From positions 1 through 37,964 of the forward strand of contig JAMCVT010000165.1 of the NCBI GenBank assembly GCA_023475565.1: DNA of 37,964 nt, in the 5' to 3' direction. This DNA comes from Actinomycetota bacterium. GTDB lineage: Bacteria; Bacillota; Desulfotomaculia; Desulfotomaculales; Desulfocucumaceae. The notes beneath the pieces were generated by a model that saw only the letters and a program-made list of their open reading frames with translations, did not search any database and was not told the DNA's origin. Below, one piece after another: positions 1 to 37,964 of the stretch. Position numbers and translations under genes: made by a program. Position 1 is the first letter of the stretch, and every line of letters begins with the position of its first letter.

Positions 1-54
1 AATGCGGTCAGAATGATAAAAATAACCACTTTTATTCTTTTCATCAGCATAGCC

Positions 55-89
55 CCCGGCAAAAATATTTTGTGTTTATTTTTGCCGGG
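55..89. repeat. Perfect 13-bp inverted repeat
   Basis: The arms at 55-67 and 77-89 are perfectly complementary around a 9-base loop. The stem has a GC-rich base and an A/T-rich upper half. No T-run follows it on either strand, so it is not a standard intrinsic terminator. It could be a protein binding site or a remnant of a mobile sequence. Confidence 0.6.
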
Positions 90-406
90 AGACATAATAT
101 TATTCAGCAGGGACGGAGCGGCGCTGAATGCGCCATGTCAGGCTCCAGTCCGGCTTTACCGGCGCCATTTATTTCTGAACCACTTTCTTCCGGTAATATA
201 GGGCTTTTCGGATATGGCATAAAAAGGGGCCCCCACAGGCAGAAACCGCACCACCAGGTTACTGCCAATAATTACACCGTACCGCCCTTCCCGTTATTAC
301 CAATGAGCAGGTATCCGGGGGTTATCGAGAGGACACAAATATCAAGAGGGCCAGGCGCCCGAACCTGTCTCGCCACACCCCGTTCACCTACCGCTGCTAA
401 ACCTGT
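90..406. other. Stretch without a convincing gene
   Basis: I see no ORF here with a plausible start, ribosome binding site and protein-like composition. A 44-codon open stretch on the minus strand reads like protein but has no start codon and is closed on both sides. No tRNA or recognisable structured RNA was seen. The B. subtilis genes that follow yabO (yabP, yabQ, divIC) are not visible. Confidence 0.4.
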
Positions 407-580
407 TTAAGGCCCTCTGGCCCCGGTATTAATTCGTCTTGGCCTGCCCCGGGGACGGGTTCGGCCCTTATCATCCCCCAGCAGCCCGGCATTCCTCTTC
501 CCCGGACTAACCTCCAGGGGATCTCCTCCACAAAATGCATTCTTTATTTCCACAATGTGCTTCTGAAGCAGCACCATCAT
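407..580 (-). CDS. Possible small basic protein (57 aa), uncertain
   Basis: This short minus-strand frame starts at an ATG (578-580) that directly follows another ATG. A purine-rich GAGGTGAGAGG stretch lies just upstream, though very close to the start. The product would be rich in Gly, Arg and Pro near its C-terminus, including a GRPRR stretch. I do not recognise a family. It lies downstream of the rqcP terminator, so it would need its own promoter. It may be chance, since the surrounding 770 bases look non-coding. Confidence 0.2.
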   Translation of the reverse strand: MMVLLQKHIVEIKNAFCGGDPLEVSPGKRNAGLLGDDKGRTRPRGRPRRINTGARGP

Positions 581-712
581 TGCCTCTCACCTCATTTCCA
601 TATATTGCTAATTATATCATCTATTGGCAAATACCATTTCAGCCCATATAAAGCCTGCTTTTAAATCTATATCCGCTAGGCTGTCTCTTCTGCGCCTTTT
701 CACCTTATTGCT

Positions 713-741
713 AATAAAAATGAGGCCTTACGGCCTCATAA
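713..741 (-). terminator. Intrinsic terminator after rqcP
   Basis: The hairpin ATGAGGCC-GTAA-GGCCTCAT, read on the minus strand, is followed by TTTTTATT. It lies about 30 bases past the rqcP stop and closes the minus-strand cluster here. Confidence 0.85.
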
Positions 742-772
742 TACTGTCAAAAGACTATTAGACACCAATCCT

Positions 773-1015
773 CTACTCCAGCAGCCTGTATAATTCTGAA
801 GCATCCCTGGCGGCCACATTGTCTCTGACATCCAGTATCTCAAACCTGATCACCCTGTCACCCAGGGTAATCTCCACCATATCACCCGGTTTTACTTCAA
901 GTCCGGCCTTGGCCGCCCGCCCGTTCACCTTTGCCTGCCCCTGATCGCAGACTTCCTTGGATACCGTCCGGCGCTTAATGACCCTGGCCACCTTTAAGAA
1001 TTTATCAAGTCTCAT
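773..1015 (-). CDS. rqcP: RqcP/YabO, S4-domain ribosome quality control protein
   Basis: The 80-aa product is a stand-alone S4 RNA-binding domain. It opens with MRLDKFLKVARVIKRRT, followed by the KEVCDQGQAKVNG and VKPGD motifs typical of the Hsp15/YabO family. RqcP binds 50S subunits with a stalled peptidyl-tRNA and helps RqcH add alanine tails during ribosome rescue (family knowledge). Its length fits B. subtilis YabO (about 86 aa). It is the last gene of the minus-strand cluster, with a terminator directly behind it. A hairpin between it and the HU gene suggests a separate promoter in the gap. The position next to yabN matches the B. subtilis order. Confidence 0.93.
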   Translation of the reverse strand: MRLDKFLKVARVIKRRTVSKEVCDQGQAKVNGRAAKAGLEVKPGDMVEITLGDRVIRFEILDVRDNVAARDASELYRLLE

Positions 1016-1047
1016 TTAAGGTGCCTCTTTCCGCATTAGTTTACATA

Positions 1048-1082
1048 ATAAAAATAAAATCCACACTTGAGCGTGGATTTTG
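1048..1082 (-). terminator. Terminator after the HU gene
   Basis: On the minus strand an AAAATCCAC-GCTCAA-GTGTGGATTTT type stem is followed by a T-rich run (TATTTTTATTATG). It lies about 60 bases past the HU stop and 33 bases before the rqcP start. Confidence 0.75.
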
Positions 1083-1143
1083 TGAAGCCTAACAACATTA
1101 AAAAAATTAAAACTAATCAAAAATAAATTTGCGATAAGTCTTT

Positions 1144-1416
1144 CTAGCCAACGCTTTCGCGCAAAGCTTTGCCGGCTTTGAACACGGGAACCTTTGCTGC
1201 GGCAATGTTAATTTCCTGACCGGTCTGCGGGTTGCGGCCCTTACGCGCTGCTCTCTGCCTGATTTCGAAGGTGCCAAATCCAACCAGTTGCACCTTTTCC
1301 CCACTGGAAAGAGCCTCTTCAATGCTGGCCAGTACTGCAGATACAGCTTTTTCGGCATCCTTTTTGGTGAAGTCGGTCTTTTCTGCAACTTTTGAGACTA
1401 GATCAGCCTTGTTCAT
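1144..1416 (-). CDS. hup: HU family DNA-binding protein
   Basis: The product is 90 aa, the standard length of HU (HBsu). It begins [20 protein letters not shown] and carries the conserved [21 protein letters not shown] arm region that wraps the DNA minor groove. It acts as a dimeric nucleoid protein that bends and compacts DNA. The ATG is preceded by a good ribosome binding site (AAGGGAGGG, read on the minus strand). A hairpin terminator follows the gene. It is in the normal place between yabN/mazG and yabO found in many Clostridia. Nothing is truncated or unusual. Confidence 0.97.
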
Positions 1417-1509
1417 AAATACCCTCCCTTAAATTTTAACCTGTTGATGGAGTTACTATTCGCTATTTTTCTCTTATTTCCTCCCTGCAAGAAAATAATT
1501 CCTGTATTT

Positions 1510-2988
1510 TTATACTTTTTTCTGCTTTTTTACCTCTTCCCACCAGTTGTCCATTTGCTCCAGACTGCACTGATTCACCTCCAGCCCTGATTCCGCGGCC
1601 TTTTCTTCAATATATCCAAACCTTTGCATAAATTTGCTTATGGTTCGGTTCAGGGCTATTTCAGCGTCAATATTGAGAAGCCGGGAAAGGTTTAATACAG
1701 AAAAAAGAACATCCCCCAACTCGTCTTCCATCTGTGATCCGCTTCCACTTTTAACAGCCTCCCTTATCTCGGAAAGTTCCTCATATAATTTTTCCAGGGC
1801 CCCCTCATAGCTTGGCCAGTCAAAGCCTACTCTGGCTGCCCTCGCCTGTATTTTCTGAGCTCTTATCAGGGAAGGCAGCGACCCGGGAAGGCCCTCCATA
1901 ATACTTCTCGGAGCATCCTCACCTTTTTCCTTTTTCTTTATGGCCTCCCAGTTTTCAAGAACCTCCCGGCTGTTTTCCACTTTGACACTGCCAAATACAT
2001 GGGGATGACGCCTGACCATTTTTTCAGTGATGGCCCCGATCACGTCATTTATGCCGAAATGCCCGCCCTCCCCGGCTATCTGGGAGTGGAAAACAATCTG
2101 TAATAATAAGTCTCCCAATTCTTCACATATATTATACATATCCTGCCTGTCAAGGGCATCTATAACTTCATAAGCCTCTTCCAAAAGGTACGGGCGCAGA
2201 GAAAGGTGGTCCTGCTCCCTGTCCCAGGGGCACCCGCCTTCTCCCCTTAAACGGCTCAGCACCTCCACCAGCGGGTCCAGGGGGAATCTGCACCCGGTAA
2301 GGAGGGCCTCCCTACCCAGGGGTGGAAGGTATACGCTGGTAAGATGATTCACCCTGCTTATCCTGTCCAGTTCATAAAGAGGGCAGTTTTCAACGCTTTC
2401 CTCACCGGGAACGCCCGCGGCGGTAACAATGGTCACCGGGTGATCATCCGGGTATATATCCATCAAGGAAAGCTTGATATCAGATAAAACCAGGCGGCTG
2501 TATGCCTGGGTAATAACAGTTCCCACCGCCGGGTCAGGGTTCTGCTCCCCCAGCCTCAGCCCGTCAATTACATGCAGGCCCCGGGACGGGTTTATCTCCA
2601 GCACGGCATAAAGAGCATCAAGAAAGCTCATCCCGGGAACCAGGCCAACCTCCAGCCCTTCCCCCCGGGCGGCCTCCATTATAAGCTCAACTGATTCCTC
2701 GGCCACCATGGGATGTCCCGGAACAGCGTAAACCACATCACTTTTTCGGCCAAGCGCCATAACCTCTCCGGCAATGCGCCGGTATACCTCCTGAAAATCA
2801 CCGGCCTCCCGGTATATGTAATCAAAAGTCTCAAAGTTTATTTCCTTTTGGGCCAGCCATTCCACCACCGGGTGAATACCGGTGCGAAGCCTTATACAGC
2901 GGCTCTTTCCCAGTATCTTCAGCACAGCCGCAGAAAGCATTCCCGGATCCCCGGGCCCCAGCCCCACAACAGTTATTTTCCCGCCCAA
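1510..2988 (-). CDS. mazG: YabN-type fusion: tetrapyrrole methylase domain + MazG pyrophosphohydrolase
   Basis: The 492-aa protein has two parts. Residues 1 to about 220 form a SAM-dependent tetrapyrrole (corrin/porphyrin) methylase-like domain with a VVGLGPGDPG start. From about 240 onward it is MazG, with GGCPWDREQDH, the metal-binding EEAYEVID...EELGDLLLQIVFH motif, and a second MazG-like half (ELGDVLFSVLNLSRLL). MazG hydrolyses NTPs to NMP and PPi, a house-cleaning role; the function of the methylase half is unknown. The start is a TTG, 7 bases after GGAGG. The same fusion stands in the same gene order in B. subtilis (yabN). Confidence 0.95.
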   Translation of the reverse strand: MGGKITVVGLGPGDPGMLSAAVLKILGKSRCIRLRTGIHPVVEWLAQKEINFETFDYIYREAGDFQEVYRRIAGEVMALGRKSDVVYAVPGHPMVAEESVELIMEAARGEGLEVGLVPGMSFLDALYAVLEINPSRGLHVIDGLRLGEQNPDPAVGTVITQAYSRLVLSDIKLSLMDIYPDDHPVTIVTAAGVPGEESVENCPLYELDRISRVNHLTSVYLPPLGREALLTGCRFPLDPLVEVLSRLRGEGGCPWDREQDHLSLRPYLLEEAYEVIDALDRQDMYNICEELGDLLLQIVFHSQIAGEGGHFGINDVIGAITEKMVRRHPHVFGSVKVENSREVLENWEAIKKKEKGEDAPRSIMEGLPGSLPSLIRAQKIQARAARVGFDWPSYEGALEKLYEELSEIREAVKSGSGSQMEDELGDVLFSVLNLSRLLNIDAEIALNRTISKFMQRFGYIEEKAAESGLEVNQCSLEQMDNWWEEVKKQKKV

Positions 2989-3157
2989 CGGTAAACCTCC
3001 ATGTTATATCTTTGCCACTTAAAAAACAAAAAAACGCTGCCCTGGCTGCCTTTTGCCGCCTGCAGCCACATTGCCCCGTTTATTATAACATAAAGAACCT
3101 CATTTTAAACATTTTTCCAGCACAGCATAAATACGCTTATAAAGGTAATACTCTCAA

Positions 3158-3194
3158 TCAAAAAGGAGGCCCCTCTATAGGGGCCCTCCTTTTA
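3158..3194 (-). terminator. Terminator after spoVT
   Basis: A long GC-rich stem (AAAGGAGGGCCCC-TATA-GAGGGGCCTCCTTT, with one internal mismatch) is followed by TTTTTGATT on the minus strand. It begins 5 bases past the spoVT stop. Confidence 0.9.
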
Positions 3195-3198
3195 TACT

Positions 3199-3759
3199 CT
3201 ATTGCTCCATTTGCTTGGCCAAAAACCCGGCCGCTGTTTCGGCCAGCTTCAGCTCCATTTCTCCCATTTTCACATCAGTTTCCCTGGACGCCAGTATAAC
3301 AGCCCCTATAGGGTCGCCCTCGGCAATTATGGGAGCTATTACCTCGGCGGAATACTTACAGTCACCGTCCTCAATAATAATTCCCTCCTTACCCTGAGAG
3401 TCTTTTCCCGGGTTGTTGAGCACTATGGCCTTTCTATCATCCATTACCTTTTCGATAGCAGGGCCTATGGCCTTGTTGATAAACTCTTTTTTGGGCGCCC
3501 CGGCAACTGCTATTATTGTATCTCGGTCCGCAATGCAGGCGATGTGCCCCAGCGCTTCATGCAGAGAATCGGCATATTCCTTGGCAAAATCACCTAACTC
3601 TCCAATAGGGGAGTATTTTTTCAGGATTACCTCGCCTTCTCTGTCTACGAAGATTTCCAGAGGGTCTCCTTCACGTATACGTAAAGTTCTTCTTATTTCC
3701 TTCGGGATAACAACTCTACCCAAATCGTCAATACGGCGAACAATACCGGTTGCCTTCAT
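3199..3759 (-). CDS. spoVT: Stage V sporulation transcription factor SpoVT
   Basis: The 186-aa protein has an N-terminal AbrB-type swapped-hairpin DNA-binding domain (about residues 1-50, MKATGIVRRIDDLGRVVIPKE) and a C-terminal GAF-like domain (about 55-180). In Bacillus it works in the forespore, tuning sigma-G genes and spore germination properties. The length matches the family (about 178 aa). A near-consensus sigma-G promoter lies 56-86 bases upstream of the ATG, consistent with forespore expression. The ribosome binding site is GGAGGGAAGGG before ATG. It sits between yabN and the parvulin gene and is monocistronic, with its own promoter and terminator. Confidence 0.97.
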   Translation of the reverse strand: MKATGIVRRIDDLGRVVIPKEIRRTLRIREGDPLEIFVDREGEVILKKYSPIGELGDFAKEYADSLHEALGHIACIADRDTIIAVAGAPKKEFINKAIGPAIEKVMDDRKAIVLNNPGKDSQGKEGIIIEDGDCKYSAEVIAPIIAEGDPIGAVILASRETDVKMGEMELKLAETAAGFLAKQMEQ

Positions 3760-3814
3760 CTATTCACCCTTCCCTCCTTTATCTGCATAAACTTCGCGAA
3801 TTAACTTTCACAGA

Positions 3815-3845
3815 TAGTATATAACAGGAGAAAAGGAATTATTCA
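3815..3845 (-). promoter_or_regulatory. Sigma-G type promoter of spoVT
   Basis: On the minus strand TGAATA (3840-3845) is followed after 18 bases by TATACTA (3815-3821). The sigma-G consensus is TGAATA, 17-18 bases, CATACTA. It has one mismatch and the right target gene. Confidence 0.75.
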
Positions 3846-3885
3846 TTTTTTACCAATGAGCTTTATTTTTTTTCAATATTCGTGG

Positions 3886-4902
3886 TTATTCCTTTTTACC
3901 GTCTTTACTCTCTACATCCCCGGGCTTTTTATCCTCCGGCTGGGCCAGATTGTTAACTATATCAGCCTTTTTCCTGGCTTCTTCTACAAAATTGCTTACT
4001 TTCTCCTGCCTGGCATCATTGGTGAGCTTGTCCACCAGCCCGGCCTTTACCTCGTCAAAGGATTTTTGCTTTTCAGGATTTACTTTTTCCATTTTAATAA
4101 TATGGTAGCCGTAGGTGGTTTTAACCGGCTCCCTGGTGAACTCACCCGGCTTTAAGGCTTTTGCCGCCTGCTCAAACTCAGGGACGGCCTCCCCCGGGCT
4201 GAATACAAAAAGTCCCCCCTGTGATGCGGTGCCCGGATCTTCCGATTTTTGCCCGGCCAGCTCGGAAAAGTCCTTGCCCTGCTTAAGCTGCTCCAGAACG
4301 GCCTGTATTTTTGTCCTGGCCTCAAGGTCGGCTTTATTCTTATCACTCTGGTCTTCCGGGATCAAGGCCAGTATATGCCGGACCTGGTAGCTTACCGGAG
4401 TTACAAACTCGCTTTTGTTTTTGTCGTAATACTCTTTGGCCTGTTCCCCGGTGGCCGGTTTCACATCCTCCAGCAGCTTGTCCTGCAGGCCGGAAATAAT
4501 AAGATCCTTTTCAATCATGCTGCGAAGCCTTGTTTCGGAAATATTGTTATCTTTTAGAAAACTGTTGAACTTTTCTTCAGTCATCTGCTCTTTATACTGG
4601 GCAATTTCCTTGTCGATATCCCCGGAGGCCAACTTAATGCCCATTTTTTTGGCTTCCTGCAGCAAAAGGGTCTGGGTAATAAGCTGCTCCAAGGTCATGG
4701 AATTAATGGTGTTGGCATCCAGGTCCAATCCCTGAGATTTATAGTATTGTTTCATCTCTCCAGCCATTTGATCGAGCTGCTGCTGGGTTATACTTTCCCC
4801 GTTGACAGTGGCCACAGCTTTACCCTTGCCGCAGCCGGCAGCCGCCAGCACCATGCTTAGAACAAGCATTACTATCAAAATTCTGCCTATAAATTTATAC
4901 AA
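3886..4902 (-). CDS. PrsA/SurA-like peptidyl-prolyl isomerase lipoprotein
   Basis: The 338-aa extracytoplasmic foldase starts at a TTG 7 bases after GGGAGGG. This choice gives a clean lipoprotein signal: positively charged start, hydrophobic core, and an AAAGC lipobox with the lipidated Cys near residue 24. A SurA-type N-terminal chaperone region (about 30-175) precedes a parvulin PPIC domain (about 175-285, VRHILAL...FSELAG...GGLFVFSPGE...GYHIIK). The C-terminal tail is charged and Lys-rich. It would be anchored outside the membrane and assist folding of secreted proteins. A longer frame starting at 4956 has no ribosome binding site. It lies 100 bases downstream of mfd. Confidence 0.9.
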   Translation of the reverse strand: MYKFIGRILIVMLVLSMVLAAAGCGKGKAVATVNGESITQQQLDQMAGEMKQYYKSQGLDLDANTINSMTLEQLITQTLLLQEAKKMGIKLASGDIDKEIAQYKEQMTEEKFNSFLKDNNISETRLRSMIEKDLIISGLQDKLLEDVKPATGEQAKEYYDKNKSEFVTPVSYQVRHILALIPEDQSDKNKADLEARTKIQAVLEQLKQGKDFSELAGQKSEDPGTASQGGLFVFSPGEAVPEFEQAAKALKPGEFTREPVKTTYGYHIIKMEKVNPEKQKSFDEVKAGLVDKLTNDARQEKVSNFVEEARKKADIVNNLAQPEDKKPGDVESKDGKKE

Positions 4903-5001
4903 ACTCCATCCCTCCCATATAAGGAAGATTATAATCCTCCCACTATAAAACCGCAATAAAAAAGGTCAGGGTGTTTTGACGATTTTTGATGCCTTTGGCA
5001 A

Positions 5002-8000
5002 TTAAGCCAGCTCCTTTATAAAGTCCTCCAGCTCTTCCAGGTAATACTCCGGGTTATTCTCTCCGGGAGATCTCAGCCTTATTTCAAAATCCTCTCCCTG
5101 GGTGGAAAATTTCACCCTGTTCCTGTATTCCTGGCCTATTTTAACCAGCTTATCCCCGGTGAGAGGGTGGCCCGGGGCAAACTGCAGCCTGTAAAAACCG
5201 GGCTGACCGGCTATATTCCTTATCCTTATTTTTCCTGCCAGGGTCTTTATCCTGGCCACCCTCAAAAGCATCTGCACCGGCAGGGGCATGTCACCAAAGC
5301 GGTCCACCATTTCCTCGGCCAGGTCATCCAAGGATACCTCCTCCCTGAAGCCGGCCATCCTTCGGTATATCTCCACCTTCTGGTTGGAATCGGGAACATA
5401 GGTGTCTGGAATAAAGGCCTCCACCGGCAGCTCCACCGAGGTATCCACCGGGCCTGCCTGATCTTCTCCCCGGGCCTCCCTTACCGCCTCTTCCAGCAGG
5501 CGGCAGTACATGTCAAATCCCACCGCGTCTATGTGCCCGTGCTGCTCGGCCCCCAGAAGATTTCCGGCGCCCCTTATTTCCAGGTCCCTCATGGCAATTT
5601 TGTAGCCGGAGCCAAAGGCGGTAAACTCTCTTATGGCAGCCAGTCTTTTTTCAGCCACCTCGTTCATCACCCGGTCCCGCCTGTAAGTAAAATAGGCGTA
5701 GGCAATCCTGTTGGACCGGCCTACCCTCCCCCGCAGCTGGTACAGCTGGGAAAGACCCATATTATTGGCATCCTTAACAATAAGTGTATTTACATTGGGG
5801 ATATCCAGCCCGCTTTCAATAATGGTGGTGCAGACCAATACATCACAGGCCCCGTCCATAAAGTCGATCATTATCTGTTCCAGGTCGTCTTCCTTTAGCT
5901 GCCCGTGGGCCACCGCCAGCCTTGCCTCGGGGATCAGTCCCTGCAGCCATCCGGCGATGTTATCCAGGTCTATAATCCTGTTATGGACAAAAAACACCTG
6001 GCCGCCCCTGCTCATTTCCCTGTAGATGGCCTCCCTGATCATGGAGGGGTCTTCTTCCAAAACGTAGGTCTGCACGGGAAAACGATTTTCCGGAGGGGTC
6101 TCCAGAATACTGGTGTCCCGCACCCCCACCATAGACATGTGCAGAGTGCGAGGGATAGGTGTGGCCGTAAGGGTGAGGACATCCACATTTGTTTTTAGCA
6201 TCTTGAGGCGCTCCTTGTGGGTCACCCCGAACCGCTGCTCCTCGTCCACCACCAGAAGGCCGAGATTTTTAAAGGCCACATCCTCCTGAACCATCCGGTG
6301 GGTTCCTATAATTATGTCCAGCTTGCCCAGGGCAAGGTCATGCAGTATTTTTTTCTGCTCCCGGGGGGTCCGGAAGCGGCTCAGCATTTCAATGCCTATG
6401 GGGTAGGGAGCGAACCTTTCCCGGAAGGTGTTGAAATGCTGCTGGGCCAATATGGTGGTAGGCACCAGTACCGCTACCTGCCTGCCGTCCATGACTGCCT
6501 TAAAGGCTGCCCTTAAGGCCACCTCTGTTTTTCCATAGCCCACATCCCCGCACAAAAGGCGGTCCATGGGCCTGTTCCTCTCCATGTCCCTTTTAACCTC
6601 TTCTGCGGCACGAAGCTGGTCCGGGGTTTCCTCGTAGGGGAAGGAGGCTTCAAATTCCTTCTGCCAAACGGTATCCGGGCTGAACGCATAGCCCGGAGCG
6701 CTTTCCCGGGCGGCGTACAGGATCAGCAGCTCCTGGGCCATTTCCTTGACGGCCTCCCGGACCCTTCCCTTGACCCGGTTCCACTCAGCCCCTCCCAGCC
6801 TGGAAAGCTTCGGTGACTCGGCCTCCCCTCCCAGGTACTTCTGTATAAGCCCCACCTGGTCCGTGGGAACATATAGTTTATCCTCCCCGGCATACCTTAT
6901 GGCCAGGTAATCTTTCTGCAGTCCCCCGATATCAAGTTTTTCTATGCCGGTGTAACGTCCTATGCCGTGGTTAATATGAACCACGTAATCACCGGCTTTC
7001 AGGTCGGTAAAGGGCTCCATGCGGCTGCCGGACCGCTCCCTGGCCCTGGTCCTTTTCTGCCTCCCGAATAATTCGGCCCCTGTCAGCACGGCCAGCCGGC
7101 CCGTGGGCAGCTCAAAACCTCCTGAAAGCCTGTCACCGGTAATTACCACATTTCCGTGGGCAATGCTTTCCAGTTTATCAGCCCGGTAGGCATCTATTTT
7201 GGCATCTTTCATTACCTTCAGTATCTGCCCGGCCTGGTCGGCGCTGCCCGCCAGTATGGCCACAGCGTAGCCGGCCCGCTTCCAGTTGGCCACCTCGTCG
7301 GTGACTATGTCCATTCTGCCAAGGAAGGCATGCATTGCTTTGGCCGGAAAGGTTACCAGGTTACCCGGAGTGATGTTCTGCGGCTGCCGGGGCAGGAAGG
7401 AAACATATACCGCCAGCAGCCTGCTGAGAGCTTTCAGGACGTCCTCCCACTGAACATACCCGTTATACTGCCCGGGCAGCAGCTTCCCATCGGCCAGCAG
7501 GCCGGTGTAGGTTTCGGCTCTTTCTTTGTGAATTACACCGTCCAGCTCTTTTAGCCGCTGGGGCTCATCCACCAGAACCAGGGCATCGGGCGGAAAATAG
7601 CCGGCTATGCTCACCGGGTCGGGGTAAAAATAAGGAAGAAACTGCTCCATACCGGGGAAATATATTCCTTCCCCTATTCTTTCCAGAGTTTCCTCCCGCA
7701 GGGCGGCAAGGTTTCGCCCGGCCCCGGGACTTCCGGTCCTGGCCAGCCTTTTAGCCTGGACCCTGTACTCACTTTCTATTATTGCCAGGGAGGCCCGTCT
7801 TGTTTTTTGGTCCACAACCAGTTCCGCAGCCGGCCATATGGTTACCGAGGGCAGTTTTTCCACCGATCTCTGGGTGTCCACGTCAAACAGCCTGACTGAA
7901 TCCACCTCGTCGTCAAAAAACTCCAGGCGCACAGGGTTGTCGAAGGTCATGGGGAAGATGTCCAGTATGCCGCCCCTGGCGCTGAACTGTCCCCTTCCCT

Positions 8001-8505
8001 CCACCAGGTCGCACCTTTCGTAGCCCATGTCCACCAGCTTTATTTTTAACCTGTTCAGATCCACTTGGTCACCCACGGAGAGCTTTATATTACTCGCATA
8101 AAATATCTCAGGAGGGGTAAGCCGCCGGATAAAGGCCTCCAAAGTGGTTACCACCACCACGGGGTCACGGCCTGCCAGGGCCTCCAGCACCTTGAGCCTG
8201 GCCACTGCGGCCTCCTTGCCGGCCGCCAGCACCTGGTACGGAAGGAGCTGCAGGGCCGGGAAATGGAGTATGGTTTTTCCGGGAAGAAGGGTGCTAAGGT
8301 CTTCGGTCATTATGGTGGCCTCATGTTCACCAGAAGTAAGCACCAGGGCCGGGCCTCCCGTATGATCAGCCAGGGCGGCGGCAATGCAGGCCTTTGGGGA
8401 TCCGGAGAGTCCAAAGACTATCTGCTGCCTTATCCTTTTGTCCAGCCCACGGCACAGGCTGGCAAACTCATTCATATTTTTTAGGGTCTCTAATAAACCA
8501 AACAA
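5002..8505 (-). CDS. mfd: Transcription-repair coupling factor Mfd
   Basis: This large SF2 translocase removes stalled RNA polymerase at lesions and recruits UvrA. Order: UvrB-like N-terminal domains, a CarD-like RNA polymerase interaction domain (KAGDYVVHINHGIGRYTG), helicase motifs (Walker A CGDVGYGKTE, DEEQRFG, TATPIPRTLHMS, QLRGRVGRSNR) and the C-terminal TRCF domain. I prefer the TTG at 8505: GGGAGAG lies 6 bases upstream, the N-terminus then resembles B. subtilis Mfd, and a TTGAGC-17-TATTTT promoter-like pair lies just before. This gives 1167 aa. A GTG at 8568 (1188 aa) is the alternative but lacks a ribosome binding site. A hairpin separates it from fin. Confidence 0.96.
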   Translation of the reverse strand: MFGLLETLKNMNEFASLCRGLDKRIRQQIVFGLSGSPKACIAAALADHTGGPALVLTSGEHEATIMTEDLSTLLPGKTILHFPALQLLPYQVLAAGKEAAVARLKVLEALAGRDPVVVVTTLEAFIRRLTPPEIFYASNIKLSVGDQVDLNRLKIKLVDMGYERCDLVEGRGQFSARGGILDIFPMTFDNPVRLEFFDDEVDSVRLFDVDTQRSVEKLPSVTIWPAAELVVDQKTRRASLAIIESEYRVQAKRLARTGSPGAGRNLAALREETLERIGEGIYFPGMEQFLPYFYPDPVSIAGYFPPDALVLVDEPQRLKELDGVIHKERAETYTGLLADGKLLPGQYNGYVQWEDVLKALSRLLAVYVSFLPRQPQNITPGNLVTFPAKAMHAFLGRMDIVTDEVANWKRAGYAVAILAGSADQAGQILKVMKDAKIDAYRADKLESIAHGNVVITGDRLSGGFELPTGRLAVLTGAELFGRQKRTRARERSGSRMEPFTDLKAGDYVVHINHGIGRYTGIEKLDIGGLQKDYLAIRYAGEDKLYVPTDQVGLIQKYLGGEAESPKLSRLGGAEWNRVKGRVREAVKEMAQELLILYAARESAPGYAFSPDTVWQKEFEASFPYEETPDQLRAAEEVKRDMERNRPMDRLLCGDVGYGKTEVALRAAFKAVMDGRQVAVLVPTTILAQQHFNTFRERFAPYPIGIEMLSRFRTPREQKKILHDLALGKLDIIIGTHRMVQEDVAFKNLGLLVVDEEQRFGVTHKERLKMLKTNVDVLTLTATPIPRTLHMSMVGVRDTSILETPPENRFPVQTYVLEEDPSMIREAIYREMSRGGQVFFVHNRIIDLDNIAGWLQGLIPEARLAVAHGQLKEDDLEQIMIDFMDGACDVLVCTTIIESGLDIPNVNTLIVKDANNMGLSQLYQLRGRVGRSNRIAYAYFTYRRDRVMNEVAEKRLAAIREFTAFGSGYKIAMRDLEIRGAGNLLGAEQHGHIDAVGFDMYCRLLEEAVREARGEDQAGPVDTSVELPVEAFIPDTYVPDSNQKVEIYRRMAGFREEVSLDDLAEEMVDRFGDMPLPVQMLLRVARIKTLAGKIRIRNIAGQPGFYRLQFAPGHPLTGDKLVKIGQEYRNRVKFSTQGEDFEIRLRSPGENNPEYYLEELEDFIKELA

Positions 8506-8574
8506 TGCTTTCTCTCCCATATAAATATCAAAATAATTCATACTGCCGGGAAGCTCAAATAAAGGCACGACGAA

Positions 8575-8605
8575 AAGAGCTTTAGCTTATAATACTAAAG
8601 CTCTT
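8575..8605 (-). terminator. Hairpin between fin and mfd
   Basis: An 11-bp perfect stem (AAGAGCTTTAG / CTAAAGCTCTT) with a 9-base loop is followed by TTTTCG on the minus strand. The T-run is short, so termination may be partial. Confidence 0.65.
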
Positions 8606-8620
8606 GAAGCACAGGCAGAT

Positions 8621-8842
8621 TCAGTGCAGAAGGTGACGGGCATGACAATTCCTTCCGGCATCCCCATACAGGGTCTCCCGGCAGCCGTCGCACAATGCTT
8701 CATAATAAAGGGCTTCCGTCCCGTCACCTGCCATAATTATATCCCCGGGTTCTTCCATCGTCAAGGTCCCGGGGTTTACCGGCATCTTTTGCGCCAGACC
8801 CATTATTTCCTCACAGCAGCCGCAAACAATATATACCTTCAG
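8621..8842 (-). CDS. fin: Fin (YabK), anti-sigma-F factor; non-standard start
   Basis: The frame encodes a 73-aa zinc-ribbon protein with CGCC near the N-terminus and CDGC near residue 57, the two Cys pairs of Fin. Fin binds core RNA polymerase and helps the switch from sigma-F to sigma-G in the forespore (family knowledge). Its place between mfd and pth matches B. subtilis yabK. The first ATG (8803) would lose the first Cys pair, so translation should begin upstream. The only candidate is a CTG at 8840-8842, 14 bases after AAGGAG and just after an in-frame stop. This is either a rare CTG start, a sequencing error, or real loss of the N-terminus. Confidence 0.75.
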   Translation of the reverse strand: MKVYIVCGCCEEIMGLAQKMPVNPGTLTMEEPGDIIMAGDGTEALYYEALCDGCRETLYGDAGRNCHARHLLH

Positions 8843-8900
8843 ATTTCAAACCCACTCTCCTTATATTGCCCTTTAATATACTTATTCGAAAGGATAAGAC

Positions 8901-9296
8901 TTAGTTTTCCCTGGACAGCTTCAGCACAGCCCAGTTCCAGGTGACATGCGCCGCAATGGAAGCCGGCACCGCTATAAACACCTGGTATCCTGAATTAATT
9001 AATAAAAAGGTAACCAGGCCAAAAACAGTGTGTGCCGCAATGCCGGAAAGCGCCGCCGGCAGCTTTCCCCCGGCGCCCCAGACATAATCACCGGCTGCTT
9101 CCAGCACTCCAAAAAGAATATGGGTCCCCGGAAGGGACACGTTAAAAAAAAGGGCCAGACCCGTTTTCAGCCACTCTTCAAATACCGGGCCGAGGTAGGT
9201 GATCCCTGCCCTGCCGGCCTCCCTGAACAGATAATTAAGGCCCGCCGAAAAACCAGCCGCCAGCAGTGCGGCCAGAAAAAGCCCGGCTATTTGCAT
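8901..9296 (-). CDS. Small polytopic membrane protein, PrsW/CPBP-like putative intramembrane protease
   Basis: The 131-aa hydrophobic protein has about four membrane segments. It carries FEEWLKTG near residue 39 and two later histidine motifs, HTVFG and HVTWN, in membrane segments. The EExxK plus HxxxN pattern resembles the glutamic-type intramembrane proteases (PrsW, CPBP), though the protein is short for either family, so catalytic function is only an inference. The start is an ATG with a weak GGGGTAG upstream. It sits between fin and pth, a slot where B. subtilis has no equivalent gene. Confidence 0.7.
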   Translation of the reverse strand: MQIAGLFLAALLAAGFSAGLNYLFREAGRAGITYLGPVFEEWLKTGLALFFNVSLPGTHILFGVLEAAGDYVWGAGGKLPAALSGIAAHTVFGLVTFLLINSGYQVFIAVPASIAAHVTWNWAVLKLSREN

Positions 9297-9398
9297 CTAC
9301 CCCAGTCACCCCAAAGAGCCTTCGAAAAGACGCCCGGATAGGTACTGATTATTACCACCGGTCTTTTATATATTTAACATAAATAGTTATATTCTATA

Positions 9399-9968
9399 CT
9401 ATGTATTCCTGTTAAACCTGTTCATGGCGGCCTCAACCCCACCACCGACAAGGGCTATAACAGCCTCAGACGCACTTTTCAGGGCTTCGGCGGCCTGTTT
9501 TTCCTCCTCCTCTGAAAGCCTGCCCAGAACCCAGTCAGACACCTCAAAACCGGTATTTTCAGGTCTGCCTATGCCGATGCGTATCCTGGGAAAATCACCG
9601 GAGCCCAGATTTTTTATAATGGACTCCATTCCCTTGTGGCCCCCGTGCCCGCCCCGGGGCCTTATCCTTATCTTTCCCGGAGGCAGGTCAAGGTCATCAT
9701 ACACCACAATAAGGCCGGCCACGGATATCTTAAACCAGTTCAACAGCGCAGCCACGGAATGTCCGCTTAGATTCATATAAGTTTGCGGCTTGGCCAGTAT
9801 TATATTATTCCCGGACACCAGTGCCCGGCCTGTGAAGGATTTGAAAAGGGGTTTTTCAACCGGAACCCCCAGTTTCCCGGCCAATATATCCACCAGCATG
9901 AACCCCATGTTATGCCGGGTACGGGCATACTCCCGGCCCGGATTGCCCAGTCCCACCACCAGATGCAT
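9399..9968 (-). CDS. pth: Peptidyl-tRNA hydrolase
   Basis: The 189-aa enzyme releases tRNA from peptidyl-tRNAs that drop off the ribosome. It has the GLGNPG start with the catalytic-site Asn, the RHNMGF motif containing the catalytic His (residue 19), VYDDLDLPPG with the conserved Asp, and GGHGGHKGMESI. Length is normal for the family. It is called spoVC in B. subtilis, where it stands in the same place between ctc and fin. It is followed in this genome by the small membrane protein gene about 100 bases on. Confidence 0.97.
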   Translation of the reverse strand: MHLVVGLGNPGREYARTRHNMGFMLVDILAGKLGVPVEKPLFKSFTGRALVSGNNIILAKPQTYMNLSGHSVAALLNWFKISVAGLIVVYDDLDLPPGKIRIRPRGGHGGHKGMESIIKNLGSGDFPRIRIGIGRPENTGFEVSDWVLGRLSEEEEKQAAEALKSASEAVIALVGGGVEAAMNRFNRNT

Positions 9969-10059
9969 TTACACCAACACCTTGCACTTTACTAACAGGC
10001 CTATTTTAACCCGGATCGGCGGTCACTTTCAACCAAATTCGGACGCCGGGGGGCCGGGT

Positions 10060-10090
10060 CAAAAAGAATCCCCCGGATGGGGGATTCTTA
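10060..10090 (-). terminator. Terminator after the coat-like gene
   Basis: On the minus strand AAGAATCCCCC-ATCC-GGGGGATTCTT is followed by a T-run (TTTTTGA). It lies about 10 bases past the stop of the gene at 10099. Confidence 0.9.
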
Positions 10091-10098
10091 TGCTGACT

Positions 10099-10572
10099 TT
10101 ATAAGGTTGTCGGAAAGGTAGTCACCACATTGGTCTCCATATCCATAAGCAAAGGTCCCCCGGGCACAACCGCAGCCACTGCCATTAATGGGATATAGAC
10201 AACTCTCATGTTTCCTCCCATCATTACGTGGAGCTCCAGGAAATCCATGCCCACATGGTGAAGTATGCCGGTAATCCCGATAGCGCCGGCTCCAGTCACG
10301 ACAGGCCCTCCGGTGGGTATCGTCGGCACAGGCGCCACCGGTCCCATACCCATCACATAAACTGTAACCTGCTGACCCATCAGTTTTTTCAGCTTGCAGG
10401 CAAGGGTGTCGTACATATCCATTTTTTCATGTTCTTCAGGGCATCCAGGTCCCGGCATATAGGCCGGCGGTGGCCCGGAAGCAGGCGGGTAAGGCGAGGC
10501 CGGGCCCGGCATGTAGCCGGAAACGTCTATGCCCTTAGCCTCTGCCTTTGGTTTATCTTTTTTATCTGTCAT
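10099..10572 (-). CDS. Pro/Gly/Met-rich protein, probably a spore coat-type protein
   Basis: The 157-aa protein opens with a Lys-rich stretch, then a Pro/Gly/Tyr-rich segment (about 18-50, with SGYMPGP and AYMPGPG repeats). Its C-terminal part (about 60-150) is a small beta-type domain with LKKLMGQQVTVYV, ITGILHHVGMDFLELH and VVYIPLMAVAAV. That arrangement resembles the Sm-like DUF2642 fold of Bacillus spore coat proteins such as CotO-region/YuzF-type proteins, judged by eye only. An AC-17-CATATTTTG element lies 30-57 bases upstream and resembles a mother-cell sigma-K promoter. It sits between ctc and pth and has its own terminator. Confidence 0.6.
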   Translation of the reverse strand: MTDKKDKPKAEAKGIDVSGYMPGPASPYPPASGPPPAYMPGPGCPEEHEKMDMYDTLACKLKKLMGQQVTVYVMGMGPVAPVPTIPTGGPVVTGAGAIGITGILHHVGMDFLELHVMMGGNMRVVYIPLMAVAAVVPGGPLLMDMETNVVTTFPTTL

Positions 10573-10601
10573 ATCGCAGCCCCCTTTTTAATATGTGTTA
10601 C

Positions 10602-10629
10602 CAAAATATGCAGGGGGCCGGTTAATGGT
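10602..10629 (-). promoter_or_regulatory. Candidate sigma-K promoter of the coat-like gene
   Basis: On the minus strand AC (10628-10629) is followed after 17 bases by CATATTTTG (10602-10610). The sigma-K consensus is AC, 16-17, CATANNNTA. The last base differs, exactly as in the candidate upstream of yabG. Confidence 0.35.
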
Positions 10630-10656
10630 GATTATTGCCTTTTAAGTATCAATTGC

Positions 10657-11286
10657 TTATCTGCCGTTGTTATCAGGAGCTTTTTCAATCCCGTTCCCGG
10701 CATTGTCCCCGGCATCAGTGCCGGTTTCTTCCCCGACAGCCCCGGCGCCAGGAGACATAACCGCAACCACTGCAGCGTCGGGGTCGGACAGCACCCTGAC
10801 CTCCGGGGGAACATTTAAATCCCGGACAGCAATACTGTCTCCCGGCATCATTCCCGATACATCCACCGTTATCTGGTCCGGAATGCCGGCGGGAAAGCAG
10901 GAAACCTCCAGGCTGCGCAGCACCAGCCGGGCCAGTCCGCCGGCAGCCTCTCCGGAAATGGCCACATCCACCGAGGTGTTAATCCTTTCCTTAAGGGAAA
11001 TCTGCTGAAAGTCAGCATGCACTATCCCCCTTTTAATAGGGTCGTACTGCAGATCTCTGACCATCACCTTATAAGGGCCGCCGCTGCCGGAAACCACAAG
11101 GTTTATAATGGTGTTTCTGCCTGACTGAACTGCCTTTTCCAGCTCTTTCCCCGCAATCTCCAAAGGCATACTGCCCAATGTTTTGCCATACGCCACTGCG
11201 GGGACCATCCCCCGGCTGAAAAGATACTTACGATAACTTTTCGCCATATTGCTGCGAATAGACGCATTAAGACTATATTCCGTCAT
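10657..11286 (-). CDS. rplY: 50S ribosomal protein L25/Ctc (TL5 type)
   Basis: The 209-aa protein binds 5S rRNA. It has the N-terminal L25 domain (about 1-95, VPAVAYGK...DLQYDPIKRGIVHADFQ) and the longer TL5/Ctc C-terminal beta domain (about 100-190), then an acidic, Gly-rich tail. The ATG at 11286 is chosen because AGGAGG lies 9 bases upstream and the sequence from there fits the family. The frame stays open to 11445, but that part translates an intergenic repeat. In B. subtilis ctc is a general stress gene next to pth and prs; here it is separated from prs by about 2 kb of extra DNA. Confidence 0.95.
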   Translation of the reverse strand: MTEYSLNASIRSNMAKSYRKYLFSRGMVPAVAYGKTLGSMPLEIAGKELEKAVQSGRNTIINLVVSGSGGPYKVMVRDLQYDPIKRGIVHADFQQISLKERINTSVDVAISGEAAGGLARLVLRSLEVSCFPAGIPDQITVDVSGMMPGDSIAVRDLNVPPEVRVLSDPDAAVVAVMSPGAGAVGEETGTDAGDNAGNGIEKAPDNNGR

Positions 11287-11318
11287 TTCCACATACCTCC
11301 TCTTTACTACCTCAAAAA

Positions 11319-11493
11319 CCATCCCGATCGGGAACACTCCTCCGTCCCCAAAGCCATACCGATCGGGGACATTCCTCCGACCCCAAATTCCGGAATTGGG
11401 AATTGGGAATTGGGAGAGAGCAAAAGCCATCCCGATCGGGGACATTCCTCAGACCCTCAAAGCCCATCTCTAAAGTGAGGTGTGTCCCCATTC
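11319..11493 (-). repeat. Dispersed intergenic repeat, inverted copy (three units)
   Basis: Three degenerate ~35-bp units at about 11319-11352, 11354-11387 and 11428-11462 share CCGATCGGGGACATTCCTC. A short tandem GGAATTG/GGGAATT run (about 11390-11415) lies between units two and three, and a GTGTGTCCCCATTC segment lies at the end. The same sequences appear in the opposite orientation at 13199-13350 and 37837-37964. No transposase is present nearby, so this looks like a REP/MITE-type element. Confidence 0.8.
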
Positions 11494-11615
11494 ATTATTA
11501 TTATTTCCCTTTATTTGTCATATGAAACTATTCTTTCGCATAGCAATATAATAGAGTCTGTCGAGAACCGGCTTTTTGTAAACCATAAAAACGTTTACTA
11601 AGGGGGGTCAAAGAA

Positions 11616-12461
11616 ATGCGCAAAAGCAAACAGTTTCTGAATATGAATGTGGTTAGCCTGGAGGAAGGCCGGCAGATAGGATCCTTGGGGGGGCTGGTCA
11701 TAGATCCCGCCTCCAAAAATGTGGCCGCCCTGATAGTTGAGCAAAAAGGCTGGTTCAGGGAGCAAAAATTTATTCCTTACAGCAGAGTTCACAATATAGG
11801 AGAGGATGTTGTCACCATAGACCGCAGCAGCAGGGTGGAAAAAGGGGCCAGCCTCCCACAGATTCTTAAACTATTTAAGGACCGGGTAAATATCACCGGC
11901 TCAAGGCTGGTAACCGAAAGCGGAACGGTGCTGGGAGTGGTGGAGGAGTTTTATGTTGACCTCAAGACCGGTGACGTGGTAGGCCTTGAATTCTCCGGAG
12001 GCACCGTCAACAACCTGTTCAGGGGCAGCGCCTTTCTGGATATTAACTACATCCGCACCCTGGGTACAAGAATAGTTATCTGTCACGACTCGGCCCTGGA
12101 CAAAGTTGTAAAAATGGAGGGAGGAATTCAGGAATCACTCCGGTCCTTCCGGGAAAACACCGGCCAGCTGCTGGGAACAACTTTACAAAAAACCAGGGTC
12201 CTGGGCCGCAGCCTCAATCAGTCACTGGAAAAAATAAAACGTGACCGTCCGGTTGCTGAAAAAAAAGACACCCCGAAGGAAAGCAGTCCCGGTGGAGAGC
12301 AAAATTGCAGCGGTAATACGGTGGAAGAGCAGATGACCCAAACACCATTTGCAGACAGGGACCCCTCTTTGCCATCTGACCCGGTGGAATCATTCCCCAC
12401 AGAAATGGTGAATTCCGAAATAAATAATCCGGACCTTTCTGCAGAAGCCCCGAAAAACTAA
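11616..12461 (+). CDS. PRC-barrel domain protein
   Basis: The 281-aa protein has two PRC-barrel-like domains, about residues 1-80 (MRKSKQFLNMNVVSLEEGRQ, GSLGGLVID) and 85-165 (GSRLVTESGTVLGVVEEFYVD, GDVVGLEFSGG). PRC barrels are small beta-barrels found in RimM, YlmC/YmxH sporulation proteins and photosynthetic reaction centres, and usually bind other proteins or RNA. The C-terminal 110 residues are hydrophilic and low in complexity, probably disordered. It is one of few plus-strand genes here, has AAGGGGGG before its ATG and is closed by a strong hairpin. Its precise role is unknown. Together with the toxin-antitoxin pair it occupies a segment absent from the B. subtilis order. Confidence 0.85.
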   Translation: MRKSKQFLNMNVVSLEEGRQIGSLGGLVIDPASKNVAALIVEQKGWFREQKFIPYSRVHNIGEDVVTIDRSSRVEKGASLPQILKLFKDRVNITGSRLVTESGTVLGVVEEFYVDLKTGDVVGLEFSGGTVNNLFRGSAFLDINYIRTLGTRIVICHDSALDKVVKMEGGIQESLRSFRENTGQLLGTTLQKTRVLGRSLNQSLEKIKRDRPVAEKKDTPKESSPGGEQNCSGNTVEEQMTQTPFADRDPSLPSDPVESFPTEMVNSEINNPDLSAEAPKN

Positions 12462-12479
12462 ATAAAATACCTTATCAAT

Positions 12480-12512
12480 ATAAAAAGATCTCCTCCCGGA
12501 GATCTTTTTATA
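12480..12512. terminator. Bidirectional terminator between the PRC-barrel and toxin genes
   Basis: The stem AAAAAGATCTCC-TCCC-GGAGATCTTTTT has A and T runs on both sides, so it can end both the plus-strand PRC-barrel transcript and the convergent toxin-antitoxin transcript. Confidence 0.9.
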
Positions 12513-12568
12513 TTAAGCGGATAATAATACATATAGCAGCCATAGCCGCACTTACATCGGTACCCTTT

Positions 12569-12871
12569 TCACAGCAGCCATTCATAATTACGCTTGTCGT
12601 AAATAATGCGGCGTATCTGTACCGTATCGGCTTTTACAACAAAAAACACCAAGTAGTTTTCTATAATCAAGTACCGGTATCCTTTTGCCTTCAGGACAAC
12701 ATCCCGAACAAAGGAACACCGCTCCGGCATTTCGGAAAGGTCGCTGATTTTTTCTACAATAAGATCATAATATTTGATTGCGGCCTGTGGTGACAGTGTA
12801 TTAAGGTAGCTGATAATATCCTTCAGGTCCCTTTTAGCATCGGAATATATCCTGATTTTATACTTGCCCAT
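12569..12871 (-). CDS. RelE/ParE-family toxin
   Basis: The 100-aa protein begins MGKYKIRIYSDAKRDLKDI and has the RelE/ParE pattern: a helical hairpin, MPERCSFV, then beta strands YRYLIIENYLVFFVVKADTVQIRRIIYDKRN. The IIYDKRNYEWLL ending resembles the Txe/YoeB-ParE region that carries catalytic or gyrase-binding residues. Family members either cleave ribosome-bound mRNA or poison gyrase; the sequence alone does not tell which. It overlaps the antitoxin gene by 14 bases and is co-transcribed after it, the normal order. Confidence 0.9.
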   Translation of the reverse strand: MGKYKIRIYSDAKRDLKDIISYLNTLSPQAAIKYYDLIVEKISDLSEMPERCSFVRDVVLKAKGYRYLIIENYLVFFVVKADTVQIRRIIYDKRNYEWLL

Positions 12872-13130
12872 GTACGCTGTTCCTCAACTGCTTGGCAACC
12901 TCAAAAAAATCCTCACCCTCCGCGCCGTTTGCTATTTCTTCCTCTGCCCCGGCCAGCTTTATATACAGGCTTATGAGCGCCTGTTGCCGCTCGTAGGTTT
13001 CAACACTCATCACAACCATATCGCCGACACCGTTTTTAGTAATAAAAATTGGCTCTCTTGATTTATGGCAAAACTCTGAAATGTCATTGGCGTTGTTTCT
13101 TAAATCAGAAATCGGTCTGATGTTCGGCAT
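12858..13130 (-). CDS. Phd/YefM-family antitoxin
   Basis: The 90-aa protein starts MPNIRPISDLRNNANDISEF, the typical Phd/YefM DNA-binding N-terminus, followed by EPIFITKNGVGDMVVMSVETYER. The C-terminal half would wrap and neutralise the toxin. AAGGAG lies 7 bases before the ATG. It is the first gene of the toxin-antitoxin operon, which is presumably autorepressed (family knowledge). It stands just beside the dispersed repeat at 13199. Confidence 0.92.
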   Translation of the reverse strand: MPNIRPISDLRNNANDISEFCHKSREPIFITKNGVGDMVVMSVETYERQQALISLYIKLAGAEEEIANGAEGEDFFEVAKQLRNSVHGQV

Positions 13131-13196
13131 ATTAATATGCTCCTTATATCAATATATGTATCTACATTATATCAGAATTATGAGAGGACGGTCAAG

Positions 13197-13223
13197 TAAA
13201 AAACCGCCGGTATTGCGGCGGTG
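13197..13223 (-). terminator. Terminator for prs, inside the dispersed repeat
   Basis: On the minus strand ACCGCCGC-AATA-CCGGCGGT is followed by TTTTTTAC. The same hairpin stands at 37836-37862. It is the first strong terminator downstream of prs. Confidence 0.75.
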
Positions 13224-13350
13224 CCGTTTAAAGGAATGGGGACACACCAAAGCGGAATGGGGACACACCTGCTGAAGTTGAGGTGTTTCTTTGTGGACAG
13301 GAATGTCCCCGATCGGTGTGACTTTGGGGTCAGAGGAATGTCCCCGATGC
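13199..13350 (+). repeat. Dispersed intergenic repeat, direct copy 1
   Basis: The repeat begins with the GCGGCGG hairpin. It then has GGAATGGGGACACACC twice, and GGAATGTCCCCGATCGG followed by GGGGTCAGAGGAATGTCCCC. It is nearly identical to 37837-37964, apart from one extra GGAATGGGGACACACC unit, and is the reverse complement type of 11319-11493. Confidence 0.9.
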
Positions 13351-13383
13351 ATAGACGGCGGAGATATTACCCTATAGCCATTA

Positions 13384-14331
13384 TCAGGTGTCAAACAGCT
13401 TACTCACGCTGAGGTCCTCGTGAATTCTTATGATGGCCTCACCCAGCAGGGGGGCCACCGACAGTATTTTCATCCTGGGAAGCACTTTCTCCTGGGGAAC
13501 ATGAATAGTATTGGTCACCAGAATCTCTCCGGCCGGAGATTCCTCCAGCCTCTTCATGGCCGGGCCGCTTAAAACCGGGTGGGTGCAGCAGATATAGATA
13601 TCCTTGGCCCCCCATTCCTTTAGTGCCTTGGCCCCCTGGGAAATGGTGCCGGCCGTGTCGATAATGTCGTCAATCATAATAACATTCTTGCCGTTTATAT
13701 CGCCTATGATATTCATTATCTCGGCCACGTTGGGCTCGGGCCGGCGCTTGTCGATTATGGCTATGGGAGCCCCGATGCGCTCGGCAAGGTCTCTCGCCCT
13801 GGTTACCCCGCCTATATCGGGGGATACCACCACCAGGTCGTTTATTTTCTGCTGCATAAAATACTGGGCCAGTATGGGCACACAGGGAAGGTGATCCACC
13901 GGTATATCAAAAAACCCCTGTATCTGTCCCGCGTGAAGGTCCATGGTAATCACACGCCTGGCCCCGCTGGCATGGAGCAGGTTGGCCGCCAGCTTGGCCG
14001 TAATGGGGTCCCTGGCCCGGGTTTTACGGTCCTGGCGGGCATATCCGTAATAGGGCATAACCGCCGTTATCCTTCTGGCCGAGGCCCTGCGCACCGCATC
14101 AACCATGATGAGAAGCTCCATCAGGTGTTCATTCACCGGTGTGCTGGTGGGCTGGACAATAAACACGTCCGCTCCCCTGACACTCTCGTTGATCTTAACC
14201 TGAACCTCTCCGTCGCTGAACCGGCTCACCTTGGCCGAACCCACCGAAACCCCCAGGTACTGGGCTATCTCCTCAGCCAGCCGGGGATTGGCGTTACCGG
14301 TGAAAATTTTTAACCTTCTGCGGGAAGTCAT
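13384..14331 (-). CDS. prs: Ribose-phosphate pyrophosphokinase (PRPP synthetase)
   Basis: The enzyme makes PRPP from ribose 5-phosphate and ATP for purine, pyrimidine, His and Trp synthesis. The 315-aa product carries [16 protein letters not shown], the conserved ARQDRK loop, [15 protein letters not shown], the KRRPEPN flexible catalytic loop and the PRPP-binding site [13 protein letters not shown]. The ATG at 14331 follows GGAGG by 8 bases and gives the standard length; an upstream ATG at 14376 would add 15 residues that translate an intergenic repeat. It follows glmU by about 60 bases, as in B. subtilis, and probably shares its transcript. Confidence 0.97.
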
Positions 14332-14356
14332 TAAAATTACCTCCATCTTGAGAGGC

Positions 14357-14388
14357 GAGAAGTGAGAGGTTCTCACCTCTTACTTCTC
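14357..14388. repeat. GAGAAGTGAGAGG-type inverted repeat between glmU and prs
   Basis: Arms 14357-14370 and 14375-14388 pair with one mismatch. The arm sequence recurs in the riboswitch stem at 27961-28054. The hairpin would form in the glmU-prs mRNA just before the prs ribosome binding site. Confidence 0.7.
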
Positions 14389-14393
14389 ATTTC

Positions 14394-15767
14394 TCATTTT
14401 TCGCGAGACATTTTTTTGCGGGACCAGTTAGGAATATTTTTCTGCACACCCCTGGCCACACCCAGGGCATCGTCGGGCACATCCTTGGTGATGGTCGACC
14501 CGGCGCCTGTAATAGCTCCCCTGCCCACCCTCACCGGGGCCACCAGATTGGTGTTGCTGCCAATAAAAGCGTTGTCTTCAACAACGGTAGCCCACTTTTT
14601 CTCACCGTCATAGTTGCAGGTAATGGTTCCGGCCCCCACATTTACCTTTTCCCCAATTTCTGCGTCCCCTACGTAGCTTAAGTGGGGCACCTTGGTACCC
14701 CGCCCTATTTTAACCTTTTTGAGCTCCACAAAATCCCCCACTTTGACCTGGCCGTCCAGAACACACCCGGGCCTTATGTAGGAGTATGGCCCGATGGCGG
14801 AATCGTTTCCTATATCACTGTCCTCTATTACCGACTGCCTTACCGTGACGTTATCCCCTATCCTTGCCGATATAACCTGGGAAAAGGGGCCGATGGCGCA
14901 GCCCTCCCCTATCACGGTACCTCCCTGTATTACTGTGCCGGGATAAATAACCGTGTCCCGTCCTATTTTCACACCCGTATCTATATAGACCGACGAGGGG
15001 TCCACCATGGTCACCCCGGCCAGCATTAATTCAGCGTTAATCCTTTGGCCCATGGCCTCCCGGGCCAGAGCCAGCTGGGAGCGGTCATTGACACCCATTA
15101 TTTCCACCGGGTCAGCCCCGGAAACTGCGGCCACCCTTTTACCCTGCCCCTTATACAGACCTATTAAATCCGGGAGGTAGTACTCTCCCTGGGCATTGTC
15201 CGGCTTTAGAAGCGCCAGGGACTGAAAAAGCCCTTCGGCCCTGAAGCAGTATATCCCTGTATTTATTTCCTTTGCCTGCAGTTCTTCAGGACAAGCGTCC
15301 TTTTGTTCTACAATTTTTAACAACCTTCCATCTCCGTCCCTGATAATCCTCCCGTAGCCGGAAGGATTGTCCAGTTGGGCCGTCAGTACGGTAGCACACG
15401 CACCGCTTTCCCGGTGCACCGCTGTCATTTTTTTAAGGCTCTGCGCTGAAACAAGGGGAGTATCCCCGCAGAGCACCAGTATATCCCCGTCAAAGCCGCC
15501 GAGGGACGTCGCAGCCTGATGAAGGGCGTGGGCAGTGCCCAGCTGATCATGCTGAAAAACAATCTCCACCCGGCCATCCATGGCCCCGGCCACCTGGTCG
15601 CCGCCAAAGCCCACGACCACGATAATATTTTCAGAGCCGGCCTCCCGTGCCGCATTCAGCACATGGCTGACCATGGGAATCCCGCAAACACCGTGCAGCA
15701 CCTTGGGCAAGTCGGATTTCATTCTAGTCCCCTTGCCTGCGGCAAGGATTACAGCAGCCAGCGGCAT
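14394..15767 (-). CDS. glmU: Bifunctional N-acetylglucosamine-1-P uridyltransferase / glucosamine-1-P acetyltransferase GlmU
   Basis: GlmU makes UDP-GlcNAc, the precursor of peptidoglycan. The 457-aa protein has the N-terminal uridyltransferase (about 1-230; LAAGKGTRMKSDLPKVLH, VLCGDTPLV) and the C-terminal left-handed beta-helix acetyltransferase (about 250-457; repeated hexapeptides, YIRPG, GAGTITCNYDG with the acetyl-CoA-site Asn-Tyr-Asp). The ATG at 15767 follows AGGAG by 7 bases; a start at 15791 adds eight atypical residues. It lies upstream of prs and downstream of spoVG, the conserved order. Confidence 0.97.
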   Translation of the reverse strand: MPLAAVILAAGKGTRMKSDLPKVLHGVCGIPMVSHVLNAAREAGSENIIVVVGFGGDQVAGAMDGRVEIVFQHDQLGTAHALHQAATSLGGFDGDILVLCGDTPLVSAQSLKKMTAVHRESGACATVLTAQLDNPSGYGRIIRDGDGRLLKIVEQKDACPEELQAKEINTGIYCFRAEGLFQSLALLKPDNAQGEYYLPDLIGLYKGQGKRVAAVSGADPVEIMGVNDRSQLALAREAMGQRINAELMLAGVTMVDPSSVYIDTGVKIGRDTVIYPGTVIQGGTVIGEGCAIGPFSQVISARIGDNVTVRQSVIEDSDIGNDSAIGPYSYIRPGCVLDGQVKVGDFVELKKVKIGRGTKVPHLSYVGDAEIGEKVNVGAGTITCNYDGEKKWATVVEDNAFIGSNTNLVAPVRVGRGAITGAGSTITKDVPDDALGVARGVQKNIPNWSRKKMSREK

Positions 15768-15871
15768 TATACCACTCCTACTCTTACTCAATATTTAAAC
15801 ACCAAACTTCTTAATTCAACAAGAAATGATATTTCCCTTTAGACAGGATTATTTTTTGAGTTTTCACACAA

Positions 15872-15893
15872 AAAGAGAGCCTAAGCTCCCTCA
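15872..15893 (-). terminator. Terminator after spoVG
   Basis: A GAGGGAGC-TTAG-GCTCTCTT stem with two G-T pairs is followed by TTTGTG on the minus strand, about 17 bases past the spoVG stop. Confidence 0.65.
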
Positions 15894-15909
15894 TGTTTAT
15901 GGTATTCTG

Positions 15910-16164
15910 TTATATAGCCGCCTCATACGCTTGTAAAACCGCATTTTGTATTACCTCTCGGGCAGAAGATGTGATGGGATGCGCTATATCCCTGAATTCC
16001 CCGTCAGGAGTTTTCCTGCTGGGCATGGCGACGAAAAGTCCATTTTGGCCCTCGACCACCTTAACATCATGAATCACGAACATGTCGTCGAGTGTAACCG
16101 ATACAATTGCCTTCATCTTACCTTCCGTCAGTATTTTACGCACCCTTACGTCAGTGACGACCAA
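15910..16164 (-). CDS. spoVG: SpoVG, RNA-binding septation/sporulation regulator
   Basis: The 84-aa protein matches SpoVG throughout: VTDVRVRKI, a central [39 protein letters not shown] and a short helix at the end. SpoVG is a small dimeric nucleic-acid-binding protein that affects asymmetric septation and many RNAs. It is about 13 residues shorter than the B. subtilis protein because the variable tail is missing. The start is a TTG, with GGAAGGTGG upstream. A near-perfect sigma-H promoter lies 48-74 bases upstream, in line with its classical early-sporulation control. Confidence 0.96.
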
Positions 16165-16211
16165 TCCCGCTCACCACCTTCCCTAAAAAAAGTTATGACA
16201 ATTATGATTGA

Positions 16212-16238
16212 ATTCTCCACCAAAAAAAAAATTCCTTC
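16212..16238 (-). promoter_or_regulatory. Sigma-H promoter of spoVG
   Basis: On the minus strand GAAGGAATT (16230-16238), 11 bases, GGAGAAT (16212-16218). The sigma-H consensus is RNAGGAWWW, 11-12, RNNGAAT. All defined positions match, and spoVG is the textbook sigma-H gene. Confidence 0.8.
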
Positions 16239-16305
16239 ATTTTACCATTTCAATATGAAAAATATTCCTAATACGATAATTAAAATAATTCTTTATATTA
16301 CAAAT

Positions 16306-17514
16306 TTAAATTGTCTCTATATCAAATCCTGCAGATATAAGGGCTGCCTTGACCTTTTCGATATGGTCCCGGTTCATTGTTTCCAGCACAAACTCAACTT
16401 CGGCCTTCTTTATGGGAACCTTTAGCCTGGAACGGTCGTGAACAATGGAAATTATATTGACCTGCTGGTCCGCCACCAGTGAGACAATTTTCTGAAGACT
16501 TCCGGGCCTGTCGGGGATGATTGTCCTTATTAACAGCCGCCTCCCGGATTTAACCAGCCCCCTCTCAATAATGGTGGACAGTATGTTGACATCTATATTC
16601 CCGCCGCTGACCAGAGCCACCACGTTAAGCCCTCCCAGTTTCAGCCTGCCGTGCAGCACTGCGGCCAGGGCGGCCGCCCCGGCCCCCTCTGACACAACCT
16701 TGGTCCTCTCCAAAAGCATGAGCATGGCCTGTGAAATTTCCTCATCGTCAACCAGCACCATATCATCCACATATTTTCTTATCAAATCAAGGGTAATTTC
16801 CCCTGGGCAGCCAACATTTATACCGTCAGCAAGTGTCCCCAGGGCGCACAGGCCATCGTTTTCACCGGTTTTGAAGCAGCGGAATATGGCCGGTGCGCCG
16901 GACGACTGAACGCCAAACACCTTTATGCCGGGTTTGATGGATTTCATTACCAGGGCAATGCCGCTTAAAAGCCCTCCTCCACCGGCGGGAACCACCACGG
17001 CATCAACATTGGGGAGTTGATCCAGTATCTCCAGTGCCAGGGTGCCCTGGCCCATAATGACGCAAGGATCGTCAAAGCCGTGAATATAGGTTGCCCCGGT
17101 GGCCTCCTGGATCTCCCTGGCCTTTATGTATGACTGGTCATAATCCTTCCCTGAGAGGGTCACTTCTGCCCCGTAGCCCCTGCTGGCCATTATCTTGGTT
17201 ATGGGAGAACCTTCGGGCATTACTATAGTGGCCTTTAAACCCGACCTGGAGGCGGCATAGGCCACCCCCTGGGCATGATTTCCTGCCGAGGCCGCAATTA
17301 CCCCCCTGGATTTCTCTTCCTCTGAAAGGGCGGAAATCTTGTTATAGGCCCCCCGTATTTTAAAGGATCCTGTCTTCTGCATGTTTTCCAGCTTTAGATA
17401 AAGGTTGGCCCCGGTAAGCCTGCTGAAGGTGTGGGAATAGTCCAGCGGGGTCAGGTGAATCACTTCCTTCATCCTTTCCCTGGCTTCCTTCACCTGATCG
17501 ATGTTAAAAATCAT
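16306..17514 (-). CDS. ilvA: Threonine ammonia-lyase with ACT domain
   Basis: This PLP enzyme deaminates threonine to 2-oxobutanoate, for isoleucine synthesis or catabolism. The 402-aa length and single C-terminal ACT domain (about 328-402) fit the shorter ilvA/tdcB type found in Clostridia. The PLP lysine is K52 in TGSFKIRGAYNK, the phosphate-binding loop is PAGGGGLLSG, and SAGNHAQGVA is conserved. Whether it is isoleucine-feedback controlled cannot be decided by eye. It is the furthest downstream of the group ispE-gntR-nucleotidyltransferase-ilvA and lies about 60 bases after the nucleotidyltransferase gene. Confidence 0.94.
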   Translation of the reverse strand: MIFNIDQVKEARERMKEVIHLTPLDYSHTFSRLTGANLYLKLENMQKTGSFKIRGAYNKISALSEEEKSRGVIAASAGNHAQGVAYAASRSGLKATIVMPEGSPITKIMASRGYGAEVTLSGKDYDQSYIKAREIQEATGATYIHGFDDPCVIMGQGTLALEILDQLPNVDAVVVPAGGGGLLSGIALVMKSIKPGIKVFGVQSSGAPAIFRCFKTGENDGLCALGTLADGINVGCPGEITLDLIRKYVDDMVLVDDEEISQAMLMLLERTKVVSEGAGAAALAAVLHGRLKLGGLNVVALVSGGNIDVNILSTIIERGLVKSGRRLLIRTIIPDRPGSLQKIVSLVADQQVNIISIVHDRSRLKVPIKKAEVEFVLETMNRDHIEKVKAALISAGFDIETI

Positions 17515-17575
17515 CTTTCAACCCTGCTCCCCTGGTAAGAAGATTGTATTCATCGGCGCCGCCAATACCCGGCCG

Positions 17576-18328
17576 TCACGCGGAGTCAAGCACCCGGCAT
17601 ACCAGCTCAAGGTCACTGGGCTTATCCACATCGACTCCCACCTCGGGGTATGATGTAACCACCACCACACCTTGCAATCCCAGCAGGGCGGAAACCTTTT
17701 CCTGGGCCTCCTGCAGTGTGACCATCTTCAGCAAAAACCTGAGCAGAAAGGGCAGCCCTACGAGCCTGCTCAGGCGCAGCGGGCTCTTACGGGCATCTAC
17801 CAGCTTGCGGCCTACATCCATACACCGGCTGACCGCTCCGGGATCGATAAGGAACAGGTTACCCCCGGTAAACTCCCCTTCCCTGAGAGTAACGTAGGTC
17901 CTCCTGACGTTGTTAAAAGTCTTCTCCACCGCTTCTCTGGGCACCACCGGATAATAAATTTCGGCAGTCCTGCTGCCGCACCTGTCCAGAAAGTCCTCTA
18001 TGGCCTGGGAGGTTATCAGAGGGATGTCACAGGTGGACAGAAGTATCTTTTGGGAATCGTGCAGGCACTCAACCCCTCTGGCCAAATTTTCCAGCAGGCC
18101 GTCCTCTGCTGAGACAATCTTAACATCGTCCCGCTGACAAAAGCCGGGTACATCGGAGGGGCCCAGCACTACAATCCTGCCTATTCGCTGCGAACTTTGC
18201 AGGGCATCAATAACATAGTCCAGCATGGCCTTGCGGCCAATAGTAATCATGGCCTCGTAAGGAACCGAACTGCACTGCCTTAAAGGTCCGTCATTTCTGC
18301 TGCCAGCCAGTACCAGCGCATCAATCAT
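17576..18328 (-). CDS. MobA-like nucleotidyltransferase, function unknown
   Basis: The 250-aa protein has a GT-A/NTP_transf_3 fold: a start (MIDALVLAGSRNDG) with a changed version of the LAGGxSxRxG nucleotide loop, IGRKAMLDYVIDAL, a DxD-like LLSTCDIPLI and GGNLFLIDP. Such enzymes transfer NMP to a phosphorylated sugar, alcohol or cofactor, but the substrate here is not visible. The altered nucleotide loop leaves activity uncertain. Its ATG directly abuts the GntR stop (TAAATG), so the two are translationally coupled and probably work together. Confidence 0.8.
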   Translation of the reverse strand: MIDALVLAGSRNDGPLRQCSSVPYEAMITIGRKAMLDYVIDALQSSQRIGRIVVLGPSDVPGFCQRDDVKIVSAEDGLLENLARGVECLHDSQKILLSTCDIPLITSQAIEDFLDRCGSRTAEIYYPVVPREAVEKTFNNVRRTYVTLREGEFTGGNLFLIDPGAVSRCMDVGRKLVDARKSPLRLSRLVGLPFLLRFLLKMVTLQEAQEKVSALLGLQGVVVVTSYPEVGVDVDKPSDLELVCRVLDSA

Positions 18329-19012
18329 TTATTCCTTTGCCTCCCGCAGGGCGTTTAACAGGCTTTGCTCGGCGTTCTCAATATGCTCCCGGGCTAATTC
18401 CTGGGCCATCTCTATATTCCTGTCGCTTATGGCCTCCACAATGGCCCGGTGTTCCCCCAGGGCGTCTTTGGACCGCCCGGGCTGGGAAAGTGAAGTGGTC
18501 CTGAAGCGCTGTATCTGTTCCTTAAGATGGGTGATTATCTGAACCAGCCTTTCATTACGGCAGGCCCTGTATATAAGTTCGTGAAAATTGGTGTCGGTCT
18601 CTACAATGGCGTCCAGGTCGGCCTTGTCACTAAACTCAGAGATCCGCACCAGGGATCTTTCCATCTCTTCCAACTCACTATCGGTGATCCTTTCAGCTGC
18701 AAGGCCTGCTGCCAGTGCCTCCAGGGCCGCCCTCACCTCAAACACATCCACTATGTCCTTTACCGATATTCCCGAAACATAAGCCCCTTTTCGGGGAATC
18801 ATCACCACGAAACCTTCCAGCTCCAGCTTTCTTATGGCCTCCCTTACAGGCGTCCTGCTGACACCCATCTCGTCGGCCAGCTGCATTTCCATCATGCGCT
18901 CCCCGGGCTTCAACCGGCCCTGGATAATGGCCTCCCTGAGGGATTCAAACACCATTTCCCTTAAGGGCTTATAATTATCCAGTCTTATCGGGATCAACCT
19001 GGGCTGTTCCAT
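18329..19012 (-). CDS. GntR-family (FadR/FCD subfamily) transcription regulator
   Basis: The 227-aa protein has an N-terminal winged helix (about 15-75; LREAIIQGRLKPGERM, LADEMGVSRTPVREAIRKLE) and a C-terminal all-helical FCD ligand-binding domain (about 85-215) with the Asp/His metal residues (ETDTNFHELIY, EHRAIVEAI). The ATG at 19012 is preceded by AGGGGG at 7 bases and gives the usual length; the frame continues upstream to 19150 without family similarity. The effector is unknown. It heads a two-gene unit with the MobA-like protein and occupies the place of purR after ispE in B. subtilis. Confidence 0.92.
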   Translation of the reverse strand: MEQPRLIPIRLDNYKPLREMVFESLREAIIQGRLKPGERMMEMQLADEMGVSRTPVREAIRKLELEGFVVMIPRKGAYVSGISVKDIVDVFEVRAALEALAAGLAAERITDSELEEMERSLVRISEFSDKADLDAIVETDTNFHELIYRACRNERLVQIITHLKEQIQRFRTTSLSQPGRSKDALGEHRAIVEAISDRNIEMAQELAREHIENAEQSLLNALREAKE

Positions 19013-19136
19013 TTCGATTCCCCCTACCATTATACTCCAGTTTATATTGTAATCCCTCTCCGTACAGACTGCAAGTAAGGTCGTTCCCTGCGCTAATCCA
19101 CTGATCCATGGGAAAGAGCCCCGTATAGGCGCAGCA

Positions 19137-19982
19137 TTAAACAGTTTCATTCACTATCACCCTGCAGCCGGGAAGCTCTAAGCGCGCCGCCACCGAAAGG
19201 GCCTCCCCGGGGCTCCGGCACAGCCCGAAAACCGTGGGACCGCTTCCGCTCATAATAGCTCCGGCCGCCCCGGCTTCAATAAGGGCTTTTTTTATTTCAT
19301 TTATTTCAGGGTGCAGCGCCGCGGTCACCCGCTCCAGAACATTGTTCAGCAATGCCGCCACAGCTTCAAAATCCCTCTTTTCAAGAGCGCTGACCATAGC
19401 GCCGGTATTCGGGCCGGGCCCTGCCGGGCTGCTGTCGTAAAGACTGTATACCCTGGCCGTGGAAACACCGAAGGAAGGTTTTACAAGAATAACTCCCAGG
19501 CCGGGGAAGGATGGAAGGGGTGTAAGTATCTCTCCCTTGCCGCCGGCCAGAGCTGTTTTACCGGCCAGGCAAAAAGGCACGTCCGCCCCTATTCTTTCAC
19601 CTGCTTGAAGCAGTTGTCTCTCTTCCAGACCCAGCCCCCAAAGCTTATTCAAAGCCTTCAGGGCAGCGGCGGCATCGGCTGAGCCCCCGGCCAGGCCGGC
19701 GGCCACCGGTATATTCTTTTTTATATAGATACTGGCTCCCATACTACAGCCGCATTCGCTGCGAAGCAGATCAGCCGCCCTGTAAACGAGGTTCCCGGGG
19801 CCGGATGGAACATCGGGATGGCTGCAGATCACCTCAATGGCGCCTGTCGCAAGGGCCTCCACCTTCATTTTATCGTGCAGTTCAAGGGGCTGCATAACGG
19901 TAAGTATTTCATGGTAGCCGTCCGGCCTGGCGCCCAGCACATCAAGGCTCAGGTTTATTTTGGCCCGGGCTTTTACATTCAT
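19137..19982 (-). CDS. ispE: 4-diphosphocytidyl-2-C-methyl-D-erythritol kinase IspE
   Basis: This GHMP kinase catalyses the fourth step of the MEP isoprenoid pathway. The 281-aa protein has the family start (MNVKARAKINLSLDVLG), the ATP loop PVAAGLAGGSADAAAAL and the third motif MSGSGPTVFGL. Length is standard. It lies in the conserved stretch between spoVG and yabG, though here several spore and envelope genes are inserted before yabG. It ends 124 bases before the GntR start. Confidence 0.96.
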   Translation of the reverse strand: MNVKARAKINLSLDVLGARPDGYHEILTVMQPLELHDKMKVEALATGAIEVICSHPDVPSGPGNLVYRAADLLRSECGCSMGASIYIKKNIPVAAGLAGGSADAAAALKALNKLWGLGLEERQLLQAGERIGADVPFCLAGKTALAGGKGEILTPLPSFPGLGVILVKPSFGVSTARVYSLYDSSPAGPGPNTGAMVSALEKRDFEAVAALLNNVLERVTAALHPEINEIKKALIEAGAAGAIMSGSGPTVFGLCRSPGEALSVAARLELPGCRVIVNETV

Positions 19983-20211
19983 ATATCAGTACCCCGCTGT
20001 AAGCTTATCACCGAAAAAAGTTCTAAAAGTAATAATACCACTCGCAGTAATATTTCCCTTTTTTTCTTTATCATTTCCACCCCTCCCCTCAATTTACACA
20101 TTCCGGGGGAAGTCCCTTCCAAAGGCAGGTTAATGTGTCCCCCCCTGCTTTTATTCACAACAACCCCGGCCAGTTAATAAATTATTTTAAAAGTATGTGG
20201 AGGGTGATTGA

Positions 20212-20763
20212 ATGGCGGAAACCAGAATGCCGGAGGCGGGAACAAACCTGGTGATACTGAGGTCGGCCCGAAAACTCCAGCATTATTTAGGCAGCGCTCT
20301 TAAAAATACGTATCCGGTGGCTGTAGGAAAACCTTCAACTCCTACCCCGCTGGGTAACTATAAAGTTGTCAACAAAATTTTAAACCCCGGTGATATTCTG
20401 GGCACCCGGTGGATGGGTCTGGACGTCCCCGGCGGCAATTACGGCATTCACGGGACAAACAACCCTTCCTCCATAGGAAAATTTATTTCCCACGGCTGCA
20501 TACGGATGCAAAACTATAATGTGGAAGAGCTATTCCCCCAGGTCAATATAGGAACACCGGTCACCATTACTGATGAAGCGGCTGCGCCGGGGTCAGAAGG
20601 GGGCGGCAACATCCCCGGGGGAAAAGTGCACGTAGTTCAGCCCGGAGATACCCTGTGGAAAATCTCCATACTGTACGGTGTGCCCGTAGAACAACTAATA
20701 AGGGCCAACAAAATAGCTGACCCCACCCTGCTGGAGGTGGGACAGGTGATTATCATACCTTAG
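20212..20763 (+). CDS. L,D-transpeptidase (YkuD) with C-terminal LysM
   Basis: The 183-aa protein has a YkuD catalytic domain (about 12-122) with H80 and the SHGCIRM motif (H94, catalytic C96), then a Gly-rich linker and one LysM peptidoglycan-binding domain (about 138-182, [14 protein letters not shown]). These enzymes make 3-3 crosslinks or attach proteins to peptidoglycan. No signal peptide is visible. B. subtilis YkuD also lacks one and is a spore-wall protein made in the mother cell, but there the LysM is N-terminal. A spore role is therefore likely but inferred. A GGAGGG site lies 8 bases before the ATG. Confidence 0.93.
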
Positions 20764-20814
20764 CTCATACTGAGTTTTTTACAGGTCGGGAGACGGGAGA
20801 TGCTAAAAGAATAT

Positions 20815-21261
20815 CTATTCACGTAGTATCAGCCATGCTCCAGCGGCCAGCAAAAGAGCCCCACCTATGCGGCACCAGTTGAAGGGCAGCTTATCCATGC
20901 CGAAAAGCCCGCAGGTATCGATAAGTCCGGCGGTTAGCACCTGCCCCAGTATAATGGCAGTGGTGGCCGGGGCTACACCAACCTTGGGAATGCTCCTGGC
21001 AACAGTATAAATGATAATTACACCCAGTATTCCCCCCAGATAGCTGTACAGGGGCGCCCTGCCCAGAAGGCTCAGGCCTCCCTGTCCAAGGTTAAAAACA
21101 AAAAGAAGTAAGGATACGAATACAAGCCCCACCAGGTGAACCACGAAGGTGGCCTCTAAAAGGCCTATAACCTTGCCAAGGGCCGCATTAAGCGTGCCCT
21201 GAAGGGCCATGGTCAGTCCGGAGGAGGCTGCAATCAATAATGCCAGTAGCCGGGAGCTCAT
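20815..21261 (-). CDS. YdcZ/DUF606-type DMT-family membrane protein
   Basis: The 148-aa protein has four to five hydrophobic segments and the YdcZ pattern: an early ALQGTLNAALGK, VVHLVGLVF, then YTVARSIPKVGVAPATTAIILGQVLTAGLID and GALLLAAGAWLI. The family is a half-sized relative of the drug/metabolite transporters, probably working as a dimer; substrates are unknown. It converges on the L,D-transpeptidase gene, with only about 50 bases between their ends. Confidence 0.9.
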   Translation of the reverse strand: MSSRLLALLIAASSGLTMALQGTLNAALGKVIGLLEATFVVHLVGLVFVSLLLFVFNLGQGGLSLLGRAPLYSYLGGILGVIIIYTVARSIPKVGVAPATTAIILGQVLTAGLIDTCGLFGMDKLPFNWCRIGGALLLAAGAWLILRE

Positions 21262-21317
21262 TTAATTCCCCTTTCCCAAATAATTGCCGGAAACATCCCC
21301 CGGTAATATGCTCAGGA

Positions 21318-21569
21318 TCAGATCCGTCCGGAGGGTACATAAGGAGAATAGCCCAGGGAATTTAGCGTCCTCTCTATGTATTCCTCCCTTATAACCCCGG
21401 GGTCGTAATAAACGTCGACTGTGCTGTCGGGCAGGCTAACATCCACTGAGTGAACTCCGTCAATCTGCGCCAGCGTGTCCTCAATTTCCCTGCTGCCCTC
21501 ATCACCACTGAGGCCCCCCACCCTAAAAACAGCTCTTGCGGATTCAGACAAAAAATCACCCCCATCCAT
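21318..21569 (-). CDS. HMA-like domain protein without the metal-binding Cys pair
   Basis: About 83 aa with the beta-alpha-beta-beta-alpha-beta pattern of heavy-metal-associated domains (FRVGGLSGDEGSREIEDTLA, IDGVHSVDVSLPDSTVDVYYDP, ERTLNSLGYSPY). The usual MxCxxC metal site is replaced by LSGDEGS, so it should not bind Cu(I) in the normal way. Starts are uncertain: ATG 21569, TTG 21590, or TTG 21551, which has the best purine-rich site (GGGGGTGA) upstream. Lone HMA folds without Cys are known as pseudo-chaperone or scaffold domains. Its neighbours give no clear clue. Confidence 0.75.
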   Translation of the reverse strand: MDGGDFLSESARAVFRVGGLSGDEGSREIEDTLAQIDGVHSVDVSLPDSTVDVYYDPGVIREEYIERTLNSLGYSPYVPSGRI

Positions 21570-21627
21570 ATGGGGGTATTGTTGTGCCAATAAGGCAATA
21601 TAATACGTTCAAACTGAACGGTAAAAT

Positions 21628-22137
21628 TTACCCCAGGCGGCGGTCCCAGGAAAGGTGCCGGCCATGTTTATCAATGTCTCCGGCGCCTTCTTCCAGGGCA
21701 CTTTCCCTGGGGCCGGGCCGGCTGGAGCTTTCCCTTCTTTCCCTTTCCCACCCTTTCGGCCGGGGCGGAGGAGGGGGCGGCTGCATCAAACTGCTTAAAA
21801 GGCCCATTAAAAGAGCGTTTTCAGGCTTCTGCCCCTTTGAGCCCAAAAGGCTCATGAGAAGAGCAGGGTTCATTCCCCCTCCGGGCCCCTCACGGGAGGG
21901 CTGCTGGCTCTGGGCCAGCATGCTCATCAAGATGGGCATCATAGGATCTTCCCTGGCCGGCCTGGAAGAAGGTTCCGGAAGGGACTGTTTATTCATTACA
22001 CTGATTATGCCCAGTAGATTTACCAGGCTCAACATAATCATGGTGTCGGTTTTATCAGTGTTTTCTCCCGGCTGGTATTCCATCAGCCGGTACATTACAC
22101 TTTCAAGATTTACCCCGCCGGGCTCTTCATCGGTCAT
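21628..22137 (-). CDS. Hypothetical Pro/Met/Ser-rich protein, paralogue of 22586-23020
   Basis: The 169-aa protein has a short hydrophobic helix (about 30-48, IMLSLVNLLGIISVMN), a central PMMPILMSMLAQ segment and a Pro-rich, then Arg/Ser/Glu-rich C-terminus. The hydrophobic helix matches VLLSLVNMMGLINII of the protein at 22586, and both continue with a Met/Leu/Gly-rich stretch. No family is recognised. It could be a spore-associated low-complexity protein. GGGGG lies 9 bases before the ATG. Confidence 0.7.
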   Translation of the reverse strand: MTDEEPGGVNLESVMYRLMEYQPGENTDKTDTMIMLSLVNLLGIISVMNKQSLPEPSSRPAREDPMMPILMSMLAQSQQPSREGPGGGMNPALLMSLLGSKGQKPENALLMGLLSSLMQPPPPPPRPKGWERERRESSSRPGPRESALEEGAGDIDKHGRHLSWDRRLG

Positions 22138-22262
22138 ATATTTTATCCCCCTTTGGTAAAATGCTGGCTAGGCCTCCCAATCCCTTAATTCCGGTAACAA
22201 ATTTTACCTTGCCGCCATAAGATGAAACTAAAATGCAGTAATTTTTAAAGGAGGTCAGCCAA

Positions 22263-22547
22263 TTGTCCGATAGATTTATACCAGGCCCCCACCCTTTTGT
22301 TATTCCAATGCTGCTGGCAATGTCGCAGGACCAGGAAAATTTCGAGAAAATACTGGACGATTTGATTCAGGTCATACAGTCCACAAAAAATGCCATGCAG
22401 TCTATGAGAAGCGGCATGGAAACCTTTCATGCCGGTATGGTTAAAGTTGCCTTCCCCCCTTCCGGCAAAGCCGGTCAAAAGGGGCCGGCAGAAATATCAA
22501 CCCAGCCTGTAAAGGGAGCGGGAAACACCCCTGCTCAGGAAAGCTGA
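22263..22547 (+). CDS. Hypothetical protein (94 aa)
   Basis: The frame starts at a TTG 8 bases after a perfect GGAGG, which decides the start. Residues 1-65 look helical and amphipathic (AMSQDQENFEKILDDLIQVIQSTKNAMQSMRSGMETFH); the last 30 are Gly/Pro/Lys-rich. No family is recognised. It is on the plus strand between two paralogous minus-strand genes, so the three may be a small functional set. Confidence 0.65.
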   Translation: MSDRFIPGPHPFVIPMLLAMSQDQENFEKILDDLIQVIQSTKNAMQSMRSGMETFHAGMVKVAFPPSGKAGQKGPAEISTQPVKGAGNTPAQES

Positions 22548-22585
22548 CTGCAGTATATAGAAAAGGCCAGGCCGGTGCTCTGCGG

Positions 22586-23020
22586 TCAACCTGATTTTCC
22601 CTCCTCTCCTCCAGGAGGCTGGGCGTCATTTACCCGGCCTTCTTGATCGATCCCCCCCTGCCGGACAGGGGGTGTTCCCATAAAGCGCTTCAACAGCCCT
22701 TCCAGGTGGCCGGGGTTAAGGCCGGGACCATGTTTTCCTCCCAGCATGGAAAGAAGGGGCGCGGGGTCAAAGGGGACACCCTGGGGAGGGCTTATGCCTT
22801 CCGGTATAACCTCATTTTCTCCACCTTCCGGAGCAGAGCCGGCCTGGCCGGTTTCGTGTTTTTTCCTTATTCCGGCCCTGTAGCTTATGATATTGATTAA
22901 ACCCATCATATTAACCAGGCTCAGCAGTACCAGGAGATTTCCCTGGTCCATATCCGCCGACCTGATCAGGCTGAACAGGGTGTCCTCGATATCGGCATAT
23001 TTTGTGGTATCTTCACTCAA
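22586..23020 (-). CDS. Hypothetical protein, paralogue of 21628-22137
   Basis: The 144-aa protein starts at a TTG 8 bases after GGGGG. It has an acidic N-terminal helix, the shared hydrophobic helix (LLVLLSLVNMMGLINIISY), a Glu/Gly/Pro-rich linker, then APLLSMLGGKHGPGLNPGHLEGLLKRFMG and a charged tail. The layout follows that of the 169-aa neighbour, so they probably arose by duplication. No known domain is visible. Confidence 0.7.
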   Translation of the reverse strand: MSEDTTKYADIEDTLFSLIRSADMDQGNLLVLLSLVNMMGLINIISYRAGIRKKHETGQAGSAPEGGENEVIPEGISPPQGVPFDPAPLLSMLGGKHGPGLNPGHLEGLLKRFMGTPPVRQGGIDQEGRVNDAQPPGGEEGKSG

Positions 23021-23093
23021 ATCCGGTACCCCCTGTAATCATATTTTTAAAGTATATGCCGGGCCCTTCCCCGGTGCCACTTGAATAACACAC

Positions 23094-23134
23094 AAAAAGA
23101 AGCTGTTTCAGAGGAAACAGCTTCTTTTTGTTAT
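23094..23134. terminator. Strong bidirectional hairpin after the SPOCS-carbohydrate-module gene
   Basis: A 16-bp stem (AAAAAGAAGCTGTTTC / GAAACAGCTTCTTTTT) with an AGAG loop lies 13 bases past the stop at 23148 and ends the SPOCS operon. Confidence 0.95.
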
Positions 23135-23147
23135 CATATAACACGGT

Positions 23148-24242
23148 CTAGCGGCGTCTGATGCACAGCAGAGTCGCATCGTCGATTATTACCTGACAGT
23201 TGTTGGGAGGTGTTGTACCCACCGGCACCTGCATGGCTATACGTACCAGGGCATAGGCTATATCGCCATTGGCAGGGCCGACATCCAGGCAAAACTGCTT
23301 GTAGGCGGTGGGCACCTGATCATCGGACCAAGACTGGGACTGCACGTCAATCTGGTTGTGGTCGGCATCGAAGAAGGTGACCTGGGCCTCCAGGGTGAAG
23401 TCGCAGTTGGGCGGCAGCGGCGTCAGCTTCCGGGCCCAGAAGCACAGGCGATAGAGAAAATCCGGATTAATCCTCCTGGTGGTCTGGAACACCGCCGCCG
23501 GAAGGGTGGGGTCAAGGCCCAGACCGGCCGCAAAGGTACCGGTTCTGGCCAGTTCCCCGCTGGCCCGGAATACGTTGGTGGCGCCCCATAGAAGCGGAGT
23601 GTCGCCGATCCACTGCTCAAAGCTGGGGTCCCTCAGAAGGTTGCGGTTGGTAGGGCATGGCTCAAAGGGGCAGACCGCCACGAAAATCTGGCGCTGTTCA
23701 GATACTTTAAGCCTGATTATAATCACACCGGTTTGCTGCAGCCTGCTGGCCCGCACCAGGTCCCAGGTCACATCTGCCCTGCTCCCGTGGAACTGGATCT
23801 CAACATCGTCTATATCCATAACAGGCTCGGGCTCAGCGAGGTCAATGGTCTTGGTGAAGGGGATGTCCTCGCCCACGTGTTTTACCGCATCATCCATGTT
23901 CACATAGAATATTTGCTTGTGCAGAGTGCCATGAACGATCACCTTTTTCACAAAAGCCCTGCCGGAGGGCATAAAGTGAGCCATGTGAGGCCACTTTTTG
24001 GATATGCTCATGTTCCATGTTGACTCGGTTTCATGCACGAACACCGGGTCGGCCTCCAGGTTCTGTACCGACACATCTATGTGGTCAATTTTTTTAGCCA
24101 GCTCGGGGAGACAGAAGGTGGTGTCCACCACCACTTGAGCTTCCTCCTCGGCGAGTACTACGGGAACCTTGATGCGCATACATCTCAAATCCTGGGGTTC
24201 GACCATAATAGGTTCATTATTAAAATTATTATTATGTGGCAT
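23148..24242 (-). CDS. SPOCS-domain protein with C-terminal jelly-roll module
   Basis: The 364-aa protein has an N-terminal half (about 15-195) resembling a SPOCS/DUF3794 domain, the module found in spore coat assembly proteins such as SipL. Its C-terminal half (about 203-364) begins NLLRDPSFEQWIGDTPLLWG and continues as a beta-sandwich of the carbohydrate-binding type (RTGTFAAGLGLD, YRLCFWARK, CQVIIDDATLLC). No signal peptide is visible, which fits a mother-cell coat protein. It follows the 527-aa SPOCS-LysM gene by 25 bases with AGGAGGAGG before its ATG, so the two form one operon. A role in attaching coat to cortex or exosporium sugars is inferred. Confidence 0.75.
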   Translation of the reverse strand: MPHNNNFNNEPIMVEPQDLRCMRIKVPVVLAEEEAQVVVDTTFCLPELAKKIDHIDVSVQNLEADPVFVHETESTWNMSISKKWPHMAHFMPSGRAFVKKVIVHGTLHKQIFYVNMDDAVKHVGEDIPFTKTIDLAEPEPVMDIDDVEIQFHGSRADVTWDLVRASRLQQTGVIIIRLKVSEQRQIFVAVCPFEPCPTNRNLLRDPSFEQWIGDTPLLWGATNVFRASGELARTGTFAAGLGLDPTLPAAVFQTTRRINPDFLYRLCFWARKLTPLPPNCDFTLEAQVTFFDADHNQIDVQSQSWSDDQVPTAYKQFCLDVGPANGDIAYALVRIAMQVPVGTTPPNNCQVIIDDATLLCIRRR

Positions 24243-24267
24243 ACTGAAACCTCCTCCTTTATTAATT

Positions 24268-25851
24268 TTAGCCCATGGCCACGCAGGGCACGTTTACAAC
24301 CATTCCCGGGCGTATGTTGTTGGGGTCCGGAAGCTGGGTATTGGCAGCCTTCATCTGATTCAGGGAAACCCCGTACCTTTGCCCTATGGTGTAAAGGGTA
24401 TCGCCCTGCTTTACGATGTACTCAAAGGTCTGTCCCGGTGGGCATGGCGTAGTGGGAACCGGAGTGGTGGTCACGGGAGAAACCTCGGTAAGCACATCCC
24501 TCTGCAGGGTCCTGGTAACCCTGGCCGTAACCTTGACCACCGCTTCAATGGTAATCTCACAGCCCTTGGCCGTGGACGTTATAAACTCTACGGTGGCCTT
24601 TACATCCACATCCAGCCCTTCACGGGCTCCCATAACCTCCACAAAAGTCCGGAAAGGCAGGCGCCTGTGCACCGCGTGCACCGACTGGTCGGCCTCGGCC
24701 GCCACATACACTATCTGTGCGTCAACAAAGCCGCTGACAATAACCTTGTCCTTAAGGATCTTCGTATCGGTTATAGTCACCTTGTCGGCGGTTGCGTCAA
24801 GTATTTTCTCCACATCAGGCTTGGGTTCCGGAGTCTCAAAAGTATCCTTGATAATCACCTGGTTTGAATTCTCTCCAACCAGGCTGTCGACTTTCAGCAA
24901 TGTGAAGGTGGGATCCACGTTGGGGCAGTTGCTGATTTCGGTTATGGCCCTGACCATGCGGGGCTCCACCGCACTGGCAGTCAGGGATAGCACCAAATCG
25001 GCCCGCAGGCGGAAACATTTATCCTTAGAAGACTGGACGAAATCAACTTCGGCGCTCTCCACCATAACCTCAACCCTGACCTCCATCCCGGCCTCGGCAC
25101 CCTGCACTTCCACAAAATCACTGAATTTGAAGGTGCGGTGCAGGCTGTGCACCGGCTGGTCCGGAAGGGCTCCCACGTACATGATGGTTATGGTGGCGGT
25201 GCCGTCCACAATCACCTTGTTTTTCAAGACCCGGGTGTCGGTTATCTCAACCTTCACATCGGTGTCGAGCACTTTTTCAACCTCCGGCTTCTCCTCGGGA
25301 ACATCGAACTCGTCACTAATCATCACCTGTCTCCTGCCCGTCCCCATCACGTTATCCACGGTGATGTCCTCGGTCTCGCAGGTACATCCGGAGGGGCACT
25401 GGGTGACTATGTCAACATCCATAACTTCGGTAATCTTGGCCGATACTTCCAGTACGGCGGCCACGTCAAAGTCCCTGGGGTGACCCGTCCTACGAGTGAC
25501 ACTCACATCCTCCACGATGACATCCACATCTGCGGTCATCCCCGGCAGGGCTCCAGGAACATCAACAAAGGTGGTAAAATCAATCTGGCCGTGCATGTGA
25601 TGGACTGACTGAGCCGGCTCGAAGGCGACATATACTATCTGTACGCTCAAGGTCCCTTCTACAACAACCTTGTCAGGCAATATTTCTACATTCCTAACCT
25701 TGACCGATTTATCGGTAGACAGGACTTTTTCAACATCCGGCTTGGGGTCCGGTACGGTCACTATTCCCCGCACCACCGTCTGGACGGTATTCTCGCTGAC
25801 TACCTGATTGACCCGAAGTCTTTCCGTGCCCGGTGCTGCAACTCCAACCAT
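24268..25851 (-). CDS. Triple SPOCS (DUF3794) protein with C-terminal LysM
   Basis: The 527-aa protein has three successive SPOCS units (about 5-150, 165-310 and 325-470). Each repeats a PEPKPDVEKVLDxxxxVxITDTxILKDKVIVxG block followed by a VHxxHRxxxFxxFVEVxGAxxGM block. A LysM domain ends it (about 478-525, YIVKQGDTLYTIGQRYG). SPOCS-LysM proteins of the SipL/SafA-adjacent group link the coat base layer to the spore; LysM binds cortex peptidoglycan (family knowledge). The ATG at 25851 follows AGGAGG by 7 bases; the open frame to 25929 is upstream DNA. It is the first gene of a two-gene operon and a conceivable substrate of the YabG protease. Confidence 0.88.
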   Translation of the reverse strand: MVGVAAPGTERLRVNQVVSENTVQTVVRGIVTVPDPKPDVEKVLSTDKSVKVRNVEILPDKVVVEGTLSVQIVYVAFEPAQSVHHMHGQIDFTTFVDVPGALPGMTADVDVIVEDVSVTRRTGHPRDFDVAAVLEVSAKITEVMDVDIVTQCPSGCTCETEDITVDNVMGTGRRQVMISDEFDVPEEKPEVEKVLDTDVKVEITDTRVLKNKVIVDGTATITIMYVGALPDQPVHSLHRTFKFSDFVEVQGAEAGMEVRVEVMVESAEVDFVQSSKDKCFRLRADLVLSLTASAVEPRMVRAITEISNCPNVDPTFTLLKVDSLVGENSNQVIIKDTFETPEPKPDVEKILDATADKVTITDTKILKDKVIVSGFVDAQIVYVAAEADQSVHAVHRRLPFRTFVEVMGAREGLDVDVKATVEFITSTAKGCEITIEAVVKVTARVTRTLQRDVLTEVSPVTTTPVPTTPCPPGQTFEYIVKQGDTLYTIGQRYGVSLNQMKAANTQLPDPNNIRPGMVVNVPCVAMG

Positions 25852-26154
25852 TCGTCTTCCTCCTTTCAAGGCTGGTCTATTATATAGCCGTTCTTTATAT
25901 ATATATGAATTGCCCCCTAAAATGTGCAACGCTTACTGACATGCTATATTAAAAAGTAAAAAAATTACCCTCCCTTCCTGTATGTTTGAAGTAAGAAAAA
26001 ACAAACTTTTGATTAATAACTGCACACTTATATGTATACTTTCAGGACTTTTTAAAAATGACTGATTTTCTGTCGAAAGCCATAAAATATATACCAAAAC
26101 AAATAAAAATATCCAATAAAGGATACTTTACTAAAAGGGGATTATTTTTCCATG
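25852..26154. other. AT-rich intergenic region
   Basis: About 300 bases between the SPOCS operon and the CAP-domain gene contain no ORF with a ribosome binding site. The base composition is clearly more AT-rich than the surrounding genes. The part next to 25851 must hold the SPOCS promoter; a CATATATAT stretch near 25900 is only a weak sigma-E/sigma-K candidate. Confidence 0.5.
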
Positions 26155-26156
26155 TA

Positions 26157-26187
26157 AATAAAAGAAACCCGGAAAGTCCGGGTTTCA
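26157..26187 (-). terminator. Terminator after the CAP-domain gene
   Basis: On the minus strand GAAACCCGG-ACTTT-CCGGGTTTC is followed by TTTTATTT, about 20 bases past the stop. Confidence 0.9.
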
Positions 26188-26205
26188 ACAATATCTGTTA
26201 ACTTA

Positions 26206-27891
26206 TCAGCCGATAAACATCTGCACGAACATCTTACCGTAAGGACCACCGTCAACCACGCCAATACCTACCTCTTTGAAACTGCTGTTCAAAATGTTGG
26301 CCCGGTGGCCAGATGAGTTCATTAAATTGGTGTGTGCCGTGTCCACCGAAGGGGCCCCTGCCAGATTCTCTCCGGCAGTCCTGTAGCTGATGCCGAACTG
26401 ACGCATCATATCAAAGGGGCTTCCGTATGTGGGAGAGGTATGACTGAAATAATTCTTGTCAATCATGTCCTTCGCCTTGAGCCTGGCCACCCCGGTAAGC
26501 TTCAGGTTGGCAGTGAGCGGGGCCAGCCCGTTCTTGGCCCTCTCTGAGTTAACCTTATTCAACATCTTCTGCTCATCCGCTGAAAGCCCTGCAGTATTGC
26601 CCGTGCCCGGCTGGGTGGGCGGGGCTGTCGGAGGCTGGGCGGGCTGGCTTGCCGGAGGCTGGGCGGTTCCCCCCGAAGGTGGCTGGGACACCGATCCGCC
26701 GTCGGTAAACATCTCAACAAAATATTTGTAGTTTCCCTTGTCCACTATTCCTATGCCGACCAGTTTGTAATCGGAACTGAGTATATTGGCCCGGTTGCCG
26801 GAGGAGTTCATCAGGGCGGTGTGAGCCCTGGCCGCTGTATAGGTGGCCGCCAGGTTCTCTCCGGCTTTTTCAAAGCTCACCCCGTAGCTGTGCAGCATGT
26901 CCCGGAATGAGCCGTAGACCGGTGAGGTATGGGAGAAATAATTGTTTTCGATAAAATCCCTGGCCTTAAGCCTGGCCACCTGGAAGAGTTTGCTGTCGGC
27001 CTTAAGTTTGGGCAGGCCTGCTTTTACCCTTTCCTGATTAATCAGGTTGACCAGAGTCAGCTCGTCAGCCGAAAGCCCTGAGCTGCTACCAGGCTGCACG
27101 GGAGGTGTAGTTGGAGTAGTAGGCTGTGGCTGCTGCTGCCCCGAGCCACCGGGTATGGTTCCCTTCTGTCCCCCGGTAAACATCTGCACGCAGTACCTGT
27201 ACCCGCCGGACACCACAATGCCTATGCCCACCCGGTCGTAGTTTTTATTAAGTATGTTGGCCCGGTGTCCCGGTGATTCCATCAGTGCCTTGTGGGCGCT
27301 GCTGACAGAGACCGCCATGGCCAGATTTTCCCCGGCGTAAGAATAACTGATGCCGAATTTCTTCATCATATCAAAGGGACTTCCATAGGTGGGGGAATTA
27401 TGGTCAAAATACCGGTTGTCCACCATGTCCTGGGCTTTGAGCCGGGCCAGCTTGACCAGGGCGGGATCGGAACTCAGTGATCCTGCGCCGTTTGACGCCC
27501 TTTCCTGGTTAACCAGTCCAAACATTTGCTGTTCTTCGGAAGACAGGGTTCCGGTATCAATGCCCAGAACCGGGCAGTCCGGCTTAACCGCCGCGGCAGC
27601 CTTGTTTTGAGTGGAAGCCGCCTGTCCCGGCGGTGTCGTTAAGCCCCCCATATTTTGGATGTATCCCGGAGGAACTTTTTGTCCGTCTTTCAGGTCTTTT
27701 ATAGCAGAGAGATTTACTTGCGGTAAAGCTGACTGGAGTCCGGCGGCCCTTTCATCAAAGGACCCGGGATGGTTTAACTGTGAAGCCGGGCACGGCTGTA
27801 CCCCCTCCTGTGCGGCAAAGGCTGCTCCCGCCAGGCAAAACGCCAGCAGAAACACCATGAAACCGGTAGCCAGGATTCTTCTGGTACTCAT
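26206..27891 (-). CDS. Secreted protein with three CAP/SCP (YkwD-type) domains
   Basis: The 561-aa protein has a clear signal peptide (MSTRRILATGFMVFLLAFCL, cleavage near AFA-AQ), a 90-residue N-terminal region and three CAP domains (about 120-240, 270-395 and 435-561). Pro/Thr/Gln-rich linkers separate them. Each CAP unit repeats NQERxxxGLxxL, ARLKAxDMIDxxYFxHxSPxYGS, YxxAGENLA, HxxLMxSxGHRANIL and VGIGxVxxGxYxxFVQMF. The His/Glu CAP cavity residues are present. Such YkwD-like proteins are secreted, often spore- or wall-associated, with unclear activity. AGGAG lies 6 bases before the ATG. A cyclic-di-AMP riboswitch occupies the leader, tying expression to wall and osmotic signalling. Confidence 0.93.
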   Translation of the reverse strand: MSTRRILATGFMVFLLAFCLAGAAFAAQEGVQPCPASQLNHPGSFDERAAGLQSALPQVNLSAIKDLKDGQKVPPGYIQNMGGLTTPPGQAASTQNKAAAAVKPDCPVLGIDTGTLSSEEQQMFGLVNQERASNGAGSLSSDPALVKLARLKAQDMVDNRYFDHNSPTYGSPFDMMKKFGISYSYAGENLAMAVSVSSAHKALMESPGHRANILNKNYDRVGIGIVVSGGYRYCVQMFTGGQKGTIPGGSGQQQPQPTTPTTPPVQPGSSSGLSADELTLVNLINQERVKAGLPKLKADSKLFQVARLKARDFIENNYFSHTSPVYGSFRDMLHSYGVSFEKAGENLAATYTAARAHTALMNSSGNRANILSSDYKLVGIGIVDKGNYKYFVEMFTDGGSVSQPPSGGTAQPPASQPAQPPTAPPTQPGTGNTAGLSADEQKMLNKVNSERAKNGLAPLTANLKLTGVARLKAKDMIDKNYFSHTSPTYGSPFDMMRQFGISYRTAGENLAGAPSVDTAHTNLMNSSGHRANILNSSFKEVGIGVVDGGPYGKMFVQMFIG

Positions 27892-27911
27892 TCAGTGCTC
27901 CTTTCTTTTTT

Positions 27912-28128
27912 AGCCTCCGGAGTTAGCTGACGGGTTCGGTAAAAGATAACCCTACCCTGGTGAGAAGTGAGAGGCGGGAAGTTGGAGGTGGGATTCTTGT
28001 GGGAATTTGCTTCATCGAAAATTCCTTCTTAATCCCACTTCTCACTTCTCACATCGCACTTTCAATAGGGATTCACCCCCAAATTGGTTCCTCCGTACCC
28101 ATTTATTAAGTTTAATGGGATTCGGCAT
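27912..28128 (-). promoter_or_regulatory. ydaO/yuaA cyclic-di-AMP riboswitch
   Basis: The leader of the CAP-domain gene shows the conserved blocks of the ydaO motif in order on the minus strand: GCCGAATCC, GGGTACGGAGGAACCA, GGGGGTGAATC, then after a long variable stem TACCGAACCCGTCAGCTAAC and CTCCGGAGGC. These are the recognisable cores of this riboswitch class, which senses c-di-AMP and usually turns off wall-remodelling or osmolyte genes. A short stem-forming region and TTTTTT-like stretch follow the 3' block before the ribosome binding site. The variable stem is built from a GTGAGAAGTGAGA repeat. Confidence 0.88.
27961..28054. repeat. GTGAGAAGTGAGA repeat arms inside the riboswitch
   Basis: The arms around 27960-27980 and 28033-28054 are complementary, with a few mismatches, and form the variable stem of the riboswitch. 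The same sequence forms the hairpin between glmU and prs. Confidence 0.7.
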
Positions 28129-28334
28129 TATTGGTACAACATTCTCCCTTCCCATACAGGGTGTGTCTATAACGCCAGGGCCTGTACAAAAAGGAAATAT
28201 GTGTATCAACTTTACCAGAAAAAAAAGGGTCTCTCAACGACAAAATTCGACCCTGATAATCCCGCTGAACAGCCTGAAGGTATAAAACCAGACACCAGGG
28301 CATGGTTTCGCAAAATTGCTATAGCCTGGTATAA

Positions 28335-28733
28335 TCAACCATCCCTGGGAACATACATGACAGCCCCCAACCCCTCGGTAAGGGCCATACACTCAAGGCT
28401 GCCGCCCTCCTCAAAAAAACTGGTAATTATAAACATCCCTTTTTTAAAGGAACGCTGGAACCTTTTCATGGTCAGCTCATCAAAATTATGCATAAGTTCC
28501 AGAGTATTCCCGGATCCTTTAATCACCATCATATACCTGCCGTCGGACTGCCGGGAAAACATTACCCTGTAAGGCTTCTCCGTGAATTTCACCAGACCCT
28601 CAATGGCGCTGACATATTGCTTTACCGCCGACATGGCGTCAGTTCTTGTCTTCATCCTGGGACCTACAGCAGGAATATTCTCTCCCAGGAGGGCCATAGC
28701 AATTTCACCGGCCTTGAAAACCGGTTCTCCCAT
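28335..28733 (-). CDS. Hypothetical protein (132 aa)
   Basis: The ATG at 28733 follows GGGAGG by 7 bases and gives a 132-aa soluble alpha/beta-looking protein (GEPVFKAGEIAMALLGENI, YRVMFSRQSDGRYMMVIKGSG, FKKGMFIITSFFEEGGSLEC). The frame is open to 28808, but that part translates the terminator of the upstream gene. I recognise no family. It lies between the trypsin-like protease and the CAP-domain gene, behind a terminator, so it likely has its own promoter. Confidence 0.65.
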   Translation of the reverse strand: MGEPVFKAGEIAMALLGENIPAVGPRMKTRTDAMSAVKQYVSAIEGLVKFTEKPYRVMFSRQSDGRYMMVIKGSGNTLELMHNFDELTMKRFQRSFKKGMFIITSFFEEGGSLECMALTEGLGAVMYVPRDG

Positions 28734-28765
28734 ATACGATCCTCCCGCCCGGCATAAATTCCGCA

Positions 28766-28798
28766 AAAGACCCCCCCGGAAATTGGTAAGGGGGTCTT
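28766..28798 (-). terminator. Terminator after the trypsin-like protease gene
   Basis: On the minus strand AAGACCCCC and GGGGGGGTCTT pair around a TTACCAATTTCC loop region, followed by TTTGC, 7 bases past the stop. Confidence 0.75.
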
Positions 28799-28804
28799 CA
28801 TAAG

Positions 28805-29815
28805 TCATGCCAGTTCCACACCCAATTTTGCAAATACATTCTCCAGCCGGTTAAAGACAGTGTATTTTTCAGAACCTGCAAACAACAGCCCCACTGCTTT
28901 CATTTCCTGATCCATTATCAGGGAGCCGCTGTCTCCGCCCTTTGACACCATATCCGAAACCACCTGGCCGGAGAAATTACCCGTTTCTCCGGCATCGTTC
29001 ATATCCACCTGCAGGGATACGTCTATAGCCACAATGTCCCCGGAGGTCAGCCCGGAGCTGCGACCGCTCTTCATAACCTTCTTTTTGACGCCGGCCGTGG
29101 ACATCCCCCGGGGCACTCCCATATCAATAATTTCGGGTGATATAATATCCCGGGAGACAGGCCGGGCCAGGGCTGCGTCAATTATATTATCGCCCCGGTT
29201 AACCCTCATAAAGCGAATATCATAGTCAGGCCTGATCAGGTGCACCAGCTTGCTCCCCAGTTGAGCCGCACCGGCGGCAACGGGGCAGTCGGTCTGTTTC
29301 TCCTGCTTTAAAATGGGCCAAAACCGCAGGAGTTCTGCAATTTTGTCATCTACGGCGCCCCCGTCGTAGGATCCCGGCTGCAGGATGGGATCCCCTATTT
29401 TGGCCCGGCCGTCCTTTCCGTCAGTGCCATTGGCCAGTATATGGTTATTGCTCAATATCAGCGGCTCACCGGTCTTCAAATCCCTGACCACAGCCCCGAA
29501 TGTGCCGGCGGTTATCTTGTAGTGCCCTATGCTGGACCCCGGTCTGGCCGGCCTGCTTTTATCGGTCCTTACGTCGAGAAGCCTTACCCTGCCTATTTCT
29601 ATAACGTCCGTGGGAACACCGTCAATTTCTTGGGGTATTATTTCTTTCCTGGAAAGGCTGGATTTAACCATCTTTTTCTCAACAAATACAATAACAGAGG
29701 GATGACTGGTCCTTTCCAGCCCCACCTGCTTCATTCCGGCCCCAACGCCGATAACATTCTTTTTGTGCAAAAAGACTTTTCTCACTTTATTTAATGCATT
29801 AAGACATTTTTCCAC
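28805..29815 (-). CDS. Trypsin-like serine protease, cytosolic or spore-associated
   Basis: The protein is about 336 aa from a GTG at 29815, 9 bases after AGGAGG; a TTG at 29854 would give 349 aa. A trypsin fold is indicated by LILSNNHILAN with the catalytic His and KGGDSGSLIMDQ with the catalytic Ser (near residue 295). VDDKIAEL between them may carry the Asp. It starts with a short domain (MEKCLNALNKVRKVFLHKKNVIGVGAGMKQV) known from Firmicute Nal1-like proteases. No signal peptide is visible. It was the gene directly downstream of yabG before the element entered, which puts two proteases side by side. Confidence 0.82.
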   Translation of the reverse strand: MEKCLNALNKVRKVFLHKKNVIGVGAGMKQVGLERTSHPSVIVFVEKKMVKSSLSRKEIIPQEIDGVPTDVIEIGRVRLLDVRTDKSRPARPGSSIGHYKITAGTFGAVVRDLKTGEPLILSNNHILANGTDGKDGRAKIGDPILQPGSYDGGAVDDKIAELLRFWPILKQEKQTDCPVAAGAAQLGSKLVHLIRPDYDIRFMRVNRGDNIIDAALARPVSRDIISPEIIDMGVPRGMSTAGVKKKVMKSGRSSGLTSGDIVAIDVSLQVDMNDAGETGNFSGQVVSDMVSKGGDSGSLIMDQEMKAVGLLFAGSEKYTVFNRLENVFAKLGVELA

Positions 29816-29917
29816 CCGGAACCCCCTCCTTGCGCCTCCTGACATAGTATTCAAAAAGGGGGGAAAGGGTTCCGCAGGGTTTTACCGTCCTGCCGGGCAG
29901 GTAAGGGACTTTACCTG

Positions 29918-29968
29918 TCAATACCGGGATTTCGGTACTCCCAGCCTGTATTTACCGCGGGTTTCAAC
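29918..29968 (-). pseudogene. yabG: Displaced 3' end of yabG (last 14 codons and stop)
   Basis: From the 6-bp core at 29963-29968 to the stop at 29918 the minus strand reads in frame as VETRGKYRLGVPKSRY. Joined to the yabG 5' part at the core it gives GIGGVETRGKYRLGVPKSRY, which matches the GGIETRGxxRxGxP ending of YabG proteins (B. subtilis YabG, from memory). In the present arrangement these codons instead form the C-terminus of recombinase copy 1. The fragment is not decayed: frame, stop and length fit exactly. Confidence 0.9.
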
Positions 29969-31468
29969 ACGCAGGGAGCAATCCGTAAAACCTCCGAAAA
30001 GGTACCGTACGGTAACTATGGGCGCCGGCCTGTCCCCCAAGGATGACAGGCCCACCGTGATGCCCTCCACCAGACCCCTGATCAGCTCCCTTTTCTCTGC
30101 CGGGCTGGCCCACTGCAGCCTTTTACGGACTGCCTCCGGCCGGTCCGAGAATTGGCCGGGCATCCCCGACCGCCGGACCAACAACGACTTGCGATTCTTT
30201 ACAGACTCTATTTCCAGCCCAATAATATCCAACTGAACCTTTACATCCTCCCCGGAAATAATGCCCTGCCTGTATAGGCCTATTATTCTTTTGCGCTCAG
30301 CCTCTTTGTCGTGCATAATTTTCTCCAGCCGGGCCAGCTGGTCTTCCAGAGGCAGCTTTCCCCACCGTGCCGGAAGGGCTTCCTCAATTTTTTCAAGTGC
30401 CGGCCCTGCCGTTAAAACAAAACTGCACACATCTTCCCATATCATTTCTTCAATTATGTCGGCCCTTACCGATTTGGCCGGACACTTCCCGGCGCTTCCC
30501 TTAAGAGAGGTGTTTTTTGAACATCTGTAATAGCAAAGCCTCCCCTCCCTGCCGGAGCCGTCACCGTAGAATCTGCCGCCGCACAGCCCGCACCTGACCA
30601 GTCCCTTCAGAATATACTCCCTACGGCAGTTTCTCCCGGCACACTGGCTGTTTCTCCTTCGGGCCTCCCCGGCAGCCTCCCAGTCTCCGGCGGTAACAAC
30701 AGGAGGACACTCAATGCCAACCACCTTTTTCCCTCCCCTCCTGCCGTAAAGGAATGTCCCCCGGTACACCGGGTTGGACAATATGCTCCACACCCTGCTG
30801 GCATGCCACCCCCTGGCCGCCCCCGGGCCTTTTTTACCCGATCCGGCCGGGGAGGAAACACCCATGGCGTTAATATAGTGGGCAATGGAGGCGGTGCTCA
30901 TTTCCCCCCCGGTGTACAGATAAAAAATCATCCTCACTATGCCCGCCTCTTTTTCATTTACTACCAGCCGTTTACCTTCCAGCGAATAGCCGTAGGGGGG
31001 CGGGCCTCCGGGCCAGCGCCCTTCTCTCAGCGCCCTCTCCCTGCCCACCCGCATCCTCTCGGCGATGGTCTCCCTTTCAATCTCGGCAATGCCTCCCAGA
31101 GTGGTCATGAAGAATTTGCCACTGGGGGTCGAGGTGTCAAAATTCTCGGTCATGCTTTTTAAAGCCACCTCTGATGCACTGAGTCTCTGGTGAGTTTTGA
31201 GAATATCCAGTGTGGCCCGGGCCAGTCTGTCCAGGCGGTAAACATATACAACCCTGAAAAAGCCTTTTTCAGCGTCCCGCAAAAGCCTAGACCCGGAAGG
31301 CCTTTGTTCAACAGGTATAGAGCCGCTGACCCCGTCGTCCAGGTAAAAATCATGAATATCAAGGCCGTGCAGCTGGCAGAACCTGTGGGCAAAGTCCACC
31401 TGGTTTTCAATGGTCCTGGCATCAGCCTGGTCCTCGGTGGAAACCCTGCAATACACCGCCACCTTCAA
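29918..31468 (-). CDS. Large serine recombinase, copy 1 (with yabG-derived tail)
   Basis: The 516-aa recombinase has an N-terminal resolvase domain (VAVYCRVSTEDQ, catalytic Ser10; YRLDRLARATLD; GGIAEIERETIAERM), a recombinase domain (about 165-270), a zinc ribbon (about 290-345, VRCGLCGG ... YYRC ... GKC) and a Leu/Arg/Glu-rich coiled coil (about 375-440). This is the architecture of SpoIVCA, SprA and other large serine integrases. The TTG at 31468 follows GGGGAGGG by 6 bases and starts right at the resolvase fold; ATGs at 31507 and 31546 lie further upstream. Its last 14 codons after the att core are the displaced yabG 3' end. Confidence 0.93.
   Translation of the reverse strand: MKVAVYCRVSTEDQADARTIENQVDFAHRFCQLHGLDIHDFYLDDGVSGSIPVEQRPSGSRLLRDAEKGFFRVVYVYRLDRLARATLDILKTHQRLSASEVALKSMTENFDTSTPSGKFFMTTLGGIAEIERETIAERMRVGRERALREGRWPGGPPPYGYSLEGKRLVVNEKEAGIVRMIFYLYTGGEMSTASIAHYINAMGVSSPAGSGKKGPGAARGWHASRVWSILSNPVYRGTFLYGRRGGKKVVGIECPPVVTAGDWEAAGEARRRNSQCAGRNCRREYILKGLVRCGLCGGRFYGDGSGREGRLCYYRCSKNTSLKGSAGKCPAKSVRADIIEEMIWEDVCSFVLTAGPALEKIEEALPARWGKLPLEDQLARLEKIMHDKEAERKRIIGLYRQGIISGEDVKVQLDIIGLEIESVKNRKSLLVRRSGMPGQFSDRPEAVRKRLQWASPAEKRELIRGLVEGITVGLSSLGDRPAPIVTVRYLFGGFTDCSLRVETRGKYRLGVPKSRY
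29963..29968. repeat. Attachment core, outer left junction
   Basis: TTCAAC (GTTGAA in the coding sense, Val-Glu). Left of it is yabG 3' sequence; right of it is the element (recombinase 3' end). The bases directly flanking the core differ among the three junctions, so the shared core is exactly 6 bp. Confidence 0.85.
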
Positions 31469-31532
31469 AAACAACCCTCCCCGTATTAAATAGGGCCCGC
31501 CCCGCATAAACATAGCTGGAGGTGCCTTAAAA

Positions 31533-31724
31533 ATGATCGTGCGCAAAGTATTCCGGCCGGATGACAGCGGCCGGGAACGGATAGAGGCCGCCCTGAAAAA
31601 ATTCTTTTACCCGGAAAGCCGTGATGTGGATGCGGAGCATACTGAAAACAGACTTCCGGGTGATCCTTCTGCCAGCAGCAAAAAACACCCGGAACCGGAT
31701 CCTGACCCCGAAAGACAGCGCTGA
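31533..31724 (+). CDS. 63-aa ORF divergent from the recombinase, copy 1
   Basis: The ATG is preceded by GGAGG at about 10 bases. The product is highly charged: a short helix (SGRERIEAALKKFF), then a disordered Glu/Asp/Pro-rich tail. No family is recognised. Its place, 64 bases from the recombinase start and transcribed away from it, and its size make it a candidate recombination directionality factor (SprB of SPbeta is 58 aa), but there is no sequence evidence for that. Confidence 0.5.
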   Translation: MIVRKVFRPDDSGRERIEAALKKFFYPESRDVDAEHTENRLPGDPSASSKKHPEPDPDPERQR

Positions 31725-31765
31725 CTTACGCCCCGGCCCACCTACTACTGATTTTATTTCCAGGC

Positions 31766-31802
31766 AAAAAAAAAAGAACAGCCGTAACAAATACGGCTGT
31801 TC
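31766..31802 (-). terminator. Strong terminator in the element, copy 1
   Basis: On the minus strand GAACAGCCGTA-TTTG-TACGGCTGTTC type stem is followed by ten T. It ends a minus-strand transcript coming through LysR or the non-coding stretch behind it. Confidence 0.9.
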
Positions 31803-31888
31803 AGACCACCTTTTAATAAGTGGTATTCTTCTTTGACCACGTCCTCAGAGTAAGTCATCTGAAAAGACGCTTATACTGAAATTCTTAT

Positions 31889-32043
31889 CGGTCGGAATAC
31901 AGAATTCAGAATGTTTTAGGCAGTCCTTATAAGTAAATAAGACCGATTAGCTGGGCTTATAAGTATCTGTGTCTGTGGCTTAAAAGGACCAGAATTTACA
32001 TCCTCCTTGGCGGCCCGGGTGTCTGAATTCTGGCTTCCGACCG
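31889..32043. repeat. Long inverted repeat in the non-coding part of the element, copy 1
   Basis: Arms 31889-31909 and 32023-32043 are complementary at 19 of 21 positions (CGGTCGGAA..CAGAATTCAG). The 113 bases between them hold two CTTATAAGTA boxes about 30 bases apart. Nothing in the 340 bases between the small ORF and LysR codes for a protein. It could fold as a long RNA hairpin in the LysR 3' region or be a binding site on DNA. Confidence 0.75.
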
Positions 32044-32066
32044 GAGAGCAGTGCCCGTAAGATATT

Positions 32067-32990
32067 TCAAACCCCCTGCCTTACCAGACTGTCGGCCAGT
32101 ATCTGGGGCAGATCTCCCCCTATTATCAGCTTGGTAAACTCGTCCGAGGCCCTGGACTGGAATTTGTCCTTCAGCTTGATCAGGAAAAACCAGCGAGGTA
32201 TTTCTAGACCCTTGATTCTCAGAGGCTTTAAGCTCCCCAGGGACAGCTCCTTGCGGAGGCTCCACTTTGACAGTATGGAAATGCCCAGTCCCGACTCCAC
32301 GGCCTCTTTTATAGCCTGGGTGCTGCCCAGGGTGATTACCCTATCGGGGGTGAAGCCGGACTTTTCAAAAAACTCCTCCATGGCCAGCCTGGTGCCTGAT
32401 CCCTCTTCCCTTATAATAAAAACACACTCTTTAAGATCATCCCTGTCCACCCGTGGCTTTTTGGCCAGGGGGTGAAGAGTAGGGGCCACCAGTAACATTT
32501 CATCCTTTAAAAAAGTTTTTATTTCCAGCTGGGCATCCTCAACAACACCTTCCACCAGCCCCACGTCTATGGTTCCCTCCCGGGTAAATTCCCGGATAAT
32601 CTCGGTGTTACCCACCAGCACTGAATACTCCACATCGGGATACTTCCTGGTAAAAGTGGCCAGCAGCCTGGGCAGAACATACTCCCCTATAGTAAGGCTG
32701 GCGCCTATGGTTAGTTTTCCAGTGACCATGTCCACCAGGTCAGCCACTGATTTTTTGGCCACCCTGTGCAGTCTTAAAATCTCCTGGGCATATTTGTACA
32801 GTACCATTCCAGCCTGGGTTAGTTCAACCTTCTTGCTGGACCTCTCAAAGAGCTTGGCTCCGTAATAGTCCTCAAGGGCGTGTATGTGCTGGCTTATGGC
32901 AGGTTGGGTCATGTTCAGATATTCTCCGGCCCTGGAGAAATTTTTTTTATCAGCCACAGTGATAAAGATATCCAGCTGATTGTCAAGCAT
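32067..32990 (-). CDS. LysR-family transcription regulator, copy 1
   Basis: The 307-aa protein has an N-terminal winged helix (about 1-60; MLDNQLDIFITVADKKNFSR, MTQPAISQHIHALEDYYGAKLFERSSKKVELT) and a periplasmic-binding-like effector domain (about 90-300) of the CysL/CysB-like type. The ATG at 32990 follows GGAGG by 6 bases; an open frame to 33047 lacks a site. It is carried between the structured region and the csp gene. It may control the element's own recombinase or a host function; the effector is unknown. Confidence 0.93.
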   Translation of the reverse strand: MLDNQLDIFITVADKKNFSRAGEYLNMTQPAISQHIHALEDYYGAKLFERSSKKVELTQAGMVLYKYAQEILRLHRVAKKSVADLVDMVTGKLTIGASLTIGEYVLPRLLATFTRKYPDVEYSVLVGNTEIIREFTREGTIDVGLVEGVVEDAQLEIKTFLKDEMLLVAPTLHPLAKKPRVDRDDLKECVFIIREEGSGTRLAMEEFFEKSGFTPDRVITLGSTQAIKEAVESGLGISILSKWSLRKELSLGSLKPLRIKGLEIPRWFFLIKLKDKFQSRASDEFTKLIIGGDLPQILADSLVRQGV

Positions 32991-33114
32991 TGTCATCCTC
33001 CATATCGCCACGGCAAAATTATTTATCCAAGCGATAATATAACCCAACCGGCATTTTTACAACCAATTTCCTCCCAATGGTCGTCAGACTGGGCCAACCG
33101 GGCAAAAAAGGAGA

Positions 33115-33148
33115 AGAAAAAAACTCCGGCCTGTTACCGGAGTTTTTG
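33115..33148 (-). terminator. Terminator after csp, copy 1
   Basis: On the minus strand ACTCCGGTAACAGGCCGGAGT is followed by TTTTTTTC; the stop codon of csp overlaps its beginning. Confidence 0.9.
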
Positions 33149-33149
33149 G

Positions 33150-33347
33150 TTATAGTTTATGTACATTATCTGCCTGGGGGCCGCGTTTTCCGGAAACAAC
33201 CTCGAACTCTACCGACTGTCCTTCATCAAGCGATTTGTAACCCTCTTCCATTATGGCGGAATAATGGACAAACACATCGGCGCCATCCTCGGACTCAATA
33301 AATCCATAACCTTTGCCCGGATTAAACCATTTTACTTTTCCTTGCAT
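33150..33347 (-). CDS. Cold-shock protein, copy 1
   Basis: The 65-aa single cold-shock domain carries both RNP motifs (KGYGFIE and DVFVHYSAI) and the [12 protein letters not shown] start. Such proteins melt RNA structure and affect mRNA stability and transcription. AGGAGG lies 5 bases before the ATG. It is an unusual cargo for an integrase element. It lies about 100 bases inside the element end, so any transcript leaving yabG or recombinase copy 2 would run into it. Confidence 0.97.
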
Positions 33348-33404
33348 GTTTTCCTCCTGATAATAAATTACAATTCAGTATTATTTTAACCTTAGCACTA
33401 TTTT

Positions 33405-34955
33405 TTAATACCCCGGACAAAATTTTTCCGCGTGCTGCTTCCCGGGTGCTTCAACACGCAGGGAGCAATCCGTAAAACCTCCGAAAAGGTACCGTACGGT
33501 AACTATGGGCGCCGGCCTGTCCCCCAAGGATGACAGGCCCACCGTGATGCCCTCCACCAGACCCCTGATCAGCTCCCTTTTCTCTGCCGGGCTGGCCCAC
33601 TGCAGCCTTTTACGGACTGCCTCCGGCCGGTCCGAGAATTGGCCGGGCATCCCCGACCGCCGGACCAACAACGACTTGCGATTCTTTACAGACTCTATTT
33701 CCAGCCCAATAATATCCAACTGAACCTTTACATCCTCCCCGGAAATAATGCCCTGCCTGTATAGGCCTATTATTCTTTTGCGCTCAGCCTCTTTGTCGTG
33801 CATAATTTTCTCCAGCCGGGCCAGCTGGTCTTCCAGAGGCAGCTTTCCCCACCGTGCCGGAAGGGCTTCCTCAATTTTTTCAAGTGCCGGCCCTGCCGTT
33901 AAAACAAAACTGCACACATCTTCCCATATCATTTCTTCAATTATGTCGGCCCTTACCGATTTGGCCGGACACTTCCCGGCGCTTCCCTTAAGAGAGGTGT
34001 TTTTTGAACATCTGTAATAGCAAAGCCTCCCCTCCCTGCCGGAGCCGTCACCGTAGAATCTGCCGCCGCACAGCCCGCACCTGACCAGTCCCTTCAGAAT
34101 ATACTCCCTACGGCAGTTTCTCCCGGCACACTGGCTGTTTCTCCTTCGGGCCTCCCCGGCAGCCTCCCAGTCTCCGGCGGTAACAACAGGAGGACACTCA
34201 ATGCCAACCACCTTTTTCCCTCCCCTCCTGCCGTAAAGGAATGTCCCCCGGTACACCGGGTTGGACAATATGCTCCACACCCTGCTGGCATGCCACCCCC
34301 TGGCCGCCCCCGGGCCTTTTTTACCCGATCCGGCCGGGGAGGAAACACCCATGGCGTTAATATAGTGGGCAATGGAGGCGGTGCTCATTTCCCCCCCGGT
34401 GTACAGATAAAAAATCATCCTCACTATGCCCGCCTCTTTTTCATTTACTACCAGCCGTTTACCTTCCAGCGAATAGCCGTAGGGGGGCGGGCCTCCGGGC
34501 CAGCGCCCTTCTCTCAGCGCCCTCTCCCTGCCCACCCGCATCCTCTCGGCGATGGTCTCCCTTTCAATCTCGGCAATGCCTCCCAGAGTGGTCATGAAGA
34601 ATTTGCCACTGGGGGTCGAGGTGTCAAAATTCTCGGTCATGCTTTTTAAAGCCACCTCTGATGCACTGAGTCTCTGGTGAGTTTTGAGAATATCCAGTGT
34701 GGCCCGGGCCAGTCTGTCCAGGCGGTAAACATATACAACCCTGAAAAAGCCTTTTTCAGCGTCCCGCAAAAGCCTAGACCCGGAAGGCCTTTGTTCAACA
34801 GGTATAGAGCCGCTGACCCCGTCGTCCAGGTAAAAATCATGAATATCAAGGCCGTGCAGCTGGCAGAACCTGTGGGCAAAGTCCACCTGGTTTTCAATGG
34901 TCCTGGCATCAGCCTGGTCCTCGGTGGAAACCCTGCAATACACCGCCACCTTCAA
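33405..34955 (-). CDS. Large serine recombinase, copy 2 (native element tail)
   Basis: The sequence is identical to copy 1 up to the att core, with the same resolvase domain, recombinase domain, zinc ribbon and coiled coil. The last 14 residues are APGKQHAEKFCPGY instead of the yabG-derived tail. Because the sequence after the core comes from the next element end, this copy shows how the gene should end in the excised circle. The start is again the TTG after GGGGAGGG, giving 516 aa. Confidence 0.93.
   Translation of the reverse strand: MKVAVYCRVSTEDQADARTIENQVDFAHRFCQLHGLDIHDFYLDDGVSGSIPVEQRPSGSRLLRDAEKGFFRVVYVYRLDRLARATLDILKTHQRLSASEVALKSMTENFDTSTPSGKFFMTTLGGIAEIERETIAERMRVGRERALREGRWPGGPPPYGYSLEGKRLVVNEKEAGIVRMIFYLYTGGEMSTASIAHYINAMGVSSPAGSGKKGPGAARGWHASRVWSILSNPVYRGTFLYGRRGGKKVVGIECPPVVTAGDWEAAGEARRRNSQCAGRNCRREYILKGLVRCGLCGGRFYGDGSGREGRLCYYRCSKNTSLKGSAGKCPAKSVRADIIEEMIWEDVCSFVLTAGPALEKIEEALPARWGKLPLEDQLARLEKIMHDKEAERKRIIGLYRQGIISGEDVKVQLDIIGLEIESVKNRKSLLVRRSGMPGQFSDRPEAVRKRLQWASPAEKRELIRGLVEGITVGLSSLGDRPAPIVTVRYLFGGFTDCSLRVEAPGKQHAEKFCPGY
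33450..33455. repeat. Attachment core, middle junction (attP-like)
   Basis: TTCAAC with element sequence on both sides. This junction has the sequence predicted for the attP of a circular element. The arms show an imperfect dyad (TGCTTCCC on one side, GGGAGCA on the other), as expected for serine integrase sites. Confidence 0.85.
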
Positions 34956-35019
34956 AAACAACCCTCCCCGTATTAAATAGGGCCCGCCCCGCATAAACAT
35001 AGCTGGAGGTGCCTTAAAA

Positions 35020-35211
35020 ATGATCGTGCGCAAAGTATTCCGGCCGGATGACAGCGGCCGGGAACGGATAGAGGCCGCCCTGAAAAAATTCTTTTACCCG
35101 GAAAGCCGTGATGTGGATGCGGAGCATACTGAAAACAGACTTCCGGGTGATCCTTCTGCCAGCAGCAAAAAACACCCGGAACCGGATCCTGACCCCGAAA
35201 GACAGCGCTGA
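35020..35211 (+). CDS. 63-aa ORF divergent from the recombinase, copy 2
   Basis: This ORF is identical to 31533-31724, including the GGAGG ribosome binding site. It is a charged small protein of unknown function and a candidate directionality factor by position only. Confidence 0.5.
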   Translation: MIVRKVFRPDDSGRERIEAALKKFFYPESRDVDAEHTENRLPGDPSASSKKHPEPDPDPERQR

Positions 35212-35252
35212 CTTACGCCCCGGCCCACCTACTACTGATTTTATTTCCAGGC

Positions 35253-35289
35253 AAAAAAAAAAGAACAGCCGTAACAAATACGGCTGTTC
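35253..35289 (-). terminator. Strong terminator in the element, copy 2
   Basis: It is identical to the hairpin at 31766-31802, with ten T following on the minus strand. Confidence 0.9.
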
Positions 35290-35375
35290 AGACCACCTTT
35301 TAATAAGTGGTATTCTTCTTTGACCACGTCCTCAGAGTAAGTCATCTGAAAAGACGCTTATACTGAAATTCTTAT

Positions 35376-35530
35376 CGGTCGGAATACAGAATTCAGAATG
35401 TTTTAGGCAGTCCTTATAAGTAAATAAGACCGATTAGCTGGGCTTATAAGTATCTGTGTCTGTGGCTTAAAAGGACCAGAATTTACATCCTCCTTGGCGG
35501 CCCGGGTGTCTGAATTCTGGCTTCCGACCG
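35376..35530. repeat. Long inverted repeat in the non-coding part of the element, copy 2
   Basis: Arms at 35376-35396 and 35510-35530 are identical to those of copy 1. The roughly 340 bases between the 63-aa ORF and LysR again hold no gene. Confidence 0.75.
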
Positions 35531-35553
35531 GAGAGCAGTGCCCGTAAGATATT

Positions 35554-36477
35554 TCAAACCCCCTGCCTTACCAGACTGTCGGCCAGTATCTGGGGCAGAT
35601 CTCCCCCTATTATCAGCTTGGTAAACTCGTCCGAGGCCCTGGACTGGAATTTGTCCTTCAGCTTGATCAGGAAAAACCAGCGAGGTATTTCTAGACCCTT
35701 GATTCTCAGAGGCTTTAAGCTCCCCAGGGACAGCTCCTTGCGGAGGCTCCACTTTGACAGTATGGAAATGCCCAGTCCCGACTCCACGGCCTCTTTTATA
35801 GCCTGGGTGCTGCCCAGGGTGATTACCCTATCGGGGGTGAAGCCGGACTTTTCAAAAAACTCCTCCATGGCCAGCCTGGTGCCTGATCCCTCTTCCCTTA
35901 TAATAAAAACACACTCTTTAAGATCATCCCTGTCCACCCGTGGCTTTTTGGCCAGGGGGTGAAGAGTAGGGGCCACCAGTAACATTTCATCCTTTAAAAA
36001 AGTTTTTATTTCCAGCTGGGCATCCTCAACAACACCTTCCACCAGCCCCACGTCTATGGTTCCCTCCCGGGTAAATTCCCGGATAATCTCGGTGTTACCC
36101 ACCAGCACTGAATACTCCACATCGGGATACTTCCTGGTAAAAGTGGCCAGCAGCCTGGGCAGAACATACTCCCCTATAGTAAGGCTGGCGCCTATGGTTA
36201 GTTTTCCAGTGACCATGTCCACCAGGTCAGCCACTGATTTTTTGGCCACCCTGTGCAGTCTTAAAATCTCCTGGGCATATTTGTACAGTACCATTCCAGC
36301 CTGGGTTAGTTCAACCTTCTTGCTGGACCTCTCAAAGAGCTTGGCTCCGTAATAGTCCTCAAGGGCGTGTATGTGCTGGCTTATGGCAGGTTGGGTCATG
36401 TTCAGATATTCTCCGGCCCTGGAGAAATTTTTTTTATCAGCCACAGTGATAAAGATATCCAGCTGATTGTCAAGCAT
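35554..36477 (-). CDS. LysR-family transcription regulator, copy 2
   Basis: The 307-aa protein is identical to that at 32067-32990, with the same GGAGG-ATG start. It is an N-terminal helix-turn-helix joined to a CysB/CysL-like effector domain. Two copies would double the dosage of any element-borne regulation. Confidence 0.93.
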   Translation of the reverse strand: MLDNQLDIFITVADKKNFSRAGEYLNMTQPAISQHIHALEDYYGAKLFERSSKKVELTQAGMVLYKYAQEILRLHRVAKKSVADLVDMVTGKLTIGASLTIGEYVLPRLLATFTRKYPDVEYSVLVGNTEIIREFTREGTIDVGLVEGVVEDAQLEIKTFLKDEMLLVAPTLHPLAKKPRVDRDDLKECVFIIREEGSGTRLAMEEFFEKSGFTPDRVITLGSTQAIKEAVESGLGISILSKWSLRKELSLGSLKPLRIKGLEIPRWFFLIKLKDKFQSRASDEFTKLIIGGDLPQILADSLVRQGV

Positions 36478-36601
36478 TGTCATCCTCCATATCGCCACGG
36501 CAAAATTATTTATCCAAGCGATAATATAACCCAACCGGCATTTTTACAACCAATTTCCTCCCAATGGTCGTCAGACTGGGCCAACCGGGCAAAAAAGGAG
36601 A

Positions 36602-36635
36602 AGAAAAAAACTCCGGCCTGTTACCGGAGTTTTTG
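36602..36635 (-). terminator. Terminator after csp, copy 2
   Basis: It is identical to the hairpin and T-run at 33115-33148. Confidence 0.9.
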
Positions 36636-36636
36636 G

Positions 36637-36834
36637 TTATAGTTTATGTACATTATCTGCCTGGGGGCCGCGTTTTCCGGAAACAACCTCGAACTCTACC
36701 GACTGTCCTTCATCAAGCGATTTGTAACCCTCTTCCATTATGGCGGAATAATGGACAAACACATCGGCGCCATCCTCGGACTCAATAAATCCATAACCTT
36801 TGCCCGGATTAAACCATTTTACTTTTCCTTGCAT
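36637..36834 (-). CDS. Cold-shock protein, copy 2
   Basis: The 65-aa cold-shock domain is identical to that at 33150-33347. It lies 57 bases downstream of the present yabG stop codon and in the same direction. Before excision, sigma-K transcription of yabG could therefore also produce this protein unless it is stopped in between; no hairpin is visible in the gap. Confidence 0.97.
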
Positions 36835-36891
36835 GTTTTCCTCCTGATAATAAATTACAATTCAGTATTATTTTAACCTTAGCACTATTTT

Positions 36892-37773
36892 TTAATACCC
36901 CGGACAAAATTTTTCCGCGTGCTGCTTCCCGGGTGCTTCAACGCCTCCAATCCCGTCAAAACCGGTAACCGTGCTGGCAATAACGTCTTTTAAGGGAATA
37001 GGGTCATATATGGAGGTGTAGGCCACCTTTTCCATTACAAATACGGGGTCGTATGCATTTATCAAAACCCTCCGGGGTGAGCTGGCAAAATTGGAGCCCG
37101 CCGCCAGCAGCGCCTCGTAGTGCGACTGGCAGGCCCCGGCAAAAATAACCAGGTCATCCCGGCTTTTTTCATAAATTCTGGCAGCCTTTACAGCATTTAT
37201 AAAAAACTGTGAGTTATGGTACTTTTTTATATTCCTGTAATCCTCCTCCTTGGCGCCCTTAATAAGCCCGTCGTGCCCGGTCAGCACCAGCATATCCGGG
37301 CGGTGCTCCATAAGGATGTCAATCACCTTCTCGGCCTGCTTTTCCTCGTCTATATGGTACCCGTTGCACTCTATGTTCAGCTGTTTGTAACTGGTCATAC
37401 ACATATCCAGGTATTCCTTGTCCCCGTCGATATGAACAAGGGTTCCGGGCAGGTCAAAGCTTTCTATTTCGTCCATATTGCTTTTGGTGGCCCGTCCCAG
37501 GGTCTCTTTCCGGTATTCTTCCCTTCTCACGAATATGTGTTTCATCTTTTCCATGTTTTTAAGCTGGCAGCTGTGCCAGTACTGGTTTAGCTCAACCTGT
37601 TCCACCTTTAACAGGTCGTCTACCGGGGCTGTCGCCTCCAGCCGCATATCCAGCCCCTTCAGCCTGGCGTATTGTTTCCCGTCATCCCCTGTACATAAGT
37701 TCATTATTTTAAAAAAAATATCACCACCATAGGATTTCCTGGCCACAATATCGCCAATTTTCAGGTTGACCAA
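36892..37773 (-). CDS. yabG: Sporulation protease YabG, interrupted: native 279 residues with an element-encoded tail
   Basis: YabG is the mother-cell cysteine-type protease that trims coat proteins such as SafA and SpoIVA late in sporulation. The body matches the family: IGDIVARKSYGGDIFFKI, GTLVHIDGDKEYLDMC, DMLVLTGHDG, HNSQFFINAVKAAR, VIFAGACQSHYEALLAAGSNFASSPRRVLINAYDPVFV (the GACQSHYE and ASSPxR blocks are the hallmark). The TTG at 37773 follows AAGGAGG by 8 bases. After the core GTTGAA the frame enters the element and ends with 14 foreign residues, so the product keeps its length (293 aa) but loses the conserved TRGxxRxGxP tail. The native tail is at 29918-29962. Confidence 0.93.
   Translation of the reverse strand: MVNLKIGDIVARKSYGGDIFFKIMNLCTGDDGKQYARLKGLDMRLEATAPVDDLLKVEQVELNQYWHSCQLKNMEKMKHIFVRREEYRKETLGRATKSNMDEIESFDLPGTLVHIDGDKEYLDMCMTSYKQLNIECNGYHIDEEKQAEKVIDILMEHRPDMLVLTGHDGLIKGAKEEDYRNIKKYHNSQFFINAVKAARIYEKSRDDLVIFAGACQSHYEALLAAGSNFASSPRRVLINAYDPVFVMEKVAYTSIYDPIPLKDVIASTVTGFDGIGGVEAPGKQHAEKFCPGY
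36937..36942. repeat. Attachment core, outer right junction
   Basis: TTCAAC, with the element end (csp side) to its left and the yabG body to its right. It lies exactly 3,487 bases from the middle core. Confidence 0.85.
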
Positions 37774-37798
37774 GAGCCATTCCTCCTTCACTTTTTTT

Positions 37799-37826
37799 CA
37801 TATTATGGAAACAGGATGTCAGGTGT
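37799..37826 (-). promoter_or_regulatory. Candidate sigma-K promoter of yabG
   Basis: On the minus strand AC (37825-37826), 17 bases, CATAATATG (37799-37807). Sigma-K prefers AC, 16-17, CATANNNTA; only the last base differs. In B. subtilis yabG is sigma-K dependent. Confidence 0.4.
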
Positions 37827-37835
37827 TACAGCCCC

Positions 37836-37862
37836 ATAAAAAACCGCCGGTATTGCGGCGGT
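37836..37862 (-). terminator. Terminator upstream of yabG, inside the repeat
   Basis: On the minus strand ACCGCCGC-AATA-CCGGCGGT is followed by TTTTTTATG. It probably ends the transcript of the gene beyond the window, so yabG starts from its own promoter. Confidence 0.75.
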
Positions 37863-37964
37863 GCCGATTAGCGGAATGGGGACACACCTGCTGAAGTTAG
37901 AGTATTTCTTTGTGGACAGGAATGTCCCCGATCGGTGTGACTTTGGGGTCGGAGGAATGTCCCC
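37837..37964 (+). repeat. Dispersed intergenic repeat, direct copy 2
   Basis: It is nearly identical to 13199-13350: the GCGGCGG hairpin, GGAATGGGGACACACCTGCTG, the GTGGACAGGAATGTCCCCGA unit, then GGGGTCGGAGGAATGTCCCC. It runs off the end of the window. Confidence 0.9.

Follow-up and report, generated by a model that had tools for sequence, protein, structure and literature searches.

The palindromic elements of Rickettsia are known to sit in tmRNA and in RNase P RNA (review: PMC2229807), and in Streptococcus pneumoniae a BOX element separates two T-boxes (PMC3049150). Geobacter metallireducens carries families of heptanucleotide repeats, which are read there as regulator sites (PMC2700814). 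As for c-di-AMP riboswitches, the variable stem of the crystallised ydaO RNA is a GAAA-capped hairpin (PMC5393176), a translational c-di-AMP switch has been reported for nlpC of Corynebacterium glutamicum (PMC9960051), and an aminomutase gene under a c-di-AMP riboswitch is already known (PMC9337991). The open-licence literature, outside of which most subscription journals lie, yielded no report of recurrent colonisation of riboswitch or ribozyme variable stems by dispersed palindromes; its closest precedents for repeats inside riboswitch aptamers are the BOX element between T-boxes and the Rickettsia elements in tmRNA and RNase P RNA.

The window analysed here is a whole stretch of 37,964 nt. 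It holds a c-di-AMP riboswitch. The variable stem of this riboswitch takes no part in ligand binding and has probably been colonised by one copy of a palindromic, MITE-like repeat that is dispersed in the genome. The features needed for the argument are the following.

27896..28137, minus strand: complete c-di-AMP riboswitch aptamer (RF00379; cmscan 75.5 bits, E 6e-16)
27960..28064, minus strand: palindromic heptad-arm element of 105 nt, filling the variable stem (BLAST to genome copies, covariation in 15 copies, fold z -5.5)
28064-28033, 28025-28002 and 27991-27960, minus strand: 5' arm, inner hairpin and 3' arm of the element
27941..27946, minus strand: UCUUUU loop, 5' half of a predicted pseudoknot, pairing with AAAAGA at 27909-27904
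27898..27909, minus strand: AAAAGA pseudoknot tail (27909-27904) abutting the Shine-Dalgarno sequence AAAGGAG (27904-27898), from the sequence and 13 orthologous leaders
28209..28237, minus strand: TTGAGA-17-TAAAGT, a possible sigma-A promoter ahead of the aptamer, from a consensus scan only
26206..27891, minus strand: secreted protein of 561 aa with three YkwD/CAP domains (TIGR02909, PF00188 three times)
about 14349..14397, no strand assigned: hairpin between glmU and prs, built of the same heptad arms but without the core (arm matches; genes checked)

The presence of a ydaO motif on the minus strand, claimed in an earlier note on this DNA, was confirmed by an RF00379 match at 28137..27896 that covers the model from 1 to 134, with a score far above the gathering cut-off of 38 bits; the span originally given, 27912-28128, is the core of this match. 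In the cmscan alignment the 105-nt insertion sits in the variable stem, which is closed around it by CCC (28070-28068) and GGG (27957-27955). Judged by the model match, and the filling of this stem apart, the riboswitch is an ordinary RF00379 member. Dispensability of the variable stem for ligand binding is consistent with the GAAA-capped hairpin found there in the crystallised ydaO RNA (PMC5393176). The aptamer pairs are compatible with the insert as a single long hairpin (-68.7 kcal/mol constrained against -71.7 free); unconstrained folding favours an alternative fold by 3 kcal/mol, and such folding models neither the pseudoknot nor the ligand. Since the insert folds on itself, we infer that the RNA core still folds and that the insertion survives; a self-folding insert would only lengthen a stem that is already variable in length.

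A 13-nt arm repeat had been proposed to form the variable stem. The repeat is there, but the unit is the 105-nt element (27960-28064), built of 7-nt repeats around an inner hairpin. At its 5' end, an arm of GTGAGAA-type 7-nt units is followed by a spacer and the inner hairpin (GGAATTT...AAATTCC); a second spacer then leads to the 3' arm, which is complementary to the first. When 27958-28070 was folded alone, -39.2 kcal/mol was obtained (z -5.5). Fifteen copies of the element could be aligned, the lengths flanking the inner hairpin being mostly constant, and the columns assigned as paired were paired in 94.5% of cases, compared with at most 51.5% when the partners were slid by 1-3 columns. At one position of the inner helix nine copies have U-A, four have G-C and two have A-U. 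The covariation score was 0.193 against 0.094 for shuffled alignments (0 of 500 shuffles as high); as the copies are related and their own alignment supplied the structure, this is support rather than proof. At the level of the aligned sequences, pairing is conserved between the copies.

Compared by way of working only, the element resembles those of Rickettsia in being a dispersed palindrome of about 100 nt tolerated inside structured RNA, but its arms consist of 7-nt units and it occupies a riboswitch and a self-cleaving riboswitch, at multiple sites and in more than one lineage. With the pneumococcal BOX it shares the nature of a small dispersed repeat in a riboswitch leader; BOX lies between two RNA elements, whereas the heptad element lies inside the aptamer, in one stem. 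Bacterial MITEs are likewise short, non-coding, provided with terminal inverted repeats and dispersed in intergenic DNA, and the likeness rests on the inverted repeats and the dispersion, the arms of the heptad element being arrays of 7-nt units. The G. metallireducens families are also dispersed and built of tandem 7-nt units, but their sequences are different and the available part of that report mentions no link to riboswitches (PMC2700814).

The earlier note predicted that the arm sequence would recur elsewhere in the genome, and it does: GTGAGAAGTGAGA has 6 exact occurrences in the 2.72-Mb genome compared with 0 for the reversed control, and with at most two mismatches it was found at 8 sites in the window against 0.46 expected. 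BLAST revealed full-length relatives in the same genome at C5:14914-15026 (82%), C140:5271-5374 (83%), C169:311-405 (79%) and C167:2510-2608 (78%), with E values down to 1e-24. There are thus at least four full copies besides that in the window, copy counts being lower bounds from BLAST and pattern searches. Many arm-only copies occur elsewhere in the genome, and core-less copies sit at ordinary intergenic sites. The hairpin between glmU and prs, which had been said to share the stem sequence, does have the same arms but lacks the core of the element. The family was also found in relatives of the same order. A chance likeness, in which a riboswitch stem of variable length merely happens to have similar purine/pyrimidine-rich arms, would agree with the variation of this stem in length and sequence between species, but is hardly conceivable: the genome matches extend over about 100 nt at 78-83% identity and include the non-heptad core, which refutes it, and 7-nt periodicity at the element's level was seen in just 8 of 3787 windows of 100 nt, at four places, two of which are the heptad elements. 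A further short repeat cluster, at 11331-11470, likewise has a 7-nt period; in it, units resembling CCGATCGGGGACATTCCTC surround GGAATTGGGAATTGGGAATTGGGAG.

Four c-di-AMP riboswitches were found in the genome of the window. Besides that of the CAP gene, they precede genes for an NlpC/P60 wall hydrolase, a permease and a glutamate 2,3-aminomutase (TIGR04368, 699 bits over a cut-off of 650), and two of the four, those of the CAP and aminomutase genes, hold the heptad element in the same stem. The same stem and the same orientation in both could mean that a riboswitch was duplicated with its stem carried along, in a single acquisition without colonisation, of which C13 and C11 of G002 are a possible example. 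For the two riboswitches considered here this is very improbable. Outside the stem their aptamers are only 64% identical and in the aptamer tree they fall in separate clades together with orthologues from other genomes, some of which have no insert at all. The two inserts share 80% identity with each other, less than each shares with a copy beside a tRNA or 5S rRNA gene (82% and 86%). Duplication as the source of both filled stems was therefore rejected on the aptamer tree and the element identities, and since the aptamers are diverged and each insert is nearer to a tRNA/5S copy, the two inserts came separately from the dispersed family. The idea that a dispersed repeat fills a tolerant riboswitch stem, put forward in the earlier note, is accordingly upheld by full-length genome copies, including one in another riboswitch of separate descent. 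At L038 (G000:C5), with orthologues in G001, G002, G003, G006 and G013, the gene behind the c-di-AMP riboswitch is that of glutamate 2,3-aminomutase, an enzyme of beta-glutamate osmolyte synthesis, and in other families of the order apparent ectA, otsA and glycine-betaine transporter genes, read by eye, lie behind c-di-AMP riboswitches.

The same stem was then compared in relatives, the named ones being the Peptococcaceae (Clostridia) BICA1-7 (G002; 82% protein identity) and BRH_c4b. BICA1-7 has the closest relative of the CAP riboswitch, and in both BICA1-7 and G001 the flanks align with the window through leader and gene. The stem itself holds the GTGAGAA element in the window, a GTCAGTC-type heptad hairpin with another core in BICA1-7, and a 19-nt stub in G001. 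A lag of 7 was the strongest period (z at least 2.8) in 14 longer riboswitch stems of the order, among them both the aminomutase and the CAP riboswitch stems of G013; these stems were picked for length, so their proportion gives no base rate. In G042, G050 and G058 this riboswitch stem is filled by a CACTC...GAGTG palindrome unrelated to the heptad element. The exact pattern GCACTCA...TGAGTGC is dispersed, with 13 copies in G042, 5 in G058 and 4 in G024 (controls 0); this second dispersed palindrome was observed in G042, G058, G024 and G022 (e.g. L301, L305, L306), in c-di-AMP riboswitch and glmS P1 stems. The whole CACTCA-type insert of G058 was rejected as a BLAST-dispersed family, as it matches only the two riboswitches of G058; the shorter terminal pattern is what is dispersed.

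The glmS ribozyme is a second host RNA. In G001 an element copy forms a 113-nt insertion in the P1 loop of a glmS ribozyme (97.2 bits), BICA1-7 has a full copy in glmS P1, and the window's genome has a decayed heptad tract there, while in G021, G022 and G024 glmS P1 holds the CACTCA-type palindrome. Within the genus, the element family is present at three separate structured-RNA sites, namely the CAP riboswitch, the glutamate-aminomutase riboswitch and glmS ribozyme P1. The variable stem of the c-di-AMP riboswitch and that of glmS, two different regulatory RNAs, have thus each been filled by two palindrome families that are unrelated to one another. The stem repeat was under-called at first reading, since the same stem holds other repeats in relatives and glmS P1 is colonised as well.

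Part of this pattern is inheritance, because the only full-length relative that the riboswitch insert of BICA1-7 has in its own genome sits in a second riboswitch, and the copies at tRNA sites are common to sister genomes. Inherited stems might also have been overwritten by gene conversion from dispersed copies, with no fresh insertion. The orthologous tRNA-Ser copies of G000 and G001 keep the core while both arms have changed heptad type together (GTTCGAA units on both sides in G001), and three sister genomes hold different heptads in glmS P1. We nevertheless consider such a concerted change unlikely, as the stems of the window and BICA1-7 differ in core and arms alike and some orthologues are without the insert. 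At L250 (G001:C84) and L200 (G000:C167), beside tRNA-Ser, concerted evolution of the hairpin arms is possible, the core being kept and the 7-nt unit of both arms switched together.

The copies of the dispersed family may have landed anywhere and survived, or may have been guided. Each of the five full copies found in the genome of the window is within a riboswitch or beside tRNA/5S rRNA genes. If 12% of the DNA is assumed to be non-coding and the stems to be 30-120 nt long, the chance that at least 2 of 5-90 copies hit the four riboswitch stems is about 1e-6 to 8e-3. The core follows the direction of transcription at seven RNA-associated sites that are independent of one another (two-sided sign test about 0.016). 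These biases, and the two unrelated palindrome families in the same two stems, would be expected if the element preferred hairpin stems or transcribed structured RNA, a possibility that we regard as rather unlikely. Better retention near conserved RNA genes predicts the identical pattern, so that targeting and retention fit the location and orientation bias alike; moreover, the core-less copies sit at ordinary intergenic sites, and Y1 transposases are not flanked by the element. In the flanks of 23 Y1_Tnp loci we found one heptad tract only, about 0.9 kb away, and one more match inside an open frame, and a Y1/RAYT transposase was rejected as the mobiliser. The strongest form of targeting seems doubtful: heptad elements would be actively directed to the hairpin stems of structured RNAs that are transcribed (riboswitches, ribozyme, tRNA/rRNA spacers), in the orientation of transcription and possibly through a hairpin intermediate of RNA or single-stranded DNA, and the variable stems would be true targets, emptied and refilled again and again.

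On the preferred reading, colonisation of a spare stem, variable stems would serve as safe harbours in which one insert can be gained, lost and replaced by another, and such spare stems look like places where parasitic DNA can land safely. Self-folding dispersed palindromes offer a concrete source for the length variation of peripheral stems in riboswitches and ribozymes, and such repeats can occupy a regulatory RNA without breaking it. Searches that mask repeats may miss or split such RNAs.

The gene downstream begins 4 nt past the end of the RF00379 match. The earlier note placed the riboswitch before a secreted protein with three CAP domains, and this is borne out by the 561-aa product, which has three stretches matching PF00188 above the cut-off and three matching TIGR02909 (YkwD) with 500 bits against 171. 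By these matches it is an ordinary YkwD/CAP protein. The predicted pairing between the UCUUUU terminal loop and the AAAAGA 3' tail is kept in 13 CAP-class riboswitches, in whose leaders the Shine-Dalgarno sequence directly follows the tail and the start codon comes within a few nt; in the G029 leader the pairing is preserved despite changes on both sides. As no terminator-like site was found at 27700-28800, a terminator-based expression platform was rejected. The leader is probably a translational OFF switch: c-di-AMP would stabilise the aptamer and its pseudoknot, and the latter, abutting the Shine-Dalgarno sequence, would block synthesis of the CAP protein at high c-di-AMP. The full model match, the conserved blocks, the wall or osmolyte genes downstream and the lack of a terminator are as in C. 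glutamicum nlpC and the ydaO-yuaA class; what differs from that class is that the variable stem is a dispersed repeat and that the Shine-Dalgarno sequence stands directly behind the pseudoknot tail. The genes under the four c-di-AMP riboswitches of the genome would fit control of wall and osmolytes.

An insert recruited to tune this switch, by way of stem stability, folding kinetics or protein binding, is conceivable given so strong a hairpin (-39.2 kcal/mol) within an aptamer that folds during transcription, but quite improbable, as orthologues have no insert or unrelated sequences in its place. The related genomes, with empty, filled and refilled stems, form a natural series on which the tolerance of the c-di-AMP and glmS switches to stem extension, or their tuning by it, can be followed.

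Upstream of the aptamer, 28805-29854 (minus strand) encodes a 349-aa protein with weak, sub-cut-off similarity to NAL1-type domains. Farther along, at 29963-36942, a 3.49-kb segment is repeated exactly in tandem (3493 identical bases at an offset of 3487), and with it a LysR regulator and a CcrB/XisF-like large serine recombinase are each present twice; the duplication is either very recent or an artefact of assembly.
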